64,000 nucleotides of DNA from an uncultured Flavobacteriales bacterium (GTDB taxonomy: Bacteria; Bacteroidota; Bacteroidia; Flavobacteriales_D; Sanyastnellaceae). Below, one piece after another: positions 1 to 64,000 of this stretch; the stretch's first letter is position 1, and every line of letters starts with the position of its first letter. A program made the translations under genes and the position numbers. The stretch covers positions 62,001 to 126,000 of the forward strand of contig CALJFZ010000021.1 in NCBI GenBank assembly GCA_938074325.1. The letters run 5' to 3'. Under the pieces are notes generated by a model. It had not been told where the DNA came from, did not search any database, and worked only from the letters and a program-made list of their open reading frames with translations.

Positions 1-443
1 GTCATCCCACGCAATTCCCTTCCCTTGCCGTAGGCCTTTTTCAAAGACTTGAATTGCTCAACGCCTTCAACGGGCATGCGCCGGTTGCTGTCGTGCAGGA
101 AACGGCTCAACGTAAACAGGTGGCCCATGACCAACTCGGCCACGCTTTGTGAACTGGCTGCAGGCGTGTTGTTGACTTGGACTCCTTTCGAACGGGCATA
201 GGCCACGTCGATGTTGTCCATGCCGACGCCTCCGCGGATGATGAACTTGAGGTTGGGACAAGCATCAATGAGGGGCTCGCGCACTTTGGTGGCGCTGCGC
301 ACGAGCAAGCCGTCCACATTTTCTGTATTGATGAAATCCGCGAGGTTTTCTGCGGCAATGAAGTCAGTCCAAACGCGGTGTCCCGCTTCTTCTAGTGCGG
401 CGAGTCCTGCTGGGCTGATGCCGTCGTTGGCCAAAATGTTCAT
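1..443 (-). CDS. serA: D-3-phosphoglycerate dehydrogenase, N-terminal part (runs off the window)
   Basis: The first 147 residues of a 2-hydroxyacid dehydrogenase are visible; the 3' end lies beyond position 1. It starts MNILANDGISPAGLAAL and carries the substrate-side motifs LLVRSATKV and IIRGGVGMDNIDV typical of phosphoglycerate dehydrogenase, which oxidises 3-phosphoglycerate to 3-phosphohydroxypyruvate in serine synthesis. The NAD-binding Rossmann core and catalytic His are outside the window. It lies 28 bp downstream of serC on the same strand, so both enzymes of the serine pathway are probably co-transcribed. The ATG at 443 is the only good start in the gap; no Shine-Dalgarno sequence is seen. 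The serC neighbour makes serA much more likely than another D-2-hydroxyacid dehydrogenase. Confidence 0.88.
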   Translation of the reverse strand, partial: MNILANDGISPAGLAALEEAGHRVWTDFIAAENLADFINTENVDGLLVRSATKVREPLIDACPNLKFIIRGGVGMDNIDVAYARSKGVQVNNTPAASSQSVAELVMGHLFTLSRFLHDSNRRMPVEGVEQFKSLKKAYGKGRELRGM

Positions 444-471
444 GATAATCAGGTCGGGGGAATGGGGTTTG

Positions 472-1539
472 TTATCCTTCTTGTTCTAATGCGCGCATGG
501 TCTCAACGAGGGTTTCGACCGATTCGATGGGCAAAGCATTGTACATCGATGCCCGGTAACCACCGACGCTGCGGTGTCCTTTCAAGCCACTGATACCTGC
601 CGAGTTCCACAGTGCATCGAAGCGCTCGGCTTTGGAATCGTCGGTGAGTCGGAAGGTGGCATTCATGTTCGAACGACTGTTGACATGGGCATGTCCTTCA
701 AACAATGGGTTGCGATCGATTTCTGAGTAAATCAGTTGAGCCTTGGCCTCGTTGCGTTGCTGCATGGCCGCTACGCCGCCGTTGGCCTTAATCCAGCGCA
801 AAGTCAGGAGCGTGACGTACACGGGGAAGACGGGTGGTGTATTGAACATGCTGTCCTTGCTCGCGTGGACTGAAAGGTCCAAATAGGAAGGAAGTGTGCG
901 ACCGGTCTTCCCCAGTGGCTCTCGGTCAAACGCATACATCACGGTGCCTGCAGGGCCCATGTTCTTCTGCGCTCCCGCGTAAATAATGTGGTAGGGATTG
1001 GCATCGAACGTGCGCGAAAAGATGTCCGAGCTCATGTCTGCGACGAGGGGTACCCCAGCTTCGGGCGTGCCACTGAATTGCGTCCCGAAAATGGTGTTGT
1101 TCGAAGTGTAGTGCAAGAAACTCGAGCCAGCAGGTGGAGCATCACATGCAGGGATTCGGTCGTAGTTGCTGTCTTTCGATGAGCCGACTACATGAATGTC
1201 CCCCAGCAATTTGGCCTCCTTGATTGCCTTGGCTGACCATGTCCCTGAGTCCACATAAGCGGCTTGGCCACCATCGGGGAGGAGGTTGATTGCAGAGGTG
1301 TAAAAACCCAAACTGGCTCCGCCTTGCAGGAACAACACGTCAAAACGCTCAGGCAGATTGAGGAGTTCCTTGGTTAGCGCGCGCGCTTCTTCCATCACGG
1401 CAACAAAGTCTTTGCTGCGATGCGAAATTTCAATGAGGGAGAGCCCCAGTCCATTGAAGTCGTTGACTGCTGCTGCGGCCTCCTCCAACACGGAAGGAGG
1501 AAGGATGCATGGCCCTGCCGAAAAGTTGTGGATTTTCAT
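472..1539 (-). CDS. serC: Phosphoserine aminotransferase
   Basis: A 355-residue class V PLP aminotransferase converting 3-phosphohydroxypyruvate plus glutamate to phosphoserine (and able to serve pyridoxal phosphate synthesis in some bacteria). It begins MKIHNFSAGPCILPPSVLEEA, the classic SerC start, and has the NNTIFGTQF motif, the PLP-lysine segment AGAQKNMGPAG, and the C-terminal LKGHRSVGGYRASMYNA block that closes the phosphate site. The reading frame extends further upstream, but the N-terminal family match fixes the ATG at 1539. A TTTG-CACC-ATG string directly precedes the start (box at 1544-1551), so it may have its own promoter in addition to readthrough from the DUF4476 gene. Length is normal for the family. 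Confidence 0.96.
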   Translation of the reverse strand: MKIHNFSAGPCILPPSVLEEAAAAVNDFNGLGLSLIEISHRSKDFVAVMEEARALTKELLNLPERFDVLFLQGGASLGFYTSAINLLPDGGQAAYVDSGTWSAKAIKEAKLLGDIHVVGSSKDSNYDRIPACDAPPAGSSFLHYTSNNTIFGTQFSGTPEAGVPLVADMSSDIFSRTFDANPYHIIYAGAQKNMGPAGTVMYAFDREPLGKTGRTLPSYLDLSVHASKDSMFNTPPVFPVYVTLLTLRWIKANGGVAAMQQRNEAKAQLIYSEIDRNPLFEGHAHVNSRSNMNATFRLTDDSKAERFDALWNSAGISGLKGHRSVGGYRASMYNALPIESVETLVETMRALEQEG

Positions 1540-1543
1540 GGTG

Positions 1544-1551
1544 CAAATTTC
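1544..1551 (-). promoter_or_regulatory. Possible -7 box of serC
   Basis: GAAATTTG differs by one base from the Bacteroidota -7 consensus TAnnTTTG and ends 4 nt before the serC ATG, the same spacing as several other genes here. No -33 TTG at the usual distance was seen. Confidence 0.35.
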
Positions 1552-1592
1552 AGCGATGCAATCGGGAACTCCGTTAATTCCACGTTGATTTT

Positions 1593-2294
1593 TCAACGCT
1601 TTGCGAACCTTTTTAACGCTTGCTCCAAAATGAAATTCAGCTGGAACAATTCACCGAGTTGATCCGATGGCCAATCCGTCTCCTTTGAGGCGATTTTCGT
1701 CAGGGTATCAAGGCGCCGATCTTCGCTGGGGATGCGCTGCAGCGCGCGAATCAGTTGTGGGCGGGTCAGGCACAAAGACTTGCTCGCTTCAATCAATTTG
1801 CGGCATTTGTCGGATTCGAATAATGCATCATCCATCGCTTGGAGCACAGGCGCGAATTCTTGATCCGTGGCGGGAGGGTAGCATCCGGAGCTGATGGCCT
1901 TCCGCGGATGGCTCAGGAGGGAATCCAAATGGATCACCGCTTCGACATCCCACACAGTTCGTACGGGACCGGTTGAGGTCAAAGGAGCGTTCAACGCGGC
2001 GGCTTGGGGCGTTGGAGTCAGGCCCTTGCACGGCAGCGAAAGGGAACAATACGCACTGTCTCCCCATTCAAATCGGAACAGCCGGGTCGGGCCGTCGCAG
2101 GGGCCAGACCAGGCCCAAATTGAATCGGACCAAAGCGAGTCCACCACTGCGGAGAGCGCGTGGCTCCTCACGCGGATGGAATCCTGGACCAAAAGAGGGA
2201 GTTCGGCGCGCGTGGTGTCGACTTCCGTTTCAAGTGTTTGGCCCACCGTGCTCAGGCTTAGCAACAGGGCCGCAGAACAGAAGAGGTACTTCAT
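1593..2294 (-). CDS. Exported DUF4476-like protein
   Basis: A 233-residue protein with a signal peptide (MKYLFCSAALLLSLSTVGQ) and a C-terminal region of about 95 residues (FAPVLQAMDDALFESDKCRKL onward) resembling the helical DUF4476 domain found in many Bacteroidota envelope proteins; function unknown. The central 100 residues are low in recognisable motifs. The ATG at 2294 overlaps the TGA of the upstream flippase gene (ATGA), which fixes the start and implies translational coupling; longer in-frame starts would lie inside the flippase gene. It sits between the flippase and serC in an apparent operon. The domain assignment rests on remembered sequence features, not on a profile search. Confidence 0.65.
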   Translation of the reverse strand: MKYLFCSAALLLSLSTVGQTLETEVDTTRAELPLLVQDSIRVRSHALSAVVDSLWSDSIWAWSGPCDGPTRLFRFEWGDSAYCSLSLPCKGLTPTPQAAALNAPLTSTGPVRTVWDVEAVIHLDSLLSHPRKAISSGCYPPATDQEFAPVLQAMDDALFESDKCRKLIEASKSLCLTRPQLIRALQRIPSEDRRLDTLTKIASKETDWPSDQLGELFQLNFILEQALKRFAKR

Positions 2295-3841
2295 TGCCGA
2301 GCGATGTAGGATCCGATCCATGCAGGGAGATAAGCGGTCCACCGCTTGCGAAGTTCAAGGTCACCGCCGTCGACCACGTGGGGGCGTGCGGCTGCGACGA
2401 CGAAGCAGCTGATGGCGGTCCAAAAGATGACAAGTGCTACACGCAGGGCAAGCATGGGTTGAAGAACACCAAGAGCTGGCTCTGACCAATCGGGCGTGAG
2501 CCACGAAATAGCGGCAAAACCCGGTGCAGCGACGATTGCGGCTAGCCAGCCCGAAGAGGTTGCGCGAAACACGGCGCCACTCGTCCAGTTGATGGCCGGC
2601 CCCATCCATCGGTAGAACACCAAAAACTGTACGATGGTGCACGCTGTCACGCACCATGCAACCCCTTCCAATCCTGCGCCGGCATCGAGTGCTTTGAGGA
2701 TGCTCCCCACCAAGGCGCCCAAGTAGCCCGCCTTGATGGCGATGGCAGGCAAGAGGAGATCAGCGGCACGGACTACGGCGTCGGCAAGTTTGATCAGGGA
2801 CCGAAAGGCCACCCCGATGAAGAGGATGCGCACAATGGGACCCGCATCAGCATAGTCCGCTCCCAAAATGACCACGGACACTTCCGTCGCGAACCAGGCT
2901 AGGGCGAGGCTGCCAGGGACAATGAGCCACGATATCAGGGATATCCCACGGCCCACAACTTGTTGCAAGGCCTTTGCGTCGGTTTGGATGGCAGACATGC
3001 CACTAAAAAGCACGCTGTCTCCCAGTTTGCCGAGCACGGTAATGGGCAAGGACATGAGGTGGGCGGAACGGTCATACAGCCCCGTGGCCGTCCAACCGCC
3101 TCCCGAGGAGCGGGATTGCGCAAACTCACCGACCAACACGGTGTCCGCTTTGGATGCGGCATAGTTGAACCAATTGAACAACGTGGAGCGGCCGCCGTAT
3201 GCGAGCATGTCTTTTAAGTCTTCCCATTGCCATCGCTTTAACAGGCCAGGGGTGCGCTCGGGCCACATCAACCAAAAGCAGATGCCGAGCAAGGCATTTT
3301 GACTGAGCAGTGCTGCCACGTATGCCCATACACCGTATCCGGCATAGGCCAGCCCCAAGCCAATGCCCAAATTGCCAATCACCATGGATACCATGGCCGC
3401 GGCAAAGAGTCGTTTGAAATCCATGCGGCGGACGAGCAAGCTTCGGGGCACCAAGGCCAAGCTAGAAAGGATGAAGGAGAGCGCAATCCAGCGCAGGACT
3501 TCAACCAGTTCCGCGCTGTTGAACCACACACCTACCTGCGGGGCGAGTGCGTACATGCCAAGGAAGAAGGCCACGCCCAATCCCACGGAGAAGTGCAACG
3601 CCGCACGCACGTGCCGAGGCTCCAGGTGTTGCCGCTGTACAAGGGAGGGGCCGATGCCGATCTGAGCGAAAATCTCCACAAATCCGACCACCACAAGGGC
3701 GATGGACATCAGTCCGAAATCTGCCTTGGAGATCAGCCGCGCCAGCAGCATGATGAACAGGAGCTGCAGCAGCACTTGGCTCACCACATTGGCCGATTGC
3801 CATCGGATGGATGATGCAAAGGCTGGCTTGCGGCGCTCCAT
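2291..3841 (-). CDS. Polysaccharide flippase of the MOP/Wzx type
   Basis: A 516-residue integral membrane protein with about 12-14 hydrophobic segments. The N-terminus, SIRWQSANVVSQVLLQLLFIMLLARLISKADFGLMSIALVVVGF in short outline, is typical of oligosaccharide flippases in the WzxC/polysaccharide-biosynthesis clan, which move lipid-linked sugars across the inner membrane. The ATG at 3841 is preferred to a TTG six bases earlier. It is 9 bp downstream of rny and its stop overlaps the DUF4476 start. The gene is not inside a glycosyltransferase cluster; its likely partners (export lipoprotein at 11840, sugar transferase at 40049) lie elsewhere in the window. Substrate cannot be told from sequence. 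Confidence 0.85.
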   Translation of the reverse strand: MERRKPAFASSIRWQSANVVSQVLLQLLFIMLLARLISKADFGLMSIALVVVGFVEIFAQIGIGPSLVQRQHLEPRHVRAALHFSVGLGVAFFLGMYALAPQVGVWFNSAELVEVLRWIALSFILSSLALVPRSLLVRRMDFKRLFAAAMVSMVIGNLGIGLGLAYAGYGVWAYVAALLSQNALLGICFWLMWPERTPGLLKRWQWEDLKDMLAYGGRSTLFNWFNYAASKADTVLVGEFAQSRSSGGGWTATGLYDRSAHLMSLPITVLGKLGDSVLFSGMSAIQTDAKALQQVVGRGISLISWLIVPGSLALAWFATEVSVVILGADYADAGPIVRILFIGVAFRSLIKLADAVVRAADLLLPAIAIKAGYLGALVGSILKALDAGAGLEGVAWCVTACTIVQFLVFYRWMGPAINWTSGAVFRATSSGWLAAIVAAPGFAAISWLTPDWSEPALGVLQPMLALRVALVIFWTAISCFVVAAARPHVVDGGDLELRKRWTAYLPAWIGSYIARQ

Positions 3842-3850
3842 GGTCAAGGA

Positions 3851-5392
3851 TTAGCGTGCGATGCTGACCGAGCGCTTTTCTCGAATGACCGTCACCTTGA
3901 CCTGCCCGGGGTAGGTCATTTCGTTCATGATGCGTTGAGAGAGGTCGAGTGAGAGTTGATCGGCCTGTTCGTCGGACACTTGATCGCTCTCCACCATGAC
4001 GCGCAGTTCGCGGCCGGCTTGAATTGCGAACGATTTGGTGACCCCTGGGAATTCGAGGGCCAAGTTCTCCAGGTCGCGCAAGCGCTGGATGTAGGCCTCG
4101 ACCATTTCGCGTCGCGCACCAGGACGTGCGCCGGAGATGGCGTCACAAACTTGCACGATGGGTGAGAGCAACGTGGTCATTTCGATTTCATCGTGGTGGG
4201 CACCGATGGCATTCAAGACGTCCGGCTTTTCGCCGCATCGTTCTGCGATCTTCATACCGAGCAACGCGTGCGGCAACTCGCTCTCTTCGTCGCTCACCTT
4301 TCCAATGTCGTGAAGGAGACCGGCGCGTTTCGCGGCTTTGGTGTCCAATCCCAATTCTGCAGCCATGGTGGCGCAGAGGTTGGCGACTTCGCGTGAGTGC
4401 TGGAGCAGGTTCTGCCCGTAAGAGGAGCGGTACTTCATGCGTCCGACCATACGCGTCAACTCACCCTTCATGTTATGAATGCCCAAGTCGATGCAGGTAC
4501 GCTTTCCGATTTCCAAGATCTCCTCTTCAATTTTCTTCGTCACCTTGGCGACCACCTCTTCGATGCGGGCAGGGTGGATGCGGCCGTCTGTGACCAACTG
4601 GTGAAGGGAGAGGCGGGCAATTTCGCGGCGGACTGGGTCAAAACAACTCAGGATGATGGCTTCTGGTGTGTCGTCGACAATGAACTCGACGCCAGTAGAA
4701 GCTTCCAGTGCACGAATGTTCCGGCCTTCGCGTCCGATGATGCGTCCTTTCACGTCATCGTTGCTGATGTTGAAGACCGATACCGAATTTTCTACGCTGT
4801 GCTCGGTCGCCACGCGTTGAATGGTCTGGATGACGATTTTCTTGGCTTCGTGGTTTGCCTTTTGTTTGGCCTCGTCGAGAATGTCCTGAACCTGGGTAGA
4901 GGCGATGGCTTTGGCATCATTGAGTAATTGCTCTTTCAGGGCCTCCTGCGCCTCGTTGGCCGACATGTTGCTGATTTTTTCCAGCAACTCGACGGCGCGT
5001 TGACGCTCTTTATCGAGGTCTTTGCTCTTGTTTTCCAACGCACCCAAGCGCTGCGCCACTTTTTCTTGCTCCTTGTCCATGTGGCGTTCTTTGGACTTCA
5101 CGCGGTCTTGCTCTTTTTTGAGTTTGCTGAACTCGTTACGGAGTTTGTCTTCCTGTGATTGGATGCTGGACGTGCGCTCCTTGATCTCCGAATTGTGCTT
5201 CTCCTTCATTTGGATGAAGCGCTCCTTTGCTTGAAGAATTTTCTTCTCCTTGATGTTTTCGCCTTGCTGCTCAGCTTTGGCGAGGATTTCGTCCTTTTGG
5301 CTTGATAGCAATCGGTTGAAGAGCACGTAGCCAATGCCGCCTCCGACGACCAAGCCTGCAAGTGCACCGATAAGAATTGAAATGGTATCCAT
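3851..5392 (-). CDS. rny: Ribonuclease Y
   Basis: A 513-residue membrane-anchored endoribonuclease that starts mRNA decay. Layout: one N-terminal transmembrane helix (residues 3-25), a long charged coiled coil (about 30-190), a KH RNA-binding domain with the [10 protein letters not shown] loop (about 210-270), and an HD domain with the metal-binding LLHDIGK and AHHDE motifs (about 340-430). Length and order match the RNase Y family exactly. It follows zapA by 15 bp in the same direction, a neighbourhood seen in many Bacteroidota. No unusual residues were noticed in the HD or KH motifs. Confidence 0.97.
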
Positions 5393-5407
5393 GGAATCTG
5401 ATGTGCA

Positions 5408-5707
5408 TCAGACCTCCAACAAACGTTCCATCCGTGAAGTGAGTTCAGCGATTTGATTGAGTGCCTCAGGGGGCAAATTGAAGGCAGCGTTGGTGGCCGG
5501 TTGAGCGGGTTTCGATTGGTTTTCTGATGCCAAATGAAGCGCGGTCATGGCCAATAGGTCAACGGGGTCTTCTACTTTGAATTGGGCCTTGAATGCATCG
5601 AACTGGGCATTGATGGCCTGCGCGGCGCGTTGGAGGTTGTCGACCTCAGACGCCGGTGCACGCAATGGGTATTCCCTTCCTGCTATGTTCAATTTCACGG
5701 TTTCCAT
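5408..5707 (-). CDS. zapA: Cell division protein ZapA
   Basis: A 99-residue ZapA-type protein that bundles FtsZ filaments at the division ring. The N-terminal beta part METVKLNIAGREYPLRAPAS is characteristic, followed by a helix with the LLAMTALHLASEN block and a C-terminal coiled coil. The ATG at 5707 shares its A with the TGA stop of the upstream coiled-coil gene (TGATG), which fixes the start. It precedes rny by 15 bp. Confidence 0.9.
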   Translation of the reverse strand: METVKLNIAGREYPLRAPASEVDNLQRAAQAINAQFDAFKAQFKVEDPVDLLAMTALHLASENQSKPAQPATNAAFNLPPEALNQIAELTSRMERLLEV

Positions 5708-6048
5708 CAGGATTCCAGTAAGGCGATGCACGATTCTATCTCAGTCAAAAGCGCTTGAACCGTTTCCGGATCAATGCTTGGGGGGGCTGATTGATGTGTA
5801 TGGGGTAAATGAGTAGGTTTTGAATCCTCCACCGCGTCCAGTTGCAGTCGTCCTTGTCCCAACGGTTGAATCGCCTCGAGTTGGGCGGCCAGTTTTTCAT
5901 TGGATTGCTGTGCCGATTCCAACTCCGCTTTCAGACGTTGCAGGGTCTCCGATTGTGCTTCATAGGCGCTCATCATTCGCTTGACCCGCGCAAGAAATGC
6001 GTCGAATTGAGCAGGGGATGAGGGCGTAGATTCGGGACCGTTGAACAT
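5707..6048 (-). CDS. Small coiled-coil protein upstream of zapA
   Basis: A 113-residue soluble protein with a heptad-like coiled coil around residues 15-65 (FDAFLARVKRMMSAYEAQSE and following), a Pro/His/Ser-rich linker and a short C-terminal helix. No family was recognised with certainty. The position directly before zapA with a one-base overlap suggests a division-associated coiled-coil partner, comparable in size and place to ZapB-like proteins, but this is inference. It is the first gene of the minus-strand unit that runs through zapA, rny, the flippase, the DUF4476 gene, serC and serA, and has a perfect -7 box 16 nt before its ATG. Confidence 0.75.
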   Translation of the reverse strand: MFNGPESTPSSPAQFDAFLARVKRMMSAYEAQSETLQRLKAELESAQQSNEKLAAQLEAIQPLGQGRLQLDAVEDSKPTHLPHTHQSAPPSIDPETVQALLTEIESCIALLES

Positions 6049-6064
6049 GGTGCAGGGTTCTATA

Positions 6065-6072
6065 CAAACTTA
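6065..6072 (-). promoter_or_regulatory. -7 box for the zapA-rny-serCA unit
   Basis: TAAGTTTG matches TAnnTTTG exactly and ends 16 nt before the ATG of the first gene. A TTTG lies about 25 bp upstream, slightly farther than the usual -33 spacing. Confidence 0.5.
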
Positions 6073-6119
6073 AGGAATGGGGATGCTAAATCATAGACAA
6101 AGCCGTTGGGTTCCTATGT

Positions 6120-6127
6120 TAGTTTTG
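6120..6127 (+). promoter_or_regulatory. -7 box for the M23 peptidase gene
   Basis: TAGTTTTG matches TAnnTTTG exactly and ends 8 nt before the ATG at 6136, implying a very short or absent leader. It forms a divergent pair with the minus-strand box at 6065-6072. No -33 TTG at normal spacing. Confidence 0.45.
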
Positions 6128-6135
6128 CAACCCCC

Positions 6136-7869
6136 ATGTTGATGAACGTTCGAACTTCTGCTTTTCGTTTGCTGTGCGCCGGTTTGGTGTCGACGAGTCT
6201 GTTGACAATTCAACCCACAGCGGGGTGGTCTCAGGTGGATTCGGCGGGTTGGCACGCGAAGCGAGCAGGGCTGGTGGCTCCCTTGGACATCCCCTTGGTC
6301 TTGGCGGGGAATTTTGGTGAATTGCGGGCCGATCACTTTCACACCGGTTTGGACTTTAAAACCCAAGGGAGGGAGGGGGTTCCTGTCATTGCAGCCAGCG
6401 ATGGTGTGATATCCCGGGTAAAAGTTTCGCCTTTTGGGTACGGTAGGGCGGTCTACCTGAACAGCCCGGAGGGTTGGACCACCGTCTATGCTCACTTGCA
6501 AAAGTTTACTCCGGAGGTAGAGAATTGGGTGCGGGAACGCCAATACCAGAAGCAACGCTTCGCCCTTGACGAGTCGCCCAAGCCGGATTTCGTTTTTAGC
6601 CAAGGCGATACCATCGGTTGGTCCGGCAATTCAGGAGGAAGCGCCGGACCGCATCTGCATTTTGAAGTCCGAGAGACGGCTACTCAGCGACCGGTGAATC
6701 CGCTCTTCTGGGGATTTGACGTCAGCGATGCAATCCCCCCAGAGCTGAGTGGATTGTGGGTGTTGCCCATCAACGGTGGCCGTGTCAATGGTGGAACGAG
6801 GCCTCGGCTGATTTCACCGGAAACACCATCTGTGCGCATCGAAGGGGAAGCCCGGTTTGCCGTTCAGGCGCTGGACCGGTTGGACGCTGCAAAGAACCGA
6901 TGTGGGGTGTACCGTGCTGAATTGCGCATCAATGATTCCCTCGAACATGCGTGGGAGTTGGATAAACTGGATTTTGCGGTGAATCGCGACATGAATGCGT
7001 TGGCCTATTACCCGGAATGGGAGCGAACAGGCGATCAGGTGTACCGCATGCACAGGTTGCCGGGCAGTCGATTGCCCGTCCATGACGCGGGAATGGTCTC
7101 AGCTGCGTCGAAGCGTAACGATAGTTTGCCTGTCCAAGTAGCTGTGCAGTTGTGGGATGTTCATGGTAATACCACAGCGCATGCTTGGGAAGTGCAGTGG
7201 ACCGAGCGAACTGAAGTTCAGTCGGACAAAGAAGCGAGGTTTTCATTCGATGAGGTGCACCAGCTTACCCTAGATGGCGCCACGGTTCGAATTCCAAAGA
7301 ATACATTTTACGACGACTTTCATTTCCCGTTCACGTGGGAGGAAGAGCGAAATGAATGGGAAATCGGGTCGTCGGATATGCCGGCTGCTCGCGCGGTGGA
7401 AGTCGCCTTGCCCACGGCGATTCCGGAAACCATGCGAGCAGGTGTCCTTGCGATTCGACGCGGGCGCGACGGCGACATCGAAGGCACTTATGCTGGAAGC
7501 TGGCAAGAAGATGGGCGCTTTGCTTTTAGCACAAAGACATGCGGCCGGTATGCGCTGGAAAGGGATTCCGTGCCTCCAACCATTCGCCCCCACAAGCGCC
7601 ACCGAACTTCAGCGCAGGACACCTTGGTGGTTCGAAATTTTGGTGAGTTGCGGTTCAGTTTGGCCGATGATTTATCGGGCATCGAGACGTGGGAGGGGCG
7701 CCTCGATGGGGCGTGGATTTTGATGCGGTGGGATCCAAAACGCGAACGCATCTGGTACGATTTGTCCGACCAAAGGCATGCAGAAGGCATCGACCAAGAG
7801 CTGGTGATCCAAGCGCGAGACGAAGTCGGAAATCAGGTGGTTTGGAGGGGAACAGTCCGTTTTGAGTGA
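6136..7869 (+). CDS. M23 family metallopeptidase, exported
   Basis: A 577-residue exported protein with an N-terminal signal peptide and a LytM-type peptidase domain (about residues 50-200). The zinc ligands are visible: His69 and Asp73 in HFHTGLDF, and His175 in PHLHFEV, with His173 as the catalytic partner. Such enzymes cut peptide cross-links of peptidoglycan or act as degenerate regulators; here the metal set is intact. The remaining 370 residues are beta-rich and of unknown role, as in other Bacteroidota M23 proteins. The ATG at 6136 is preferred over a TTG at 6106 that precedes the promoter box; an ATG at 6142 is an alternative. It converges on the DUF5916 gene with a 9-bp gap. Confidence 0.9.
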   Translation: MLMNVRTSAFRLLCAGLVSTSLLTIQPTAGWSQVDSAGWHAKRAGLVAPLDIPLVLAGNFGELRADHFHTGLDFKTQGREGVPVIAASDGVISRVKVSPFGYGRAVYLNSPEGWTTVYAHLQKFTPEVENWVRERQYQKQRFALDESPKPDFVFSQGDTIGWSGNSGGSAGPHLHFEVRETATQRPVNPLFWGFDVSDAIPPELSGLWVLPINGGRVNGGTRPRLISPETPSVRIEGEARFAVQALDRLDAAKNRCGVYRAELRINDSLEHAWELDKLDFAVNRDMNALAYYPEWERTGDQVYRMHRLPGSRLPVHDAGMVSAASKRNDSLPVQVAVQLWDVHGNTTAHAWEVQWTERTEVQSDKEARFSFDEVHQLTLDGATVRIPKNTFYDDFHFPFTWEEERNEWEIGSSDMPAARAVEVALPTAIPETMRAGVLAIRRGRDGDIEGTYAGSWQEDGRFAFSTKTCGRYALERDSVPPTIRPHKRHRTSAQDTLVVRNFGELRFSLADDLSGIETWEGRLDGAWILMRWDPKRERIWYDLSDQRHAEGIDQELVIQARDEVGNQVVWRGTVRFE

Positions 7870-7878
7870 GGCGAAGCG

Positions 7879-10266
7879 TCACTTTTCAAACCCGCGTAAA
7901 CCCTGTTTGATTCTACTGTAGTCGATAAATGATATCAGTCTGATTGATAGGCTATTGAAGAGTCCTTGTTCAATCATTTGGTTGAAGTTATTCGCATAAG
8001 AATTGGGCAAGGTGTAGCTGTCCAAATCACCCAGTCGGCTTTCTTCGAAGAGTTGGTTTTTCCAGACCACATTCAGCTCCGATCCCGGGGCGAAATTCCA
8101 CCGGTACACCATGTCGATGCTCCAAGCATTGAAGTTCAAATCTTCCTGACTTGGATTGCCACCGGGTGTATAAGCTTCTGCCGAAATGATGCCGGTCTCC
8201 AATAATTCGAACAAGGCGTCGTACCGCACTTGGCTCCATGCGTGACGCACCCGAGTCGAAAGGCTCATTCTGTTCGTGAAGATGTAATTCACGTTGAGCA
8301 CTTGGGTGTATTCACGGTTGCGGCGCTTTCCAAAAATGCTGCGTTCCGATCCATCAGACAATGCATCGACGTAGGCCCAACCGCGTTCGTTGCGTCGGTC
8401 GTTGATCTTCCACACGTACGTCACCATCATTCGATCGTTGACTCGGAAGCGCGGCGCAACCCGGTAGGTGTTTTCTTTCCAGTCGCGGTAGGTTCCGCCT
8501 CCTGCATGCCAGTATCCTAGGTCCAGTGCAAAGCGCTTGCGGTAATCGCTGCTGAACCACCCGTTCACGCTATACCAAGCCGGCTCCTTCCACACGAGGC
8601 CGTCGATGCGCGAAGCAAAGATGTTGTTCCCGTCCGTGGGTTGGGAGTTTAACTCGATGTTCCACGTATTGAAGGCGCGCGTGGTGGCACGGCAGCTGGC
8701 AGAGAGGAAGACGTTGTTGAACATCCTGGGAGTTTCCACCTGGTTCAAGAATGCATTGAACGAATAATTGAGTCGATTCCAGCGGCCGCGTGGTTCGAAA
8801 ATGCGGTAGTCCAAATTGAAAAAGGAGCCCAGTTCGTTCGGTGCTTGGAGGAAACCCAAATCATTCGGGTCGTAGGCCTCAGACTCCAGAAAATGCCCGA
8901 GACTGAAGGTTAGGTTGCCCGCCATTTTACTCACTGCCACGTTGTATGTGTGGCCTTCGTCGTCGTTGCCTTCATCTGCGCCAAACTTGCGGTTGACGCT
9001 GCCTCCTGCCTGCAAAGACCAGGTGTTGTCGGGGTTGCGCACTTCCAAGCTCGCCGATTGAACGAGCGCATCGTACCCGGCACCTTCTCGTGTGACCATG
9101 GAGGTGGTTGAGGTGATGTATCCGTTGTTCCGGAGGTTTTGATCGGCCACCGCTACCGTGTAGGACGTCAAGGTGGAATCTTCATTGGCCGTGGCAATGG
9201 CCTGCAATAAGCCGAGGCCCAGTCCGTTGGCAAGCCTGCCCGATACCTTCGATGCGTTGAGCAATCGACCGTTTTCCCCAATTCGCCGTGAGTAGAACGT
9301 TCCGCTTTTGTTGAACAGTTCAGTGCCCTCCTTGAAGAATTGCCGGTTTTCGTTGAATTGGATTTCAAAAGGGGAAAGATTCAGGACGAGGTTGTCGGTA
9401 ACAACTTGGCCAAAATCAGGAATCAACGTCATGTCCAACGTGAACGCGTTGCCCAGGCCAATCTTCATGTCCATTCCGCCGTTGTACGCATTCGATGCGT
9501 TTTCGCCGTCCCAATTTTGGTAGGCGCTCAAGTAGGGAAAGAGGCTGATCCTCGGCGGTGGTGCAATGCCTTCAATGCCGACCAAGACTCCGCCTTGGTT
9601 GAGGAGGCGTTGGGTCGGATCCATCGGATTCCAAACATCGTCTTCTCGAAGGCGGCGAATGCCTCTGTACATGTTCATGCCCCATCGTTGTTCCGCTGTT
9701 TCGGGAAAGCGGAAGGCCATCCATGGGATGCGGAATTCGGCTGTCCAACCTGCAGAATCAATGCGGCAGACTACGTCCCAAACGGCATCCCACGATGAAT
9801 CCTCGCCGTTCGGACTGATTTTTTCGTCGATCTGGACCCCGTCTGGCGTGGTGCGGAATCGGACGGCGTTGATACCATCGTTGAAGGGACTGAACCAAAT
9901 GCCGAATTCGTCGGTGTTGTCGGTGCGGTCCCGTTCACTCAACTGGTGCAGAATGGAGTCCGGTGCTGTGTCCCACATCCGCGCGCCGATGTACAATGCG
10001 TTGTCATCGTAACCAAACCGCACATCGGTGCGTTGGCTCGGCGCACCACCCGGTACGGGCGAATATTGCTCAAAATCGCCTTGGACGGGCAGGTCCTGCC
10101 AGGCCGCATCTCCGAGATTGCCGTCGAGTTCGATGGGCCCCGATAACCTCGTGCTCACGGCCGTTCGAGGCTCAGTGGTTTGGGCGTGCATGCCCTGCGC
10201 AGTAAGCAACATACCCCCAATCACGGCACATAAAATACCGTTGCTTCCATTCTTCCAACTCCTCAT
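7879..10266 (-). CDS. DUF5916 outer-membrane protein with CBM9-like domain
   Basis: A 795-residue exported protein. After the signal peptide comes a carbohydrate-binding family 9-like beta-sandwich (about residues 35-240, starting ARLSGPIELDGNLGDAAWQD in outline), then a long DUF5916 region rich in aromatic beta strands that resembles an outer-membrane barrel. Short motifs such as FNENRQFFKEG and RRIGENGR are typical of this family. Substrate and function are unknown; barrel plus sugar-binding-like domain suggests uptake or surface binding of an organic compound. The start ATG is 3 bp after the mltG stop, so the gene is the last in a GNAT-mltG-DUF5916 operon. Confidence 0.82.
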   Translation of the reverse strand: MRSWKNGSNGILCAVIGGMLLTAQGMHAQTTEPRTAVSTRLSGPIELDGNLGDAAWQDLPVQGDFEQYSPVPGGAPSQRTDVRFGYDDNALYIGARMWDTAPDSILHQLSERDRTDNTDEFGIWFSPFNDGINAVRFRTTPDGVQIDEKISPNGEDSSWDAVWDVVCRIDSAGWTAEFRIPWMAFRFPETAEQRWGMNMYRGIRRLREDDVWNPMDPTQRLLNQGGVLVGIEGIAPPPRISLFPYLSAYQNWDGENASNAYNGGMDMKIGLGNAFTLDMTLIPDFGQVVTDNLVLNLSPFEIQFNENRQFFKEGTELFNKSGTFYSRRIGENGRLLNASKVSGRLANGLGLGLLQAIATANEDSTLTSYTVAVADQNLRNNGYITSTTSMVTREGAGYDALVQSASLEVRNPDNTWSLQAGGSVNRKFGADEGNDDEGHTYNVAVSKMAGNLTFSLGHFLESEAYDPNDLGFLQAPNELGSFFNLDYRIFEPRGRWNRLNYSFNAFLNQVETPRMFNNVFLSASCRATTRAFNTWNIELNSQPTDGNNIFASRIDGLVWKEPAWYSVNGWFSSDYRKRFALDLGYWHAGGGTYRDWKENTYRVAPRFRVNDRMMVTYVWKINDRRNERGWAYVDALSDGSERSIFGKRRNREYTQVLNVNYIFTNRMSLSTRVRHAWSQVRYDALFELLETGIISAEAYTPGGNPSQEDLNFNAWSIDMVYRWNFAPGSELNVVWKNQLFEESRLGDLDSYTLPNSYANNFNQMIEQGLFNSLSIRLISFIDYSRIKQGLRGFEK

Positions 10267-10269
10267 GGC

Positions 10270-11238
10270 CTATCGGTAAATGCGTTCTCGGTTCAACATG
10301 TTTTGGTACGCCCGTGCGTTACGTAGATGTTGATTGTACGTGCGAGCAAAAGCGTGCGTTCCCGAGCCGTCGGGTTTGGCGCACATGTAGATGAAGTTAT
10401 GCTGGGCCGGATCCAAAACGGCTTGTAGGTATACCGGTTCCGGAATGCGGATGGGGCCGGGGGGAAGTCCTGGATTGCGGTAGGTGTTGTAAGGCGAGTC
10501 CACTTTTTTATCCGCATCTAACAGGCGTTGAATCGACCAGTCCCCCAGCGCAAATTTCAGGGTGGGATCTGCCTGGAGCAGCATTTTTTTGTCGAGTCGA
10601 TTTAGGTAGAGGCCAGCGACCATGGGCGCTTCCGATGTCTTTGCGGTCTCTTCTTGAACAATGGATGCAAGGGTGACCACCTCTTGTTGGGAGAGGCCAA
10701 GGGCCCAGGCTTGCTTGAGCCGATCTGCGTTCCACCACGCATTGTATTCCCGCACCAGCCGGTCTGCTAATTCATCCGCAGTGGTTTCCCAGTACACCCT
10801 GTAGGTGTTTGGAACGATGCGCCATTGGATGCTGTCGGCTCCCAAGGCCTGCACAATCGATGCGCTATCGGCCCATATTTTGGGGGCGATTGCCGAAGCG
10901 ATTTCTTCGATGCTGCGTTTGGACGGAACCGTGAGGTTGACCTCTTCCCGCTGACCGGTCGCTATCCGGCGCGCAACTTCGTGGGCCGGTTGCTCACCGA
11001 TCGCGCAATACTTGCCGGGGTATATGCTCCAGCTGCGCCAGGAAATGATCGCCGCAATTTCAGGGTGGTGGCTGGATAGGAAGGCTCGTGCGTCCTCGTT
11101 GGGCGGGATTTTGATGCACCAGTTGGATTCCTCACCGATCAAGTTATTCCATGCCGCGTATTTCGTCCAAACATAGCCTGCGACGCCCACTGCAGCTACG
11201 GCAGCAGCCGTCAGGAATATTTTCAGCGACTTTTTCAT
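10270..11238 (-). CDS. mltG: Endolytic transglycosylase MltG (YceG-like)
   Basis: A 322-residue inner-membrane-anchored enzyme with a short cytoplasmic N-terminus, one transmembrane helix (FLTAAAVAAVGVAGYVW) and a periplasmic YceG domain. The catalytic region LASIVQEETAK contains the conserved Glu, and the family block LYLNRLDKKMLLQADPTL plus NPGLPPGPI follow. MltG cuts nascent glycan strands and so limits their length. The ATG at 11238 overlaps the GNAT stop (ATGA), which fixes the start. Length is slightly short for the family but all key motifs are present. Confidence 0.92.
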   Translation of the reverse strand: MKKSLKIFLTAAAVAAVGVAGYVWTKYAAWNNLIGEESNWCIKIPPNEDARAFLSSHHPEIAAIISWRSWSIYPGKYCAIGEQPAHEVARRIATGQREEVNLTVPSKRSIEEIASAIAPKIWADSASIVQALGADSIQWRIVPNTYRVYWETTADELADRLVREYNAWWNADRLKQAWALGLSQQEVVTLASIVQEETAKTSEAPMVAGLYLNRLDKKMLLQADPTLKFALGDWSIQRLLDADKKVDSPYNTYRNPGLPPGPIRIPEPVYLQAVLDPAQHNFIYMCAKPDGSGTHAFARTYNQHLRNARAYQNMLNRERIYR

Positions 11239-11753
11239 GGTTGCGTACCCAGCCGTTGGAACAACAAGGCGTCTTCCCATTTTGGAGCTCGCCATATCCA
11301 ATCGCGCATGCGGCCGGATTGTTCAAAGCCTTCTGATTCAAACAGCTTGATGCTCTCGGCGTTGCACGCCGGAATTTCAGCCCACAATTGGTGAAGCCCA
11401 AGGTGCCCGAGGGCGTATTCGATCATCAGCTGCAGGCCGGCTTTGGCGTGGCCTCGCTGCCGATGGCATTCCAAGATGGCAATGCCGATTCCGGCGCGTC
11501 GATTTCGCGGTTCGAATTGGTACAAATCCACGGCTCCGACCACATCGCCGTCGGCGGTTTCGAGCATGAGGCGAAGCTGCAAATCCCGGTACAGGTCGTG
11601 CTGACCGCTCGCGTATTGCTCCAAAGTGGCCCTCCCAAAGGGCACGATGGTGGCGCCCAGCCACCACTCAGAGGAGGCATTCTCCAATTGAAACAGCACC
11701 TCGCTGTCACTTGGTTCCAAAGCCCGCAGTACATGCGTGTCGGTTTTCAGCAT
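11235..11753 (-). CDS. GNAT family N-acetyltransferase (RimJ/RimL-like)
   Basis: A 172-residue GCN5-related acetyltransferase of the RimJ/RimL branch. It begins MLKTDTHVLRALEPSDSEVL and shows the acetyl-CoA-binding core IGIAILECHRQRGHAKAGL and the C-terminal NAESIKLFESEGFEQSG motif. RimJ/RimL-like enzymes acetylate N-terminal or side-chain amines; in related Bacteroidota spermidine or protein substrates are annotated, but none can be assigned here. It is first in an operon with mltG (ATGA overlap) and the DUF5916 gene. The ATG at 11753 is chosen because a -7 box ends 5 nt before it; an upstream TTG lies inside the promoter. Confidence 0.85.
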   Translation of the reverse strand: MLKTDTHVLRALEPSDSEVLFQLENASSEWWLGATIVPFGRATLEQYASGQHDLYRDLQLRLMLETADGDVVGAVDLYQFEPRNRRAGIGIAILECHRQRGHAKAGLQLMIEYALGHLGLHQLWAEIPACNAESIKLFESEGFEQSGRMRDWIWRAPKWEDALLFQRLGTQP

Positions 11754-11758
11754 GGGCG

Positions 11759-11766
11759 CAAAGATA
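11759..11766 (-). promoter_or_regulatory. -7 box for the GNAT-mltG operon
   Basis: TATCTTTG, a perfect TAnnTTTG, ends 5 nt before the ATG. It is divergent from the box at 11809-11816 that serves the export lipoprotein. Confidence 0.5.
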
Positions 11767-11789
11767 CCCTTCTTCAACCGAGGAGTGGC

Positions 11790-11816
11790 TTGGTTGATGT
11801 TTCATTGGTAATTTCG
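11790..11816 (+). promoter_or_regulatory. Promoter of the polysaccharide export gene
   Basis: TTG at 11790-11792 is followed after 16 bp by TAATTTCG (11809-11816), close to the flavobacterial TTG-N17-23-TAnnTTTG form. The leader would be about 18 nt. Confidence 0.45.
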
Positions 11817-11839
11817 GCACTCACTCACAACGGCCATTT

Positions 11840-12646
11840 ATGTACTCATCCCCGTCGCTCTTCCGTTTGACCTTTTTCATCCTCGTCGCAGGCAGCATCT
11901 TGAGCGGCTGCACCATCAACCGCGACATCATGTTTCGGACGGGCGATGATTTTGATTTTGCCCCCTTGGAGGAAATGGAATCTCCCGGGTACCGGATTGC
12001 TCCCAACGATTTGCTCCAGTTCCGATTGTTTTCGAACAAGGGACAGCGCCTGAACCAGATGACAGCTGGCGGTGTGGGGACGGGCAATGGCAACAACAAT
12101 CAGCAGATGAACAACATGCTGAACCAACAAAATGGCATGACCTACCTCGTCAAGCCCGATGGGTTGGTGGAGTTGCCGGAGCTGGGTGATATTCGACTTG
12201 AGGGGCTGACCATTGAAGAGGCGGAGAATCTTTTGGAGGAAGCGTATGCCAGCTTTTACAAAGACCCCTTTGTCATTTTGCGGGTCCAGAACAACCGGGT
12301 GTACATCTTTCCAGGAGAGACGGGTAAGGCTTCGGTGGTGACCTTGCAAAACATGAATACCACTTTGCTCGAGGTGCTTGCACTGTCTGGCGGCGTCGGC
12401 AATCGCGCCAATGCGTCCAAGGTCAAATTGATCCGCAAGACCGACACAGGCAATGAAGTGTACACGATGGACTTGTCCACGATTGATGGCCTCGAAGCCG
12501 CTAATACCGTGGTGCAAGCCTACGACATCATCTATGTGGAGCCCATGCCGCAGTTGGTGCGGGAGGCGTCGGAAAGCTTGACCCCCATTGCGTCGTTGAT
12601 TTCGACGTTGACCTTTTTCTACGCGTTCATTGTCTCACCGAACTGA
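11840..12646 (+). CDS. Polysaccharide export lipoprotein (Wza/BexD family)
   Basis: A 268-residue outer-membrane lipoprotein: signal peptide ending in the lipobox LSGC, then a polysaccharide biosynthesis/export domain (YRIAPNDLLQFRLFS; YLVKPDGLVELPELGDI) and a SLBB-like region (VYIFPGETGKASVVTL; LALSGGVGNRANASKV). Such proteins form the outer-membrane channel for capsule or exopolysaccharide. An Asn/Gln/Met-rich insert lies between residues 70 and 95. No Wzc kinase or glycosyltransferase cluster follows; instead rfbC begins 1 bp after the stop, so export and rhamnose-type sugar synthesis are linked. The hydrophobic C-terminal end (LISTLTFFYAFIV) is common in Bacteroidota members. Confidence 0.88.
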   Translation: MYSSPSLFRLTFFILVAGSILSGCTINRDIMFRTGDDFDFAPLEEMESPGYRIAPNDLLQFRLFSNKGQRLNQMTAGGVGTGNGNNNQQMNNMLNQQNGMTYLVKPDGLVELPELGDIRLEGLTIEEAENLLEEAYASFYKDPFVILRVQNNRVYIFPGETGKASVVTLQNMNTTLLEVLALSGGVGNRANASKVKLIRKTDTGNEVYTMDLSTIDGLEAANTVVQAYDIIYVEPMPQLVREASESLTPIASLISTLTFFYAFIVSPN

Positions 12647-12647
12647 T

Positions 12648-13217
12648 ATGCGCATTGAATTACTTCCACTAGAGGGATTAGTCAAACTGACCCCACGGCA
12701 ATTCCGCGATGACCGCGGGGTGTTCTGGGAGACTTGGCGCCGAGGCATGCTCGATGAAGCCGCGGGCCAAGGGTTGGAGTTTGTTCAGGAAAACCTGTCC
12801 ATTTCGAAGGCCGGTACCTTGCGGGGGTTGCATTTTCAGCGCGAGCCACACGCACAGGGCAAATTGGTGCGCGCCGCTTCGGGCAGTGTTTGGGATGTTG
12901 CTGTCGATGTCCGGGAACATTCCGAAACACGCGGGCAGTGGTACGCATGTGAATTGTCTGAAGAGAACGGGTGCCAGCTCTGGATACCACCGGGATTTGC
13001 TCACGGTTTTCTGGCATTGACCGATGGAGCGGTGGTGGAGTACCGGTGCACGGCTTTTTACCATCCAGAATCCGAAGGGTCCATTCACTGGAAGGACGCT
13101 CAGATCGGCATTGACTGGGCGCAGAGCGGATGGGATTGGGGTACGGAGGGGCCCATTCTGTCGGAAAAGGACGCTGCGGCGCCAACATTGGAAGAGGCCG
13201 GATGGCCTTTTGCCTGA
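12648..13217 (+). CDS. rfbC: dTDP-4-dehydrorhamnose 3,5-epimerase
   Basis: A 189-residue cupin-fold epimerase of the dTDP-L-rhamnose pathway. Recognisable parts: FRDDRGVFWETW near the N-terminus, TLRGLHFQ with the catalytic His, GSVWDVAVDVR, and IPPGFAHGFLAL. It starts one base after the stop of the export lipoprotein gene. The other rml genes are not in this window. The sugar formed, and so the polymer, is not known. Confidence 0.9.
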   Translation: MRIELLPLEGLVKLTPRQFRDDRGVFWETWRRGMLDEAAGQGLEFVQENLSISKAGTLRGLHFQREPHAQGKLVRAASGSVWDVAVDVREHSETRGQWYACELSEENGCQLWIPPGFAHGFLALTDGAVVEYRCTAFYHPESEGSIHWKDAQIGIDWAQSGWDWGTEGPILSEKDAAAPTLEEAGWPFA

Positions 13218-13278
13218 ACTGTGGAAAAATAGACAAAAGCTCGTTGTTCAGGCCGTTCTGAACACACGAAGCATGGGG

Positions 13279-13286
13279 TAAATTCG
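13279..13286 (+). promoter_or_regulatory. Possible -7 box of the lytic transglycosylase gene
   Basis: TAAATTCG (one change from TAnnTTTG) ends 29 nt before the ATG at 13316; no TTG at the -33 spacing. Weak. Confidence 0.3.
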
Positions 13287-13315
13287 TTCTTCTTATCAGC
13301 AGCCGAAGCCATACC

Positions 13316-14233
13316 ATGCACATGAACCGCACCCACCTAGGATTGACGTTTAAAATGACCTTTCTCGTCGTAGCGGGTGTGCTTTTGACGGCATCGGTAT
13401 CGAATCCCGGAGCACCGCCTGAGGGCGTGGATGAACCCGTGTTGTGGACGCAAAACAAGGCGCCCAAGGTGCCCAGCGAAGATGACTTGGCAGGCGAGCG
13501 CGTGCCGTTTGAATATTTCGGAGTCCGGGAGCAATTGGATCGAGAGATGGTGGTGAACACCTACCACCACAGTTCCACCATGCTCTACTTCAAGCGGGCC
13601 TCGCGTTGGTTTCCGGTCATTGAGCCCATTTTGGCAGAGAAGGGATTGCCAGATGATTTCAAGTACCTCGCCATCATTGAAAGTGGACTCTCACAAGTCG
13701 TTTCACCGGCTGGAGCAGCTGGCTTTTGGCAGTTCATGAAAGGCACTGCTCCCCAATACGGACTTCGCGTGACCCGTGAAGTGGACGAACGTTACCACGT
13801 TGAAAAAGCTACCTACGCAGCATGTGATTACCTCCTGGAAGCCAAAGAAGAATTTGGCTCATGGGCCCTCGCTGCAGCTTCGTACAACATGGGCAAAGCG
13901 GGTGTTCGACGCGACTTGGAGGCCCAAGGTGTGGATACGTATTGGGAGCTTCACCTCAATTCAGAAACGGCGCGCTACGTATACCGGTTGTTGGCCATTA
14001 AGGCCATCTTCGAGGATCCGGAATCTTTCGGGTTTTCCATCCAGCCTGAAGCACTTTATGCACCCTACGAAACGCGCATGGTGTGGGTGAAATCGAGCAT
14101 TGATGACCTGTCAGGTTTTGCCTTGGAACAGGGCGCCAACCTCAAAGCACTGAAGACGTTGAATCCCTGGTTGCGCTCGGGTCAATTGACTGTGGCGGCA
14201 AACGATTCCATTGCCATCGAATTGCCCGTCTGA
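13316..14233 (+). CDS. Lytic transglycosylase (SLT domain)
   Basis: A 305-residue exported muramidase-type enzyme, related to MltD. After an N-terminal hydrophobic segment it has the SLT core: DDFKYLAIIESGLSQ with the catalytic Glu, SPAGAAGFWQFMKGTAPQYGL, and LAAASYNMGKAGV. The C-terminus has a short domain that may be a degenerate LysM (NLKALKTLNPWLRSGQLTV). It cleaves the glycan strand of peptidoglycan with formation of 1,6-anhydroMurNAc. It ends one base before the cysQ start region (TGAGATG), so the two genes are probably co-transcribed. Confidence 0.9.
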   Translation: MHMNRTHLGLTFKMTFLVVAGVLLTASVSNPGAPPEGVDEPVLWTQNKAPKVPSEDDLAGERVPFEYFGVREQLDREMVVNTYHHSSTMLYFKRASRWFPVIEPILAEKGLPDDFKYLAIIESGLSQVVSPAGAAGFWQFMKGTAPQYGLRVTREVDERYHVEKATYAACDYLLEAKEEFGSWALAAASYNMGKAGVRRDLEAQGVDTYWELHLNSETARYVYRLLAIKAIFEDPESFGFSIQPEALYAPYETRMVWVKSSIDDLSGFALEQGANLKALKTLNPWLRSGQLTVAANDSIAIELPV

Positions 14234-14234
14234 G

Positions 14235-15056
14235 ATGCAGCAGCTCTTGCATACGGCGGTGGATGCGGCTTTAGAAGCGGGACGACGCATCATGGCCATT
14301 TACGCCTCGGGTGACTTTGAGGTGCAGTTGAAAGGGGACGATAGCCCGTTGACCCGCGCTGATGTGGCTTCGCACCGCGCCATCATGGGGAAATTACAGG
14401 ACACTGGCATCCCAGTCCTGTCCGAGGAAGGAAAGGCCATTTCATTTGAGGAGCGCAGCGCTTGGAGTCGTCTGTGGATTGTAGACCCCATTGATGGGAC
14501 CAAGGAGTTCATCAAACGCAACGGGGAGTTCACGGTCAACATTGCCCTCGTCGAGGACGGTGTGCCGGTGATGGGCGTGGTGTTGGTTCCAGCGAAGATG
14601 GAATTGTTTCTCGGTGTGATCGATGCTGACACTGCACGCGCTACGCGAACCGTAGGTGGCGAATTTGCATGGACCCCAACGCAGTGGATAGAGGCAGGGC
14701 AGGCCATCCCGGTTTCAAACCCTGGTCGACCGTTCACGGTGGTGGCGAGCCGCAGCCACATGTCGGCAGAGACGGAGGCGTACATCGCGGAGTTGGAAAA
14801 AGACCACGGAAGCATTGAGACCTTATCCAAGGGGAGTTCCCTGAAATTGTGCATGGTCGCAGCAGGCGAGGCGGACTGCTACCCCCGTTTTGCTCCGACC
14901 ATGGAGTGGGATACGGCCGCGGGCCATGGAGTGTGTTTGGCCGCTGGTTGCGAGGTGTTGGATTGGACGTCCAAAATGCCGTTGGCCTACAATCGCCAAG
15001 AGCTACTCAATCCATGGTTTTTGGTGCGAGGGCCGCGGATGCGGTCATTCAGTTGA
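14235..15056 (+). CDS. cysQ: 3'(2'),5'-bisphosphate nucleotidase CysQ
   Basis: A 273-residue inositol-monophosphatase-fold enzyme that hydrolyses PAP, the by-product of sulfate assimilation or sulfotransfer. The metal-binding motifs SEEGK and WIVDPIDGTKEF and the C-terminal EWDTAAGHGVCLAAG are all present. The ATG at 14235 follows the transglycosylase TGA by one base; a longer in-frame start lies inside that gene. The last 8 bases overlap the end of the convergent CoA-transferase gene. Confidence 0.92.
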   Translation: MQQLLHTAVDAALEAGRRIMAIYASGDFEVQLKGDDSPLTRADVASHRAIMGKLQDTGIPVLSEEGKAISFEERSAWSRLWIVDPIDGTKEFIKRNGEFTVNIALVEDGVPVMGVVLVPAKMELFLGVIDADTARATRTVGGEFAWTPTQWIEAGQAIPVSNPGRPFTVVASRSHMSAETEAYIAELEKDHGSIETLSKGSSLKLCMVAAGEADCYPRFAPTMEWDTAAGHGVCLAAGCEVLDWTSKMPLAYNRQELLNPWFLVRGPRMRSFS

Positions 15057-16107
15057 AGTATTTCACTCTGTAGGCCACGGCCCGGGAGCGAGTCGCTCCG
15101 GAAGGGTTTTCTGTTGTCCACTTGCTGCCTGATCCTTCGAAGACCTCTTGAAGATTGCGCACTACGCCAGCCGGAGCACCAGCTGCACGCAAGGCGAGCT
15201 CGAGTGCCTCTTTGTTCCACTTCTGAGCGCTTTCATCCAACGCTTTCACCAACACACGGCGGTGTTGCACGCGCAACTGATTCGTCCCGAATTCCGGGGC
15301 ATCCAGCAGATCGGAACGCTCCAACACAGTGCAGAGCCCTTCGAATTGCCGGTCGTTGCCCACGGCCAACACCAAGTGCCCATCGGCGCACGTGAGCACG
15401 TCTCCATACGGGGCGATGTTCGGGTGCTCCCCGCCGTTGCGTGTGGGAGTCATTCCCGTGATGAGTTGGTTGGTGGCTTGATTGACCAAGGCTGTAAGGC
15501 CGCTTCCTTCTAAGGATACTTCTGCAAAGAACCCTTTCCGGCCTGCGCTTCGGGCCAACAGTCCCTCGAGGCAGGCCATTCGGATTTGATGCGAGGCAAG
15601 GACGTCCATCAGTGCTACGGGCATTCGGACGGGTGGGCGGTCGGAGAATCCGTTCATGCTCATGAAACCGGTTTCCGCCTGGACGACCACGTCATAGGCC
15701 AGTCGCTCGGGTGCCTCGGCAAATCCCACCAGACGCACGCGGATGAGGTGGGGGTGCCGCCGGGCCAAGTCCTCGGGTGTGAGGTTGAACTTGGCTAAGT
15801 CTGCTGCCTTGTAATTTTCGATGAGCACGTCATGGGAGGCGAGGGCCGCTTCGAGCCAGGCCCGTCCTTCTGGGGAAGTCAAATCTTGCCATGTGACGGT
15901 TTTGTGGCCGTTGGCACTTTCGTAGTACGCAGAAAGTGGGGTTTCTGTCGGCTCTTGGGCTGTCTTCCAACTGCGCGTCACATCGCCGGCAGGGGGGCGT
16001 TCCACTTTGGTCACCTTCGCACCGCGTTCTGCCAAGGCTGTCGCAGCCAACGGCCCGGCGAGCACACTCGCCAATTCCAATACCCGGATTGATTCCAGCG
16101 GACCCAT
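15049..16107 (-). CDS. Class III CoA-transferase (CaiB/Frc/AMACR family)
   Basis: A 352-residue family III CoA-transferase or racemase. The start MGPLESIRVLELASVLAGPLA and the block GAKVTKVERPPAGDVTRSW are typical; the region LIENYKAADLAKFNLTPEDL is the family helix. The catalytic Asp is expected in the VVQAETGFMSMNG region, where an Asp at the usual spot was not clearly seen, so activity is uncertain. Substrate (a carboxylic acid CoA ester) cannot be named. It is 12 bp downstream of the photolyase gene on the same strand and overlaps cysQ tail to tail by 8 bp. It is at the short end of the family. Confidence 0.8.
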   Translation of the reverse strand: MGPLESIRVLELASVLAGPLAATALAERGAKVTKVERPPAGDVTRSWKTAQEPTETPLSAYYESANGHKTVTWQDLTSPEGRAWLEAALASHDVLIENYKAADLAKFNLTPEDLARRHPHLIRVRLVGFAEAPERLAYDVVVQAETGFMSMNGFSDRPPVRMPVALMDVLASHQIRMACLEGLLARSAGRKGFFAEVSLEGSGLTALVNQATNQLITGMTPTRNGGEHPNIAPYGDVLTCADGHLVLAVGNDRQFEGLCTVLERSDLLDAPEFGTNQLRVQHRRVLVKALDESAQKWNKEALELALRAAGAPAGVVRNLQEVFEGSGSKWTTENPSGATRSRAVAYRVKYFN

Positions 16108-16111
16108 GCCG

Positions 16112-16119
16112 CGAAGGTA
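16112..16119 (-). promoter_or_regulatory. Possible -7 box of the CoA-transferase gene
   Basis: TACCTTCG ends 4 nt before the ATG at 16107, within the 12-bp gap after the photolyase stop. The tight gap means chance or dual use cannot be excluded. Confidence 0.35.
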
Positions 16120-17475
16120 CTAGCTAGGTTTCAATACAGATTGGTAGGTGTCGATGGCCCGTTGCCGTGCGGTTTTGTGTTCCACGATAGGCTCAGGATA
16201 GAGGGAGGTGCCATACTCGGGAACCCACTTGCGGACGTAGCGTAAGTCTTTGTCAAATTTGTCCAATTGCGAAGTGGGATTGAAAACCCGGAAATACGGA
16301 GCAGCATCGCATCCGGATCCGGAGGCCCATTGCCACCCGCCAACGTTCGATGCAAGATCAAAATCGAGCAGTTTCGAGGCAAAATACCGCTCGCCCCAAC
16401 GCCAGTCGGTCAATAAATGCTTGCACAGGAAGGAGGCGACCACCATGCGTACTCGGTTGTGCATGAACCCAGTGGCATTGAGTTCGCGCATGCCGGCGTC
16501 TACCAGGGGATACCCCGTTTTTCCCTTGCACCATGCGTCAAAATGCGCTTCGTTGTTTTCCCACGGAATGGCGTCATAGGCCGGACGAAAAGAGCCCTCG
16601 ACGGAATGAGGGAAATGGTAGATGATCATCTGGTAGAAATCCCGCCAAATGAGTTCAGTCGTCCATTTTTCGCTGTGTGCCATGCCTGCACGAAGGGCTT
16701 GTCGAATGCCAATGGTGCCAAACCTCAGGTGCAACGATAGACGGGATGTACCAGGCACAGCTGGAAAGTCACGTTGGTCACCATACGCGCTCAGGACCTT
16801 GCTCACGATCGAACGTTGGGGAATCAATGCATCCAAGTCCTCGGGCGACTCAAACCCCATGGATGCGAGGGTGGGAATTGCGGGGGCCTCGAAGGCGTCT
16901 GGACTGAGCCAACGGGCTTTGGCTGCTTCCTTGTGGGACGGCGCCTCAGCATAATCCCCTGCAGTCAGAGTTTTGCGCCATTTCCGGCTGTATGGGGTAA
17001 AGACAGTATACGGTTTGCCGTCGTCTTTGGTCACCTCGTTTTTTTCCAGGATGACACTGTCCTTGACGCCTTTGAATTCCACTCCATGGCCCGCGAAGAA
17101 CTCCGCCATGCTGCGATCGCGTTCTTGTGCATACGGCTCGTAGTCGCGGCCGACGTGGACGGATTGGAGTTGAATTTCTTCTGCCTTCCAGGCCTCCAGC
17201 CATTGAGCCCAAACATCCTGCGGCTGACCGTATCCAACGAAGAGTTGACCGTTCACTTTTGCAAGGTCAATTTCAAGTTGCTGAAGTTCACGGTGGAGGA
17301 AGGCTACACGGCGATCTGCTTTGTCATCCAGTTTTTCGAGAATGTTGCGGTCGAAAATGAACGCCATGGCCAAGGAGCCAGACGGTTTTGATGCTTCGAT
17401 GGCAGAAAGAAGGGCTCGGTTGTCCTCCAAACGGAGGTCGCGACGGAGCCAGTGGATGTGAAGGGGTGTTCGCAA
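16120..17475 (-). CDS. phrB: Deoxyribodipyrimidine photolyase (CPD class I type)
   Basis: A 451-residue FAD-dependent light-driven repair enzyme. It begins HIHWLRRDLRLEDNRALL; the C-terminal FAD domain shows TELIWRDFYQMI, YPLVDAGMRELNATGFMHNR and GGWQWASGSGCDAAPYFRVF, the hallmarks of class I CPD photolyases. No ATG exists upstream of the conserved start; the only candidate is TTG at 17475, giving eight residues before the first conserved Trp, which is normal. The gene is divergent from the cupredoxin-fasciclin gene, with a 75-bp gap. Confidence 0.92.
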   Translation of the reverse strand: MRTPLHIHWLRRDLRLEDNRALLSAIEASKPSGSLAMAFIFDRNILEKLDDKADRRVAFLHRELQQLEIDLAKVNGQLFVGYGQPQDVWAQWLEAWKAEEIQLQSVHVGRDYEPYAQERDRSMAEFFAGHGVEFKGVKDSVILEKNEVTKDDGKPYTVFTPYSRKWRKTLTAGDYAEAPSHKEAAKARWLSPDAFEAPAIPTLASMGFESPEDLDALIPQRSIVSKVLSAYGDQRDFPAVPGTSRLSLHLRFGTIGIRQALRAGMAHSEKWTTELIWRDFYQMIIYHFPHSVEGSFRPAYDAIPWENNEAHFDAWCKGKTGYPLVDAGMRELNATGFMHNRVRMVVASFLCKHLLTDWRWGERYFASKLLDFDLASNVGGWQWASGSGCDAAPYFRVFNPTSQLDKFDKDLRYVRKWVPEYGTSLYPEPIVEHKTARQRAIDTYQSVLKPS

Positions 17476-17537
17476 AATTTTACGTTGAATTGTGAGGTGC
17501 AGGTGAACCTTTCACACCCGCCGCGGTTCTGTTCTCA

Positions 17538-17545
17538 TAACCTTG
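17538..17545 (+). promoter_or_regulatory. Possible -7 box of the cupredoxin-FAS1 gene
   Basis: TAACCTTG, one change from TAnnTTTG, ends 5 nt before the ATG at 17551. No -33 TTG at the expected distance. Confidence 0.4.
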
Positions 17546-17550
17546 TTGAA

Positions 17551-19863
17551 ATGAAAAAAGTTTTTACTCTCTTTGGGCTGATGGCCCTCTTCTTTGGGAA
17601 CCAGTTGGTTGCCCAGGACAATCCTTGCGGTGTTGAAGGCATCGTAGTTGAAGCGTCGAATTTCCAATATGCGCCCGCTGCCCTCGAAATCGAGGCTGGA
17701 CAGACTGTGGTCTGGGTCAATGTCGGAGGTACACATGATGTGAATGGACTCGCGAGCACGCTCAACGAGGACTGGAACAACCCAGAGACATTCTACATCG
17801 GCACTGCAACTGGTAACATGGACGGTGTTTGCCTCGGCTCCCACACGTTCACAGTTGAAGGAACCTACAACTACGATTGCTCCATTGGATCGCACGCAGC
17901 GAACGGTATGGTGGCGACCATCACGGTCAACCCAGCCCAGATGAGCAATAGCGTGGTGGACATCATTGTTAACAGCGATGACCACACTTTGCTTGAAGCT
18001 GCAGTTGGTGCCGCTGGTTTGGTGGACGCGTTGAGCGGTGAAGGACCCTTCACGGTGTTTGCCCCAACCGATGACGCCATCGTGGCGTTGACAGAGGCGT
18101 TGGAGATCACCGCTGAAGACTTGTTGGCCCTGCCAAACTTGGGTGACATTCTACAGTATCACGTAGTGGGTGCTTCAGCGTACGCCGCTGACCTGTCCGA
18201 CGGCCAAATGATTGAGACCTTGCTCGGTGAAGACGTGACAGTGAGCATCACTGCGGACGGCGTTTTCATCAACAACGCGCAAGTAACCGTTGCTGACGTT
18301 GCTGCAGACAACGGAGTAGTGCACGTCATTGACGCGGTTTTGTTGCCTCCGGCACCACCGACAACGACGGTTGTTGACATCATCGTGAACAGCGAAGACC
18401 ACACCTTGCTCGAGGCAGCAGTAGGTGCAGCAGGCTTGGTGGATGCGTTGAGCGGTGAAGGTCCGTTCACAGTATTCGCTCCTACCGACGCAGCAGTCGT
18501 TGCGTTGACAGAGGCATTGGAAATCACCGCTGAAGACTTGTTGGCGTTGCCCAACCTCGGTGACATTCTCCAGTACCATGTTGTAGGTGCGGAGGCATAC
18601 GCAGCTGATTTGACGGATGGTCAAATGATCGAAACGCTCATTGGAGAAGACGTGACGGTGAGCATCACCGCCGACGGTGTCTTCATCAACAACGCACAAG
18701 TCGTCGTCGCTGACCTCGCGGCCGACAACGGCGTGGTGCACGTCATCGATGCAGTATTGTTGCCCCCAACCCCTGAGACCACGACTGTGGTTGACATCAT
18801 CGTCGGCAGCGAAGACCACACAGTGCTCGAAGCGGCAGTAGGTGCAGCTGGTTTGGTGGATGCGTTGAGCGGTGAAGGACCGTTTACTGTATTCGCTCCG
18901 ACCGACGCAGCGTTCGACGCCTTGATGGAGGCCTTGGAGGTAACAGCAGAGGAATTGTTGGCTTACCCAGGCTTGGCTGATGTGCTTCAGTACCACGTTG
19001 TGGGTGCAGAAGCGTATGCAGCTGATTTGAGCGACGGTCAAATGATCGAAACCTTATTGGGAGAGGACGTCACCGTAAGCATCACCGCTGACGGTGTCTT
19101 CATCAACAATGCCCAAGTTATCGTGGCTGATTTGGCTGCGGACAATGGCGTTGTTCACGTCATCGATGCAGTGTTAGTGCCACCAACCCCTGAGACGACC
19201 ACCGTCGTTGACATCATTGTCAACAGCGAAGACCACACGTTGCTCGAGGCGGCAGTAGTCGCTGCAGGCTTGGTAGATGCGTTGAGCGGTGAAGGTCCGT
19301 TCACAGTATTCGCTCCAACCGACGCGGCAGTGGTTGCGTTGACCGAGGCGTTGGAAATCACAGCGGAAGAATTGTTGGCGTTGCCAAACTTGGGTGACAT
19401 TCTCCAATACCATGTTGTGGGTGCAGAAGCGTATGCAGCGGACTTGAGCGACGGTCAAATGATCGAGACGCTCCAAGGCGGAAACGTTACCGTCAGCATC
19501 ACTGCAGAAGGTGTCTTCATCAACCAAGCGCAGGTAATTGTTGCAGACCTCGCGGCCGACAATGGAGTCGTCCACGTTATCGATGCGGTATTGTTGCCGC
19601 CGACCTCAAACGTTGCCGAATTGGCCTCGTTTGAATTGAACGTTTTCCCGAACCCTGTTGCAGGAGGCGTGTTCAACATGACAGGCAACTGGGAAGCTGG
19701 AGCGAGCATTGAAATTTTTGAGCTCACCGGACGCAAAGTGTTCGAAACCACCACCACCCAAAACACCGTGACTGTTTCCACCGAAGGATGGGCAGCCGGT
19801 ACTTACGCCGTACGTGTTGCCGATGGCATCAGCACAGCGACTAAGATGTTTCTGGTTGATTGA
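17551..19863 (+). CDS. T9SS-exported cupredoxin with four FAS1 (fasciclin) domains
   Basis: A 770-residue secreted modular protein. Residues 1-20 are a signal peptide. About 25-130 is a plastocyanin-like domain with a full type 1 copper set: THDVNG for the first His, then DCSIGSHAANGM giving Cys, His and Met. Four FAS1 domains follow at about 135, 274, 413 and 552, each 139 residues and each with GPFTVFAPTD and ILQYHVVG-type motifs. About 690-770 is a type A T9SS sorting domain (LNVFPNPVAGGVFN to ATKMFLVD). It is therefore an outer-surface or released protein, probably adhesive, with an attached copper or electron-transfer domain. The ATG at 17551 is set by the signal peptide. The FAS1 repeats are close to identical at DNA level. 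Confidence 0.93.
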   Translation: MKKVFTLFGLMALFFGNQLVAQDNPCGVEGIVVEASNFQYAPAALEIEAGQTVVWVNVGGTHDVNGLASTLNEDWNNPETFYIGTATGNMDGVCLGSHTFTVEGTYNYDCSIGSHAANGMVATITVNPAQMSNSVVDIIVNSDDHTLLEAAVGAAGLVDALSGEGPFTVFAPTDDAIVALTEALEITAEDLLALPNLGDILQYHVVGASAYAADLSDGQMIETLLGEDVTVSITADGVFINNAQVTVADVAADNGVVHVIDAVLLPPAPPTTTVVDIIVNSEDHTLLEAAVGAAGLVDALSGEGPFTVFAPTDAAVVALTEALEITAEDLLALPNLGDILQYHVVGAEAYAADLTDGQMIETLIGEDVTVSITADGVFINNAQVVVADLAADNGVVHVIDAVLLPPTPETTTVVDIIVGSEDHTVLEAAVGAAGLVDALSGEGPFTVFAPTDAAFDALMEALEVTAEELLAYPGLADVLQYHVVGAEAYAADLSDGQMIETLLGEDVTVSITADGVFINNAQVIVADLAADNGVVHVIDAVLVPPTPETTTVVDIIVNSEDHTLLEAAVVAAGLVDALSGEGPFTVFAPTDAAVVALTEALEITAEELLALPNLGDILQYHVVGAEAYAADLSDGQMIETLQGGNVTVSITAEGVFINQAQVIVADLAADNGVVHVIDAVLLPPTSNVAELASFELNVFPNPVAGGVFNMTGNWEAGASIEIFELTGRKVFETTTTQNTVTVSTEGWAAGTYAVRVADGISTATKMFLVD
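17953..19607 (+). repeat. Four in-frame tandem repeats of 417 bp (FAS1 units)
   Basis: The equivalent Val-Val-Asp-Ile-Ile codons occur at 17953, 18370, 18787 and 19204, an exact 417-bp period (139 codons). Units 1, 2 and 4 share long near-identical protein stretches; unit 3 differs most in its middle (DALMEALEVTAEELLAYPGL). Constant spacing with mainly synonymous changes points to duplication followed by purifying selection or gene conversion. Confidence 0.95.
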
Positions 19864-19885
19864 TTCTCAGACCGATTGACTGGTG

Positions 19886-19923
19886 GCGGGCTGATCCTCA
19901 GGGGTCAGCCCGCTTTTTTTTTT
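19886..19923 (+). terminator. Intrinsic terminator of the cupredoxin-FAS1 gene
   Basis: A 9-bp GC-rich stem (GCGGGCTGA at 19886-19894 with its complement at 19905-19913) is followed by a run of ten T. The T run overlaps the last bases of the convergent SDR gene. Confidence 0.92.
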
Positions 19924-20830
19924 ACAACAAATCGGTGAGGGCTTGTTCGGCTGTATCGAACTGGAAGGCGAACCCGGCCTCGGTGATCCGCGATGCTCGC
20001 ACCCGTTGGGAGGCAAGTATGATGGAAGCCATTTCACCGTAAATGGCCTTCAGTGCGAATGCGGGTACGTTGGGTGCCCAGAAAGGGCGGTTGCACGCCG
20101 ATGCAATGGCTGCGCTGAGTTGTTGATTGGTGACGGGATGAGGTGCGGCTAAGTTGTAAATGCCTTGGGCAGCAGTCGTTTTCAATGCCCAGAGAAAGGC
20201 CCGCTGAACATCGTGGACGTGCACCCAGGATTGCCATTGGTCTCCGCTGCCGGTGGCCGAACCCAAGCCCAGTTGGAAGAGGGGCAATAGCTTACCCAAC
20301 ATGCCCCCGCTTGGATCGAGAACAAGTCCGATGCGAAAGGAAACGGTGCGCACACCCAATTCAGCAATGCGCTGGACGCCTTCTTCCCAAGCGCGAACGA
20401 CATCGGCCGAAAAATCGGCCCCTTGGGCGCTGGACTCATCTACCCAGTCCGGACCGCTTGGATACACGCCAATCGCGCTGGCGCCAACAACGCATTCGGG
20501 GCGTTCAGAAGCTGGAAGCGCTGCGATGGCCTCGTAGAGGAGTGCGCTGGACTGGACGCGGCTGTTAAGGATGACGCGCTTGTTGGATTCAGACCAACGT
20601 TGCGCCACGGGTGCACCAGCCAGGTGCAGAATGCCGCTGACGTTGTCCAGGGCATGGGAATCCATGGTCTGCCGTGCAGGGTCCCAAACCGCATATTCGA
20701 GCAGGGGGTTGGGGCTGATCTTGGCGGACCGCGTCAGCACGCGGACACGTTGATTTTGGGCCAACAAATCCTGCACAATTCTCTGGCCAATCAGGCCTGT
20801 GCCACCGGTGATGAGGATGGTTTTCTGCAT
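19922..20830 (-). CDS. TIGR01777-type SDR epimerase
   Basis: A 302-residue short-chain dehydrogenase/reductase of the YfcH/SulA-like epimerase group. The NAD(P)-binding motif ITGGTGLIGQRIVQDLL opens the protein; GILHLAGAPVAQRWSESNKRVI and VGASAIGVYPSG are family blocks, and a DUF1731-like end (FWAPNVPAFALKAIYGEMA) closes it. The physiological substrate of the family is not established. It converges on the cupredoxin gene and is divergent from the choice-of-anchor gene at 20894. Confidence 0.9.
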   Translation of the reverse strand: MQKTILITGGTGLIGQRIVQDLLAQNQRVRVLTRSAKISPNPLLEYAVWDPARQTMDSHALDNVSGILHLAGAPVAQRWSESNKRVILNSRVQSSALLYEAIAALPASERPECVVGASAIGVYPSGPDWVDESSAQGADFSADVVRAWEEGVQRIAELGVRTVSFRIGLVLDPSGGMLGKLLPLFQLGLGSATGSGDQWQSWVHVHDVQRAFLWALKTTAAQGIYNLAAPHPVTNQQLSAAIASACNRPFWAPNVPAFALKAIYGEMASIILASQRVRASRITEAGFAFQFDTAEQALTDLL

Positions 20831-20893
20831 GGTTCACAAACAACTCGAGGCGGCATTTTGTTGTACCTTCAAGCAATCTCCACGCGCACAACC

Positions 20894-22747
20894 ATGATTT
20901 TGACCTCTCCCCATTTCTCCGCCCTCCACAAACCGCTCTCCGCCGTTGGAATGGCTTTTCTTCTGGTGTTTTCTGCATGGGGCCAAACTCCTTGTGAAGG
21001 CGGGTTTGCCGACGGTTTTCCATGCGATCGAATGACGCTTTTGTCCTCCATGTCCAATGCGGATTTGATGGGCACAGGGGCAAACGATGTATGGGGGTGG
21101 ACCGACCCTGTTACGGGCGTCGAATACGCGTTGGTCGGTGAGCGGCAAGGGTTGGCGATGGTGGATTTGAGCGATCCGGTGAATCCATTCCTTGCGGCTT
21201 TCATGCCCACGCAAACCTCCCCAAGCACCTGGCGCGATATGAAGGTGTACATGGACCACGTGTACGTCGTGAGTGAGGCCAATGGACACGGCCTGCAGGT
21301 CTTGGACTTGAATCAATTACGTGATTTAACGAGCTTCCCCACGACGTTGGAGCCGACGACGTGGCTCGGGAGTTTTTCCGACGCCCACAACGTGGTCATC
21401 GACGAAGAATCTGGCTTGCTTTACGCGGTGGGGACGAATTTGGCCAGTGGAGGCCTAGTTGTATTTGACCTGACCAATCCTGCTTCTCCGCAATTGGTGG
21501 GGGATTTCAGCGAAGCCGGTTATACCCACGATGCCCAAGGCGTTGTATACCACGGCCCAGACACCGACTTTGTTGGGAAGTCGCTGGTGTTCGGGGCGAA
21601 TGCCAACAAGCTTGCCATCCTCGATGCCACCGATCCCACGGACATCACGACGGTGAGCATCACGAACTACGACTATTCCTATACGCACCAATGTTGGCTG
21701 ACCGAGGACCACAAGTACCTGTTCTTGGGCGACGAGTTGGACGAGCAGAACCAAGGGATCAATACCCGGACGTTGATTTACGACGTACAAGATTTGACCA
21801 ACCCTGTACTGATCGGTGAGCACCTCTCAGATTTGGCCGCCATCGATCACAACCAGTACGTGGTCGGAAACCTTTTGTTCCAAGCCAATTACCGGGCCGG
21901 ATTGCGCATGCTGACCCTTACGGATGTGGCTGCAGGTGAGCTAACCGAAATCGGCTACTTCGACGTGGACCCCACCAGCAATGCGGCGCAGTTTTCCGGA
22001 TCGTGGTCCACCTATCCCTACTTCGAATCGGGTACGGTCGTGGTCACGTCCATAGAAGACGGCATCTACATCGTGCGTCCGAAGTTCATCGACATCGAAG
22101 TGGTGAACCCTTCCTTTTGCCAAGGGGAAGACATGGTGGTGTACATCGAGGTGTTGGACGGCCTCTTGCCGCCCTACGATTTGAGCATTCCCGATCTGCC
22201 TGCAGGAGCAGATCTCGTTGATTTCCAATGGCAAATGGACGCTCCGGGCAGTTTTGTGTGCACCATCACAGGGCTCACGGAATGGACAGGAGAACATTCC
22301 CTCACCGTACAGTTGGATGCTCCGCTCAATCAAGTGACGGAGGCTTTTGAATTTTCGATTGAAGCGGGAACGACCTTCTACGCCGATGCGGATGGCGATG
22401 GATTCGGGAATGCCGAGTCCACTGCGATGGGTTGTACCCAACCGGAAGGGTATGTGACCGACGCCTCGGATTGCAACGATGCCTCTGCTGTAGTGTTCCC
22501 AGGCGCTCCCGGCACCGAGCAGGGGTTGGACAACAACTGCGACGGTTTCATCACCGGGCTGGAGGAGGCTGGATGTCCCGGCGATTTCAATTCGGATGGA
22601 CTTATTTCCGTTGCGGATTTGCTGGTCTTCCTCGGGGAGTTTGGCTGCGAGGAAAATTGCTCCGCTGATTTTGATTTTGACGGGCTGGTCAACATATCCG
22701 ATTTGCTCGGATTCCTCTCCATTTTCGGAGAAGACTGCCCAAATTGA
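20894..22747 (+). CDS. Exported choice-of-anchor B protein with MopE-like and dockerin-like ends
   Basis: A 617-residue exported protein. After the signal peptide (ending near AWGQTPC) comes a beta-propeller-like region of about 370 residues with LVGERQGLAMVDLSDPVNP, DAHNVVIDEESGLLYAVGT and HQCWLTEDHKYLFLGDE, matching the choice-of-anchor B family. A central Ig-like part follows. Near the C-terminus is a MopE-type motif (YADADGDGFGN, then DCNDAS, PGAPG and DNNCDG) and two EF-hand-like repeats (DFNSDGLISVADLLVFLGEF and DFDFDGLVNISDLLGFLSIF) that resemble dockerin type I. The ATG at 20894 is set by the signal peptide; the open frame runs 157 codons farther upstream antisense to the SDR gene. 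Function unknown; a calcium-binding cell-surface protein is the best guess. Confidence 0.85.
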   Translation: MILTSPHFSALHKPLSAVGMAFLLVFSAWGQTPCEGGFADGFPCDRMTLLSSMSNADLMGTGANDVWGWTDPVTGVEYALVGERQGLAMVDLSDPVNPFLAAFMPTQTSPSTWRDMKVYMDHVYVVSEANGHGLQVLDLNQLRDLTSFPTTLEPTTWLGSFSDAHNVVIDEESGLLYAVGTNLASGGLVVFDLTNPASPQLVGDFSEAGYTHDAQGVVYHGPDTDFVGKSLVFGANANKLAILDATDPTDITTVSITNYDYSYTHQCWLTEDHKYLFLGDELDEQNQGINTRTLIYDVQDLTNPVLIGEHLSDLAAIDHNQYVVGNLLFQANYRAGLRMLTLTDVAAGELTEIGYFDVDPTSNAAQFSGSWSTYPYFESGTVVVTSIEDGIYIVRPKFIDIEVVNPSFCQGEDMVVYIEVLDGLLPPYDLSIPDLPAGADLVDFQWQMDAPGSFVCTITGLTEWTGEHSLTVQLDAPLNQVTEAFEFSIEAGTTFYADADGDGFGNAESTAMGCTQPEGYVTDASDCNDASAVVFPGAPGTEQGLDNNCDGFITGLEEAGCPGDFNSDGLISVADLLVFLGEFGCEENCSADFDFDGLVNISDLLGFLSIFGEDCPN

Positions 22748-22752
22748 CGCAG

Positions 22753-24651
22753 CTAGTTGACTTGTTCGGTCTGCTGCTCCACCATGCGCGCGTACAACCC
22801 ATCGGATTGAGCCAACTCGGCTGGTGTCCCTGATTCAACGACGCGTCCCTCGTCCAAGACCACCACGTGGTCGGCCCCGCGGATGCTGCTGATTCGGTGG
22901 GAAATAAGCAAGACGGCCGCTTCGTTTCCGCGGTCGCGAATGGACTTCAGGATGATTTCTTCGGTCTCGGTATCCACAGCAGAAAGGCAATCATCCAGGA
23001 TCAAAAGCTGCGGGCGACGGATGAAGGCGCGGGCGATGGAAATGCGCTGTTTCTGTCCACCACTCAAGTTTACCCCGCGTTCACCGAGCAGCGTTTCATA
23101 CCCCTGCTCAAACCCTTCAATGTTGTGCGCTACGTGCGCCTCTTTAGCGGCGGCTTCGACCTGTTCGGCAGGCGCTTCACCGGCTTTCATGCCAAAGGCA
23201 ATGTTGGAGGCGATGGTGTCGGAAAACAGGAATACATCCTGTGGCACGTAGCCGGTCAATTGCCGGAAGGCATCAAGGTCCCATGCAGTGAGTGCCTTCC
23301 CATTGACAGTGACACGCCCGCTTGAAGGGTCAAAAATGCGCATGGCCAATTGCGCAATGGTCGACTTTCCGCTGGCGGTTCGCCCTGTGATGGCAACCAC
23401 CTGACCTGGACGAACGGTGAAACTGACATCCTGCAATGCTGTGATGCCCGTCTCGGGATAGGTAAAGCTAACTTTTTCGAAGGCCAAGGACTCCAATTGG
23501 CCTTCTTCCACTGCGCCGGTTTCGGATTGGATCGTCGGTTCGGCTTCCATGAAGTCGTTGATCCGTTTCATCGATGCCTCCGCCTTTTGGACAAGAGAGG
23601 TTACCCAACCGACAGAAGCAAATGGCCACGTGAGGAGGTTCACGTAGAACACAAATTGAAAAATGTGGCCGATCTCCAATTCACCTGCGATGACGCGTTG
23701 GCCTCCAACGTATATGGTCAAAATGGTACTCAATCCCACCAACAAAACGATGATGGGCATGAACAGCGCTTCGGTTTTGACGAGGTCCAATGCACTGGAT
23801 TTGTAGGCATCGGCCTCGTTGGAGAAGCGGGATGCGGCATCGGTTTCCCGCTGAAAGGACTTGAGCACGCGAATGCCGGCGATGTGCTGTTGGACGAACG
23901 TGCTCAGCCTGCTCTGCAGTCGCTGCACCGCCTCGCTTTGGCGGTTGATCCGAGAGCTGACAAAATAGATGCCGACAGACATCAAGGGCAGCGGAAGCAG
24001 TGCGTAGAGGGTCAATTGCCAATCGATGTACACCATCACGCTCACCACTAGTACGATGAGCATGATAAGGTTCAAAGTGTACATGATGGCCGGACCGAGG
24101 TACATGCGCACCTTGCTCACGTCTTCGCTGATCCGGTTCATCAAATCGCCTGTGTCGTGTTCCTTATAGAATGTGGCATCCAAGCGTTGGTACTGATCGA
24201 AAATGGTCCCCTTCAAATCGAATTCAATGCGCCGTGACATGACGATGATGGTCTGCCGCGTGAAGAACAAGAAAATGCCCTTGAAGAGGTAAGCCAACAA
24301 AAACAATCCCGCCTGCCACAAGGCCAGTCGCTTCATCCAGTCCAAGGCGTCTTGCCGATCTCGGAAGGCCGTTACCCAATTGCCCCCTGCATCGAGCGCT
24401 TCGCGGAGGTATTGCAGGGTTCGTGGAAAGGGTGGAGGCACTGCGTCCTGGAACACGGTGGCTTCGGATTGGCCCTCGCGCAGTGGCGCTAAGAAGGCCT
24501 CGTCAACAGCCTTCATGGCATTGACCCCCTCACCAATCAAGCTCGGGGCATACACGGCAAAGACGTTGGTGAAGAGGATGAAAACCATTCCCCCGAAAAG
24601 CAGAAGGGGGTACCGCGCGATGTAGGTGTTCAGTTTCCAGAGTTCACGCAT
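22753..24651 (-). CDS. ABC exporter, fused permease and ATPase (MsbA/MdlA-like)
   Basis: A 632-residue half-transporter that would work as a dimer. Six transmembrane helices lie within residues 1-345, then a nucleotide-binding domain with Walker A GRTASGKST (about 424), Q-loop YVPQDVF, signature LSGGQKQR (about 529) and Walker B LLILDDCLSAVD. The residue after the Walker B Asp is Asp instead of Glu, as in MdlA-type exporters, so catalysis may be asymmetric in a heterodimer or slower. A 70-residue insert follows the first helix. It lies 6 bp downstream of the TonB receptor gene. Substrate (lipid, peptide or drug) is not evident. Confidence 0.9.
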   Translation of the reverse strand: MRELWKLNTYIARYPLLLFGGMVFILFTNVFAVYAPSLIGEGVNAMKAVDEAFLAPLREGQSEATVFQDAVPPPFPRTLQYLREALDAGGNWVTAFRDRQDALDWMKRLALWQAGLFLLAYLFKGIFLFFTRQTIIVMSRRIEFDLKGTIFDQYQRLDATFYKEHDTGDLMNRISEDVSKVRMYLGPAIMYTLNLIMLIVLVVSVMVYIDWQLTLYALLPLPLMSVGIYFVSSRINRQSEAVQRLQSRLSTFVQQHIAGIRVLKSFQRETDAASRFSNEADAYKSSALDLVKTEALFMPIIVLLVGLSTILTIYVGGQRVIAGELEIGHIFQFVFYVNLLTWPFASVGWVTSLVQKAEASMKRINDFMEAEPTIQSETGAVEEGQLESLAFEKVSFTYPETGITALQDVSFTVRPGQVVAITGRTASGKSTIAQLAMRIFDPSSGRVTVNGKALTAWDLDAFRQLTGYVPQDVFLFSDTIASNIAFGMKAGEAPAEQVEAAAKEAHVAHNIEGFEQGYETLLGERGVNLSGGQKQRISIARAFIRRPQLLILDDCLSAVDTETEEIILKSIRDRGNEAAVLLISHRISSIRGADHVVVLDEGRVVESGTPAELAQSDGLYARMVEQQTEQVN

Positions 24652-24657
24652 GCCGCA

Positions 24658-27042
24658 TCAAAACTTGAAATTCCAGGTCACGGATGGGATGATGGGAAAC
24701 AAACTCACTTGATTCGCCTGTAAATCCAAGGTGCCTGAACTCAAGTCTCCTTCATTGCTGAAGTAGATGAAGTAGGGATTCATGCGGTTGTAAAGGTTGT
24801 ACACGCCAAAGGTCCAGGTGGATTCTCGGCGAAGGTCGCCCTTTTTCTTGGATTTGGCGGGGTCCGGCGTGTACGTGGCGCTGACGTCCGCCCGGTGGTA
24901 GGGGGCCATGCGGTAACCGTTGCGCGGGCCGTACACATCGGTGATCCGGCCTTCAAAGAGGTACCGTTGAATGGGGAGGGTCAATGAATTGCCTGTTGCA
25001 TAAACGAAAGCCCCTCCGAAGCGCCAAGACTTGGACAAAGTGTAATCCAGCACCACGCTGAGGTCGTGGCGTCGGTCGTATTTCGCTGGGAAAACGAGGC
25101 TGGCGTTCAAGTCATCAAATTGGCGCTCGGTCTTGCTCCATGTGTAGCCTATCCACCCCGTGAAACGTCCTTGTCGTTTTTTGACAAAGGTTTCCAGTCC
25201 GTACGACCAGCCTTCACCAAAGACCAGGTTGTTGTCTACGTTGTTGCCAATGTTGTCCTCTGGGCTGGTGTTTTCAGCATAGGCCACCAAGTTGTCCAAT
25301 TCCTTCCAATACCCTTCCACGGAGGCCTCCCAATCCTCATTCGCGCCGAGGGTTTTGAAGTAGCCCACGCTTGCTTGCCGGCCCCATTGCGGCTTGACGC
25401 GGTCTGAACTCGGGATCCAAATGTCTCCCGGAAGGGAACTGGTGCCCAACGAGGTGAGGTGGATGTATTGGTAGTTTTCGCTGTAGCCGGCCTTGATGCT
25501 GGAGCGCGGCCCCGTGGTCACACGCAGCGCCAGGCGGGGTTCCCAGCCCTGGTAAAACTGAACCACCTCCCCGGGGGCATACACCGTCACCGGTTGGGGT
25601 GTTATGCCGGGCGTCTGAATGGGGTAGCGGGTAAAAGGTCCGACATGCCAAAACCCACTCCAGCGCATCCCGGCGTGCAGGCGTACGTTTTCATTGATGT
25701 CGAAATCGTCTTGGAGGTAGACACCGGCCTCGTGGCTGAACGTCTGTTCGGACGTCCCAGTGTCGAACTCCGTATCGCCACTGCGTGCGTTGAAATCCGT
25801 CGGAATGAAATCGTGGTGCACGTAGTCAATGCCGCCTTTGATGACGTGGCGTGGGTTCGGATAAAAGCTCCACTCGGTGCGGCCCGATAAATCCTTGATG
25901 CCGCTTTCAAATCCAAATTCAAACTCCTCTTGGCCGGCCAAAAATGAGAACGTGTATTCGGAGTAGGTCATGCCCACATTCAAGAACATGCGGTCGTTGA
26001 GGATGCGATTCCAGCGAAGGGACCCCATGGAGTTACCCCAAGGGATGGACGTGTTAAATCCTGCTTCAGCACTGTTAAAACTGAAGACGTCTTGCCCAAA
26101 ATACCCCGACAAAAACAGCTGGTCGCGGTCGCTGATGCGGTAATTGATTTTGGCATTGAAATCGTAGAAAAAATACCCCGTGCCCTCGAACGCAGAACCT
26201 TTGATGAATGGGCGTGTCAAGACGTCGAGGTAGGTTCTGCGGCCGGAAAGTATGAGGCTGCAAGTGTCCTTGATGATCGGCCCTTCCACGGTGAGCCTCG
26301 AGCTGATCAATCCGAGTCCGCCAGTGGCTTTCCATTCCTTAGAATTGCCTTCCTTGAGCCCAATGTTCAGTACCGAACTCACGCGCCCGCCATACTCCGC
26401 GGGCATGGAGCCTTTGATCAGGTCAATGTTCTTGATTGCGTCGGCGTTGAAAACGCTGAAAAAGCCGAACAGGTGCGAGGCGTTGTAGACCGTTGCATCG
26501 TCCAGCAAAATGAGGTTTTGGTCCGGTCCGCCTCCGCGCACGTAGAAACCGCTGTTGCCCTCGCCGGCACTCGAAACGCCCGGGAGGAATTGGAGAACCT
26601 TTAAAACGTCCACCTCGCCCAACAGTGCGGGAAGGGCTTTGATTTGGTCGACCTCGACGGACTCTCTGCCCAAATCCGTGCTGGCCGTGTGATTGGTGCG
26701 CTCCCCTACAACGGTCGCCTCCTCGAACGCAATGACCGCGGGCTCGAGATCTACGTTGTACACTTTTTGATTCGGGTTCAGGACCACGTTGCGCGACTGG
26801 TAACCGATGAAGCTGACCACAATTTGGTCGGTCGCATCGGGCAAGGTCAAGCTGTAAAACCCGTAGATGTTCGTCGAAGTGCCGCGTGAATCGTTCAGTG
26901 GGATGACCGAGGCCCCTAAAATTTGCTCCCCGGTTGACGCATCGGTGATGGTGCCACTAATGGTGCGCTGAGCAATCGAAGTTGCTGCAGTGCTGAGCAA
27001 GGCAAGGATGCACACGAAGGCGCGGAAGGAGAGGGTTTTCAT
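24658..27042 (-). CDS. TonB-dependent receptor with carboxypeptidase-like domain
   Basis: A 794-residue outer-membrane receptor. It has a signal peptide, a carboxypeptidase-D regulatory-like beta-sandwich (about 24-110, RTISGTITDASTGEQILGAS), a plug domain (about 120-230; FLPGVSSAGEGNSGFYVRGG and GSMPAEYGGRVSSVLNI) and a 22-strand-type barrel ending in WNFKF. It resembles Bacteroidota receptors whose substrates are unknown; no SusD-like partner is present, so it is not a glycan Sus pair. The only downstream partner is the ABC exporter, 6 bp away. It is divergent from a peptide-binding lipoprotein at 27131. A perfect -7 box lies 8 nt before its ATG. Confidence 0.93.
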   Translation of the reverse strand: MKTLSFRAFVCILALLSTAATSIAQRTISGTITDASTGEQILGASVIPLNDSRGTSTNIYGFYSLTLPDATDQIVVSFIGYQSRNVVLNPNQKVYNVDLEPAVIAFEEATVVGERTNHTASTDLGRESVEVDQIKALPALLGEVDVLKVLQFLPGVSSAGEGNSGFYVRGGGPDQNLILLDDATVYNASHLFGFFSVFNADAIKNIDLIKGSMPAEYGGRVSSVLNIGLKEGNSKEWKATGGLGLISSRLTVEGPIIKDTCSLILSGRRTYLDVLTRPFIKGSAFEGTGYFFYDFNAKINYRISDRDQLFLSGYFGQDVFSFNSAEAGFNTSIPWGNSMGSLRWNRILNDRMFLNVGMTYSEYTFSFLAGQEEFEFGFESGIKDLSGRTEWSFYPNPRHVIKGGIDYVHHDFIPTDFNARSGDTEFDTGTSEQTFSHEAGVYLQDDFDINENVRLHAGMRWSGFWHVGPFTRYPIQTPGITPQPVTVYAPGEVVQFYQGWEPRLALRVTTGPRSSIKAGYSENYQYIHLTSLGTSSLPGDIWIPSSDRVKPQWGRQASVGYFKTLGANEDWEASVEGYWKELDNLVAYAENTSPEDNIGNNVDNNLVFGEGWSYGLETFVKKRQGRFTGWIGYTWSKTERQFDDLNASLVFPAKYDRRHDLSVVLDYTLSKSWRFGGAFVYATGNSLTLPIQRYLFEGRITDVYGPRNGYRMAPYHRADVSATYTPDPAKSKKKGDLRRESTWTFGVYNLYNRMNPYFIYFSNEGDLSSGTLDLQANQVSLFPIIPSVTWNFKF

Positions 27043-27050
27043 GCTGCAGA

Positions 27051-27058
27051 CAAAAGTA
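27051..27058 (-). promoter_or_regulatory. -7 box of the TonB receptor gene
   Basis: TACTTTTG, a perfect TAnnTTTG, ends 8 nt before the ATG at 27042. Confidence 0.45.
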
Positions 27059-27115
27059 CTTGGGCGGGTAGGGGTACCGGGTTTACAACAACTGGTTTTA
27101 GCATTTGTTGGACAC

Positions 27116-27122
27116 TACCTTG
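27116..27122 (+). promoter_or_regulatory. Possible -7 box of the peptide-binding lipoprotein gene
   Basis: TACCTTG (one base shorter than TAnnTTTG) ends 8 nt before the ATG at 27131. Weak. Confidence 0.25.
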
Positions 27123-27130
27123 TGCTGAGA

Positions 27131-28783
27131 ATGCAAAGGGTAAAAAACGCGCTACAATTTGGATGCTCGGCGTTCATCGCGCTGCTCGTGTTGAGCGGAT
27201 GCCGCAACGAAGGGTATGATGCATCCACGGTGTTCCGCTACAACGAAAGTGCCAACCTCACTTCCCTTGATCCCGCCTTTGCACGAACGCTTGAACCCAT
27301 GTGGGTGGTGGACCAATTATTTGACGGCTTGGTGGAGCTGGACGCACAATTGAACGTTCGGCCATCCATCGCTGAGTCCTATTTCGCTTCGGACCAGGGG
27401 AAAACCTGGACGTTTGTGCTTCGGAACGACGTTCGATTCACGGCGCACCCGGACGTGCCTGGGCTGCAGGAGGGCAGAGGAGTTCGCGCCGAGGACGTTG
27501 TGTTCAGCCTCAACCGGCTTCGCGATCCAGCGCTCGCCTCGAGCGGTCGGTGGATTTTGGATGCGTTGGACGAAGAAGCTGAAGGGGCAGGAATGGTCGC
27601 ATTGGGACCGGACACCGTCATCTTTTACCTCAAAGAAGCCTATCCGCCGTTTTTGGGCCTCCTTGCAACGCCCTATGCGAATGTGGTGGCCCCTGAGGCA
27701 GTGACCCATTTTGGTGAAGAATTCCGACGAAATCCGGTGGGGTCTGGGCCGTTTCAGCTGGCTTGGTGGGTAGAGGATGTAGCGTGCGTATTGCACAAGA
27801 ACAAGGCGTATTGGGAAAGCGATGAAATGGGTGTTTCGCTGCCATACTTGGATGCCGTGCACATTTCCTTCGCCGCGGACATGGGAGCAGAGTACCAAGG
27901 GTTGCTGCAAGGAAAGTTCGATTTCATGAGTGGACTTCATGCAGCCTATATGGAGGAATTGCTGGATGCGGAGGGTCGGCTGAAGGATGGGTATGCGGAT
28001 GTTTTGCGGCTGGAGACAACGCCGTTTTTAAAGACGGACTACATCGGGTTTTTGGTCGATGGAAACGAAGGAGAGTGGGCCCCATGGAAGGACGTGGCGG
28101 TGCGGCAAGCCCTCTCGTTGGTCGCCGATCGTGATGGCATTGCTCGGTCGCTGAGAAGAGGGTGTGTGGTTCCCACCCGGGATTTTGTTCCTCCAGTACT
28201 CATGGGAAGAGCTCGAGCGCGTCCCGTGCCTTATGATCCGGAGCGCGCCCAGAGCATGATGGATTCCGTTCGAGCCCACCATCCGGGTCCTTGGCCCGAA
28301 TTGGTCCTTACCACAACAAGCGACTACACAGACCTTTGTGCGGCCTTGCAATACCAATGGGAAACCCTGGGGTTGACTGTGAAAATCGATGTGGTATCTC
28401 CCTCTACGCATCGCGAGCGTGTCGCCAACGGCAAGGCCATGGCATTTCGCAAATCGTGGTTGGCCGATTATCCCGATGCGGAGAATTTTCTCTCGCTTTT
28501 TAAGACGTCCAATTTTGCTCCAGGCGGCCCCAACTACACCCATTTTTCCGACCCCGATTTTGATGCGCAGTTGGCCGCAACAATGACCGAAGTGTCTGAT
28601 TCCATTCGATTGCATCAGTATGCCGCCTTGAATGACCGCATTGCGGAATCCCTGCCGTTGATTCCATTGTTTCACGATCAAGTCACCCATTTCGTTCGGC
28701 AGGAAGTGGAAGGCTGGGAAATCAATTCGGTCAACCGATTGGATTTGAGGCGAGTACGCAAGTCAAGTGCGCCGACCCCTTGA
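27131..28783 (+). CDS. ABC transporter substrate-binding lipoprotein (family 5, peptide type)
   Basis: A 550-residue lipoprotein with signal peptide ending in the lipobox LSGC. The family 5 (DppA/OppA) fold is shown by NLTSLDPAFARTLEPMWVVDQLFDGLVELD, WTFVLRNDVRFTAHPD in outline, VFSLNRLRDP, and the C-terminal LPLIPLFHDQVTHFVRQEV. It would bind peptides or other small ligands outside the inner membrane. No permease or ATPase genes adjoin it, so partners must be encoded elsewhere. ATG at 27131 is chosen because it leads straight into the signal peptide; the longer frame would start inside the TonB gene. It faces away from the TonB receptor with an 88-bp gap. Confidence 0.9.
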   Translation: MQRVKNALQFGCSAFIALLVLSGCRNEGYDASTVFRYNESANLTSLDPAFARTLEPMWVVDQLFDGLVELDAQLNVRPSIAESYFASDQGKTWTFVLRNDVRFTAHPDVPGLQEGRGVRAEDVVFSLNRLRDPALASSGRWILDALDEEAEGAGMVALGPDTVIFYLKEAYPPFLGLLATPYANVVAPEAVTHFGEEFRRNPVGSGPFQLAWWVEDVACVLHKNKAYWESDEMGVSLPYLDAVHISFAADMGAEYQGLLQGKFDFMSGLHAAYMEELLDAEGRLKDGYADVLRLETTPFLKTDYIGFLVDGNEGEWAPWKDVAVRQALSLVADRDGIARSLRRGCVVPTRDFVPPVLMGRARARPVPYDPERAQSMMDSVRAHHPGPWPELVLTTTSDYTDLCAALQYQWETLGLTVKIDVVSPSTHRERVANGKAMAFRKSWLADYPDAENFLSLFKTSNFAPGGPNYTHFSDPDFDAQLAATMTEVSDSIRLHQYAALNDRIAESLPLIPLFHDQVTHFVRQEVEGWEINSVNRLDLRRVRKSSAPTP

Positions 28784-28842
28784 AGCGGCTGCGGGATTTG
28801 TGCCACAAGGCGTAAATTGTCAGGCACGAATCAACGAATTCC

Positions 28843-29862
28843 ATGCTCAGAATCGATTGCCATACGCACATCCTGCCCCGTGAAATGCCCCGCTGGACCG
28901 AACGGTTCGGAGGCGGTAAATACATTCACTTGGAAGCCAGTCCTCGGGATGGATTCGCGCGCATGATGCAAGGGACGCAGTTTTTTCGGGAGATTGGTGA
29001 GAATTGCTGGGATGCTGAAGTTCGAAAGCGGGAATATGCGGTCCTGGACACCCAGGTGCAAGTGGTGTGTACCATCCCAGTGATGTTCAACTACGACGCT
29101 CCGTTGGACCATGCACAGGCGATTTCGGCATTTCTCAACGACCATATCAGTGAATTGGTGCACCGCGATCCGCAGCATTATGCCGGGTTGGCGACCGTCC
29201 CGATGCAGGACACCGACGCGGCCATTCGCGAATTGGAACGGGCGAAGGAAGCAGGTCATTTGGGCGTTCAGATTGGCTCCAACATCAACGGAATGAACCT
29301 CTCGGACGAACGCTTCTTTCCATTTTTCGAGGCGTGCGAACGGTTGGGAATGGCCTTGATGATTCACCCGTGGGACATGATGGGGAAGGAGCAAATGGAA
29401 AAGTACTGGTTGCCTTGGTTGGTGGGCATGCCGGCGGAAACGGCACGGGCTGTGAGCTCCATGATTTTCGGTGGCGTCTTGGAACGCTTGCCGGGATTGC
29501 GGGTGATGTTCAGCCACGCGGGTGGTTCGTTTTTGACCACGTTGGGACGGTTTGAACATGGGTTCAACTGCCGACCGGATTTGGTCGCGGTCGACAACGA
29601 TGTCAATCCGCGGGATTACATCGGAAAATTTTGGATTGACAGCATCACCCACGATGCCGACTTGCTCCATTACGTGCTGAAGCTTCAAGGGGCCAAGCGA
29701 ATATGCATGGGCTCGGACTACCCATTCCCGCTCGGTGACTTGGAACTGGGGGCGTACATGCTGGACATGGGGTTGGAGGCGTCTGATTTGCACCAATTGT
29801 TTTCAGGGGCCGCCTTGGAATGGCTTGGCGTTCCGGCCGATCACTTTGGCCCGAAATCCTGA
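28843..29862 (+). CDS. 2-amino-3-carboxymuconate-6-semialdehyde decarboxylase (ACMSD-type amidohydrolase)
   Basis: A 339-residue amidohydrolase-superfamily decarboxylase. The metal ligands are all visible: His7 and His9 in CHTHILP, His175 in IHPWDMMG, His225 in SHAGG, and Asp292 in GSDYPFPLG. The whole protein looks like ACMSD, which removes carbon dioxide from the tryptophan-kynurenine (3-hydroxyanthranilate) intermediate and so diverts it from NAD synthesis. No other kynurenine gene is next to it, so the pathway context is unproven; a related 2-aminophenol or hydroxybenzoate decarboxylase role is possible. It starts 59 bp after the binding-protein gene. Confidence 0.85.
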   Translation: MLRIDCHTHILPREMPRWTERFGGGKYIHLEASPRDGFARMMQGTQFFREIGENCWDAEVRKREYAVLDTQVQVVCTIPVMFNYDAPLDHAQAISAFLNDHISELVHRDPQHYAGLATVPMQDTDAAIRELERAKEAGHLGVQIGSNINGMNLSDERFFPFFEACERLGMALMIHPWDMMGKEQMEKYWLPWLVGMPAETARAVSSMIFGGVLERLPGLRVMFSHAGGSFLTTLGRFEHGFNCRPDLVAVDNDVNPRDYIGKFWIDSITHDADLLHYVLKLQGAKRICMGSDYPFPLGDLELGAYMLDMGLEASDLHQLFSGAALEWLGVPADHFGPKS

Positions 29863-29927
29863 AATGCTCTGCAATTCCGCGCAACCTATTGAGCGGTCAG
29901 AAGGTTCTTCATCATACCACCTGAACC

Positions 29928-30485
29928 ATGGAAGCGGCCGACATCAACCTCATTGAAGCGTGCAAGAAGGGCGAGCCCCGTGCCCAACGTGAGGTGTATG
30001 CGCGGTTCAGTCCCATGATGTTTGCTGTCGCTTTGCGGTACACGAACAATGCACGAACGGATGCGGAGGACATTTTGCAAGAGTCGTGGATCAAGGTGTT
30101 TCGCCACATCAAGTCTTTCAGCGAGCACAACAGTTTTGAAGGGTGGTTGCGGCGAATTGTGGTCAATACCGCGATTACTCACTACCGCAGGAACCAAAAG
30201 CATGCTTTTCAATTGGATGTTGATGAGGTCTATGCAACCCCTGCGGATTTAGAAGCGTTCAAGGAATTGGATTTCACAAGAGAAGAATTGGCCTCTGCCA
30301 TCGCGCAGCTGCCCAAAGGATATGGAATGGTGTTCAACATGTATGTCATAGAAGGATTTAAGCACAAGGAGATTGCCGAGCAGTTGGGAATCGATTTGAA
30401 TACGTCCAAGAGCCAACTCAGTCGAGCTCGGAAGTATTTGCAAGGAATCCTGAACAACATGTCGAAACGTGCAACGAAGGCCTAA
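29928..30485 (+). CDS. ECF-type RNA polymerase sigma factor
   Basis: A 185-residue sigma-70 family factor with region 2 (MFAVALRYTNNARTDAEDIL, then QESWIKVFRHIKSF) and region 4 (LPKGYGMVFNMYVIEGFKHKEIAEQLGIDLNTSKSQLSRAR in outline). No region 1.1 or 3 is present, as expected for the extracytoplasmic-function class. It heads a three-gene unit: a single-span membrane protein begins 10 bp downstream and an exported protein after that, so a cell-envelope signal is likely. Many Bacteroidota sigma factors of this type are autoregulated; no operator was recognised. Confidence 0.95.
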   Translation: MEAADINLIEACKKGEPRAQREVYARFSPMMFAVALRYTNNARTDAEDILQESWIKVFRHIKSFSEHNSFEGWLRRIVVNTAITHYRRNQKHAFQLDVDEVYATPADLEAFKELDFTREELASAIAQLPKGYGMVFNMYVIEGFKHKEIAEQLGIDLNTSKSQLSRARKYLQGILNNMSKRATKA

Positions 30486-30495
30486 CGGAGAAGTC

Positions 30496-31038
30496 ATGAA
30501 AGCAGAAGAGTTTGATCAATACGTTCGTTCTCAATTCCGAGAAGAAGCTGCCATGCCGCCAGTAGGCGTTGAAGCGGCGGTATTTGCGGCCGTTGATGCG
30601 GAGAGCAAGGGGCGCCGCCGAGTTCGGCCCGCTGCCGCGTTGCTCATTGCAGCTGCTACAGGAGCGGCCCTTTGGTTGAATGCGCCCGAATCGGTTCCTG
30701 CTGAAACGCCTCAGCCGGTTCAAGCGGCGCCTGTCCAAGCAGCACCTGTTTCAGCAGCGCCAGCAGAGGCTGCAGCTGTTACCCAAGAAGCGGCTGAACT
30801 TCCGCTCGAGCAGAACCACGATTCTGGGACTGTGACCGTTCCTGAGCAAACGGCTGTGCCAAGTGGAACTTCTTCGTCAGTGGCCATTGGTAATCCTGTG
30901 CAGCCACAGCCCCTCGAACCGATTGGCAGCCGAAACGCGGCATCGGTCGTTGCAGCAGGCGAAGGCAATGCTGCTGAATTGCAGCGGAAAGGGGAAGAAA
31001 CGTGGGTCTTGCCCGCTGTGGTCAAGGTCAACGACTAA
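30496..31038 (+). CDS. Putative membrane anti-sigma partner
   Basis: A 180-residue protein with a charged cytoplasmic N-terminus (MKAEEFDQYVRSQFREEAAM), one transmembrane helix at about 36-55 (AALLIAAATGAALWL), and an Ala/Pro/Gln-rich extracytoplasmic part of low complexity. It has no recognisable zinc-binding anti-sigma motif (HxxxCxxC). Its place 10 bp after an ECF sigma gene and its topology suggest an anti-sigma factor, which is inference. A GGAG lies 6 bp before the ATG, one of the few purine-rich leaders in the window. Confidence 0.75.
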   Translation: MKAEEFDQYVRSQFREEAAMPPVGVEAAVFAAVDAESKGRRRVRPAAALLIAAATGAALWLNAPESVPAETPQPVQAAPVQAAPVSAAPAEAAAVTQEAAELPLEQNHDSGTVTVPEQTAVPSGTSSSVAIGNPVQPQPLEPIGSRNAASVVAAGEGNAAELQRKGEETWVLPAVVKVND

Positions 31039-31047
31039 ATTGCAGGC

Positions 31048-31866
31048 ATGCGGCCTGCTTGCCTTATTCTCTTCTTACATGTTTTGGCCTTGCCCGTAGC
31101 ATGGGGAGCGAATCCATTGATTGTTTTCAATGACTCCATCGTCATCGACGGCACCGTCATTCAGGTAGAGGCCCAAGTGCGCTTTGATTCCTTGCCACAA
31201 AGCTCCGCTCGCCCCGCGTTCGATCCGACCTGGTCCGTGTGCGCAATGACAGGCGTCGGAACGGATTGGGCTTACTGGAGTGGTCAGAGAGATGTGGCGC
31301 TGGGGTTGGAGATGCAATGGTTGAAGCGAACGTTGCATCGGGATTTCCGATCGAAAACGACGGTTTGGGTGGAAGGCACATTGGGCGCAATGCTCACATC
31401 CAATGTAGAGGTCGATCAGGGCACATTCCCGGATTCGTTGATTGGCTTTTTGCCGGCGACGAGCAATCAGCCGTTGCGTTTTGTGACATCCCAACAATTT
31501 GACATCGGAACCGAAACCGACACCTCCTCAGTAACTACAATTCGGTCTGCATCGTTCATGCCGTACGCCGCGTTGGGATTGACCGGAGAGAAGAAAGGGT
31601 GGTCCTTCCGAATGCAGGCGGGTATTCAATTTTTCCCCTCATCCATGGCCCTTCGGATTGTATTGAACGAACCATCGTTGACCGAGCCCCCTTTTGTTCC
31701 CGGGGCATTCATAGAAGGTCAGGTCCTGCCCCGCTTCGAAAGCGCCGTTGGTTATCGGGCGCCTCGTTCTCCATGGATGTTTCGAATCCACGGCACGGCA
31801 TTGCCGGGGGCTCCACAGAACCTCTGGGTTGGATTCGGCGTTACTTACATCAAGGACGCGGATTGA
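31048..31866 (+). CDS. Exported protein, possible small outer-membrane barrel
   Basis: A 272-residue protein with a clear signal peptide (ACLILFLHVLALPVAWG) and alternating hydrophobic stretches (DVALGLEMQWLKRTLH; MPYAALGLTGEKKGWSFRMQ; LWVGFGVTYIK) that suggest 8-10 beta strands ending in a barrel-like strand. No family was recognised. It follows the putative anti-sigma gene by 9 bp, so it is probably part of the sigma operon and may be sensed by, or a target of, that system. Confidence 0.7.
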   Translation: MRPACLILFLHVLALPVAWGANPLIVFNDSIVIDGTVIQVEAQVRFDSLPQSSARPAFDPTWSVCAMTGVGTDWAYWSGQRDVALGLEMQWLKRTLHRDFRSKTTVWVEGTLGAMLTSNVEVDQGTFPDSLIGFLPATSNQPLRFVTSQQFDIGTETDTSSVTTIRSASFMPYAALGLTGEKKGWSFRMQAGIQFFPSSMALRIVLNEPSLTEPPFVPGAFIEGQVLPRFESAVGYRAPRSPWMFRIHGTALPGAPQNLWVGFGVTYIKDAD

Positions 31867-31894
31867 TCCGCTCGCTTGCAGTATATTGTAGCTC

Positions 31895-32953
31895 ATGTCG
31901 AAAGCAATGGTCCATCATATGATTCGTTTCTCGCTGGTTGCGGTTGGCTTGGTATGGGGACATTTTGCATCTGCTCAACAGGTGATGAACGGCAGTTTTG
32001 AATCGCTTTCCGCATTGCCCTCTACCACCGGACAATGGTCGTTGGCGAGCGGTTGGACCGCCACGAGCAGTTCTGAAAACACGCCGGATGTCTTTCACAT
32101 GCAAGGCGTGGGAGGGGGAGATTTGCCGGAAACACCTGTGGCCATGGTGTTGCCGGATCAAGGCATGGCCATCGGTGGCTTTATGGCGGCTGGACTGCCC
32201 GGAACTGAGCGTAGAGAATACATCACGGGGTCGTTTACGAGTCCATTGCAACCGGGCGTTTCGTACCAAATGACGTTCCGCATGACCAACGGGGAGCGGA
32301 CGCCCTTTTCCCAAGCAGGACTGGGCGTGAGCGGCATGGGCATGCATTTTAGCATGGGGCCCTTGCAGCAATCTGGCTTGAGTCCCATCGAGGCGGAGCC
32401 ACAATTTGAGTTGACCCCGCTGTTTTACAGCCGCGAATGGGAGACCATTTCTTTCACTTTTGTCGCCCAAAGTGCATGGACCTACTTCACTTGGGGGGCA
32501 TTCGGTCCAGACAGTGGACGCAGCATCGAGCTCAACGAGGGTACTTCTCCCAGCATGGCGTATTACTTCGTTGATGCCTTCGCTATTGAATTGGCAGAGG
32601 AGGGCACCGCTTCGGATGAAGATGTTGAAAAGGGACCAACTACAAAACCCACAACCATTGACCTTGAGGAAGAACCTGCTTGGTTCGTCCCCAATGCGTT
32701 TACTCCAAACAACGATGGGGAAAACGATGTCTTTGTACCCGTGTGGAACAACTTTCAAATCAAGCGATTTGAAGTTTATTCTCGCTGGGGAGAGTTGGTT
32801 TATGAGCTTGCTCAAGGTGCGAACGAGGGGTGGAACGGACAAACCACGAAGGGAAAGGATGCAGCGCCCGGTACCTACATATGGCAGGTAGACTTGGTGG
32901 ATGAATCGGGAAAGACCATCTCCAAATCCGGTGCGATCACGTTGATTCGTTGA
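31895..32953 (+). CDS. Secreted protein with gliding-motility-associated C-terminal (T9SS type B) domain
   Basis: A 352-residue exported protein: signal peptide to about residue 27 (GHFASAQQ), a beta-sandwich region with a family-like NGSFESL start and EYITGSFTSPLQPGVSYQMT, and a C-terminal type B sorting domain of about 85 residues: FVPNAFTPNNDGENDVFVPV, VYSRWGELVY and GTYIWQVDLVDESGK. Type B domains take proteins through the type IX secretion system. The binding target of the N-terminal part is unknown. Its TGA overlaps the bshC ATG (TGATG), giving an odd pairing of a surface protein with a thiol-synthesis enzyme. Confidence 0.88.
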   Translation: MSKAMVHHMIRFSLVAVGLVWGHFASAQQVMNGSFESLSALPSTTGQWSLASGWTATSSSENTPDVFHMQGVGGGDLPETPVAMVLPDQGMAIGGFMAAGLPGTERREYITGSFTSPLQPGVSYQMTFRMTNGERTPFSQAGLGVSGMGMHFSMGPLQQSGLSPIEAEPQFELTPLFYSREWETISFTFVAQSAWTYFTWGAFGPDSGRSIELNEGTSPSMAYYFVDAFAIELAEEGTASDEDVEKGPTTKPTTIDLEEEPAWFVPNAFTPNNDGENDVFVPVWNNFQIKRFEVYSRWGELVYELAQGANEGWNGQTTKGKDAAPGTYIWQVDLVDESGKTISKSGAITLIR

Positions 32954-34494
32954 TGCCTTCGATGGTTACTTCTCACCCTCAAAGACAATTCATGCGCGCG
33001 GGGAGTCCAACGTACGACTGGACGACGCGACCCGATTCCTGTGATGAGTTATGGCCTCACGCTGGCAACCTACAGGGCATCCACTCTTCCATTTTGCAGC
33101 GAGGGGATATCGACGCGGACCGCAGAAAGGCTGTGGCGACGTGCATCCAAAATCAATACCACCTAGCAGGCATCGAACCGAATGAAGCGTTGGACGCATT
33201 CGGGCGAGGCGCAGAAGCTGTCACGGTGGGGCACCAGTTGCAGGCGGGAGGAGGACCTGCATTTTTTCATTACAAAATCATGTCAGCCCTGCGATGGGCG
33301 AAGCGCCTTCAAAGCGAGGGCGTGGATGCGGTTGCTGTGTTTTGGATGGCGTCGGAAGACCATGATTTTGAAGAAGTCTCCCAGACATTTGGAACCGCGC
33401 TTCACGCTTTCAGCTGGCGTCCGGAGCGCAGTGCGGATGGGCCCGTGGGAAGGATTGCGTGGGATGAGTCTGCGGAAAACGATTGGGCGGCGTGGTGCCG
33501 TGAAATGGGTGTGCATTCCCAACGGGTGCAAACACCGTTGCCCTTGGCGCATCGCGTTCGGCATTGGTTGCAAGAGTGGTTTCCTGGTGAGCCGTTGGTC
33601 GTTATCGATGGAGATGACGTGGAATTAAAGGCACTGGCCGGTGAGGTGCTTAAAGCGGAGTGGACCGATCATGGCATCGCATCGGCATTAGCTCAGCAAA
33701 TGCAGACTTATGAAGCGCGGTGGGGTGATTCACCGTTGCGGTCGCGTAGCAACAACCTGTTTGTTCTGGAGGAATCGGGGGCACGGTTGCGGGCCGACAG
33801 GTGGATGGATCAGCATTCAGTGGAAGAAGGACTCGCCCTTTCCCCACAGGCATGGAGTCCCAATGCCGCGTTGCGCCCCTTGTACCAGGAGCAATTGCTG
33901 CAAAGTGCAGCCTTTCTCGGCGGTCCCTCAGAAATTGGCTATTGGCTATTGCTGGGCGCAGCATTTAGCCACCACAAAATTTCGCACCCTGCTTTGCTCG
34001 TACGGGACGGTGCTTTGGTTTTTGACGCTGACGCTGAACAAGCTGCAAAGGCAGTTGACTGGACCCCTCAACAGGGTGCCGTAAAAGGAGAAGTGGCTGT
34101 GGCCCAGTGGGCAGACAAAGGAATCAATGGGAAGGGGGAGCTGGAGCTGGCTTTTGCGAATTGGACAGAGGCTTTGATCCACCATGCAGAAGGCATCCCA
34201 GGAGATGCGGTGCCGACCACGAAAGCGGCATTGGCGCGCATGGAAAAAGAATTGGTTCAGGTTCAAAAGAAGTGGCGGAAGCTATGGAAACAGCAATACG
34301 CCCATGAAGCGGAATCCATCCAGCGTGCCTTCGATGAGTGGCTTTGTCCATCCGGAGGAATGCAGGAGCGAAAGTTGAGTGCCTTAGTGGCCATGCAGGC
34401 TGCAGGTGGGCGTGAGGCGTTTGCGGAAAAGTGGTACAAAGCGCTCAAGGGAATGGACGAGCCGCAATTCTTGGTCTTTCATCCGGAAGGCTGA
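32953..34494 (+). CDS. bshC: Bacillithiol biosynthesis cysteine-adding enzyme BshC
   Basis: A 513-residue protein of the BshC family, which adds cysteine to glucosaminyl-malate in the last step of bacillithiol synthesis. Typical segments are RKAVATCIQNQY, VTVGHQLQAGGGPAFFHYKI, AVFWMASEDHDFEEV and the nucleotide-loop-like ALRPLYQEQLL, followed by a long C-terminal coiled coil. Length is near the usual 530. The ATG at 32953 shares one base with the preceding TGA. ytxJ (bacillithiol-associated thioredoxin-like protein) is 16 kb away, so this cell very probably uses bacillithiol; bshA and bshB are not in the window. Confidence 0.92.
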   Translation: MPSMVTSHPQRQFMRAGSPTYDWTTRPDSCDELWPHAGNLQGIHSSILQRGDIDADRRKAVATCIQNQYHLAGIEPNEALDAFGRGAEAVTVGHQLQAGGGPAFFHYKIMSALRWAKRLQSEGVDAVAVFWMASEDHDFEEVSQTFGTALHAFSWRPERSADGPVGRIAWDESAENDWAAWCREMGVHSQRVQTPLPLAHRVRHWLQEWFPGEPLVVIDGDDVELKALAGEVLKAEWTDHGIASALAQQMQTYEARWGDSPLRSRSNNLFVLEESGARLRADRWMDQHSVEEGLALSPQAWSPNAALRPLYQEQLLQSAAFLGGPSEIGYWLLLGAAFSHHKISHPALLVRDGALVFDADAEQAAKAVDWTPQQGAVKGEVAVAQWADKGINGKGELELAFANWTEALIHHAEGIPGDAVPTTKAALARMEKELVQVQKKWRKLWKQQYAHEAESIQRAFDEWLCPSGGMQERKLSALVAMQAAGGREAFAEKWYKALKGMDEPQFLVFHPEG

Positions 34495-34497
34495 ACG

Positions 34498-34528
34498 TTG
34501 TACACCTCAACGGCCGGGTGTAATTTCG
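34498..34528 (+). promoter_or_regulatory. Promoter of the HAD phosphatase gene
   Basis: TTG at 34498-34500, then exactly 20 bp, then TAATTTCG (34521-34528). This fits the flavobacterial TTG-N17-23-TAnnTTTG form with one change. The ATG follows 4 nt after the box, so the transcript should be leaderless or nearly so. Confidence 0.6.
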
Positions 34529-34532
34529 CGAT

Positions 34533-34997
34533 ATGTCCAAAACCACTGATGCCTCCGGCCGCCCCGGCCAACCCAACGTCGAACTTGAAGCCGTCAAAGA
34601 TGCGCAAGGCCTCCCTGCATCGCCGCAGCTTCCCGCTGACGTCAAGAATTACATGATTGACATCGACGGAACCGTCACTGAGGACGTACCCAACGAAGAG
34701 CCGGAACGCATGGCGACGTGTTTGCCATTTCCAGACGCGCTGGAGACTCTCAACAAGTGGTACGACGAAGGGCACATCATCACCTTCTTTACATCGCGCA
34801 CCGAGGAACATCGGGCGGTTACTGAAGCGTGGTTGGACAAGCACGGTTTCCTGTACCATGGCCTGCTAATGGGCAAGCCAAGGGGAGGAAATTACCACTG
34901 GATTGATAACCACATCGTTCGTGCTACCCGTTACCAAGGCACGTTCAGCGACCTGGTACGCGAGACCGTCGAGATCGAGGTGTTCAAGAAAGACTGA
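34533..34997 (+). CDS. HAD-superfamily phosphatase (LNS2-like)
   Basis: A 154-residue HAD-fold hydrolase. The nucleophile motif is YMIDIDGTVTEDVPNEEPER, motif II is the Thr/Ser of FFTSRTEEHR, and the loop GKPRGGNYHWIDNHI carries the motif III/IV acidic residues. Closely similar flavobacterial proteins are often labelled phosphoheptose isomerase, which does not fit the fold; a phosphatase is more likely. Substrate unknown. It ends 2 bp from the convergent ruvX gene. Confidence 0.8.
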   Translation: MSKTTDASGRPGQPNVELEAVKDAQGLPASPQLPADVKNYMIDIDGTVTEDVPNEEPERMATCLPFPDALETLNKWYDEGHIITFFTSRTEEHRAVTEAWLDKHGFLYHGLLMGKPRGGNYHWIDNHIVRATRYQGTFSDLVRETVEIEVFKKD

Positions 34998-34999
34998 CG

Positions 35000-35434
35000 T
35001 TAGAACGAACGGCCGCGTTCATCCAGAAAGCGCTGCACAATCAACGCTGCGGCCACATCGTCGACCGCGCCCTTTTTCGATCGTTTGGACTTCTTCATTC
35101 CCGATTGAATGGAGGCTTTCAGGGCTTCCTCGCTGGTGTTGGTCTCATCGACCAGCACGACTTCCAGTTCGGGGAATTGTTTTTCGAGTTCGGTACGAAA
35201 GGCTAAAATGGGTTCGGAACTGTGGGTCATGGCACGGCCGCTAGCCACTCCCCAGGCATTCGGGATTCCCAATGCAAATCCCGCACAATCTGCCTCTTTG
35301 ACGAGCCGCTTCAGTTCGTCCATTAATTCCGCGGTCGGCACCGTCCTGTGAGGAAAGGCGAGCATGGCTGCACCGTCGGTGTATGCCAATCCGGTGCGAG
35401 CGCCTCCATAATCAATGCCTATCCATCGGCCCAT
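35000..35434 (-). CDS. ruvX: Pre-16S rRNA-processing nuclease RuvX/YqgF
   Basis: A 144-residue RNase H-like nuclease that trims the 5' end of 16S rRNA precursor. Motifs: GIDYGGARTGLAYTD at the N-terminus, ALGIPNAWG, VVLVDETNTSEEA and the C-terminal DDVAAALIVQRFL with the last acidic pair. Most family members have GDKRIG after the first Asp; here it is GGARTG, as in Bacteroidota. The ATG at 35434 is set by the motif. It is divergent from the GT9 gene. Confidence 0.9.
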   Translation of the reverse strand: MGRWIGIDYGGARTGLAYTDGAAMLAFPHRTVPTAELMDELKRLVKEADCAGFALGIPNAWGVASGRAMTHSSEPILAFRTELEKQFPELEVVLVDETNTSEEALKASIQSGMKKSKRSKKGAVDDVAAALIVQRFLDERGRSF

Positions 35435-35438
35435 GCCG

Positions 35439-35445
35439 CAAGGTA
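35439..35445 (-). promoter_or_regulatory. Possible -7 box of ruvX
   Basis: TACCTTG ends 4 nt before the ATG; one base shorter than the consensus. It faces away from the GT9 promoter within a 55-bp gap. Confidence 0.35.
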
Positions 35446-35477
35446 CACCGCAAGCCGCTTGCCACCCGCACACCGCT

Positions 35478-35485
35478 TATCTTCG
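35478..35485 (+). promoter_or_regulatory. -7 box of the GT9 gene
   Basis: TATCTTCG ends 4 nt before the ATG at 35490; a TTG at 35459-35461 lies 16 bp upstream of the box. Confidence 0.5.
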
Positions 35486-35489
35486 TGCC

Positions 35490-36485
35490 ATGCCTCTGGT
35501 GCGTAAAGTCCTTTTCATTCAAACCGCCTTCATCGGTGACGCCATCCTGGCTTCAGCGCTTTGGGAGGATTGGCATCGTACCCATCCGGAAGATGAATTG
35601 CACATATGCGTGCGGAAAGGCAATGAAACGTTGTTCAAAGGCCATCCCTTTTTGAGGGGCGTGCACACCTGGGACAAATCAGGAGGGGGCGCGGCGCGGT
35701 ATGGCCGGTTGACGACGTTGGGAAGGTTATTGCGCCGAGAAAGGTTCGACGTGGTCATCACCCCGCACCGCCATGCAAGTTCGGGCTGGCTAGCGTGGCG
35801 AAGCGGTGCGAGCATTCGGGTGGCATTTGACGTCCACCCATTGAAGGGACTCTTCACCCACACAGTCCCGCACAGTTTTGACGAAGGCTTGCATGAAACG
35901 GAACGAAACCACCGATTGATTGCTGAATGGACCGAAAGGGAGGGCATGCCGAAGCCGCACTTGTACCCTGCAGCCACGAGCATGGCTCGAGGGCAGTATG
36001 CGGTCTTAACACCAGCCAGTCAATGGGCGACCAAGCAATGGCCCGAACCGCAATGGGTGCAGCTCTGCGATGCGTTGACCGATGAGGTGTCGGCCCTGAC
36101 GCTGCTGGGCGGTCCATCGGATTCCGACTTGCTGCAACGCATCGCGAAGGCCAGTATCCACCCGGCCATTCAAGTTGTCACGGATGCATCCCTGCTGGAG
36201 TCAGCAGGCATCATCTCCAACGCAGAGTTCGTCGTCACCAACGACAGCGGCCCCATGCATTTGGCTTCTGCGGTCAATGCCCCGACCGTCGCTGTGTTTT
36301 GTTCGACGGTGCCGGCCTTTGGGTTCGGACCGCTGGCCGATCGTTCCGTGGTGGTTGAAACGCAGGAGACGCTGCCGTGTCGTCCGTGTGGAATCCACGG
36401 TAAAACCCGCTGTCCTTTGGAACATTTTAGCTGTGGGTCTGGGATATCAGTTGCTCAGGTATTGCGGGCCATCCGCGTGCTCTGA
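35490..36485 (+). CDS. Glycosyltransferase family 9 (ADP-heptose:LPS heptosyltransferase type)
   Basis: A 331-residue GT-B fold enzyme that transfers heptose to the lipopolysaccharide core. The start KVLFIQTAFIGDAILASAL is diagnostic, followed by YAVLTPASQWATKQWPEPQW, LTLLGGPSDSDL, and the donor site VTNDSGPMHLASAVNAPTVAVF. The ATG at 35490 is set by both the family start and the promoter box 4 nt upstream; an earlier ATG lies within the ruvX promoter region. The C-terminal CRPCGIHGKTRCPLEHFSC cluster of cysteines is common in this family. Confidence 0.92.
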   Translation: MPLVRKVLFIQTAFIGDAILASALWEDWHRTHPEDELHICVRKGNETLFKGHPFLRGVHTWDKSGGGAARYGRLTTLGRLLRRERFDVVITPHRHASSGWLAWRSGASIRVAFDVHPLKGLFTHTVPHSFDEGLHETERNHRLIAEWTEREGMPKPHLYPAATSMARGQYAVLTPASQWATKQWPEPQWVQLCDALTDEVSALTLLGGPSDSDLLQRIAKASIHPAIQVVTDASLLESAGIISNAEFVVTNDSGPMHLASAVNAPTVAVFCSTVPAFGFGPLADRSVVVETQETLPCRPCGIHGKTRCPLEHFSCGSGISVAQVLRAIRVL

Positions 36486-36511
36486 TTCGAATCGGATCGC
36501 AACTTTTGGTC

Positions 36512-36539
36512 AAAAAAAAAGCACGCCGATGGGGCGCAC
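36512..36539 (-). terminator. Intrinsic terminator of the small exported protein gene
   Basis: On the minus strand a 7-bp stem with two G-U pairs (36533-36539 with 36521-36527, 5-nt loop) is followed by nine T (36520-36512). A run of four T on the plus side may also help end the GT9 transcript. Confidence 0.75.
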
Positions 36540-36563
36540 TTTTCTCAAAAACGTAAAAGGAGC

Positions 36564-36938
36564 TTATTCAGCGCACTCGCTGCCTGCGCAGAAAATGCGG
36601 CTTGCACCTTCACCTTCGAGGCGAAGCCAAACATCGGTTGAAGCATCCATTGCCTCGTAGGCGTTGCGCACCATCGTTCCGTCCTGCAGGATCAAAGCGA
36701 AACGGATGGACTGCAATTTGCCGTCAACCCAATCCACCATGTCATAGCGGAATCCAATGTTCACCGTGCTCATGTCCTTTTGCAACTGCGCCAGGTTTTC
36801 GCGGGTGGTGTTTTCGGTGATGTGCACGTTCAGGTACCCGGGTTGCACAGCGTCATTTGGAGTGGACTGTGCCTGGGCGTCTGTGGAGGTGCCGAGCAAG
36901 CACAAGGCCGTGCCCAACAAGAATGCAAAATGTTTCAT
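36564..36938 (-). CDS. Small exported protein of unknown function
   Basis: A 124-residue protein with a clean signal peptide (MKHFAFLLGTALCLLGTSTDAQA) and a mature domain of about 95 residues that looks alpha/beta, with FRYDMVDWVDGKLQSIRFAL in its middle and two Cys near the C-terminus (IFCAGSECAE) that could form a disulfide. No family was recognised. It stands alone between convergent GT9 and divergent dnaN, with its own promoter-like box and terminator, so it is probably monocistronic. Confidence 0.8.
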   Translation of the reverse strand: MKHFAFLLGTALCLLGTSTDAQAQSTPNDAVQPGYLNVHITENTTRENLAQLQKDMSTVNIGFRYDMVDWVDGKLQSIRFALILQDGTMVRNAYEAMDASTDVWLRLEGEGASRIFCAGSECAE

Positions 36939-36942
36939 GTGA

Positions 36943-36950
36943 CCAATTTA
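36943..36950 (-). promoter_or_regulatory. Possible -7 box of the small exported protein gene
   Basis: TAAATTGG, one change from TAnnTTTG, ends 4 nt before the ATG at 36938. Confidence 0.35.
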
Positions 36951-37047
36951 GGTGATTTTTCGTGAAAAACTCTGGGTCAAGCGGTGCATTGGATGTTGAA
37001 AAATTGCGGTCCAAAAACACGCGTATCGTTCCCGATAACGCGCCGAG

Positions 37048-37075
37048 TTGAAGCATCTTTGAGGGACAATCTTTG
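37048..37075 (+). promoter_or_regulatory. Promoter of dnaN
   Basis: TTG at 37048-37050, 17 bp, then AATCTTTG (37068-37075; one change from TAnnTTTG). The ATG follows 3 nt later. Confidence 0.45.
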
Positions 37076-37078
37076 ACC

Positions 37079-38197
37079 ATGCATTTTATCGTTTCCAGCA
37101 GCCAACTGCTCCGTCATCTCTCTTCCCTCAGCGGCGTGTTGAACAGCAGCAACACCCTGCCGATTTTGGATAACTTCTTGTTTGAATTGGGGCCAGGTGA
37201 AGCCGTGATTTCTGCCAGCGATTTGGAGACCACCATGACGACCAAGCTGGAAGTCAAAACAGAGGATACAGGATCCATCGCCGTGCCGGCAAAAATGCTC
37301 CTGGACATCCTCAAGGCGTTTCCAGACATTCCGTTGACGTTTAAGGTAGATCCTGCGACGTACGCCATTGAATTGACGAGCGACGCGGGTAAGTACAAGT
37401 TGACCGGTGCGAATGGGGATGAATTCCCAAAGTCACCTGAACTGGACGACGCAGCCAGCATGTCCATTGAGGCCAATGCCCTCATCAGCGCCATCAACCG
37501 CACACTGTTTGCTGCGGGCAACGATGATTTGCGACCGGTGATGTCGGGAATTTTCTTCGAGTTCTATGCCGAGAGTGTCCGCTTTGTCGCTACCGACGCA
37601 CACCGCTTGGTGCGGTACGGCCGCAACGATGTCAAAGCCACTTCAAACGCACAGTTCATTGTGCCCAAAAAGCCTTTGAACCTGCTGAAGAACGCAGCGT
37701 CCCATGCCGAAGCGGTAACCATGACGTACACGGACTCCAATGCTCGGTTCCAGTTCGATGATGTGACCATCATCTGCCGGTTGATCGAAGGCAAGTACCC
37801 GAATTACGAAGCGGTCATCCCGAAAGACAACCCAAACCGCATGGTCATCAGCCGCACCAGTTTCTTGCAGGCCATTCGACGTGTGTCCATTTTCGCGAAC
37901 AAGACCACGCACCAGGTGCGTTTGAAATTGGCGGGCAGTGAACTGGTGGTGAGTGCTGAGGATCTCGACTTCGCCAACGAAGCCAGCGAGCGCCTGAATT
38001 GCAGCTACACAGGGGAGGACATGGAGATCGGTTTTAACAGCCGCTTCCTCATGGACATGCTCAACAACCTGTCCAGCGCAGATGTATCGCTTGAAATGTC
38101 AGCGCCTAATCGTGCTGGTATCATCAAGCCCACAGAAGCTGAAGAGGCTGGCGAGGACGTGCTGATGCTCGTCATGCCGGTTATGCTCAACGCCTAA
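37079..38197 (+). CDS. dnaN: DNA polymerase III sliding clamp (beta subunit)
   Basis: A 372-residue clamp protein with the three-domain beta fold. It starts MHFIVSSSQLLRHLSSLSGV and shows NTLPILDNFLFEL, FVATDAHRLVRYGR, IICRLIEGKYPNYEAVIPK and the C-terminal MLVMPVML region of the family. It encircles DNA and tethers the replicative polymerase. The gene is alone: neither dnaA nor recF adjoins it, as is common in Bacteroidota. A GTG/TTG-type start six bases upstream is less likely. A strong terminator lies 25 bp after the stop. Confidence 0.97.
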   Translation: MHFIVSSSQLLRHLSSLSGVLNSSNTLPILDNFLFELGPGEAVISASDLETTMTTKLEVKTEDTGSIAVPAKMLLDILKAFPDIPLTFKVDPATYAIELTSDAGKYKLTGANGDEFPKSPELDDAASMSIEANALISAINRTLFAAGNDDLRPVMSGIFFEFYAESVRFVATDAHRLVRYGRNDVKATSNAQFIVPKKPLNLLKNAASHAEAVTMTYTDSNARFQFDDVTIICRLIEGKYPNYEAVIPKDNPNRMVISRTSFLQAIRRVSIFANKTTHQVRLKLAGSELVVSAEDLDFANEASERLNCSYTGEDMEIGFNSRFLMDMLNNLSSADVSLEMSAPNRAGIIKPTEAEEAGEDVLMLVMPVMLNA

Positions 38198-38207
38198 AGC
38201 TTATCCA

Positions 38208-39032
38208 CTATTTATTAGAAGCGCTCCGGTCACTGGCCGGAGCGTTTTTGTTGGTCCCCTTTTTAACTAATCGGAATTGCACCGCTAGATCGTCCGTCGC
38301 TGAGGTGCTGATGGATTCTCTCTCCTCAAGGGCTCGTTGCTTCATGACATCCGGGTGTTCGGGGTGTGCAGCGGCCCACCACTCTGGGAGCCGTTCATCG
38401 GGTTCCGGCTCGGGCAGCACTTGATCGGGCAAAGGCCCCTGCTTGCGCAGGACCAAGGCGAGGAGAAGTCCGCTCACCGCTCCAGCAATGTGGCCTTCCC
38501 ATGAGATGTGTTCGTCAATGGGCAGCATCCACCACACCATGCCTCCATAGAGGAAGGCCACGAGCAACGTAACGCGCAGCAGCAATTGCGACTTACGGAC
38601 AATTCCAGAAGTGAACAAAAATGCCGCCAGGGCGTAGTTGATTCCACTGGCACCAATGTGGTTTCCACCTTTTGCGAAAATCCAGAGTCCAACGCCGGAT
38701 AATACGTAGAGTAGGATCCAAGTACGGGCAGCGATGGAACGATAGAAGTAAAAAAGGAGGGCGTTCAACGTGAAGAACGTCGCTGTGTTGTTCCACAGGT
38801 GTTCGAGGTCTCCGTGCAAGAAAGGGTAGGTGAAAACACCGCTCCAATGGCTCCATTCCCTCGGATGATTGCCCCATCTGCGCCAATTCAGGGCATAGGT
38901 TTCATTGATGGCATATACGCCCCAAATCAAGAGGAGGAAGACTGCGGTGGTCCACAATGCATAGAACAACCGGTTCGCGTCCAGCACGTTGGGGTTCCAT
39001 CGTGGGCGCAAGAGGGAGTTCGAAAAACGCAT
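38208..39032 (-). CDS. Rhomboid family intramembrane serine protease
   Basis: A 274-residue polytopic protein with about six transmembrane helices. The catalytic Ser lies in GNHIGASGINYAL and the catalytic His in WEGHIAGAVSGLLLAL, both placed as in rhomboids; the entry loop has FTYPFLHGDLEHLWNNTATF. It cuts membrane proteins within the bilayer. The last 75 residues are a hydrophilic tail (PEPEPDERLPEWWAAAHPEH) typical of Bacteroidota members; its end is encoded by the dnaN terminator hairpin. The upstream box TACCTTA lies 4 nt before the ATG. Confidence 0.9.
   Translation of the reverse strand: MRFSNSLLRPRWNPNVLDANRLFYALWTTAVFLLLIWGVYAINETYALNWRRWGNHPREWSHWSGVFTYPFLHGDLEHLWNNTATFFTLNALLFYFYRSIAARTWILLYVLSGVGLWIFAKGGNHIGASGINYALAAFLFTSGIVRKSQLLLRVTLLVAFLYGGMVWWMLPIDEHISWEGHIAGAVSGLLLALVLRKQGPLPDQVLPEPEPDERLPEWWAAAHPEHPDVMKQRALEERESISTSATDDLAVQFRLVKKGTNKNAPASDRSASNK
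38222..38249 (+). terminator. Intrinsic terminator of dnaN
   Basis: An 8-bp stem (CGCTCCGG with its complement, 7-nt loop) is followed by five T. It lies inside the 3' coding end of the convergent rhomboid gene, coding there for part of the tail APASDRSASNK. Confidence 0.88.
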
Positions 39033-39123
39033 ACCATAAGGTACGGGAATTACCCCGGACAGATTCCACAGGTCCGATTGGATAAGTGGTTTTTACCATC
39101 CTTTATCAGCTGGGGTCGATTTC

Positions 39124-39131
39124 TAGATTTG
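39124..39131 (+). promoter_or_regulatory. Possible -7 box of the SirB1-like gene
   Basis: TAGATTTG, a perfect TAnnTTTG, ends 41 nt before the ATG at 39173; no clear -33 partner. Confidence 0.35.
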
Positions 39132-39172
39132 GTACCAGTCTGAAACCTGTATGGAATTAGCCCCTGAGTACC

Positions 39173-40099
39173 ATGAGCATTTCTGAGATTCACGCGTTGT
39201 TGGCCTTGATGGATGATCCGGATGAAACCGTGTACGGTCACGTGCGCGAGCGACTGCTTTCGAAAGGAAAGGACGTCTTGCCCTTCGTCAATGACGCAGC
39301 GAATTCAGGCCGAGAATGTGAGCTATTCCAATCGCGGCTTTCTCGGTTGCAGGAAGGGCTCCAGCAATCGGATATCCGACAGGAGTTGGAAACGTGGATG
39401 GAGGCCGGTGGGCAGGATCTATGGGCGGGGGCTCAATTGGTGCAGCGTGCAGTAGATGCCGGGTGGAATGTGGCCGAATCGAATTATGCATTTGAGTCGT
39501 TGAAAAAAGAGGTATGGCTTGAATTGAATGAAGAGCTGACCGCCCTCGAACAAGTGCGCATCTTGAACCACATCTTTTTCAGTGTGCACGAGTTTGAAGG
39601 TGTGCGTCGGATTCCGCACGTACCCGCTGAAGCGCTGCCAACAGGTGTGCTGAGCCAGAAAAAAGGCAACACGGTGGGCTTAGGGATCTTGTACTTGTCC
39701 ATTGCACAGGCCCTGGGCATTCCCATGCGGGGCATCAACCTCCCGAACCACTTCATTTTGGCCTACTGCGACAATGCGTTCGTCTCCGAAGGCACGGGCC
39801 AAACCAGCCAAGCAGGCATTCTCTTCTACATCAACCCCTACAGCCAAGGCACCGTCATAGGACCCGATGAAGTGTCCGAATTCCTCAGCCACATTGAGGA
39901 TGAAGGTTCAGATTCGGGTCGCCAATGGCGCCCAGCGCATCCCATGGAAATAGTTCAGCGCTTGGTGCGCAATGTATCCTATGCGTTGCGGGAGCAGGGA
40001 GATGAAGAGCGAGCTAAACGCATGCTGGAGGTATTCCAGCCGCTGCTTTCATCGTTTGAAAATGCGGAAGAGCGTTCGGGCGATTACCCGAATGTCTGA
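39173..40099 (+). CDS. SirB1-like transglutaminase-fold protein
   Basis: A 308-residue cytoplasmic protein of the SirB1/transglutaminase-like family. The core is RILNHIFFSVHEFEGV, VLSQKKGNTVGLGILYLSIAQALGIPMRGINLPNHFILAY, here given in outline. The catalytic Cys of true transglutaminases is not at the usual place, and the family is thought to be largely non-enzymatic. The N-terminal 90 residues are helical and resemble HEAT-type repeats. Function unknown. Its last 51 bases overlap the end of the convergent sugar transferase gene. Confidence 0.8.
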   Translation: MSISEIHALLALMDDPDETVYGHVRERLLSKGKDVLPFVNDAANSGRECELFQSRLSRLQEGLQQSDIRQELETWMEAGGQDLWAGAQLVQRAVDAGWNVAESNYAFESLKKEVWLELNEELTALEQVRILNHIFFSVHEFEGVRRIPHVPAEALPTGVLSQKKGNTVGLGILYLSIAQALGIPMRGINLPNHFILAYCDNAFVSEGTGQTSQAGILFYINPYSQGTVIGPDEVSEFLSHIEDEGSDSGRQWRPAHPMEIVQRLVRNVSYALREQGDEERAKRMLEVFQPLLSSFENAEERSGDYPNV

Positions 40100-40636
40100 A
40101 CCCAAAGTGGCGGTTCTCAAGTAATCGAGCTGGAGCGCCACTTTTTCCGGTAAAATCTCATTTCGATAAAGGGCTTCAGGGTCTGCCGCTTCTTGCAAGC
40201 GGGCCCCTTCGTCGAACCCCAAGATGCTCGCAGGGTCGGTCAATCCGGGCCGAACATCCAACACTTTTCGCATCTCGTCTGTGTACAGTGCCACGTATTT
40301 AGGTACTTCCGGACGCGGCCCCACGATGCTCATATCCCCTGTAAATACGTTCCACAATTGCGGCAACTCGTCCAATTTGTAGGTGCGCAAGACTCCACCA
40401 ATTTTGGTAATGCGGGGATCGCCTTCCCCGAGCGTAATGGCCGCTCCATGGGTGTGGACGCGCATGGACCTAAATTTGAGCAAGGTGAATGGGGTTCCCG
40501 ACCGGCCGATGCGGATTTGCCGGTACAGCGCACCACCTGGCGAACTGCATGCCACTGCTGCCCCCAAGACGAGCAATAGGGGCGAGAGGACGATCAACGC
40601 GATGCCGCTCAAAATCAAGTCGAGCAAGCGTTTCAT
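40049..40636 (-). CDS. Initiating sugar (phosphoglycosyl) transferase, PglC/WcaJ C-terminal type
   Basis: A 195-residue monotopic phosphoglycosyl transferase that loads the first sugar phosphate onto undecaprenyl phosphate. It has the N-terminal membrane helix (KRLLDLILSGIALIVLSPLL), the motif TLLKFRSMRVHT, DELPQLWNVFTGDMSIVGPR and RPGLTDPASI. It lacks the large N-terminal membrane domain of WbaP, so it is the minimal, PglC-size form. Its ATG overlaps the stop of the DegT gene (ATGA), suggesting that the aminotransferase makes its sugar substrate. It overlaps the SirB1-like gene tail to tail by 51 bp. Confidence 0.9.
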   Translation of the reverse strand: MKRLLDLILSGIALIVLSPLLLVLGAAVACSSPGGALYRQIRIGRSGTPFTLLKFRSMRVHTHGAAITLGEGDPRITKIGGVLRTYKLDELPQLWNVFTGDMSIVGPRPEVPKYVALYTDEMRKVLDVRPGLTDPASILGFDEGARLQEAADPEALYRNEILPEKVALQLDYLRTATLGSDIRVIARTLFRIFKR

Positions 40637-41862
40637 CCGTTGCTCAGGGTTGCAACGCCTTCCTTGACCGCCGCTACGATGCGCTCGATGTCACCGTCGC
40701 TCAATTGGAGGTGAATGGGCAGACTGAGGGTTTCATGGAAGAACAATTCCGATTCAGGGTAGGCCGCAATGGATTCTCCTCGACGCTTGTGCAAGGTGAG
40801 GAGCGGAAGCGGTTGGAAGTGTACATTCGTGGCAATTCCTTGCTCTTTCAAAAGGGCCATGAGCGCGTCGCGTCGCTCGGCATTGAAGCCTTTGATGCGC
40901 AATTGGAAGAGGTGAAATGAACTCGTGCGCTCGCTGCTTTGCATGGGCGGGGCTTGGTACCAATGGCAAGAGCCGAAGCCGCTGTCGTAGGCCTGAGCAA
41001 TTGCCTGCCTCCGAGCGAGCTGGTCCGGATATTTGCGCAATTGTGCGCGGCCGATGGCTGCTTGAATGTCCGTCATGTTGCACTTGAACCCAGCCTCTGC
41101 CACATCGTAGTGCCAATTCCCCGTATTGGTTTTTTCCAGCGCGCTTTTGGATTGACCGTGCAGGGCCATGGACTTGAACCACCGTTGCACGCTGCCCATG
41201 TCAAATTCTACAGGCAAGGCAAACGTGAGGGCGCCGCCTTCTGCAGTGGTCAAGTTTTTGACGGCATGGAAACTGAATCCAGTGATGTCTGCTTGACCGC
41301 CCACCGGTACACCGCCGTAAAGGGCGCCAAATGAGTGGGCCGCATCGGAGAGGAACAGTGGGCGACCCAGTGTGTTTTGAGCGGGTGAGGCACTTGCGAA
41401 TTGGTCTCGGATGTCGGCGCTGTCGAGGAGTGCTGAGATGGCTTGGTAATCCACAGGCCATCCGCCCAAATCGACGGGCATCACCACCTTGGTACGAGGG
41501 GTGATGTGGCGGGCGATAGACGCTGCAGTGATGACGCGTTCTTCGGGATCGATGTCGACTAAAACAGGCGTGGCACCGCAGTGCAGCACAATGTTTGCCG
41601 TGGCGGCGTAGGTGACGGCTGGGAGGATGACCTCGTCTCCGGGACCTACGCCATACCAGCGCAACGCCAATTCACAGGCAGTTGTCCAACTGGAAAAGCA
41701 CATCGCCATTTCGACGCGAAGGAAGTCGGCGATTTCAGATTCGAATGCGGCCAATTCCGGACCGGAAGTTATCCAGCCCGATCGAAGCACCCGGGTCACC
41801 GCTTCAATGGTGTCATCATCGATGGGCGGGGGTGCAAATCCTATCGGCTTCTTCGGCTCCAT
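40633..41862 (-). CDS. DegT/DnrJ/EryC1/StrS family sugar aminotransferase
   Basis: A 409-residue PLP enzyme converting a nucleotide-linked keto-sugar to an amino sugar. The PLP-lysine is in GFSFHAVKNLTTAEGGAL; other blocks are EVILPAVTYAATANIVLHCG, LVDIDPEERVITAASIARHI and the N-terminal RVLRSGWITSGPELAAFE. With the minimal sugar transferase directly downstream, a UDP-bacillosamine-like or similar 4-amino-sugar is a reasonable guess, but the specific product cannot be named. The ATG at 41862 is preceded by TTTG-CACC; an upstream in-frame start lies in the promoter region. Length is normal. Confidence 0.92.
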   Translation of the reverse strand: MEPKKPIGFAPPPIDDDTIEAVTRVLRSGWITSGPELAAFESEIADFLRVEMAMCFSSWTTACELALRWYGVGPGDEVILPAVTYAATANIVLHCGATPVLVDIDPEERVITAASIARHITPRTKVVMPVDLGGWPVDYQAISALLDSADIRDQFASASPAQNTLGRPLFLSDAAHSFGALYGGVPVGGQADITGFSFHAVKNLTTAEGGALTFALPVEFDMGSVQRWFKSMALHGQSKSALEKTNTGNWHYDVAEAGFKCNMTDIQAAIGRAQLRKYPDQLARRQAIAQAYDSGFGSCHWYQAPPMQSSERTSSFHLFQLRIKGFNAERRDALMALLKEQGIATNVHFQPLPLLTLHKRRGESIAAYPESELFFHETLSLPIHLQLSDGDIERIVAAVKEGVATLSNG

Positions 41863-41866
41863 GGTG

Positions 41867-41873
41867 CAAATTA
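41867..41873 (-). promoter_or_regulatory. Possible -7 box of the DegT-sugar transferase unit
   Basis: TAATTTG, one base shorter than TAnnTTTG, ends 4 nt before the ATG; the sequence TTTGCACCATG is the same as before serC. Confidence 0.38.
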
Positions 41874-41902
41874 CGTGCGGAATGGGCAATCCCACTACGG
41901 GA

Positions 41903-42778
41903 TCACTTCCTGTTCAATGCAGCGTCCCGGTCGCGGTTGGCAGCCGCTCGAAAGGCCCGCATGTTTTCATCGCTCAAGCGCTCCCAGCTGTCGAGGTAGA
42001 CTTTGGCCTTGCCCACGACGAGTTCGGTCTCTACATACAACGGCAATCGCCGTTCATCCGCCGTGACGACCACCCGCATTTCGTCTCCGGCCTTGAAGAC
42101 GGTTCCGTCGATGAGCGTCGGAGAAAAGGCCCAACATGGTACGCTCGCCCCGGTTGTGGGGTCGGTGTGTTTCGTGTTCCCTTCGAAGGCTAAAAACGTC
42201 TCATGCACTTCGCCGTCCAGAAGCAGAAGCAAGGGGAGGGTGTCGCCCGGAGCGGTGGATTCCCAGGGAAGGTGCCGGCACGAATGGACCGCTGTCATCA
42301 CGTCGTAGGCCTGCGCCGTAGGCGAACGTTCGATTGCGCCGCTTTCCAACTCGTCATCGAGGCTGATCCAAGACAGCTCGGTGCTATCGCCCAGGAAATA
42401 CCAGCGGTCGTAGCGGTGGCTGCCTTCTCGGCCCTTCCGCTGAAAGTTCATCGGTTGCAATGCATCGTCGGCCAAACTAGCGTACACGCTGTTCACCTCA
42501 TAAAACCAATTCCAGTGGTCCCTGGAGGTTCCCCATCCTTCAAAACTCCACAGTTGGTTGCCGGGGTATTCGAGGGATTGCGTGGTGAAGGCGACATCTC
42601 CTACTTCGAGGTAGAACGGTCCCCATTGATAACTCACCACATAGTTGAGTCGTTCGCCGTCGATGGGGCGGCTGTTTTTGGATTGACCGAGGGCGGGCAA
42701 GCCGAGGCACAAGCACCACAAAAAAACCCCGCTGGAGAGCAGGGTTTCTTTGACGTTTGTATGCCGTAGCAGGCGCAT
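41903..42778 (-). CDS. Exported DUF3108 protein
   Basis: A 291-residue exported protein with signal peptide (VFLWCLCLGLPALGQS). The mature part starts GERLNYVVSYQWGPFYLEVGDVAF, the typical opening of DUF3108, and contains YEVNSVYASLADDALQPMNF and AYDVMTAVHSCRHLPW. The family is predicted to form a beta-barrel-like or lipocalin-like fold in the envelope; function unknown. Its ATG shares a base with the DUF1573 stop (TAATG), so it is translated from the ctpA-DUF1573 unit. Confidence 0.82.
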   Translation of the reverse strand: MRLLRHTNVKETLLSSGVFLWCLCLGLPALGQSKNSRPIDGERLNYVVSYQWGPFYLEVGDVAFTTQSLEYPGNQLWSFEGWGTSRDHWNWFYEVNSVYASLADDALQPMNFQRKGREGSHRYDRWYFLGDSTELSWISLDDELESGAIERSPTAQAYDVMTAVHSCRHLPWESTAPGDTLPLLLLLDGEVHETFLAFEGNTKHTDPTTGASVPCWAFSPTLIDGTVFKAGDEMRVVVTADERRLPLYVETELVVGKAKVYLDSWERLSDENMRAFRAAANRDRDAALNRK

Positions 42779-43302
42779 TATGCAGGCTCTACTTCAACAA
42801 ATGCTTTGATGGTCAAGAACGTTTGAGCAGGGTCGGTGTTGGCATTCACTGTTACACGCTTGGTCTGCTGGTTCTTCTTGCCTTTCGAGTTGAACTTGAC
42901 TTCGATTTGGCCAGTCTCACCGGGCTGGATGGGTTCTTTGGGGCACTGAGGAACCGTGCATCCACATGAGCCTTTGCAGTTGTCAATGATGAGCGGCTCG
43001 TCACCGGTGTTGGTGAATTCAAACAGGTGCGTAACGGCGTCGCCTTGGGTCATGGTGCCGAAGTCGTGCTCGTAATCGGTGAACGCGATTGTCGTAGTCG
43101 GTCCAGCGGGTGCCGTGGCGTTGGCCTTCGCCGGATCGAAGTTGGCGTCTGCTCCCGGACTAGTGTTCACGGGCAATTCGCGCGAATCCTCTTCTGCCGC
43201 AGCTGGGCGGGATGTTGCTGTTTCACCGCTGTCTCCACCTGCGCATCCGATGGCTAAAATGGCCATGGCAGGTACAATCATAAATTTCCAATTCAATTGC
43301 AT
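42778..43302 (-). CDS. DUF1573 lipoprotein
   Basis: A 174-residue lipoprotein: signal peptide ending in AILAIGC, an acidic/Ala linker, and a C-terminal Ig-like DUF1573 domain with DYEHDFGTMTQGDAVTHLFEF in outline, then the Cys-rich NCKGSCGCTVPQCPKEPIQP and PGETGQIEVKF. These domains are common surface or periplasmic modules of Bacteroidota with no proven function. A perfect -7 box precedes the gene inside the 29-bp gap to ctpA, so it can be made independently of ctpA. It overlaps the DUF3108 start. Confidence 0.85.
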   Translation of the reverse strand: MQLNWKFMIVPAMAILAIGCAGGDSGETATSRPAAAEEDSRELPVNTSPGADANFDPAKANATAPAGPTTTIAFTDYEHDFGTMTQGDAVTHLFEFTNTGDEPLIIDNCKGSCGCTVPQCPKEPIQPGETGQIEVKFNSKGKKNQQTKRVTVNANTDPAQTFLTIKAFVEVEPA

Positions 43303-43319
43303 GGTGTAGTGTTTGGGTT

Positions 43320-43327
43320 CAAAATTA
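43320..43327 (-). promoter_or_regulatory. -7 box of the DUF1573-DUF3108 unit
   Basis: TAATTTTG, a perfect TAnnTTTG, ends 17 nt before the ATG at 43302 and lies in the short gap after the ctpA stop. Confidence 0.45.
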
Positions 43328-43331
43328 CAAT

Positions 43332-44942
43332 TCAAAATGTGTCGTGTGCAAGGTTCGCCTTCTCAAAGGTGCCGTCCTGAAGAATCTCGACGGCGCGTTG
43401 CAGGCTTTCGTTCAATCCAGAGATGACGCGGTAAAACGTGCTTTGCTCGAGCAGGTTTCTTCCCATCATGGCCTTCAATCGGAGTGCGATGGCATCGCCG
43501 GATGTGGCCCAATCGTCTGCATCGAATTCAACACCTTCGGCCGTAGCATAGGCTTGGAACGCCTCGATCATGTCGTTGGTTACCTCGAACTCTGCCAAGA
43601 AAGTTTCCTCGTCCGGATATGCTTGTTCAAGGGACGCGCGCAGGCTATCGACGTAAGTTAACGCGTAGCGGTTGTCCAATCCTTTGCGGAGGATGGAGCT
43701 GAAATACGCGGAGTTGTCGGTGGTGTCGAGGGGCACGAAGACATCGGGGATGATGCCACCGCCGCCGTACACAGTGCGGCCCCGCAAGCGCGTCTCAAAC
43801 TTCAGGCTGTCGGGTAAGTTGAGGCTGTCCAAGCTCATCAATTCCCCTGTTTCAAAGCGCTCAAACTTCTCCATGCGGTAGGCATCCACACCGTCTTCGT
43901 AGGGCTTCTGGATGCACCGACCAGCAGGGGTGTAGTACTTCTGAACCGTCAAACGCACGGCGCTTCCATCGGGCAAGTTGACCGGGCGCTGGACGAGGCC
44001 CTTACCAAAACTGCGGCGGCCCACGATGAGGCCTCGGTCCCAGTCCTGTACAGCACCGGACACAATCTCGGAGGCCGATGCACTTCCTTGGTCAATGAGC
44101 ACGACGAGGCGGCCCTTCTCAAAGCGGCCTGGAATGCGGGCGTAAGTGTCGTCCCGTGGGAAGGACCGGCCTTCTGTGTAGACAATGAGCTTTTGCTCGG
44201 ACAGGAATTCGTCCGCCATTTGAATGGCCGTGCGGAGCATGCCGCCGCCGTTTCCTTGCAAATCGAGGATGAGGTCCTCCATGCCCTCCCGCTGCAACTT
44301 GGCAAATGCTTGATACAGCTCGCTCATGGTAGATTTGGCAAACCGGTTCACCTTGACATACCCAATTCCCGGGGCCACCATGAAGGAGGCGTCCACTGAA
44401 TAAATCGGGATTTTGTCTCGGATGATTTCGAACATCAACAACTCGGGGTCGTTTCCGCGCTTGATGCCTACCGTGACTTGGGTCCCTTTCGGGCCTTTGA
44501 GCAGGCGTTGAACGTCTTTGTTGGTGACACCAGTGCCGGCGACGACTTCTCCATCCACGGTGACAATGCGGTCACCGGCCATGATGCCCAACTTTTCGGA
44601 CGGTCCTCCCGAAATGGGGGAGACCACCATGATGGTGTCGCGGAAGATGTTGAACTGGATGCCGACCCCTTCAAAATTGCCATTCAGCGGTTCGTCTGCC
44701 GCCTGTAGCTCCTCAGCGGGAATGTATACGGAGTGCGGATCAAGCTCCTCCAGCATGTTGACAATGGCCGTTTCCACAAGGGATTCCATATCGGTATCCT
44801 CCACATAGAGTTGGTCCATGTAGTAGAGGAGGGTGTTGAATTTCTGTCCCTGTGTCTCGAACTCGGATTGTTGCGCGGCTGCGGTGTTGGCCCAAGCCCA
44901 ACCGAATAGCGCTAACATGCCCGTTGCAAACGTCTTTCCCAT
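43332..44942 (-). CDS. ctpA: C-terminal processing peptidase, S41 family
   Basis: A 536-residue periplasmic protease with signal peptide (LALFGWAWANTAAAQ), a PDZ domain (about 80-170; FEGVGIQFNIFRDTIMVVSP and GIMAGDRIVTVDGE) and an S41 catalytic core. The serine is in DQGSASASEIVSGAV and the lysine in RRSFGKGLVQR. It degrades or trims envelope proteins from their C-terminal end. A C-terminal extension of about 130 residues follows the core. The ATG at 44942 starts the signal peptide; TACCTTCA 20 nt upstream is a weak -7 candidate. Confidence 0.92.
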   Translation of the reverse strand: MGKTFATGMLALFGWAWANTAAAQQSEFETQGQKFNTLLYYMDQLYVEDTDMESLVETAIVNMLEELDPHSVYIPAEELQAADEPLNGNFEGVGIQFNIFRDTIMVVSPISGGPSEKLGIMAGDRIVTVDGEVVAGTGVTNKDVQRLLKGPKGTQVTVGIKRGNDPELLMFEIIRDKIPIYSVDASFMVAPGIGYVKVNRFAKSTMSELYQAFAKLQREGMEDLILDLQGNGGGMLRTAIQMADEFLSEQKLIVYTEGRSFPRDDTYARIPGRFEKGRLVVLIDQGSASASEIVSGAVQDWDRGLIVGRRSFGKGLVQRPVNLPDGSAVRLTVQKYYTPAGRCIQKPYEDGVDAYRMEKFERFETGELMSLDSLNLPDSLKFETRLRGRTVYGGGGIIPDVFVPLDTTDNSAYFSSILRKGLDNRYALTYVDSLRASLEQAYPDEETFLAEFEVTNDMIEAFQAYATAEGVEFDADDWATSGDAIALRLKAMMGRNLLEQSTFYRVISGLNESLQRAVEILQDGTFEKANLAHDTF

Positions 44943-45065
44943 GTGTCAATTGAATGAGGCCTGAAGGTACCGATTCTTCTCATGATGCCGTAGGCTATGC
45001 TCCCCAATTTTCCCCAATGGATTTGGGACAATCACCGTAAATTGGGCATTCAACCTTGAGAAGAA

Positions 45066-46766
45066 ATGATGAAGCGATTTCAGTGGGCCCTGGCCATGGT
45101 GTTGTTCGGAATGGGAGCGGGAATTAGCACCGCGCAAACGACGGAAGTAGCCAATGATAAAACCCTGCCGTGGGTTGAGGTGGCCTCTCCCAATGTGCAG
45201 GATGTGTGGAACCGTGCTTACTGGCACGAGGAGAACACCGGCAAAACCATGCAAGGAGAGATCCTTGCGGCTGACTTTGACTTCTTCGAGGAGGCCCAGC
45301 GTGAGGACCATGCTTCGGGTTCGGTCTGGACGTTGCGTATCCGGGTGGAGGACGCACCGGCCCTGTGTGTGTATTTCGACGCGTTCCACTTGCCCATGGG
45401 GTCGAAATTGACGTTCCAATCAGAAGCCGGGCGCTTTTCGGTTCCCTTTACCGAAGGACCAATTGAATACACGGAAAACAACGACCACGGACGTTGGGTC
45501 AGTGGCGAAGTGCCGGGAGAGGAAGTGGTCATGCGCTACGAACAACCTGCCGACGTGGTGGGGGCACCGGAATTGCACGTTAACGGAATCGGCTACTTCT
45601 TCCGCTACTTGTGGTTGGACGGGGAATACGATGTGTTGGCCGAAAACAACCGGGGGTCGGACCCTTGCCAGGTGGATGTAATGTGCCCAGAAGGGGACGA
45701 CTGGCAATGCCAGCGCGATGCAGTTGTTCGCCTGCGCGTTTCGCAAAACGGTGGCATCTACCTGTGCTCCGGCGCCATGGTCAATAACACCGCCCAGGAT
45801 TGCAAGCAGTTGTTGCTGAGTTCGTTTCACTGCGCCGACGAAGTCGACGACAACGAATGGGCACTGCTCAAGGTGCGCTACAACTACGAGTATTTCGAAT
45901 GCGAGGGCACGTCGAGTTTCAATTCGCACGTGCGTACGGGGGTATTTTACCTCACCGGCTCAGATGACATGGTGGGCAACAACATCAACGGTTCCGACTT
46001 CCTCTTGTTGGAGGTGGAAGACCCGGTATTCGATAGCTGGACGCCATTCTATGCGGGATGGGATGTGAGCGGTTCGAATCCTACCAGCGGTGTGGGCATC
46101 CACCACCCTTCAGGTGACCGGAAGAAAATCTCGACGTTCACGACGACGGCAGCCAACAGCAGTGCGTACCATCCCGGTGCTCACTGGCGTGTGTACTGGC
46201 AGGAGACGGTGACCAACCACGGCGTCACCGAAGGCGGTTCTTCCGGCTCGCCATTGTTCAATCAAAATCAGCACATTGTCGGAACGTTGACCGGCGGGGC
46301 CTCCTTTTGTGATTCCCCGAACTCCCCTGACTATTATGGCAAAATGAGCTACCACTGGGACGGGAACAACCCCATCTCGGATGAAGAGAAGCTCTACAAC
46401 TTCCTGGATCCATTGGAAACGGGCCAAGAGGTCCTTGACGGCAGTTACGTCACCGACTTGGAGGTGCCCTGTGCTGAGCAAACGGTCTGTGGTGTTGTGG
46501 AAGTGGAGGAGCAATGGCTCATCGAAAACGCTTGGGCTGTGCGTCCGAATCCCGCGCACGACGAAGTCTACGTGGATTGGTCGGGTGAAGTACGCGCCGT
46601 CGAATTGCGGTTCTACGACGCACTGGGGCGTCCCGTCGCCCGCTACGACGTTCGCAACATCGACATCCCCCGTGCAGATGTAAGCGGGTGGGCGTCAGGC
46701 GTGTATTACGTCACAGTTGAAACCGAGGCCGGCGCTACAGGTACCCGGAAACTCGTGATCGAGTAA
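45066..46766 (+). CDS. T9SS-secreted trypsin-fold protease (lysyl endopeptidase-like)
   Basis: A 566-residue secreted serine protease. After the signal peptide is a beta-rich pro-region, then a trypsin-like domain from about residue 200. The triad His is in LLSSFHCADE, the Ser in GVTEGGSSGSPLFNQNQ, and an acidic partner in NGSDFLLLEVED. The block GIHHPSGDRKKISTFTTT and the many Cys resemble Achromobacter-type lysyl endopeptidases. A type A sorting domain ends the protein (AVRPNPAHDEVYVDWSGE to GTRKLVIE). It likely digests external protein. Two adjacent ATG codons at 45066 and 45069 are possible starts. Confidence 0.88.
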   Translation: MMKRFQWALAMVLFGMGAGISTAQTTEVANDKTLPWVEVASPNVQDVWNRAYWHEENTGKTMQGEILAADFDFFEEAQREDHASGSVWTLRIRVEDAPALCVYFDAFHLPMGSKLTFQSEAGRFSVPFTEGPIEYTENNDHGRWVSGEVPGEEVVMRYEQPADVVGAPELHVNGIGYFFRYLWLDGEYDVLAENNRGSDPCQVDVMCPEGDDWQCQRDAVVRLRVSQNGGIYLCSGAMVNNTAQDCKQLLLSSFHCADEVDDNEWALLKVRYNYEYFECEGTSSFNSHVRTGVFYLTGSDDMVGNNINGSDFLLLEVEDPVFDSWTPFYAGWDVSGSNPTSGVGIHHPSGDRKKISTFTTTAANSSAYHPGAHWRVYWQETVTNHGVTEGGSSGSPLFNQNQHIVGTLTGGASFCDSPNSPDYYGKMSYHWDGNNPISDEEKLYNFLDPLETGQEVLDGSYVTDLEVPCAEQTVCGVVEVEEQWLIENAWAVRPNPAHDEVYVDWSGEVRAVELRFYDALGRPVARYDVRNIDIPRADVSGWASGVYYVTVETEAGATGTRKLVIE

Positions 46767-46771
46767 ACCGG

Positions 46772-48931
46772 TCAATTCGCTACCCAAGAGAGCTTTTCGA
46801 GCTCGATCTTGCTCTTGAATGATCCGAACAAGACGGTCGCCGCCTGCTTGTGCATGGCGATGACCTCACCGCGCTCCTTGCCTCCGTTTCGGAGCCGGAC
46901 GGTGGATCCAACTTTGATGCGGTCGGTGAAATGTTTGGGCCGGCGCTTTGCTGCTTTCGCGGACTGCGCGCGCTTTTTGGCTTGCTTCGCAGCCTGGTTC
47001 TCGAGGCGTTTGGTTTTCTCGACCGCGAGGTACTTCTCAATGTCTTGCAGCAGGGGCTTGTTCCGGCTTCCCGGGTCAAACTTGTCGATGAATTGCTGCA
47101 GCTTTCTTCCGCGGTGCAGCGCATCGTTGTTTTCTTCGGCAAGCGTTTGCTGACTCTCGGCGCGCTCGTTGATGTGCTTTTCCCTGCGGGTCATCTCGAC
47201 CTTCAGTTGTTCCAGCTCAAGTTCCTTTTTTAGGTGCCGGTCTGTTACTTTGGCCAAGGTGTTTTTCTCCTTTTGCAGTTCGGAGATTAGTTCATCCAAT
47301 TTCACCTTCCGGTGGTCCAATTTGCCTTTTGCGCGGCGAATGAGTTCGTCGTCGATGCCATTGATGTGGGCAACTTCGAAGGTGAAGGAACTGCCGGGAG
47401 GGCCGATGTCCAATTTGAACAACGGCTGCAGCGATTCTTGGTCAAAGCGCATGCTTCCGTTGATAGCTTCCGCGAGCTGAGCGGCTCGGGTTTTGATGTT
47501 GGCGTAGTGCGTGGTGATGACAGCGAATACGCCTCGTTCGTAAAGTTCCTCGAAGAACACCTCGGCCAATGCCCCGCCCAATTCGGGGTCAGAACCGGTG
47601 CCGAATTCATCAAGAAGGAGCAAGGACCCGTTGTCCGCGACCTCCAAAAAACCCTTCATGCGGTTGAGCCGATAGCTGTATGTGCTCAGTTGGTTTTCAA
47701 TGCTTTGGTTGTCTCCGATGTCCGTCAAGACCGAGCGGAAACACCCCATCTCGCTGTTGGGATGGGCGGGTATCAGCAACCCACTTTGCAGCATCACTTG
47801 AAGCAGTCCCACTGTTTTCAACGTGATGGATTTACCTCCTGCATTGGGTCCGGAGATCACCAGCATTCGTTCCTTGCGGTGCAGCGCTAGGGTTTGCGGT
47901 TCGGTGTTGATGCCGTTTGCAGCGTTTTGCATCGCCAAAAGGGGATGGTACGCTTGAATGAGGTGGAAGCTCTGGTCGTTGCGAATGCCCGGGAGATCGG
48001 CATTCATCTCACGCGCGAGTTGGGATTTGGCACGTGCCCAGTCCAACTCCACCAATACGCGGTGGTAGTCGCGGAGGTCAGGCAGGAACTTTCGGATTTG
48101 CTGGGTCAGCGCGCGCAAGATTCGGTGAATTTCCTTCCGTTCGTCGTCTTGAAGCATCTCCATCTCGAAATTCATCGATACCGTTGATGCAGGTTCAATG
48201 AAGGTGATGGAGGCGTTTTTTGATTGGCCCAATGCAGTCCCGGATACTTTGCGTTTGTGCGTGCTGTTGACTGCGAGCACCCGTCGCTGATTGATGAACC
48301 CTTCTTTTGTGTCCGCGAGCCATCCGCGCTCTTGGTTCTTCTTGAGGTCTTTGAGAAACTGCCGGTTGAGGGAGCGCCGCAAACGGACTTTCTCCTCCCG
48401 GATTTGAATCAACTTGGGCGAGGCATTGCTTCGAACCTCTCCCTTTGCGTCGAAGACAGAATCGATGGCTTCTGGCAATTCCGTATTGGGTACGAGGTTT
48501 TCGATCAGGTGATGCAAACGGGGGAAACCGTGACTTTTGTCTTCGAGTGCTTCGATGACGGCGTTGATGGTTTCGGTTGCCGTGCGGATGCGATTGAATC
48601 CGGATTCGTCCAAAACGGAGTCGCGGACAGCGAGTCGCTCGTTGTCTGACGCAATCTCTTCTCCGCCTACTGCGGGGAAAGGGACCCCTTCGCTGCGGAG
48701 GTTGAGGAACTCTTTGGTGCGTTCCAGATCTCTTCTCCAAGCCTTGGGGTTGACGCGCGGATGGAGTGAATTGGCTCGCTCGACGGTTGTGGGGTTGTGG
48801 CAGTGATTGAGCAACAAGGATTTAACAACGTCGAATTCCAAGTCCTTCGCCGTCTGCTCGTCGAATTGCGCCATGCGTCCGTCCGCAGTTTGATTGATGC
48901 GGCGACCGTTCGATTTCGATTTATTCCCCAT
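46772..48931 (-). CDS. mutS2: MutS2 endonuclease-like ATPase lacking the Smr domain
   Basis: A 719-residue MutS2-family protein with the core/lever region, Walker A GPNAGGKSITLKT, Walker B LLLLDEFGTGSDPELGGAL, a long coiled coil, and a C-terminal KOW-like strand set (VGSTVRLRNGGKERGEVIAM). It stops there, without the C-terminal Smr nuclease domain of Firmicutes MutS2, as is common in Bacteroidota. Roles proposed for the family are suppression of recombination and rescue of collided ribosomes; the nuclease part cannot apply here. Start: ATG at 48931 overlaps the miaA stop by 11 bp; ATG at 48874 is the main alternative. Confidence 0.88.
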   Translation of the reverse strand: MGNKSKSNGRRINQTADGRMAQFDEQTAKDLEFDVVKSLLLNHCHNPTTVERANSLHPRVNPKAWRRDLERTKEFLNLRSEGVPFPAVGGEEIASDNERLAVRDSVLDESGFNRIRTATETINAVIEALEDKSHGFPRLHHLIENLVPNTELPEAIDSVFDAKGEVRSNASPKLIQIREEKVRLRRSLNRQFLKDLKKNQERGWLADTKEGFINQRRVLAVNSTHKRKVSGTALGQSKNASITFIEPASTVSMNFEMEMLQDDERKEIHRILRALTQQIRKFLPDLRDYHRVLVELDWARAKSQLAREMNADLPGIRNDQSFHLIQAYHPLLAMQNAANGINTEPQTLALHRKERMLVISGPNAGGKSITLKTVGLLQVMLQSGLLIPAHPNSEMGCFRSVLTDIGDNQSIENQLSTYSYRLNRMKGFLEVADNGSLLLLDEFGTGSDPELGGALAEVFFEELYERGVFAVITTHYANIKTRAAQLAEAINGSMRFDQESLQPLFKLDIGPPGSSFTFEVAHINGIDDELIRRAKGKLDHRKVKLDELISELQKEKNTLAKVTDRHLKKELELEQLKVEMTRREKHINERAESQQTLAEENNDALHRGRKLQQFIDKFDPGSRNKPLLQDIEKYLAVEKTKRLENQAAKQAKKRAQSAKAAKRRPKHFTDRIKVGSTVRLRNGGKERGEVIAMHKQAATVLFGSFKSKIELEKLSWVAN

Positions 48932-49925
48932 GCTTGAATTCGCTTGGTGCCATGAGCTCCCACCCACGCTGCGCACATTCAACGCGCAAAGCTTCTATGA
49001 TGTTCTCGGTGTCGTCGGGATGAAACCACTGGACGTTATCCATTCGTTGGAACCAGGTCATTTGCCGTTTGGCAAACTGCCGGGTGCGCAACTTGATCTC
49101 CTCGGTGACTTCTTCCTTTGAAGCTTTCCCTTCGAAATAGGGCGTCCACTCCCGGTATCCGACGGTTTGAAGGGCGTTTTCATTCCAATGCGTTTGGAGT
49201 GATTTCACTTCGGCCGCCAGACCCGCTTCCATCATCGCGTCCACCCGCAGATTGATGCGTTCAATCAGTTCTGGACGGTCTCTTCTCAGCCCAATGACCA
49301 ATGTGTCGAAGGGGCGTTCTGCCGTTGTGGCCGAATGAAAGCTGGAAAACGGTCGGCCACTCGTCAAACACACTTCCAGCGCACGTATCACGCGCTGGGG
49401 ATTTTGCGTGTCCATTTTGGCGGCATGCGCCGGATCGAGCGAGCGAAGTTCCTCCACCAGGGGCTCCAATCCGCCTTTTTGAAATCGTTCGTTCAATTGC
49501 GTTCGGATTCCCAAATCCGCAGGCACAGGATCCAGACCATCCAAGACAGCTTTTACGTAGAGACCGCTGCCTCCGCTCAACACAGCGCAGCGCCGGGCTG
49601 CAAACCACGTGTCGAGCCATGCCAGGGCATCCGATTCGAATTGCCCGGCGCTGTACAACTCATCCGGTGCGATGAAATCGACAAAGTGATGGGGTACGGA
49701 GCTTCGTTCCGTTTCTGTTGGTTGGGCTGTGCCAATGGGCATGCCTTGGTACACTTGGCGGGAGTCGGCATTGACAATTTCGCAGCTCAAGTGCTGGGCG
49801 ATGTCAATGGAAAGAGCAGTCTTGCCCACCGCAGTCGGACCGATGACGACCACGAGCAAGGGGCGTTCATTCGGGCGCCGGTGTTCGGAAATGGGGGAGG
49901 GTGTGCCGGAATTAGAAGGTGGCAT
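48921..49925 (-). CDS. miaA: tRNA dimethylallyltransferase
   Basis: A 334-residue enzyme that adds the isopentenyl group to A37 of tRNAs reading codons beginning with U. Recognisable parts: P-loop GPTAVGKTALS, NADSRQVYQGMPIGTAQP, GGSGLYVKAVLDGL, QNPQRVIRALEV and the C-terminal TRQFAKRQMTWFQRM. Length is usual. Its ATG directly abuts the stop of the upstream pRiA4b-like gene with no gap, and its stop overlaps mutS2, so it sits inside a tight operon. The first 20 residues are Pro/Ser-rich and specific to this protein. Confidence 0.95.
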   Translation of the reverse strand: MPPSNSGTPSPISEHRRPNERPLLVVVIGPTAVGKTALSIDIAQHLSCEIVNADSRQVYQGMPIGTAQPTETERSSVPHHFVDFIAPDELYSAGQFESDALAWLDTWFAARRCAVLSGGSGLYVKAVLDGLDPVPADLGIRTQLNERFQKGGLEPLVEELRSLDPAHAAKMDTQNPQRVIRALEVCLTSGRPFSSFHSATTAERPFDTLVIGLRRDRPELIERINLRVDAMMEAGLAAEVKSLQTHWNENALQTVGYREWTPYFEGKASKEEVTEEIKLRTRQFAKRQMTWFQRMDNVQWFHPDDTENIIEALRVECAQRGWELMAPSEFKHGE

Positions 49926-50489
49926 TTAGAACAAATCCAGGTGGTCGTCGATGTTCTCCATTCCGGGTGCATCGTCCTCCTTGTCATCGTCTAAGTACGC
50001 GTCAATCTCCGGGTCGCCCGTTGACTTATCATCCGCGAAGACATCATCAAACAGTGCTGCATCGTCGAGTCCATCGGGTTCCCGGCTCAGCGGGTCCGGT
50101 GTAGTGCCGAACTCCATCATCAAGCGAGGGTATCCCACACCTTCCTCCCGCAGTCCCATGGCGATGGGCTCGAGGTAGAAACACCACATGCGGAGGTAAT
50201 CGTAAACGTACAGACCCCGCGATGACTGTTCGGGGAGGATGTTTCGCACCGTAGCATTTTCCATGGAAGGAAACTCTGGTCCCATGGCCATCAGCGGATA
50301 TTCCGTTCCCTTGTCCCACGACTCGTTGCTTTGGTAAAAGGATGCCATCTCCTGAGCATTCTCCCAATTGAATGCATCTAAGGTGGCCAAATGCAGGTGC
50401 ATCAGCGGCGCATCCAATTCGATTTCAATGTCGCGAAAAACGTCCTCTTCTGCATCGAGGATCACCCGGATTTTGACTACGTCGTGCAT
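49926..50489 (-). CDS. pRiA4b ORF-3-like (TnpR passenger type) protein
   Basis: A 187-residue protein whose first 120 residues match the plasmid pRiA4b ORF-3 fold: VVKIRVILDAEEDVFRDIEI, ATLDAFNWENAQEMASFYQS, LYVYDYLRMWCFYLE. The last 60 residues are strongly acidic and of low complexity. Although the fold is named after a plasmid or transposon passenger gene, it is a chromosomal gene next to miaA in many flavobacteria, so no mobile origin is implied. Function unknown; linkage to miaA hints at an RNA- or translation-related role (inference). It starts 3 bp after the ytxJ stop. Confidence 0.78.
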   Translation of the reverse strand: MHDVVKIRVILDAEEDVFRDIEIELDAPLMHLHLATLDAFNWENAQEMASFYQSNESWDKGTEYPLMAMGPEFPSMENATVRNILPEQSSRGLYVYDYLRMWCFYLEPIAMGLREEGVGYPRLMMEFGTTPDPLSREPDGLDDAALFDDVFADDKSTGDPEIDAYLDDDKEDDAPGMENIDDHLDLF

Positions 50490-50492
50490 GGC

Positions 50493-50822
50493 TTAAAGAT
50501 ACGGCAACAACTCGACCGGGTCGATGTTCGAATGATTTGCGTGGTGCAGTGCTTTGCCATCGCGGATGAGCACCATTTGCGGGCTCTGGTGTTCGATTCC
50601 GAGGTCCTCCGCAATGGCCTGGCTCACGTCCCGGTGGTTGAGCAAATCCAACATGAAAGCGATGGTGTTTTCGGGCAATTCCCAGCGTTGCTGCGTCAAT
50701 TTCAGTGCCATGCGGCTGATGCTGCACCGGGTGCTGTGCTTAAACACCACCACGGGCGAAGTATGTGAGGCCTCCACGGCTTGTTTCCAATCTTCCAAGG
50801 AATCCAATGCGTTCCAATCCAT
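50493..50822 (-). CDS. ytxJ: Bacillithiol system thioredoxin-like protein YtxJ
   Basis: A 109-residue thioredoxin-fold protein of the YtxJ (DUF2847) family, a monothiol bacilliredoxin-like partner of bacillithiol. The active-site segment is VVFKHSTRCSISRMAL, with a single Cys, followed by LLNHRDVSQAIAEDLGI and the cis-Pro-like SPQMVLIRDGKALHH. It would remove bacillithiol from mixed disulfides, by analogy to monothiol glutaredoxins. bshC at 32953 supports this. It is the first gene of the ytxJ-pRiA4b-miaA-mutS2 unit. Confidence 0.88.
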   Translation of the reverse strand: MDWNALDSLEDWKQAVEASHTSPVVVFKHSTRCSISRMALKLTQQRWELPENTIAFMLDLLNHRDVSQAIAEDLGIEHQSPQMVLIRDGKALHHANHSNIDPVELLPYL

Positions 50823-50829
50823 CTTGCGG

Positions 50830-50837
50830 TAAATTTG
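50830..50837 (+). promoter_or_regulatory. -7 box of the 50858 membrane protein gene
   Basis: TAAATTTG, a perfect TAnnTTTG, ends 20 nt before the ATG. It sits 4 bp from the opposite-strand box at 50842-50849, so the two promoters overlap. Confidence 0.45.
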
Positions 50838-50841
50838 GCCT

Positions 50842-50849
50842 CAAAATTA
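50842..50849 (-). promoter_or_regulatory. -7 box of the ytxJ-miaA-mutS2 unit
   Basis: TAATTTTG on the minus strand, a perfect TAnnTTTG, ends 19 nt before the ytxJ ATG within a 35-bp divergent gap. Confidence 0.45.
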
Positions 50850-50857
50850 CCCCGTCC

Positions 50858-51391
50858 ATGGACACGCGATTCATAAAAATTCCTCTGGCCGCAGCGAGTT
50901 TGGCCTACGCCGTTTACCTCTTCACTGTGGGACAAATTGGATCGGGAGTCGGTATGGTCCTGGTCACGGCTGTTTTGGTGCTCATCACGCTCCAAAGCAT
51001 GCGTTTGCTGATGGCATTTGTGAGCTTGCGTCAGCAGAAGATGGACGATGCACGGAACTGGTTGGGCCGGGTGAACCCCAATCATTTGTGGCCGCGGCGT
51101 CGCGGCTATTGGTACTTCCTGTCGGGAAGCATGATGATGGAGCACAACATGAACGAGGCAGAGCGTTTGCTCAAGCAGGCGTTGGAAATTGGGTTGAAGC
51201 AAGACCACGATAAAGCCGCGGTCAAACTGAACCTTGCTGTCGTGGCTTCCGCCAAGCGCAAGACTAAATTGGCCAAAGCCCTGCTCACAGAATGCAAGCG
51301 CCTCGATGCCAAAGGGGTGTTGAAGAAGGACATCAAGCAAGTGGAAGCGGCCATCCGCAGCCCACAGCAGATGCGCATGCGCGGGCGTTAA
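50858..51391 (+). CDS. Small two-helix membrane protein with TPR-like tail
   Basis: A 177-residue protein: two transmembrane helices within residues 6-60 (IPLAAASLAYAVYLFTVG; VGMVLVTAVLVLITLQSM) and a cytoplasmic helical tail in which NEAERLLKQALEIGLKQDHD, AAVKLNLAVVASAKRKTK and LAKALLTECKRLDAKGV look like two TPR-type hairpins. No named family was recognised. It is divergent from ytxJ. Its TAA overlaps the stop of the convergent gene by 4 bases. Confidence 0.82.
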   Translation: MDTRFIKIPLAAASLAYAVYLFTVGQIGSGVGMVLVTAVLVLITLQSMRLLMAFVSLRQQKMDDARNWLGRVNPNHLWPRRRGYWYFLSGSMMMEHNMNEAERLLKQALEIGLKQDHDKAAVKLNLAVVASAKRKTKLAKALLTECKRLDAKGVLKKDIKQVEAAIRSPQQMRMRGR

Positions 51392-51717
51392 TCCTCGCTT
51401 CTCTGGATTTCGATTTCCGCGTCCGATTGGGCGTTCATTGCCTGCGACGGGGCCATTTGGATCCTGCGCATCAAGGCCAAACTGTCTTGTTCAGCAATTC
51501 GGCAGAGTTGTTTGAGGGCGACAGCATCTCCTTCTCCTTGCCATTTTTTTGATTTGAACGTCCCGATGTGTTGCCGCAACAGCGCATTGCTTTTCCGCAC
51601 AATCCGCTGGGCCTCTTTTTCGCATTCCGGATGGTTCATCATGAGGTGCAAGGCTTGCTCATTGACGTCGGCGAAAAAGGCATGAAGGGCGCGTTGGATG
51701 TGGTGGAGTGGCAGCAA
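51388..51717 (-). CDS. Small hypothetical protein, TTG start
   Basis: A frame of 109 residues, helical and hydrophilic (HPECEKEAQRIVRKSNALLRQ; GDAVALKQLCRIAEQDSLAL), with no recognised domain. There is no ATG before residue 27; the only early start is TTG at 51717, and the frame opens 14 codons farther upstream, so the true start is uncertain. It fills the space between two convergent or tail-oriented genes without much overlap, which supports it being real. Its stop codon overlaps that of the opposite gene (TTAA at 51388-51391). Confidence 0.5.
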   Translation of the reverse strand: MLPLHHIQRALHAFFADVNEQALHLMMNHPECEKEAQRIVRKSNALLRQHIGTFKSKKWQGEGDAVALKQLCRIAEQDSLALMRRIQMAPSQAMNAQSDAEIEIQRSED

Positions 51718-51805
51718 AAAAGGCAGTTTTGGTTGTGAGAAAGTGCGGGGCGCACCTTACAAAGTAGGCCTTTCTCTACTGATTTCCAAAAGGTTCGTCC
51801 GTTCG

Positions 51806-53833
51806 TCAGGCTTGCAACAACCCGTGCAACGCGTCATGGAGCCGGTGCGATGCGAGGAATTGCTCCTCCAATGCTCCGGCAAACGGGAAGGCGGTATCCA
51901 ATCCAGCCACTCGCTTTACGGGGGCATCCAAGTCCGTCCAACATGCCTCTTGAATGCGCGAGCTCAGTTCTGCCCCAATGCCACCCGTCAACGTGTCCTC
52001 GTGCAGCACCAGCGCACGGCTGGTTTTGCGCACGCTTGCAAACACGGCCTCTTCGTCCCAAGGGAGGAGGGTGCGCAAGTCGATGATTTCGATGGAAGCT
52101 CCAGACGCGACTGCAGCGGCCTCTGCCCACTGCACACCCAGTCCGTACGTCACGATGGTCGCCTCTGTGCCTTCTTGGACGACGCGTGCTTTACCAATTT
52201 CGACCGAGTACGGTGCCTCTTCGACGGGACCGCTGAGTGACCGATAGAGGTACTTGTGCTCGAAAAACAATACAGGATTCGGATCCTCGAATGACCGCAG
52301 CAATAGGCCTTTGGCATCTGCTGGTGTCGAAGGGTACACGATTTTGAGGCCCGGAACATGGAAGAACCAAGCCTCTGTGGATTGGCTGTGGAATGGTCCG
52401 GCCCCCACATTGCCGCCTGTGGGCATGCGCACCACGACGTCGGCTTGCTGTCCCCAGCGCCAGTGAATCTTGGCGAGGTTGTTCACGATCTGGTTGAAAC
52501 CTACCGTGACAAAATCGCTGAATTGCATTTCCATCATCGCCTTCTTTCCGGCGATGCTGAGGCCTAATGCCGCACCCACAATGGCGGATTCGCACAGTGG
52601 CGTATTGCGCACCCGGTCTTTGCCAAATCGGTCGACAAATCCGTCTGTCACCTTGAACACGCCGCCGTATTCGGCGATATCCTGGCCCATCAGTACCAAT
52701 TCAGGGAACTGTTCCATGGCTTGGCCGAGTCCTTCGTGGATGGCGTCGATCATGCGCAATTCCCGATGGGATTCAGCAGGAAGTTCAGTGCGGTCTGGCC
52801 ATTGCGTCGCAGGCGTTGAGGCAAATCGATCCGCGAGCTCTTCCGAAATCGGGGTGTCGATCTCCGGCTCGGCTGCCGCCGCCTTCAATCCGTCTTTGAT
52901 GAGGGCGCCATGGGCGTCCTGAACAGAGGCCATGAAGTTATCGTCCAGTGCACCTTCAGCTTTGGCCCATTCCGTAAACCGTTCCACCGGGTCAATTTGA
53001 CCCCAGTGGTCGATGAGGCCTTCTGGATAGTACTTCGTGCCTGAAGCTTCTTCGTGCCCGCGCATTCGGAAGGTCTTGAATTCAAGCAGGATGGGGCGAG
53101 GGCGCTTTCTAATGCTTTCGGCAGCATCGCGTACCGCATGAAAGACAGCGAGGATGTCGTTTCCGTCTACCTGGATGGCATCTTCTTCTGGGATGCCGTA
53201 GCCAATGGCTTTATCGGTGAAATGTTCGCATCGGAATTGTTCGTTGGAAGGCGTGGACAGGCCCCAAGCGTTGTTCTCGATGCCAATGATGACCGGTAAC
53301 TGCCAGACAGCCGCAACGTTGACTGCTTCGTGGAAATCCCCTTCTGAGGCGCCGCCGTCACCGGTGAAAACCAAGGTGGCTTTTTCCGATGCGTCCAGTT
53401 TGTGCGCAAGAGCAATCCCGTCGGCGATTCCGAGCTGCGGTCCGAGGTGGGAAATCATCCCGACAATTCGGTGTTCAATGCTACCGAAATGGAACGAGCG
53501 GTCTCGGCCTTTCGTGAAGCCATTGGCTTTTCCCTGAAATTGAGAAAACAACCGTTCCAACGGGATGCCGCGTGTGGTGAAAATGCCCAAGTTTCGGTGC
53601 ATGGGCAAGATGAACTCGTCCGCATCCAAAGCCGCGGCAGCACCCACGGAGATGGCTTCTTGTCCCATGCCACTGAACCACTTCGAAATCTTCCCCTGCC
53701 GCAATTGGCTGAGCATCTTTTCTTCAATCATGCGGGGCAGCATCAGCTGCTTGTAGAGCGATCGAATGTCGTCGTCCGAGAGGTTTCGTCGGTCGAACGA
53801 CAGGGGGTTGAAGGGGAAATCGGCTGTTGGCAT
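51806..53833 (-). CDS. Alpha-keto acid dehydrogenase E1, fused alpha and beta subunits
   Basis: A 675-residue thiamine-diphosphate enzyme with both E1 parts in one chain. The alpha part (1-about 335) has RDRSFHFGSIEHRIVGMISH and the TPP motif FTGDGGASEGDFHE ... ENNAWGLS; the beta part (about 345-675) has LMGQDIAEYGGVFKVTDGF, TPLCESAIVGAALG and MPTGGNVGAGPFHSQS. It resembles the branched-chain 2-oxoisovalerate dehydrogenase E1 of Bacteroidota, which decarboxylates branched-chain keto acids onto lipoyl E2. E2 and E3 genes are not adjacent. A pyruvate or acetoin substrate is less likely but possible. A TAAATTG 17 nt before the ATG may be the -7 box. Confidence 0.9.
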   Translation of the reverse strand: MPTADFPFNPLSFDRRNLSDDDIRSLYKQLMLPRMIEEKMLSQLRQGKISKWFSGMGQEAISVGAAAALDADEFILPMHRNLGIFTTRGIPLERLFSQFQGKANGFTKGRDRSFHFGSIEHRIVGMISHLGPQLGIADGIALAHKLDASEKATLVFTGDGGASEGDFHEAVNVAAVWQLPVIIGIENNAWGLSTPSNEQFRCEHFTDKAIGYGIPEEDAIQVDGNDILAVFHAVRDAAESIRKRPRPILLEFKTFRMRGHEEASGTKYYPEGLIDHWGQIDPVERFTEWAKAEGALDDNFMASVQDAHGALIKDGLKAAAAEPEIDTPISEELADRFASTPATQWPDRTELPAESHRELRMIDAIHEGLGQAMEQFPELVLMGQDIAEYGGVFKVTDGFVDRFGKDRVRNTPLCESAIVGAALGLSIAGKKAMMEMQFSDFVTVGFNQIVNNLAKIHWRWGQQADVVVRMPTGGNVGAGPFHSQSTEAWFFHVPGLKIVYPSTPADAKGLLLRSFEDPNPVLFFEHKYLYRSLSGPVEEAPYSVEIGKARVVQEGTEATIVTYGLGVQWAEAAAVASGASIEIIDLRTLLPWDEEAVFASVRKTSRALVLHEDTLTGGIGAELSSRIQEACWTDLDAPVKRVAGLDTAFPFAGALEEQFLASHRLHDALHGLLQA

Positions 53834-53896
53834 TGAACTTAATTCCGCAGCAATTTAAGCCGAGAAGCCCCAAGACGCTGCGACCGGGACGGGGTT

Positions 53897-53904
53897 TATC
53901 TTCG
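53897..53904 (+). promoter_or_regulatory. -7 box of the FAD oxidoreductase gene
   Basis: TATCTTCG ends 4 nt before the ATG at 53909, the same arrangement as for the GT9 gene at 35490. Confidence 0.48.
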
Positions 53905-53908
53905 CACC

Positions 53909-55540
53909 ATGAAACCCGCCAATTCAAGGGAAAAAATCGAAGGACGCAAAGCACCCGATGCATCCCGGTTGGTGGACATTCGGTTCCCGGTTCAAGTGAG
54001 TGGCGACCCCGCACGGGTACGCCAAGCCATTGCCAAAACTTTAGGGTGCCGGGTCGATGCCATCTCCGATTACAGGGTGATGCGGAAGAACCTCGATGCG
54101 CGCAAGCGCCCCGTGCTTGCCATGTGGCGGGTGGAGGTCGCGCTGGAGGATGAGGTGTTGCCGCCCAACGAACCAGCCGTTACAAACTTTTCCGCCTTGC
54201 CCGAAGACGCACGCGCCGTACACATTGTGGGGGCAGGCCCAGCAGGGCTGTACGCGGCATTGTCCTTGATTCAACACGGGCTCCGTCCCGTCATCATCGA
54301 ACGCGGACAGCCGGTGCGTCAACGCCGACGGGACCTGGTGAGCATCACGCGTGAACACCGCGTTGATCCGGATTCGAATTACTGCTTTGGTGAAGGAGGC
54401 GCGGGTACCTACAGCGACGGCAAATTGTACACGCGCAGCCACAAACGCGGGGACATCCGAGGTGCCTTGGAATGGTTGGTTCAATTCGGTGCGGACCCGT
54501 CGATTTTGGTCGATGCCCACCCGCACATCGGGACGAATAAGTTGCCCCAGATCATCGAGCGCATGCGGGAGGCAGTTGTGGCCGCAGGGGGGCATGTGCA
54601 TTTCGGAAGCCGGGTAGTGGACATCACCGCACCAAGCGGGCGGGTCGAAGCCTTGGAATGGGTCGACAGTGCGACCGGAGAACGCACGCGAGCGGAAGCC
54701 CAGCATGTGATCCTCGCCACCGGCCACAGTGCACGGGATGTATTCGAGTTGGTCGATTCAAAAGGATGGACATTGGAGGCCAAACCTTTCGCGATGGGTG
54801 TGCGCATCGAACATCCGCAAACCCTCATCGATGCCATTCAATACCACGGCGAGGAGCGCGGGGAAGTGCTGCCACCGGCATCGTATCGCCTGGTGTGTCA
54901 AGCCAATGGTCGTGGCGTTCATTCGTTCTGCATGTGTCCCGGCGGAATCGTCGCACCGTGCGCGACGGAGCAGGAGCAGGTGGTGACCAATGGTTGGTCA
55001 CCGTCCAAGCGCAACAACCCCTACGCGAACTCCGGCATGGTCGTGCAGTTGGAGCCGGCTGATTGGGAGGCGCTGGGATTCCGCGGCGTCCTGGGAGGGT
55101 TGGCATTTCAACGCCACGTCGAACGAATTTGCTGGGAAGCAGCTGGACAGAGCCAGCGTGCGCCCGCTCAACGTTTGGCGGACTTTTTGGCCAGTAAAAG
55201 AGGGCGAGTGTCCAAGCATCTGCCAACCTGTTCTTACGTGCCCGGCGTCGTTTCGGTCAACCTGCGGGAACTTCTTCCAGCCGTCATTTCGGATGCCCTA
55301 GCGAAGGGGCTCGCCACCTTTGGCAAGCGCATGCCGCGTTACCTTGATCAGGACGCGTTGTTGATTGCTCCGGAATCTAGGACTTCGAGCCCTGTTCGAA
55401 TTCCACGCGACCGCGAAAACTTGATGCATCCGGATGTGAACGGGCTGTTTCCTTGCGGGGAAGGCGGGGGCTATGCAGGCGGGATTTTATCAGCGGCTTT
55501 GGATGGTATGCGGGTTGCAGCTGCAATCGCCGCAAAATGA
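53909..55540 (+). CDS. NAD(P)/FAD-dependent oxidoreductase (FAD-dependent protein family)
   Basis: A 543-residue flavoprotein. An N-terminal domain of about 95 residues (IRFPVQVSGDPARVRQAIAK; YRVMRKNLDARKRPVLAMW) resembles the RNA-binding-like start of this family, then comes the FAD site VHIVGAGPAGLYAALSLIQHG, the loop NYCFGEGGAGTYSDGKLYTR, and the C-terminal FPCGEGGGYAGGILSAALDG. Such long FAD-dependent proteins are widespread and unassigned. The substrate is unknown. It is divergent from the E1 gene and ends in a hairpin that also serves the opposite strand. Confidence 0.85.
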   Translation: MKPANSREKIEGRKAPDASRLVDIRFPVQVSGDPARVRQAIAKTLGCRVDAISDYRVMRKNLDARKRPVLAMWRVEVALEDEVLPPNEPAVTNFSALPEDARAVHIVGAGPAGLYAALSLIQHGLRPVIIERGQPVRQRRRDLVSITREHRVDPDSNYCFGEGGAGTYSDGKLYTRSHKRGDIRGALEWLVQFGADPSILVDAHPHIGTNKLPQIIERMREAVVAAGGHVHFGSRVVDITAPSGRVEALEWVDSATGERTRAEAQHVILATGHSARDVFELVDSKGWTLEAKPFAMGVRIEHPQTLIDAIQYHGEERGEVLPPASYRLVCQANGRGVHSFCMCPGGIVAPCATEQEQVVTNGWSPSKRNNPYANSGMVVQLEPADWEALGFRGVLGGLAFQRHVERICWEAAGQSQRAPAQRLADFLASKRGRVSKHLPTCSYVPGVVSVNLRELLPAVISDALAKGLATFGKRMPRYLDQDALLIAPESRTSSPVRIPRDRENLMHPDVNGLFPCGEGGGYAGGILSAALDGMRVAAAIAAK

Positions 55541-55541
55541 A

Positions 55542-55567
55542 AAAGCCGCTCCCGAAGAAGCGGCTTT
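55542..55567 (-). terminator. Terminator hairpin between convergent genes
   Basis: A 9-bp stem (AAAGCCGCT and its complement, 8-nt loop). On the minus strand it is followed by five T and then CATTTT, better than the plus side (three T), so it mainly ends the TSP3/SPOR gene but may act both ways. Confidence 0.75.
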
Positions 55568-55610
55568 CCGGCCACGGTAAGGTGGCCGATGGTGTCAAAT
55601 TATTCCAAAG

Positions 55611-57146
55611 TTATTCGGCAGAAGCTGTGCCTTCAAGGAGCTGGCGATCGAGTGCTTCTGCTGTGGCGACGTCGACCAATTTGCCGTTGAATTCGCCTAC
55701 GATGAAGGCTTGGTCAAAACCCGCGTTGCGCATGGTTTCCAATTCGGCTTGTGCATCGATCAACGAGTATACGGGCATGGTGACGAATGTCATGGTGCTC
55801 GCCTGGTCAAACTTCTGGGCGACTTTGCCTTTGAGTAAGAACGGGGTGATGCTCTCCATGTTGAGTGTTCGCACGTCGGGCGCCAACTGAATGCGGTAGG
55901 CAGGACGAATGGCCGGCATGACGGCGCGCAGATCGTCCATATCGAGGCCTGATAAGGTGCCAGCCGTTTCGCTTGCCGCAGGCGCTGCAGGAGTTTCCGG
56001 CGCTGCAGGAGTCCGTAGGGCCTTAACCTGAATTGTGCTTTTTTCTGAGCCAAATGATTTCAGCAAGCGCTTTTCAGCTGGTGTCAAGCCTTTACTGCTC
56101 ACCGTGCGAACCGCTGGCGCTTCGTCAGGAGTTTCAATGCGTTGGAATACCTCAGTGGTCGGCGCCATCTGCTCGTTGCGTTGGGCCACGACCATTTCCC
56201 ATTGGGCATCGCTCAGGGCTACCCCTTGCAAGTTGACACGGGTATGGGGGGAGAAAGGCTCAAGATCTTCGAAGTCAGCAATGCCGTCTTTGTCGGCATC
56301 GGTTGGGCATCCGCGCTTGTCGGTGGGTGCGCCCATGGGCGTTCCCGGGCAACGGTCGCGGCTGTCCTTGACGCCGTCTTGGTCAAAGTCATTGCCCAAC
56401 TCAGCCAATTCCACAGGCAGCTCGATGCGCGGTTCAGCGTAATCTCGTCCCAAGCGGATGCCAATACCGGCCTGAGTAGTGGTCAAGAGATCCGTGTGAC
56501 CGGGTCGAGGATTGAGGCTTGCCTCGGCACCCGCCATCATGGCCACGGTCGCACTCGCATAAATGCGCGGCGTGAGGTTCATGTTTACTCCCATTCGAAT
56601 GGGTACGGCGATGCTTCGTTGCGTGCGGGTTTGTGATTCGAAGGTGTAGTCCGGCGTCAATTCACGTGCAAGCACGTCTGCGTTGCTGGCATCCTCGGCC
56701 ATGTTGTAAACGCGGCCATTGCTCCAATAGAAATAAGCATTGCCTTCGGCATCCGCCAAATCGGCAAAATTGGACTGCTGCATGTAGCTGATGCCCAATC
56801 CGATCCAAGGTTGGAGGAGTTTAGTGTCGTCATACGGTGTATGCAAACGCAAACCTGCGCCTGCACCGTACCATTCTTGCATTTCATGGCGGCGATTTCC
56901 AGCCGTCAATCCGAGGCCGCCCCAGTTCAATTCTGCATCTGCAGAGCAATACGGCAATACATCTGTAAAAATGGATAATTGGGTCGAGTAAGTTCCAGTC
57001 GAAGCGACTTGAATGCCGTCTTCGAGGTTTGAGGCGCCAGTGAAACTGGTCGGACCGGTAACGACTTGCATTCCGGTCTGGGCAAATGCGCTGCCTGTGC
57101 AAGCAATGAGCACGGCGATGCACATAAATTTAATAGCTGTCCGCAT
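55611..57146 (-). CDS. Outer-membrane barrel protein with TSP3 repeats and SPOR-like domain
   Basis: A 511-residue exported protein. After the signal peptide (IKFMCIAVLIACTGSAFAQ) is a barrel-like region of about 220 residues (AGLRLHTPYDDTKLLQPWIG; RIYASATVAMMAGAEAS), then thrombospondin type 3-like calcium loops (FDQDGVKDSRDRCPGTPMGA; DADKDGIADFEDLEPF), an Ala/Pro linker, and a C-terminal SPOR-like end (AYRIQLA; MRNAGFDQAFIVGEFNGKLV). It resembles OmpA-type proteins but with SPOR in place of the OmpA peptidoglycan domain. Two ATG starts exist; 57146 leads directly into the signal peptide. Confidence 0.8.
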   Translation of the reverse strand: MRTAIKFMCIAVLIACTGSAFAQTGMQVVTGPTSFTGASNLEDGIQVASTGTYSTQLSIFTDVLPYCSADAELNWGGLGLTAGNRRHEMQEWYGAGAGLRLHTPYDDTKLLQPWIGLGISYMQQSNFADLADAEGNAYFYWSNGRVYNMAEDASNADVLARELTPDYTFESQTRTQRSIAVPIRMGVNMNLTPRIYASATVAMMAGAEASLNPRPGHTDLLTTTQAGIGIRLGRDYAEPRIELPVELAELGNDFDQDGVKDSRDRCPGTPMGAPTDKRGCPTDADKDGIADFEDLEPFSPHTRVNLQGVALSDAQWEMVVAQRNEQMAPTTEVFQRIETPDEAPAVRTVSSKGLTPAEKRLLKSFGSEKSTIQVKALRTPAAPETPAAPAASETAGTLSGLDMDDLRAVMPAIRPAYRIQLAPDVRTLNMESITPFLLKGKVAQKFDQASTMTFVTMPVYSLIDAQAELETMRNAGFDQAFIVGEFNGKLVDVATAEALDRQLLEGTASAE

Positions 57147-57210
57147 GGGTTCTAAGGGAATTAATTGACATTTCATCCCCGCCCTTTACGGTCGCTATCG
57201 AAGAAAAGTT

Positions 57211-58332
57211 TCAGTTCGTCGTGAATTTTTCTGCCGCGAGCCTGCCAATTTCCATGCCGATGGCCACGCCCATGCCTCCCAATCGCACCGCGGCCACCAC
57301 CTGCGGCTGCACTTCCCGTACAATGGGAGAACGGTTTTCTCCCACGCCAAGCACACCCGTCCATTGGTGGGAAATTCCGGCGTTTTTGGTTGCCGGCCAG
57401 AGTGCGTGCAACGTGTCTTTCAGCTTCTTGACAGTGGTGGAGTCATCGTCTCCCCAATGCCTGCCGCCTCCAATCAGCATGCGGTTCCCCACAGGTCGGG
57501 CGTACAGGTAACCTGCATCCATGTGAACGGTGTGCGGAAAGTCAAAATCGTCCATGGGTTCCGTGACCAGCACATGGTTGATTGCAGGTTGCACGTCGCA
57601 CTTTCCTAGAAGTTCCCGGCCAAAGGCGTTTGTAGCGACAATCACGCGCCGAGCGGTGATCTCCGTCTGCCGATCGGGACCGACCCCTACCGTTACACTG
57701 ACGTTGTCTGACTCGCAGCGGAGGGCATGGACGCGCATGCCGTGAAGGACATCAATGCCCAACGCGTAAGCTCGGGTGCGAAAGGCCCGGTTCATTTTCC
57801 CGGTGTCCAGCATGCCCTCGAGGCGGGATACGACCGCTGTAGTCCCGGCTTCCTCAGCTAGCTGCGAAAAATTCTGCACCGGCACGTTCGCGAAAGCATC
57901 GGGCACGCCGAGCGCGGGTGCAATCCAGCTGTTGAGGTCGGCCAATTCGCTTGGACTTGGAGCCGTGGTTTGGCCAAAGGAGGGGAACAATTCAATGCTT
58001 CCCGATGCTTGATGGCCCAACGCTAGGTCACCAAAGGTGGCGCGCAACTTTTGCAATCCGTTCCAGCGTTGGCGGACCAGTTCGAGGGCTGCATGGTCTC
58101 CAAGCGTTTTTCGGTCTTGCATCAATTCAGTGGCGCTCCCAAAGCACGTAAACCCAGCGTTACGCGAAGACCCACCGCCACCAAAGGGATCAGCTTCTAC
58201 AACCAAGATGCGCCATTCTGGGTGCATTTCCCGCGCTCGAAACGCAGCAGAAAGCCCCACAATACCACCTCCGACCACCAGCAAATCCACGTCTTCCAAC
58301 CACTCGTTTGATTCCCAATAACTAAATGCCAT
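57211..58332 (-). CDS. FAD-dependent oxidoreductase (D-amino acid oxidase/GlpD-type fold)
   Basis: A 373-residue DAO-family oxidase. The FAD motif is VDLLVVGGGIVGLSAAFRARE; GGGSSRNAGFTCFGSATEL and VIVATNAFGRELLG follow, and the C-terminal end has QWTGVLGVGENRSPIVREV. Family members oxidise amines or amino acids (for example gamma-glutamylputrescine, sarcosine, glycine); none can be assigned. The ATG at 58332 is chosen since it precedes the Rossmann motif normally; the longer frame would run into the divergent gene. It is divergent from the TPR/coiled-coil gene. Confidence 0.87.
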   Translation of the reverse strand: MAFSYWESNEWLEDVDLLVVGGGIVGLSAAFRAREMHPEWRILVVEADPFGGGGSSRNAGFTCFGSATELMQDRKTLGDHAALELVRQRWNGLQKLRATFGDLALGHQASGSIELFPSFGQTTAPSPSELADLNSWIAPALGVPDAFANVPVQNFSQLAEEAGTTAVVSRLEGMLDTGKMNRAFRTRAYALGIDVLHGMRVHALRCESDNVSVTVGVGPDRQTEITARRVIVATNAFGRELLGKCDVQPAINHVLVTEPMDDFDFPHTVHMDAGYLYARPVGNRMLIGGGRHWGDDDSTTVKKLKDTLHALWPATKNAGISHQWTGVLGVGENRSPIVREVQPQVVAAVRLGGMGVAIGMEIGRLAAEKFTTN

Positions 58333-58367
58333 ATTTTTACGTTTTAGAGGTGGAAGCTCCCTTCGCA

Positions 58368-61229
58368 ATGACCTGCAACCCAACAATCCAGAAGTCTCCT
58401 TTCGCTCCTGACGCCAGGGGTGGACACAAAGTAAAGCGAATTTCAACGGTTCGTTGGTGGGCTGTGCTGTGGTTGTTTGTTGGGCTGTTGACCGTGGAAG
58501 GGGCGTGGTCGCAAGATGATTTGCTCGCCGTTTTCGGGACCGTGAAAAAGGAGGACAACAACCGTAAAATGGAAGGCGTCCGTGTGGTGGTATACCAGGA
58601 TGGAGTAGAGTTTGACGCCATCATGACGGATTCAAAGGGTAGCTACGAATTTGACTTGCCGCTGCGCCACAGCTACACATTCTCTTTTGAATACGCAGAG
58701 CACAGCAACAAACGCATTGAGGTCGACGCGTCGGGCATTCCCATGGATGTCAAAGGCACCCGTAACATGGACTTGGACATGAGCTTGATGCCACTTCCTG
58801 CGGGCTTCGATGCCGCCATTTTTGAGGATCCGTATGGCAGAGGGGAATATTCTGCCGATCAAAACACAGTGATTTTTGACAGCAATTACACCGTGCGCAT
58901 GCGCAACAAAGTGAATGCTGAGTTGGCCCGACTCGAGCGCATGGCGGGGCAGGAGGAAGAACAGCGAGCGAAGTTTGACGAATTCGTCGAAAAGGGAGAC
59001 CGCTCAAAATCCGGCAGAGAATGGCAGAAGGCCGTTGATTTTTATGATTCGGCCTTGGACCTCTTTCCCGATGAGGCGGACGTCATCAAGAAACGAGACG
59101 AGGCCCAACGTGAACTAGAGGCTGCGCTGGCCGATAACTCTGAAATCGATGAGGAGTACAACGAGCTCGTGGAAGACGGCGACATCTACTTCGAACGCGA
59201 GCAGTGGGATCGGGCCATCGACAAATTTGCCGAAGCCAGTTCCTTGAAACCGAATGAGGCGTACCCGAAAACCCGGATGGAGGAAGCCCAGACCCGCCAG
59301 GCGGAATTGGCGGCCGCACAGGCTGACTTGATTGCGAAGACCATTGAGTATGAAGCCTTGATCGACGAAGCGAACCTCTTGTTCCGGGACGACAATTACG
59401 CGGAGGCGTTGGTCAAGTACGAAGCGGCTGGAGAGGTCTTGCCTGCGGAGCGTTTCTGGCAACAGCGCGCTGAAGCCTGCCGAGAGCGAATGGCCGAGGC
59501 AGATTCGGGTGATTCCGGTCGCCGCAACAGAGAGGCAGAGGAGGCAGAGCGAGAGGCCGCAGCTGCGTTGGAACGGGAGCAGCGCGAGAATTACAACCGC
59601 ATCAACGATGAGGCGGACGAGTTGTTCCGGAACAATGACTACGCAGGGGCCATTGAGCAATACCGGGAAGCGTCTTCGCTGTTTCCCGATGAACGCTACC
59701 CCAAGCAGCGCATTGCCGAAGCAGAAAAACGCATGGCCCGGGCCGAGCAGGCGGCGGTAGATGAGTCTAGGCGTGCAGACACCGCGGATGATGACCGCAA
59801 TACGGATCCGGCACGTGTGGACGAATCGGAATTGGACGCTGCTGATGCAGCAGCAGACGCGCAGCGAGCGGCTCGGGAGGCCGCAGAAGCTGCAGCGCGT
59901 TCTGAAGCAGAACAAACCGAAGCGGAATACGATGCAGCCATCGCAGCGGCAGATGCTGCTTTCGATGCACAACAATGGTCGCAAGCCGATCGGTACTACG
60001 ACGAAGCCCTCGCACTGAAGCCGGACGATCGCTACGCAAAATCGCGCAAAGACCGCGTGGCCCGTGCTGCCGATGCAGCGCAAGATGACGACGATCAGCG
60101 ATCAGGTGGACCATCACAGGACGAGTTGGACCGCGAGCGAGCGGCCATGGATCGAGAGGCAGCACGTGAAGCCGAACGTCAAAACGCGGCCGCGGCAGAT
60201 TTGGAGGCGCAATTGCTGGCCGATCAGGCGGCGCTGCGGGAACGAGAGCAAGAAGAACGCCGAGAGCAAGCAGAGCGCGACCGCCGACGTGCAGAGAAAT
60301 TGGCCCAACAGCTCAACAATGCGGGGAAGGATGAGGTGGAATCTTACTACCAAGCTGCATTGGAAAGCGAGGCTGCAGCCCGTAAGCAGCAGGTGGAAGA
60401 TCAGAAACAAGCCCAAGCCGATTTGTTACGCGATGCAGAAAGCCGAGCAGAACAACGGGTGGAACGTGACCTGCAGGATCAGAAAGACCTTCAGCGGCAA
60501 GGACGTGCCATTGACGAGGCAGGATTGGCTCAACAAGAAGAGCGACGCCAGGAGGTAGCAGACCGCGTTCAGTCGTTCGAAGCCAATGCTGCGCAGGCGC
60601 GTGAGGCCGGTCAGGAGATGATTGAACAGGGCGCCTCCAAGGTGGATTCGAAGCGCCGCTGGCGCAATCGCTTGCAGTCCCGCCGTGCGCAGGATTACAC
60701 CCTGAACGTTCCGGAAGTTGAAGCGAAGAAGCGTTCCTTCCGCAACCTATTCGCCGGTCTTTCGCGCGCTTCTGAAGACCGCCGCAGCGAGTCGCGAGCG
60801 CAGGTAGAGCAGATGAACCGCCGGTTCCGACGTCTGGGGGACGGCGCCAATGCCCGGGCCCAAGAAAGGTGGTTGGAGGCGCGTCGCCGCGAAAAGAAAG
60901 AACAGCAGCTGCTCGCTCAGCGCGAACAAGAAGCGCGTCAGCGGGCCTACAACGAACAACAAGCCGCCCAAGCCAACCTGCGCGAAGTTGGCCCACTCGA
61001 TCCGGAGGATTACAAACTGTCAAGCGGAGACGAGGACATCATGCAGGGTGTGCATGAGCAATCCTATGACATTCCGAACGGCCTTGTCATCGAACGAACT
61101 GTGCGCACGGGCAACCTCGTCGTGCGGTACAGGAAGGTCGTAACCAAAACAGGCGTTTACTATTTCCGCGGAGACCGTAGCATCACGGCGGACACCTGGA
61201 ACCGCGAAACCACGGTCGTACTGGATTGA
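58368..61229 (+). CDS. Large exported TPR/coiled-coil protein, uncharacterised
   Basis: A 953-residue protein. The N-terminus has a signal or membrane segment at about 30-48 (WWAVLWLFVGLLTVEGAWS), then a carboxypeptidase-regulatory-like beta-sandwich (about 50-145; VFGTVKKEDNNRKMEGVRVV). Five TPR-like units start near residues 203, 264, 328, 409 and 521, each with the pattern of alternating aromatic and Ala residues and ending in a Pro (such as YNRINDEADELFRNNDYAGA). Between and after them are Ala/Glu/Arg-rich coiled coils (about 450-500 and 560-880). The C-terminus (ERTVRTGNLVVRYRKVVTKT then YYFRGDRSITADTWNRET) looks like a conserved Bacteroidota end domain. Function unknown. Its TGA overlaps the ATG of the TonB-like gene (TGATG). 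Confidence 0.85.
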   Translation: MTCNPTIQKSPFAPDARGGHKVKRISTVRWWAVLWLFVGLLTVEGAWSQDDLLAVFGTVKKEDNNRKMEGVRVVVYQDGVEFDAIMTDSKGSYEFDLPLRHSYTFSFEYAEHSNKRIEVDASGIPMDVKGTRNMDLDMSLMPLPAGFDAAIFEDPYGRGEYSADQNTVIFDSNYTVRMRNKVNAELARLERMAGQEEEQRAKFDEFVEKGDRSKSGREWQKAVDFYDSALDLFPDEADVIKKRDEAQRELEAALADNSEIDEEYNELVEDGDIYFEREQWDRAIDKFAEASSLKPNEAYPKTRMEEAQTRQAELAAAQADLIAKTIEYEALIDEANLLFRDDNYAEALVKYEAAGEVLPAERFWQQRAEACRERMAEADSGDSGRRNREAEEAEREAAAALEREQRENYNRINDEADELFRNNDYAGAIEQYREASSLFPDERYPKQRIAEAEKRMARAEQAAVDESRRADTADDDRNTDPARVDESELDAADAAADAQRAAREAAEAAARSEAEQTEAEYDAAIAAADAAFDAQQWSQADRYYDEALALKPDDRYAKSRKDRVARAADAAQDDDDQRSGGPSQDELDRERAAMDREAAREAERQNAAAADLEAQLLADQAALREREQEERREQAERDRRRAEKLAQQLNNAGKDEVESYYQAALESEAAARKQQVEDQKQAQADLLRDAESRAEQRVERDLQDQKDLQRQGRAIDEAGLAQQEERRQEVADRVQSFEANAAQAREAGQEMIEQGASKVDSKRRWRNRLQSRRAQDYTLNVPEVEAKKRSFRNLFAGLSRASEDRRSESRAQVEQMNRRFRRLGDGANARAQERWLEARRREKKEQQLLAQREQEARQRAYNEQQAAQANLREVGPLDPEDYKLSSGDEDIMQGVHEQSYDIPNGLVIERTVRTGNLVVRYRKVVTKTGVYYFRGDRSITADTWNRETTVVLD

Positions 61230-61948
61230 TGGGGTCGCGGAGGCAGCGGTTCTGGTGGGCGATGGTGTTGACGTTGTCGTTGCACGCCTTGGTGTTATTC
61301 GTTCTATGGTTACAGCCGGCGGGGCGTTATGCTGCCGCCGCAGATGCGTTCATCCCGGTAGAATTTGCGGATTTTGAATCGGTCGATGCGCCGATGCCCA
61401 CGCTGGAAGACCAACTCCGCGCGGAAATGGAGGCCCGTGTGACCAATTTGGTGGCGGATGCCAACGCGGCCGGTTCCGAAGAATTGCAGTCAACAACAGC
61501 CGCGGATGCCAATCAAATGGCCGCGGAGGTCGAGGCGGAATTGCGCGCTCTGGAGCAAGCGGAATTTGAACGCCTCGCTGCGGAGGAGAAGGACTTCGGC
61601 CTCGAGGGTGTGCCGGATGATGGACAAAACAATCGAATCAATACCCTGTCCGGTTGGGACCAACGTTACGAAGGCCGGGTCATTGTCTCCTACGATGTGG
61701 AAGACCGAAAACACGTTTCCTTGCCCATTCCCGGTTACCAATGTTTGGAGTCCGGCAGGGTGGTGGTAGCGGTGGAAATCGCACCCAACGGAGAAGTGAC
61801 GAAGGCCCGCGTTGCATCGGGCGCTTCGGGAGACGGCGGGGCGTGCTTGAATGAAGCTGCACTGAAGTATGCAAGCCGTTCGGTGTTTCAGGTGCGAACA
61901 GCCGGCGCACAATCCGGGACCATCACCTACGAGTTTGTTGCCCAATAG
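61229..61948 (+). CDS. TonB-like energy-transducer family protein
   Basis: A 239-residue protein with a short cytoplasmic start, one transmembrane helix (FWWAMVLTLSLHALVLFVLW), an Ala/Glu-rich periplasmic spacer (EEVEAELRALEQAEFERLAA in outline) and a TonB C-terminal-like domain (ESGRVVVAVEIAPNGEVTKA; CLNEAALKYASRSVFQ). The spacer is a charged helix, not the Pro-Lys-rich stretch of classical TonB. It starts at the stop of the large TPR/coiled-coil gene, so the two are translationally coupled and may form an envelope-spanning pair. No ExbB or ExbD gene is nearby. Confidence 0.82.
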   Translation: MGSRRQRFWWAMVLTLSLHALVLFVLWLQPAGRYAAAADAFIPVEFADFESVDAPMPTLEDQLRAEMEARVTNLVADANAAGSEELQSTTAADANQMAAEVEAELRALEQAEFERLAAEEKDFGLEGVPDDGQNNRINTLSGWDQRYEGRVIVSYDVEDRKHVSLPIPGYQCLESGRVVVAVEIAPNGEVTKARVASGASGDGGACLNEAALKYASRSVFQVRTAGAQSGTITYEFVAQ

Positions 61949-62002
61949 CCGTTGAAAACTGTTCAACCGCCCTTCATGTGGGCAGACCGTTGATGTACCT
62001 TA

Positions 62003-62016
62003 GCTAGAGAACTAGC
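62003..62016. promoter_or_regulatory. Inverted repeat before the lysine-forming dehydrogenase gene
   Basis: GCTAG-AGAA-CTAGC is a perfect 5-bp inverted repeat ending 5 nt before the TTG start at 62022. It could be an operator. A second inverted repeat, GTTGAA-N5-TTCAAC, lies at 61951-61967. Confidence 0.35.
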
Positions 62017-62021
62017 GAGCT

Positions 62022-63260
62022 TTGGCTTATACCCCTGATCACCCCTTGAAATTGGGCGTCATCCGCGAAGGAAAGACCCCGCCGGACCAACGCGTCCCGC
62101 TGACCCCGGACCAATGCGTTCTTCTCCAAGAGCGCTTCCCGGCGTTGAAGATTGCCATCCAATCCAGCCCGGTGCGTCGCATTCGCGATGCAGAGTACAG
62201 CGCTGCCGGCCTTGACGTGCGCGAAGACATCTCTGATTGCGATGTGCTGATCGGGGTGAAGGAAGTGAACGTAGAGGACTTGATTCACGGCAAGACCTAC
62301 CTGTTTTTCAGCCACACGCACAAGCTTCAACCGTACAACGCGAAGTTGTTGGCCGCCATCCTCGAGAAGAAAATCCGCCTCATCGATTACGAATTGCTGA
62401 AGCGCCCGAGCGGGCGTCGCATCATCGGATTTGGACGCTGGGCGGGGCTCGTCGGTGCCTACAGCGGATTGCGTGCATATGGTTTGCGCAGCGGCTCGTT
62501 TGAGTTGCCGAAGGCCATCGACTGCCGAGATCTAGAAGAAATGTTGGGGCACGTGAAGGGGGTGAACCTACCTGCAAACTTCAAAATTGTCTTAACGGGC
62601 AATGGCCGAGTGGGCAAAGGTGCTCGCGAGGTGTTGGACCACATGAAGCTGCGTTCCGTCCATCCGGATGATTTCTTGCGCATGGACTTTCCCGAGCCGG
62701 TATTCACCCATTTGGACGTGGAGGATTACAATGCCCGCATAGACGGTGGCGCTTTCGCAATGGAGGATTTCATCGCGGACCCGTTGGAATTCAACAGCAC
62801 CTTCCCACGGTATGCACACGCCGCCAACCTCTTTATTGCGGGGCATTTCTGGGCTGAAGGGTCGCCGTTCCTTTTCACCCGCGAAGACATGCGTCACCCG
62901 GATTGGAAGGTCAAAGTCGTGGCAGACATAAGCTGTGACATCGATGGTCCTGTAGCCTGCACTGTACGCCCGTCCACCATCGAAAATCCCATCTACGGCT
63001 ACCATCCCGGCACGGAACAGGAGTGCACCTTCGATCACCGGGAAGGCATTACGGTCATGGCCGTGGACAACCTGCCTTGCGAATTGCCACGCGACGCATC
63101 CGAAGGATTTGGCCGCGAGCTCATGGAGCACGTCATTCCCTTGTTGGTAGAAGGGGACGCCGAAGGTATCCTTGACGGGGCCAGCCAGACGACCTTGGAC
63201 GGCACATTGAATGCGCCGTTTGCTTACCTCGCGGATTATGCCGCGGGTGGCGCTAGCTGA
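62022..63260 (+). CDS. Saccharopine/lysine-type dehydrogenase (alanine dehydrogenase/PNT fold)
   Basis: A 412-residue NAD(P)-dependent enzyme with the alanine dehydrogenase/PNT N-terminal domain (LGVIREGKTPPDQRVPLTP; VLIGVKEVNVEDLIHGKTYLFF in outline) and an NAD-binding core (IVLTGNGRVGKGAREVL). The end VVADISCDIDGPVACTVRPS and VMAVDNLPCELPRDASEGFG are characteristic of the Bacteroidota saccharopine dehydrogenase (NAD+, L-lysine-forming) group. It interconverts saccharopine with lysine and 2-oxoglutarate, usually in lysine breakdown. The frame opens after a TAG at 62013 and has no ATG before the conserved start, so TTG at 62022 is used. Confidence 0.85.
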   Translation: MAYTPDHPLKLGVIREGKTPPDQRVPLTPDQCVLLQERFPALKIAIQSSPVRRIRDAEYSAAGLDVREDISDCDVLIGVKEVNVEDLIHGKTYLFFSHTHKLQPYNAKLLAAILEKKIRLIDYELLKRPSGRRIIGFGRWAGLVGAYSGLRAYGLRSGSFELPKAIDCRDLEEMLGHVKGVNLPANFKIVLTGNGRVGKGAREVLDHMKLRSVHPDDFLRMDFPEPVFTHLDVEDYNARIDGGAFAMEDFIADPLEFNSTFPRYAHAANLFIAGHFWAEGSPFLFTREDMRHPDWKVKVVADISCDIDGPVACTVRPSTIENPIYGYHPGTEQECTFDHREGITVMAVDNLPCELPRDASEGFGRELMEHVIPLLVEGDAEGILDGASQTTLDGTLNAPFAYLADYAAGGAS

Positions 63261-63303
63261 GGTCTTCCTGCCCCGTTCTCCTGCATGTAACGAGCGCATG
63301 GGT

Positions 63304-63310
63304 TAACTTG
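63304..63310 (+). promoter_or_regulatory. Possible -7 box of the sortilin-like gene
   Basis: TAACTTG, one base shorter than TAnnTTTG, ends 5 nt before the ATG at 63316. Confidence 0.33.
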
Positions 63311-63315
63311 AACCC

Positions 63316-64000
63316 ATGATTCGCTCCCTATCCCTTGCGCTGCTCGCTGCGGCCTGTTTGTTCTCTGATGTTCCTTCCGCATTTGGCCAAACCACGGCCG
63401 TGCTAGAAGAAGGGTTGGAATTTCGTTGCATCGGTCCATTTCGCGGAGGTCGCTCAGCGGCGGTGACAGGTGTTGAGCACGACCCCATGACCTTTTACAT
63501 GGGCGCCACCGGCGGTGGGGTTTGGAAAACCACCAACGGCGGCACTACCTGGGAAAACATCTCCGACGGCTATTTCGGCGGCTCGATCGGCGCCGTTGCG
63601 GTGAGTCCGTCCCATCCGAATATCCTATATGTCGGAGGTGGTGAGGTCACGGTGCGCGGCAACGTTTCCCCGGGCACGGGCATGTACAAATCCGTCGATG
63701 GCGGACGCAGTTGGTCCGCCATTGGTCTGGCCAATTCCCGCCACATCCCGCGTGTGCGCATCCACCCGCGCAACCCCGATATCGTATATGCCGCTGTGCT
63801 GGGCGATCTGTTCAAGGACTCAGATGAACGAGGTGTCTACAAATCCACCGACGGCGGCGCTACATGGAAGCGCGTGTTGTTTGCCAATGAGCGGGCAGGT
63901 GCGGTGGACTTGGTGTTCGATCCGGTGAATCCGGAGGTGCTTTATGCCAGTACGTGGAACGTGCGTCGCACGCCGTATGACTTCTCGTCGGGCGGTCCCG
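63316..64000 (+). CDS. Exported sortilin/BNR-repeat protein, N-terminal part (runs off the window)
   Basis: The first 228 residues of a large exported protein. The signal peptide is MIRSLSLALLAAACLFSDVPS; it is followed by FRCIGPFRGGRSAAVTGVEHD and repeated beta-propeller (BNR/Asp-box) units: GGVWKTTNGGTTWENIS, GMYKSVDGGRSWSAIGL and GVYKSTDGGATWKRVL. This matches the VPS10/sortilin-like family of Bacteroidota, whose members are usually about 1000 residues and of unknown substrate; some carry a C-terminal sorting domain, which cannot be checked here. Confidence 0.88.
   Translation, partial: MIRSLSLALLAAACLFSDVPSAFGQTTAVLEEGLEFRCIGPFRGGRSAAVTGVEHDPMTFYMGATGGGVWKTTNGGTTWENISDGYFGGSIGAVAVSPSHPNILYVGGGEVTVRGNVSPGTGMYKSVDGGRSWSAIGLANSRHIPRVRIHPRNPDIVYAAVLGDLFKDSDERGVYKSTDGGATWKRVLFANERAGAVDLVFDPVNPEVLYASTWNVRRTPYDFSSGGP

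Follow-up and report, generated by a model that had tools for sequence, protein, structure and literature searches.

Leaderless transcription from −7 promoter boxes abutting the start codon is the probable mode of a large share of promoters in a Flavobacteriales-like lineage

Introduction

Several genes in a 64,000-nucleotide stretch of an uncultured Flavobacteriales genome (the window; contig CALJFZ010000021.1 of assembly GCA_938074325.1) carry, a few bases before their start codon, a box of the form TAnnTTTG or TAnnTTCG. Does this arrangement mean that their mRNAs begin at the start codon itself? The −7 promoter consensus established for the Bacteroidota is TAnnTTTG (PMC6847099; PMC9723704), and among 434 candidate promoters described in F. 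johnsoniae the 241 whose box and transcription start are separated by 4 or 5 nt were deemed probable (PMC6847099). Because published starts fall 4–5 nt after the box, transcription of the genes considered here would be expected to begin at or beside the A of the ATG. An earlier note on this DNA had drawn the same conclusion, namely that many mRNAs start at or next to the AUG, and had argued that the box is not a ribosome site.

In the published accounts, as far as they were available, the Bacteroidota make hardly any use of Shine–Dalgarno (SD) pairing and have few leaderless mRNAs (PMC6847099; PMC9723704; PMC7366714; PMC3160421). Transcription start site (TSS) mapping gives 5.5% leaderless in F. 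psychrophilum (PMC9723704) and about 3.7% with a UTR <10 nt in B. thetaiotaomicron (PMC7366714), and in F. johnsoniae leaders of ≤10 nt are predicted from RNA-seq for 13% (PMC6847099). AT-rich non-canonical ribosome binding sites (RBSs) are reported for FCB-group genomes by StartLink, citing GeneMarkS-2 (PMC9581028).

Results

Boxes and genes in the window

Five perfect boxes (HAD, GT9, FAD, CoA-transferase and GNAT) were found at the 4–5 nt spacings that had been claimed for them, the M23 peptidase and TonB-receptor genes each have their box at 8 nt, and the TTG 20 bp before the HAD box is present as well (Table 1). From the spacing of its box, the M23 peptidase gene is predicted to have a leader of probably ~4 nt, and the same length is probable for the TonB-receptor gene. 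The names GT9, CoA-transferase III, GNAT, M23, TonB plug and RuvX are backed by Pfam, the gene at 53909 encodes a FAD-dependent protein and the gene at 472–1539 is SerC (NCBIfam). The LNS2 domain, the sole Pfam match of the gene at 34533, is presumably related to HAD. The divergent pair ruvX and GT9 is separated by an intergenic region of 55 bp.

The box by itself is not enriched in the window (23 observed, 28.8 expected), so that position and not box frequency is the unusual signal. A box followed at four bases by ATG (box-N4-ATG) occurs four times, against a mean of 0.48 in shuffled sequences, and 0 of 100 shuffles reach four.

Table 1. Boxes and associated genes in the window (position 1 is its first letter).
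Feature	Position	Strand	Remark
M23 box TAGTTTTG	6120..6127	+	8 nt before M23 peptidase gene
GNAT acetyltransferase gene, predicted leaderless	11235..11753	-	Pfam
GNAT box TATCTTTG	11759..11766	-	5 nt before GNAT gene
CoA-transferase family III gene, predicted leaderless	15049..16107	-	Pfam
CoA-transferase box TACCTTCG	16112..16119	-	4 nt before gene; abuts photolyase stop codon
TonB-receptor box TACTTTTG	27051..27058	-	8 nt before gene; TonB plug by Pfam
TTG	34498..34500	+	20 bp 5' of HAD box
HAD box TAATTTCG, −7-type promoter box	34521..34528	+	ends 4 nt before ATG 34533
HAD-like gene, predicted leaderless	34533..34997	+	Pfam: LNS2 domain match only
ruvX, probably leaderless via variant box	35000..35434	-	RuvX name backed by Pfam
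ruvX box TACCTTG, seven-base variant	35439..35445	-	4 nt before ruvX
GT9 box TATCTTCG	35478..35485	+	4 nt before GT9 start
Glycosyltransferase family 9 (GT9) gene, predicted leaderless	35490..36485	+	Pfam
FAD box TATCTTCG	53897..53904	+	4 nt before FAD-dependent protein gene
FAD-dependent protein gene, predicted leaderless	53909..55540	+	start call, domain search

The box peaks at a fixed distance from starts across the genome

The assembly comprises 2,153,914 bases in 59 contigs and is 88% complete. Genes were called in 864 kb (the window and forty 20-kb stretches, 40% of the genome), with starts called on coding score alone and the upstream sequence ignored; two gene-caller versions were used and the peak described below is the same in both. 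The box was searched as TAnnTTYG, TTCG being added to the published TTTG. Genes <15 nt behind a same-strand gene were classed as internal, those that are divergent or ≥15 nt behind as non-internal.

In the 864 kb, the histogram of box-to-start distances has a sharp mode at 4–6 nt, few cases at 7–14 nt and a second mode at 15–60 nt. In the later of the two gene sets, non-internal genes starting with ATG (447) have a box at 3–6 nt in 48 cases (1.0 expected), at 7–14 nt in 10 (1.7 expected) and at 15–60 nt in 77 (10.6 expected); the corresponding counts for the 170 internal genes are 4, 0 and 4, and the two classes differ in their near boxes (3–6 nt) with a Fisher p = 5e-4. In the earlier gene set, 18 of the 222 divergent genes have the box at 4 nt, seven have it at 5 nt and three at 6 nt, whereas 200 column permutations yield a mean of 0.98 and a maximum of 4 at 4 nt. 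A sharp peak over controls in first but not in internal genes, named in the earlier note as the pattern to look for, is thus present in the 864 kb sampled from 2,154 kb.

The same peak emerges without gene calls. ATG occupies offset 4 in 51 of 417 boxes, other offsets from 0 to 30 giving 4–16, and 4 nt is the commonest spacing, as had been noticed by eye in the window. The triplet at offset 4 is GTG 10 times and TTG 4 times (GTG averages 4.8 at other offsets). In the whole 2.15 Mb genome there are 120 occurrences of box-N4-ATG (reversed-pattern control, 42) and 17 of box-N10-ATG (reversed control, 10), a control that preserves the reading phase of box-N4-ATG. The position-specific signal of the box is confirmed as genuine and is found across the genome. 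Face-to-face box pairs, considered as a candidate general architecture, occur with a spacing of ≤20 only five times in the 864 kb.

The earlier note had listed, alongside the perfect boxes, some that carry a single change or lack a base. As a reliable class, one-mismatch boxes were rejected: at 4–5 nt they precede 24 of 399 non-internal genes that have no perfect box and hardly exceed control spacings (2–21). Of the possible changes, only those at box positions 1 and 8 look enriched at 4–6 nt. Among 166 internal genes with no perfect box, nine have a one-mismatch box at 4–5 nt (control spacings, 0–4); this excess where no promoter is expected is a counterpoint to the promoter reading. The claim that operon-internal genes have no box holds for the most part, given the 4 of 170 with a perfect one, and fails in its strict form, in view of these nine and of the CoA-transferase gene, which lies 12 nt behind the photolyase gene on the same strand.

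Conservation of box and spacing in relatives

The gene set of this genome forms 143 reciprocal best pairs with that of a congener (G349), at a median identity of 78%. A box at 4–6 nt is kept in 12 of the 13 pairs that involve a near-box gene here, with identical spacing in nine of the 12; for the thirteenth the called protein of the congener is 17 residues longer and the matching ATG falls outside the comparison. Protein alignments start at residue 1 of both partners in 12 of the 13. Upstream identity in near-box pairs climbs from 0.35–0.55 to about 0.75 across the box and is flat (0.38–0.57) in 64 other pairs. In the reverse direction, 16 paired genes have a near box in the congener, of which 12 have one here; of the other four, two have a box at 15–60 nt here and two have neither. 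The more distant family member G342 forms 39 pairs with this genome. In G342 the box of the sole near-box gene of these pairs lies at 15–60 nt, and near boxes are seen there for three genes with neither box class here and for one with a 15–60 nt box here.

For the HAD, GT9 and FAD genes, the best 20 family loci each were compared, out of 32, 40 and 41 matching genomes, respectively. Among these best 20, a perfect box lies 3–7 nt before an in-frame ATG in 5 (HAD), 6 (GT9) and 12 (FAD) loci, which always include this genome and its three congeners; the chance of a spurious match is slightly raised because several ATGs per locus were tried. The HAD box is perfect at 4–5 nt in this genome and in all three congeners examined, the six perfect GT9 boxes all lie at exactly 4 nt, and the perfect FAD boxes lie at 4 nt (8), 5 nt (3) and 7 nt (1), with N-termini that differ. 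In GT9 and FAD orthologues the box moves with the ATG when the N-termini differ; in G342 and G374, for example, the GT9 ATG precedes the aligned residue by 36 nt and 15 nt, respectively, with the box shifted along. No box within one mismatch was found at 3–7 nt in 12 of 20 HAD, 13 of 20 GT9 and 8 of 20 FAD loci, scored on in-frame ATG starts only, and all of these loci are outside the genus. Judged from these alignments, conservation of the box appears to fade beyond the genus.

The divergent neighbour of GT9 was compared at five of the six loci, this genome included. It has the seven-base form TAnnTTG in four and the full TACCTTCG in one, in the same place in all five; the neighbour is established as ruvX here only. 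By its conservation the variant box of ruvX looks real.

Identity of the promoter

The fixed positions of the box are imposed by the search. Near boxes (n = 32) have G in 6% and 0% at free positions 3 and 4, as in TAHHTTTG, and C in 41% at position 7, TTCG being about as usual as TTTG. The −33 element is described as much less evident in F. johnsoniae (PMC6847099). Here, eight TTG at spacers of 17–23 among 47 near boxes correspond to the chance rate, and 13 at the same spacers among 80 boxes at 15–60 nt are about or below it; a general −33 TTG element was rejected, there being no enrichment in the sampled genome. A C(−1)A(+1) initiator signature was rejected as well. C precedes the ATG in 56% of internal, 61% of leadered and 80% of near-box genes; being frequent at this place whatever the class of gene, it is no evidence for a CA initiator.

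The RpoD-like protein of this genome has 289 aa and, from its alignments, would fit a short RpoD of the sigma-ABfr type, which lacks region 1.1. The NCBIfam models that match it best are those of RpoD, with scores under their full-length cut-offs, and it aligns only to the C-terminal part (393–629 of 631) of the best of them. It is 72–86% identical to its 80 best genome matches, which are largely Flavobacteriales; the best named match (86% identical) is a Flavobacteriales MAG. The organism therefore most probably belongs to the Flavobacteriales or close to them; a search of the assembly for 16S rRNA gave no match.

Sequence context of the starts

The 30-mer upstream of leadered genes has a GC content of 0.43, that upstream of leaderless genes 0.52 and the genome 0.54, the near-genomic value of the second being as expected if these upstream bases are no part of the gene's transcript. 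Structure around the start is weaker in leadered than in leaderless genes (−3.6 versus −4.8 kcal/mol, p = 0.009). Over the first 40 nt, structure in leaderless genes is no weaker than in internal genes (−5.0 versus −5.9, p = 0.16) and is stronger than in leadered genes (−4.1, p = 0.007); the candidate feature of a weaker 5'-terminal structure in leaderless genes was rejected, since it is not below that of internal or other genes. Leaderless genes have A at +4 less often (18 of 51) than internal genes do (90 of 166, p = 0.02). SD-like 4-mers are unenriched in leaderless genes (3 of 52, shuffled mean 2.6) and equally so in all 649 sampled genes (47, shuffled mean 51.4), and their absence therefore does not discriminate leaderless genes.

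Share of leaderless-type promoters and spread in the phylum

The share of leaderless-type promoters was taken as the background-subtracted fraction at 3–6 nt among all perfect boxes found up to 60 nt before a start; because perfect boxes alone are counted, it describes recognisable promoters and not all genes. It is 0.39 (0.29–0.48) in this genome, 0.42 (0.28–0.58) in the congener G349 and 0.27 (0.14–0.41) in the family member G342. A low-GC class-mate (G154) gives 0.09 (0.01–0.17) and 59 named low-GC loci, mostly flavobacterial, give 0.06 (0.02–0.11). The last value calibrates the method, as it agrees with the percentages reported from TSS mapping, 5.5% in F. psychrophilum (PMC9723704) and 3.7% in B. 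thetaiotaomicron (PMC7366714).

In all, 353 distinct genomes were scanned for box-N4-ATG and box-N10-ATG, 296 in a phylum-level set and 60 in an order-level set. Among the 139 tabulated genomes, the top N4:N10 ratios are those of G342 (174/13), this genome (G000, 120/17) and G352 (142/21), and the median box-N4-ATG excess per Mb is 34 in family f1, to which this genome belongs, 37 in f2, 16 in f24 and 10 in f6. As this excess varies by family, leaderless placement is graded across families and is strongest, among the tabulated genomes, in f1 and f2. Within f1 the excess per Mb rises with GC (8 genomes, Spearman 0.88), on points that are not independent because three congeners and two more genomes sharing one genus are among them. 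The GC trend is unconfirmed by the named loci: in those with GC ≥0.46 (n = 5) ATG stands at offset 4 three times (mean of other offsets, 1.6), and in those with GC 0.42–0.46 (n = 16) four times (mean of other offsets, 5.8).

Discussion

We consider it very probable that the boxes abutting the ATG direct leaderless transcription and that they make up a large share of the promoters in this Flavobacteriales-like lineage. The box would be the −7 element of ordinary housekeeping promoters (sigma-A / sigma-ABfr type), of which a large share would be placed with the start codon sitting at the transcription start. RNA polymerase would contact TAnnTTYG and initiate 4–5 nt downstream, at the A of the ATG or a neighbouring base, and the leaderless mRNA would be translated from its 5' AUG, without a 5' UTR. 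In a second set of genes the same box, 15–60 nt upstream, would give rise to ordinary short AT-rich leaders. What is observed is a box at a fixed spacing that depends on gene position and is conserved in the genus, together with a lack of SD enrichment and a short RpoD-like sigma factor; which nucleotide transcription starts at, and that AUG-first mRNAs are translated, we infer. The proposal that many mRNAs start at or next to the AUG gains support, at the level of sequence, from box position, peak and genus conservation. Weighing against it are the undetectable −33 TTG, the few internal genes that have the box, the weaker conservation outside the genus (including the one gene whose box lies at 15–60 nt in G342) and a 5'-terminal structure that is no weaker in leaderless genes.

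A variant that we regard as improbable has transcription start a few bases off the A of the ATG, which would leave leaders of 1–5 nt or, with a start inside the codon, shift translation to a later in-frame codon. The F. johnsoniae promoters, where transcription begins either 4 or 5 nt beyond the box (PMC6847099), would accommodate such an offset, as would the box-to-ATG spacings of 5, 6 and 8 nt that also occur here; yet exactly 4 nt is the commonest spacing and is largely conserved, the triplet at offset 4 is ATG over other start codons (51 ATG, 10 GTG and 4 TTG), and in 12 of 13 pairs the orthologues align from the first residue of each partner. It is very unlikely that the box is instead a translation signal, contacted by the ribosome or by S1, as the short fixed distance to the start codon and the slight enrichment of one-mismatch boxes in internal genes (9 of 166 versus 0–4) might suggest. 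Internal genes need translation and no promoter, yet the perfect box is mostly missing from them (4 of 170), in line with the earlier argument against a ribosome site; moreover the same box has its second mode at 15–60 nt and is the phylum's established −7 promoter consensus. Chance, composition or starts picked with the box in view can practically be dismissed, for although the motif is short and degenerate and the earlier examples were picked by eye with mismatches allowed, starts taken from coding score alone and the count free of gene calls give the same peak, and the N10 control, the permutation control and orthologue conservation all disagree with it. Chance is already refuted for perfect boxes and stands for many one-mismatch boxes.

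The promoter architecture is real and is conserved within the genus, and leaderless transcription in a GC-rich Bacteroidota lineage is our preferred account of it. We suggest tentatively, and with rather less than even confidence, that leaderless initiation is a main, conserved mode in family f1 and the related f2 and is driven by a GC-rich genome without SD, because such a genome, lacking SD pairing, could hardly keep leaders unfolded. Genes would then either keep an AT-rich leader or lose the leader entirely. The rise of box-N4-ATG with GC in f1 (Spearman 0.88) and the AT-rich upstream regions of leadered but not leaderless genes back this suggestion, which is so far unsupported by the named loci of higher GC.

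That about two-fifths of recognisable promoters abut the start codon alters the picture of few leaderless mRNAs in the Bacteroidota, and the box offers a means of locating gene starts in relatives from their promoters. Abutting boxes also let promoters fit very short gaps, such as the 55 bp common to ruvX and GT9. Why leaderless use differs within one phylum becomes testable, and genome GC is one concrete candidate. Our literature search, of sources seen in part, found no report of leaderless genes as a main mode in a Bacteroidota lineage. In the genome survey of Zheng et al. (2011; PMC3160421), Table 2 has 1 of 37 Bacteroidetes/Chlorobi genomes, at 2.4%; the authors note that promoters unlike the Pribnow type escape their method, so that counts for Bacteroidetes may be too low, although overlooking high percentages was thought unlikely. 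The present lineage looks like such a missed case.

Compared with known systems, the parts are familiar. The leaderless genes of Actinobacteria and Deinococcus-Thermus, for which a TAnnnT box is reported at some 12 bp from the start (PMC3160421), are alike in their fixed short distance between box and ATG and in being mainly potentially operon-first genes; their box is of the Pribnow type, whereas that found here is the Bacteroidota −7 box, in a phylum nearly without Shine–Dalgarno use. Bacteroidota sigma-A promoters (sigma-ABfr; −33 TTTG / −7 TAnnTTTG) share the −7 box and the short RpoD-like sigma factor. They differ in that here TTCG is about as usual as TTTG, the −33 TTG is undetectable and the box is very often positioned so as to leave no leader. 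Closest are the rare leaderless mRNAs of B. thetaiotaomicron, F. psychrophilum and F. johnsoniae, from the same phylum, with the same box and a presumed start 4–5 nt downstream of it. It is in abundance that the present genome is unmatched by these three measured species, as far as the published accounts go: 3.7–13% in them, against about 39% of the recognisable promoters within 60 nt here.

Start-codon context and near-consensus boxes

A cytosine precedes the ATG in 56% of internal genes (those starting less than 15 nt behind a same-strand gene) and in 61% of leadered genes (box 15-60 nt before the start) across the 864 kb sample of this genome, compared with only 12% and 20%, respectively, at the low-GC named loci. 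The C at -1 is a feature of start-codon context in this genome and does not depend on leaderless status. Among the 166 internal genes without a perfect TAnnTTYG box, nine carry a one-mismatch box at 4-5 nt (control spacings give 0-4), four of them with the last base altered and a spacing of 4 nt; these imperfect boxes may be internal promoters or something different. Spacings of 7-14 nt, as at the M23 and TonB-receptor genes, are infrequent yet exceed expectation (10 versus 1.7 for non-internal genes in the sample).

Promoter-box features in the window
Feature	Position	Strand	Remark
Box of M23 gene	6120-6127	plus	8 nt 5' of gene
Box of TonB-receptor gene	27051-27058	minus	8 nt 5' of gene
Seven-base box TAnnTTG, 5' of ruvX	35439-35445	minus	same position in 3 congeners
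Face-to-face boxes TAAATTTG gcct CAAAATTA	50830-50849	both, opposed	between divergent genes
Divergent genes flanking the opposed boxes	50493-50822; 50858-51391	minus; plus	35 bp gap

Opposed and variant boxes

The transcription start predicted from each of the two opposed boxes falls on or beside the other box, and only five face-to-face pairs with a spacing of 20 or less occur in the 864 kb sample.

A similar excess of box-N4-ATG over the box-N10-ATG control is also found outside this organism's class, in family f24 (for example 73 versus 12 and 76 versus 14 in genomes G136 and G144), possibly as a separate, independent case. The ruvX box is similar to TAnnTTGY, the SM5 box in F. psychrophilum, a motif that the authors of PMC9723704 link to an alternative sigma factor.
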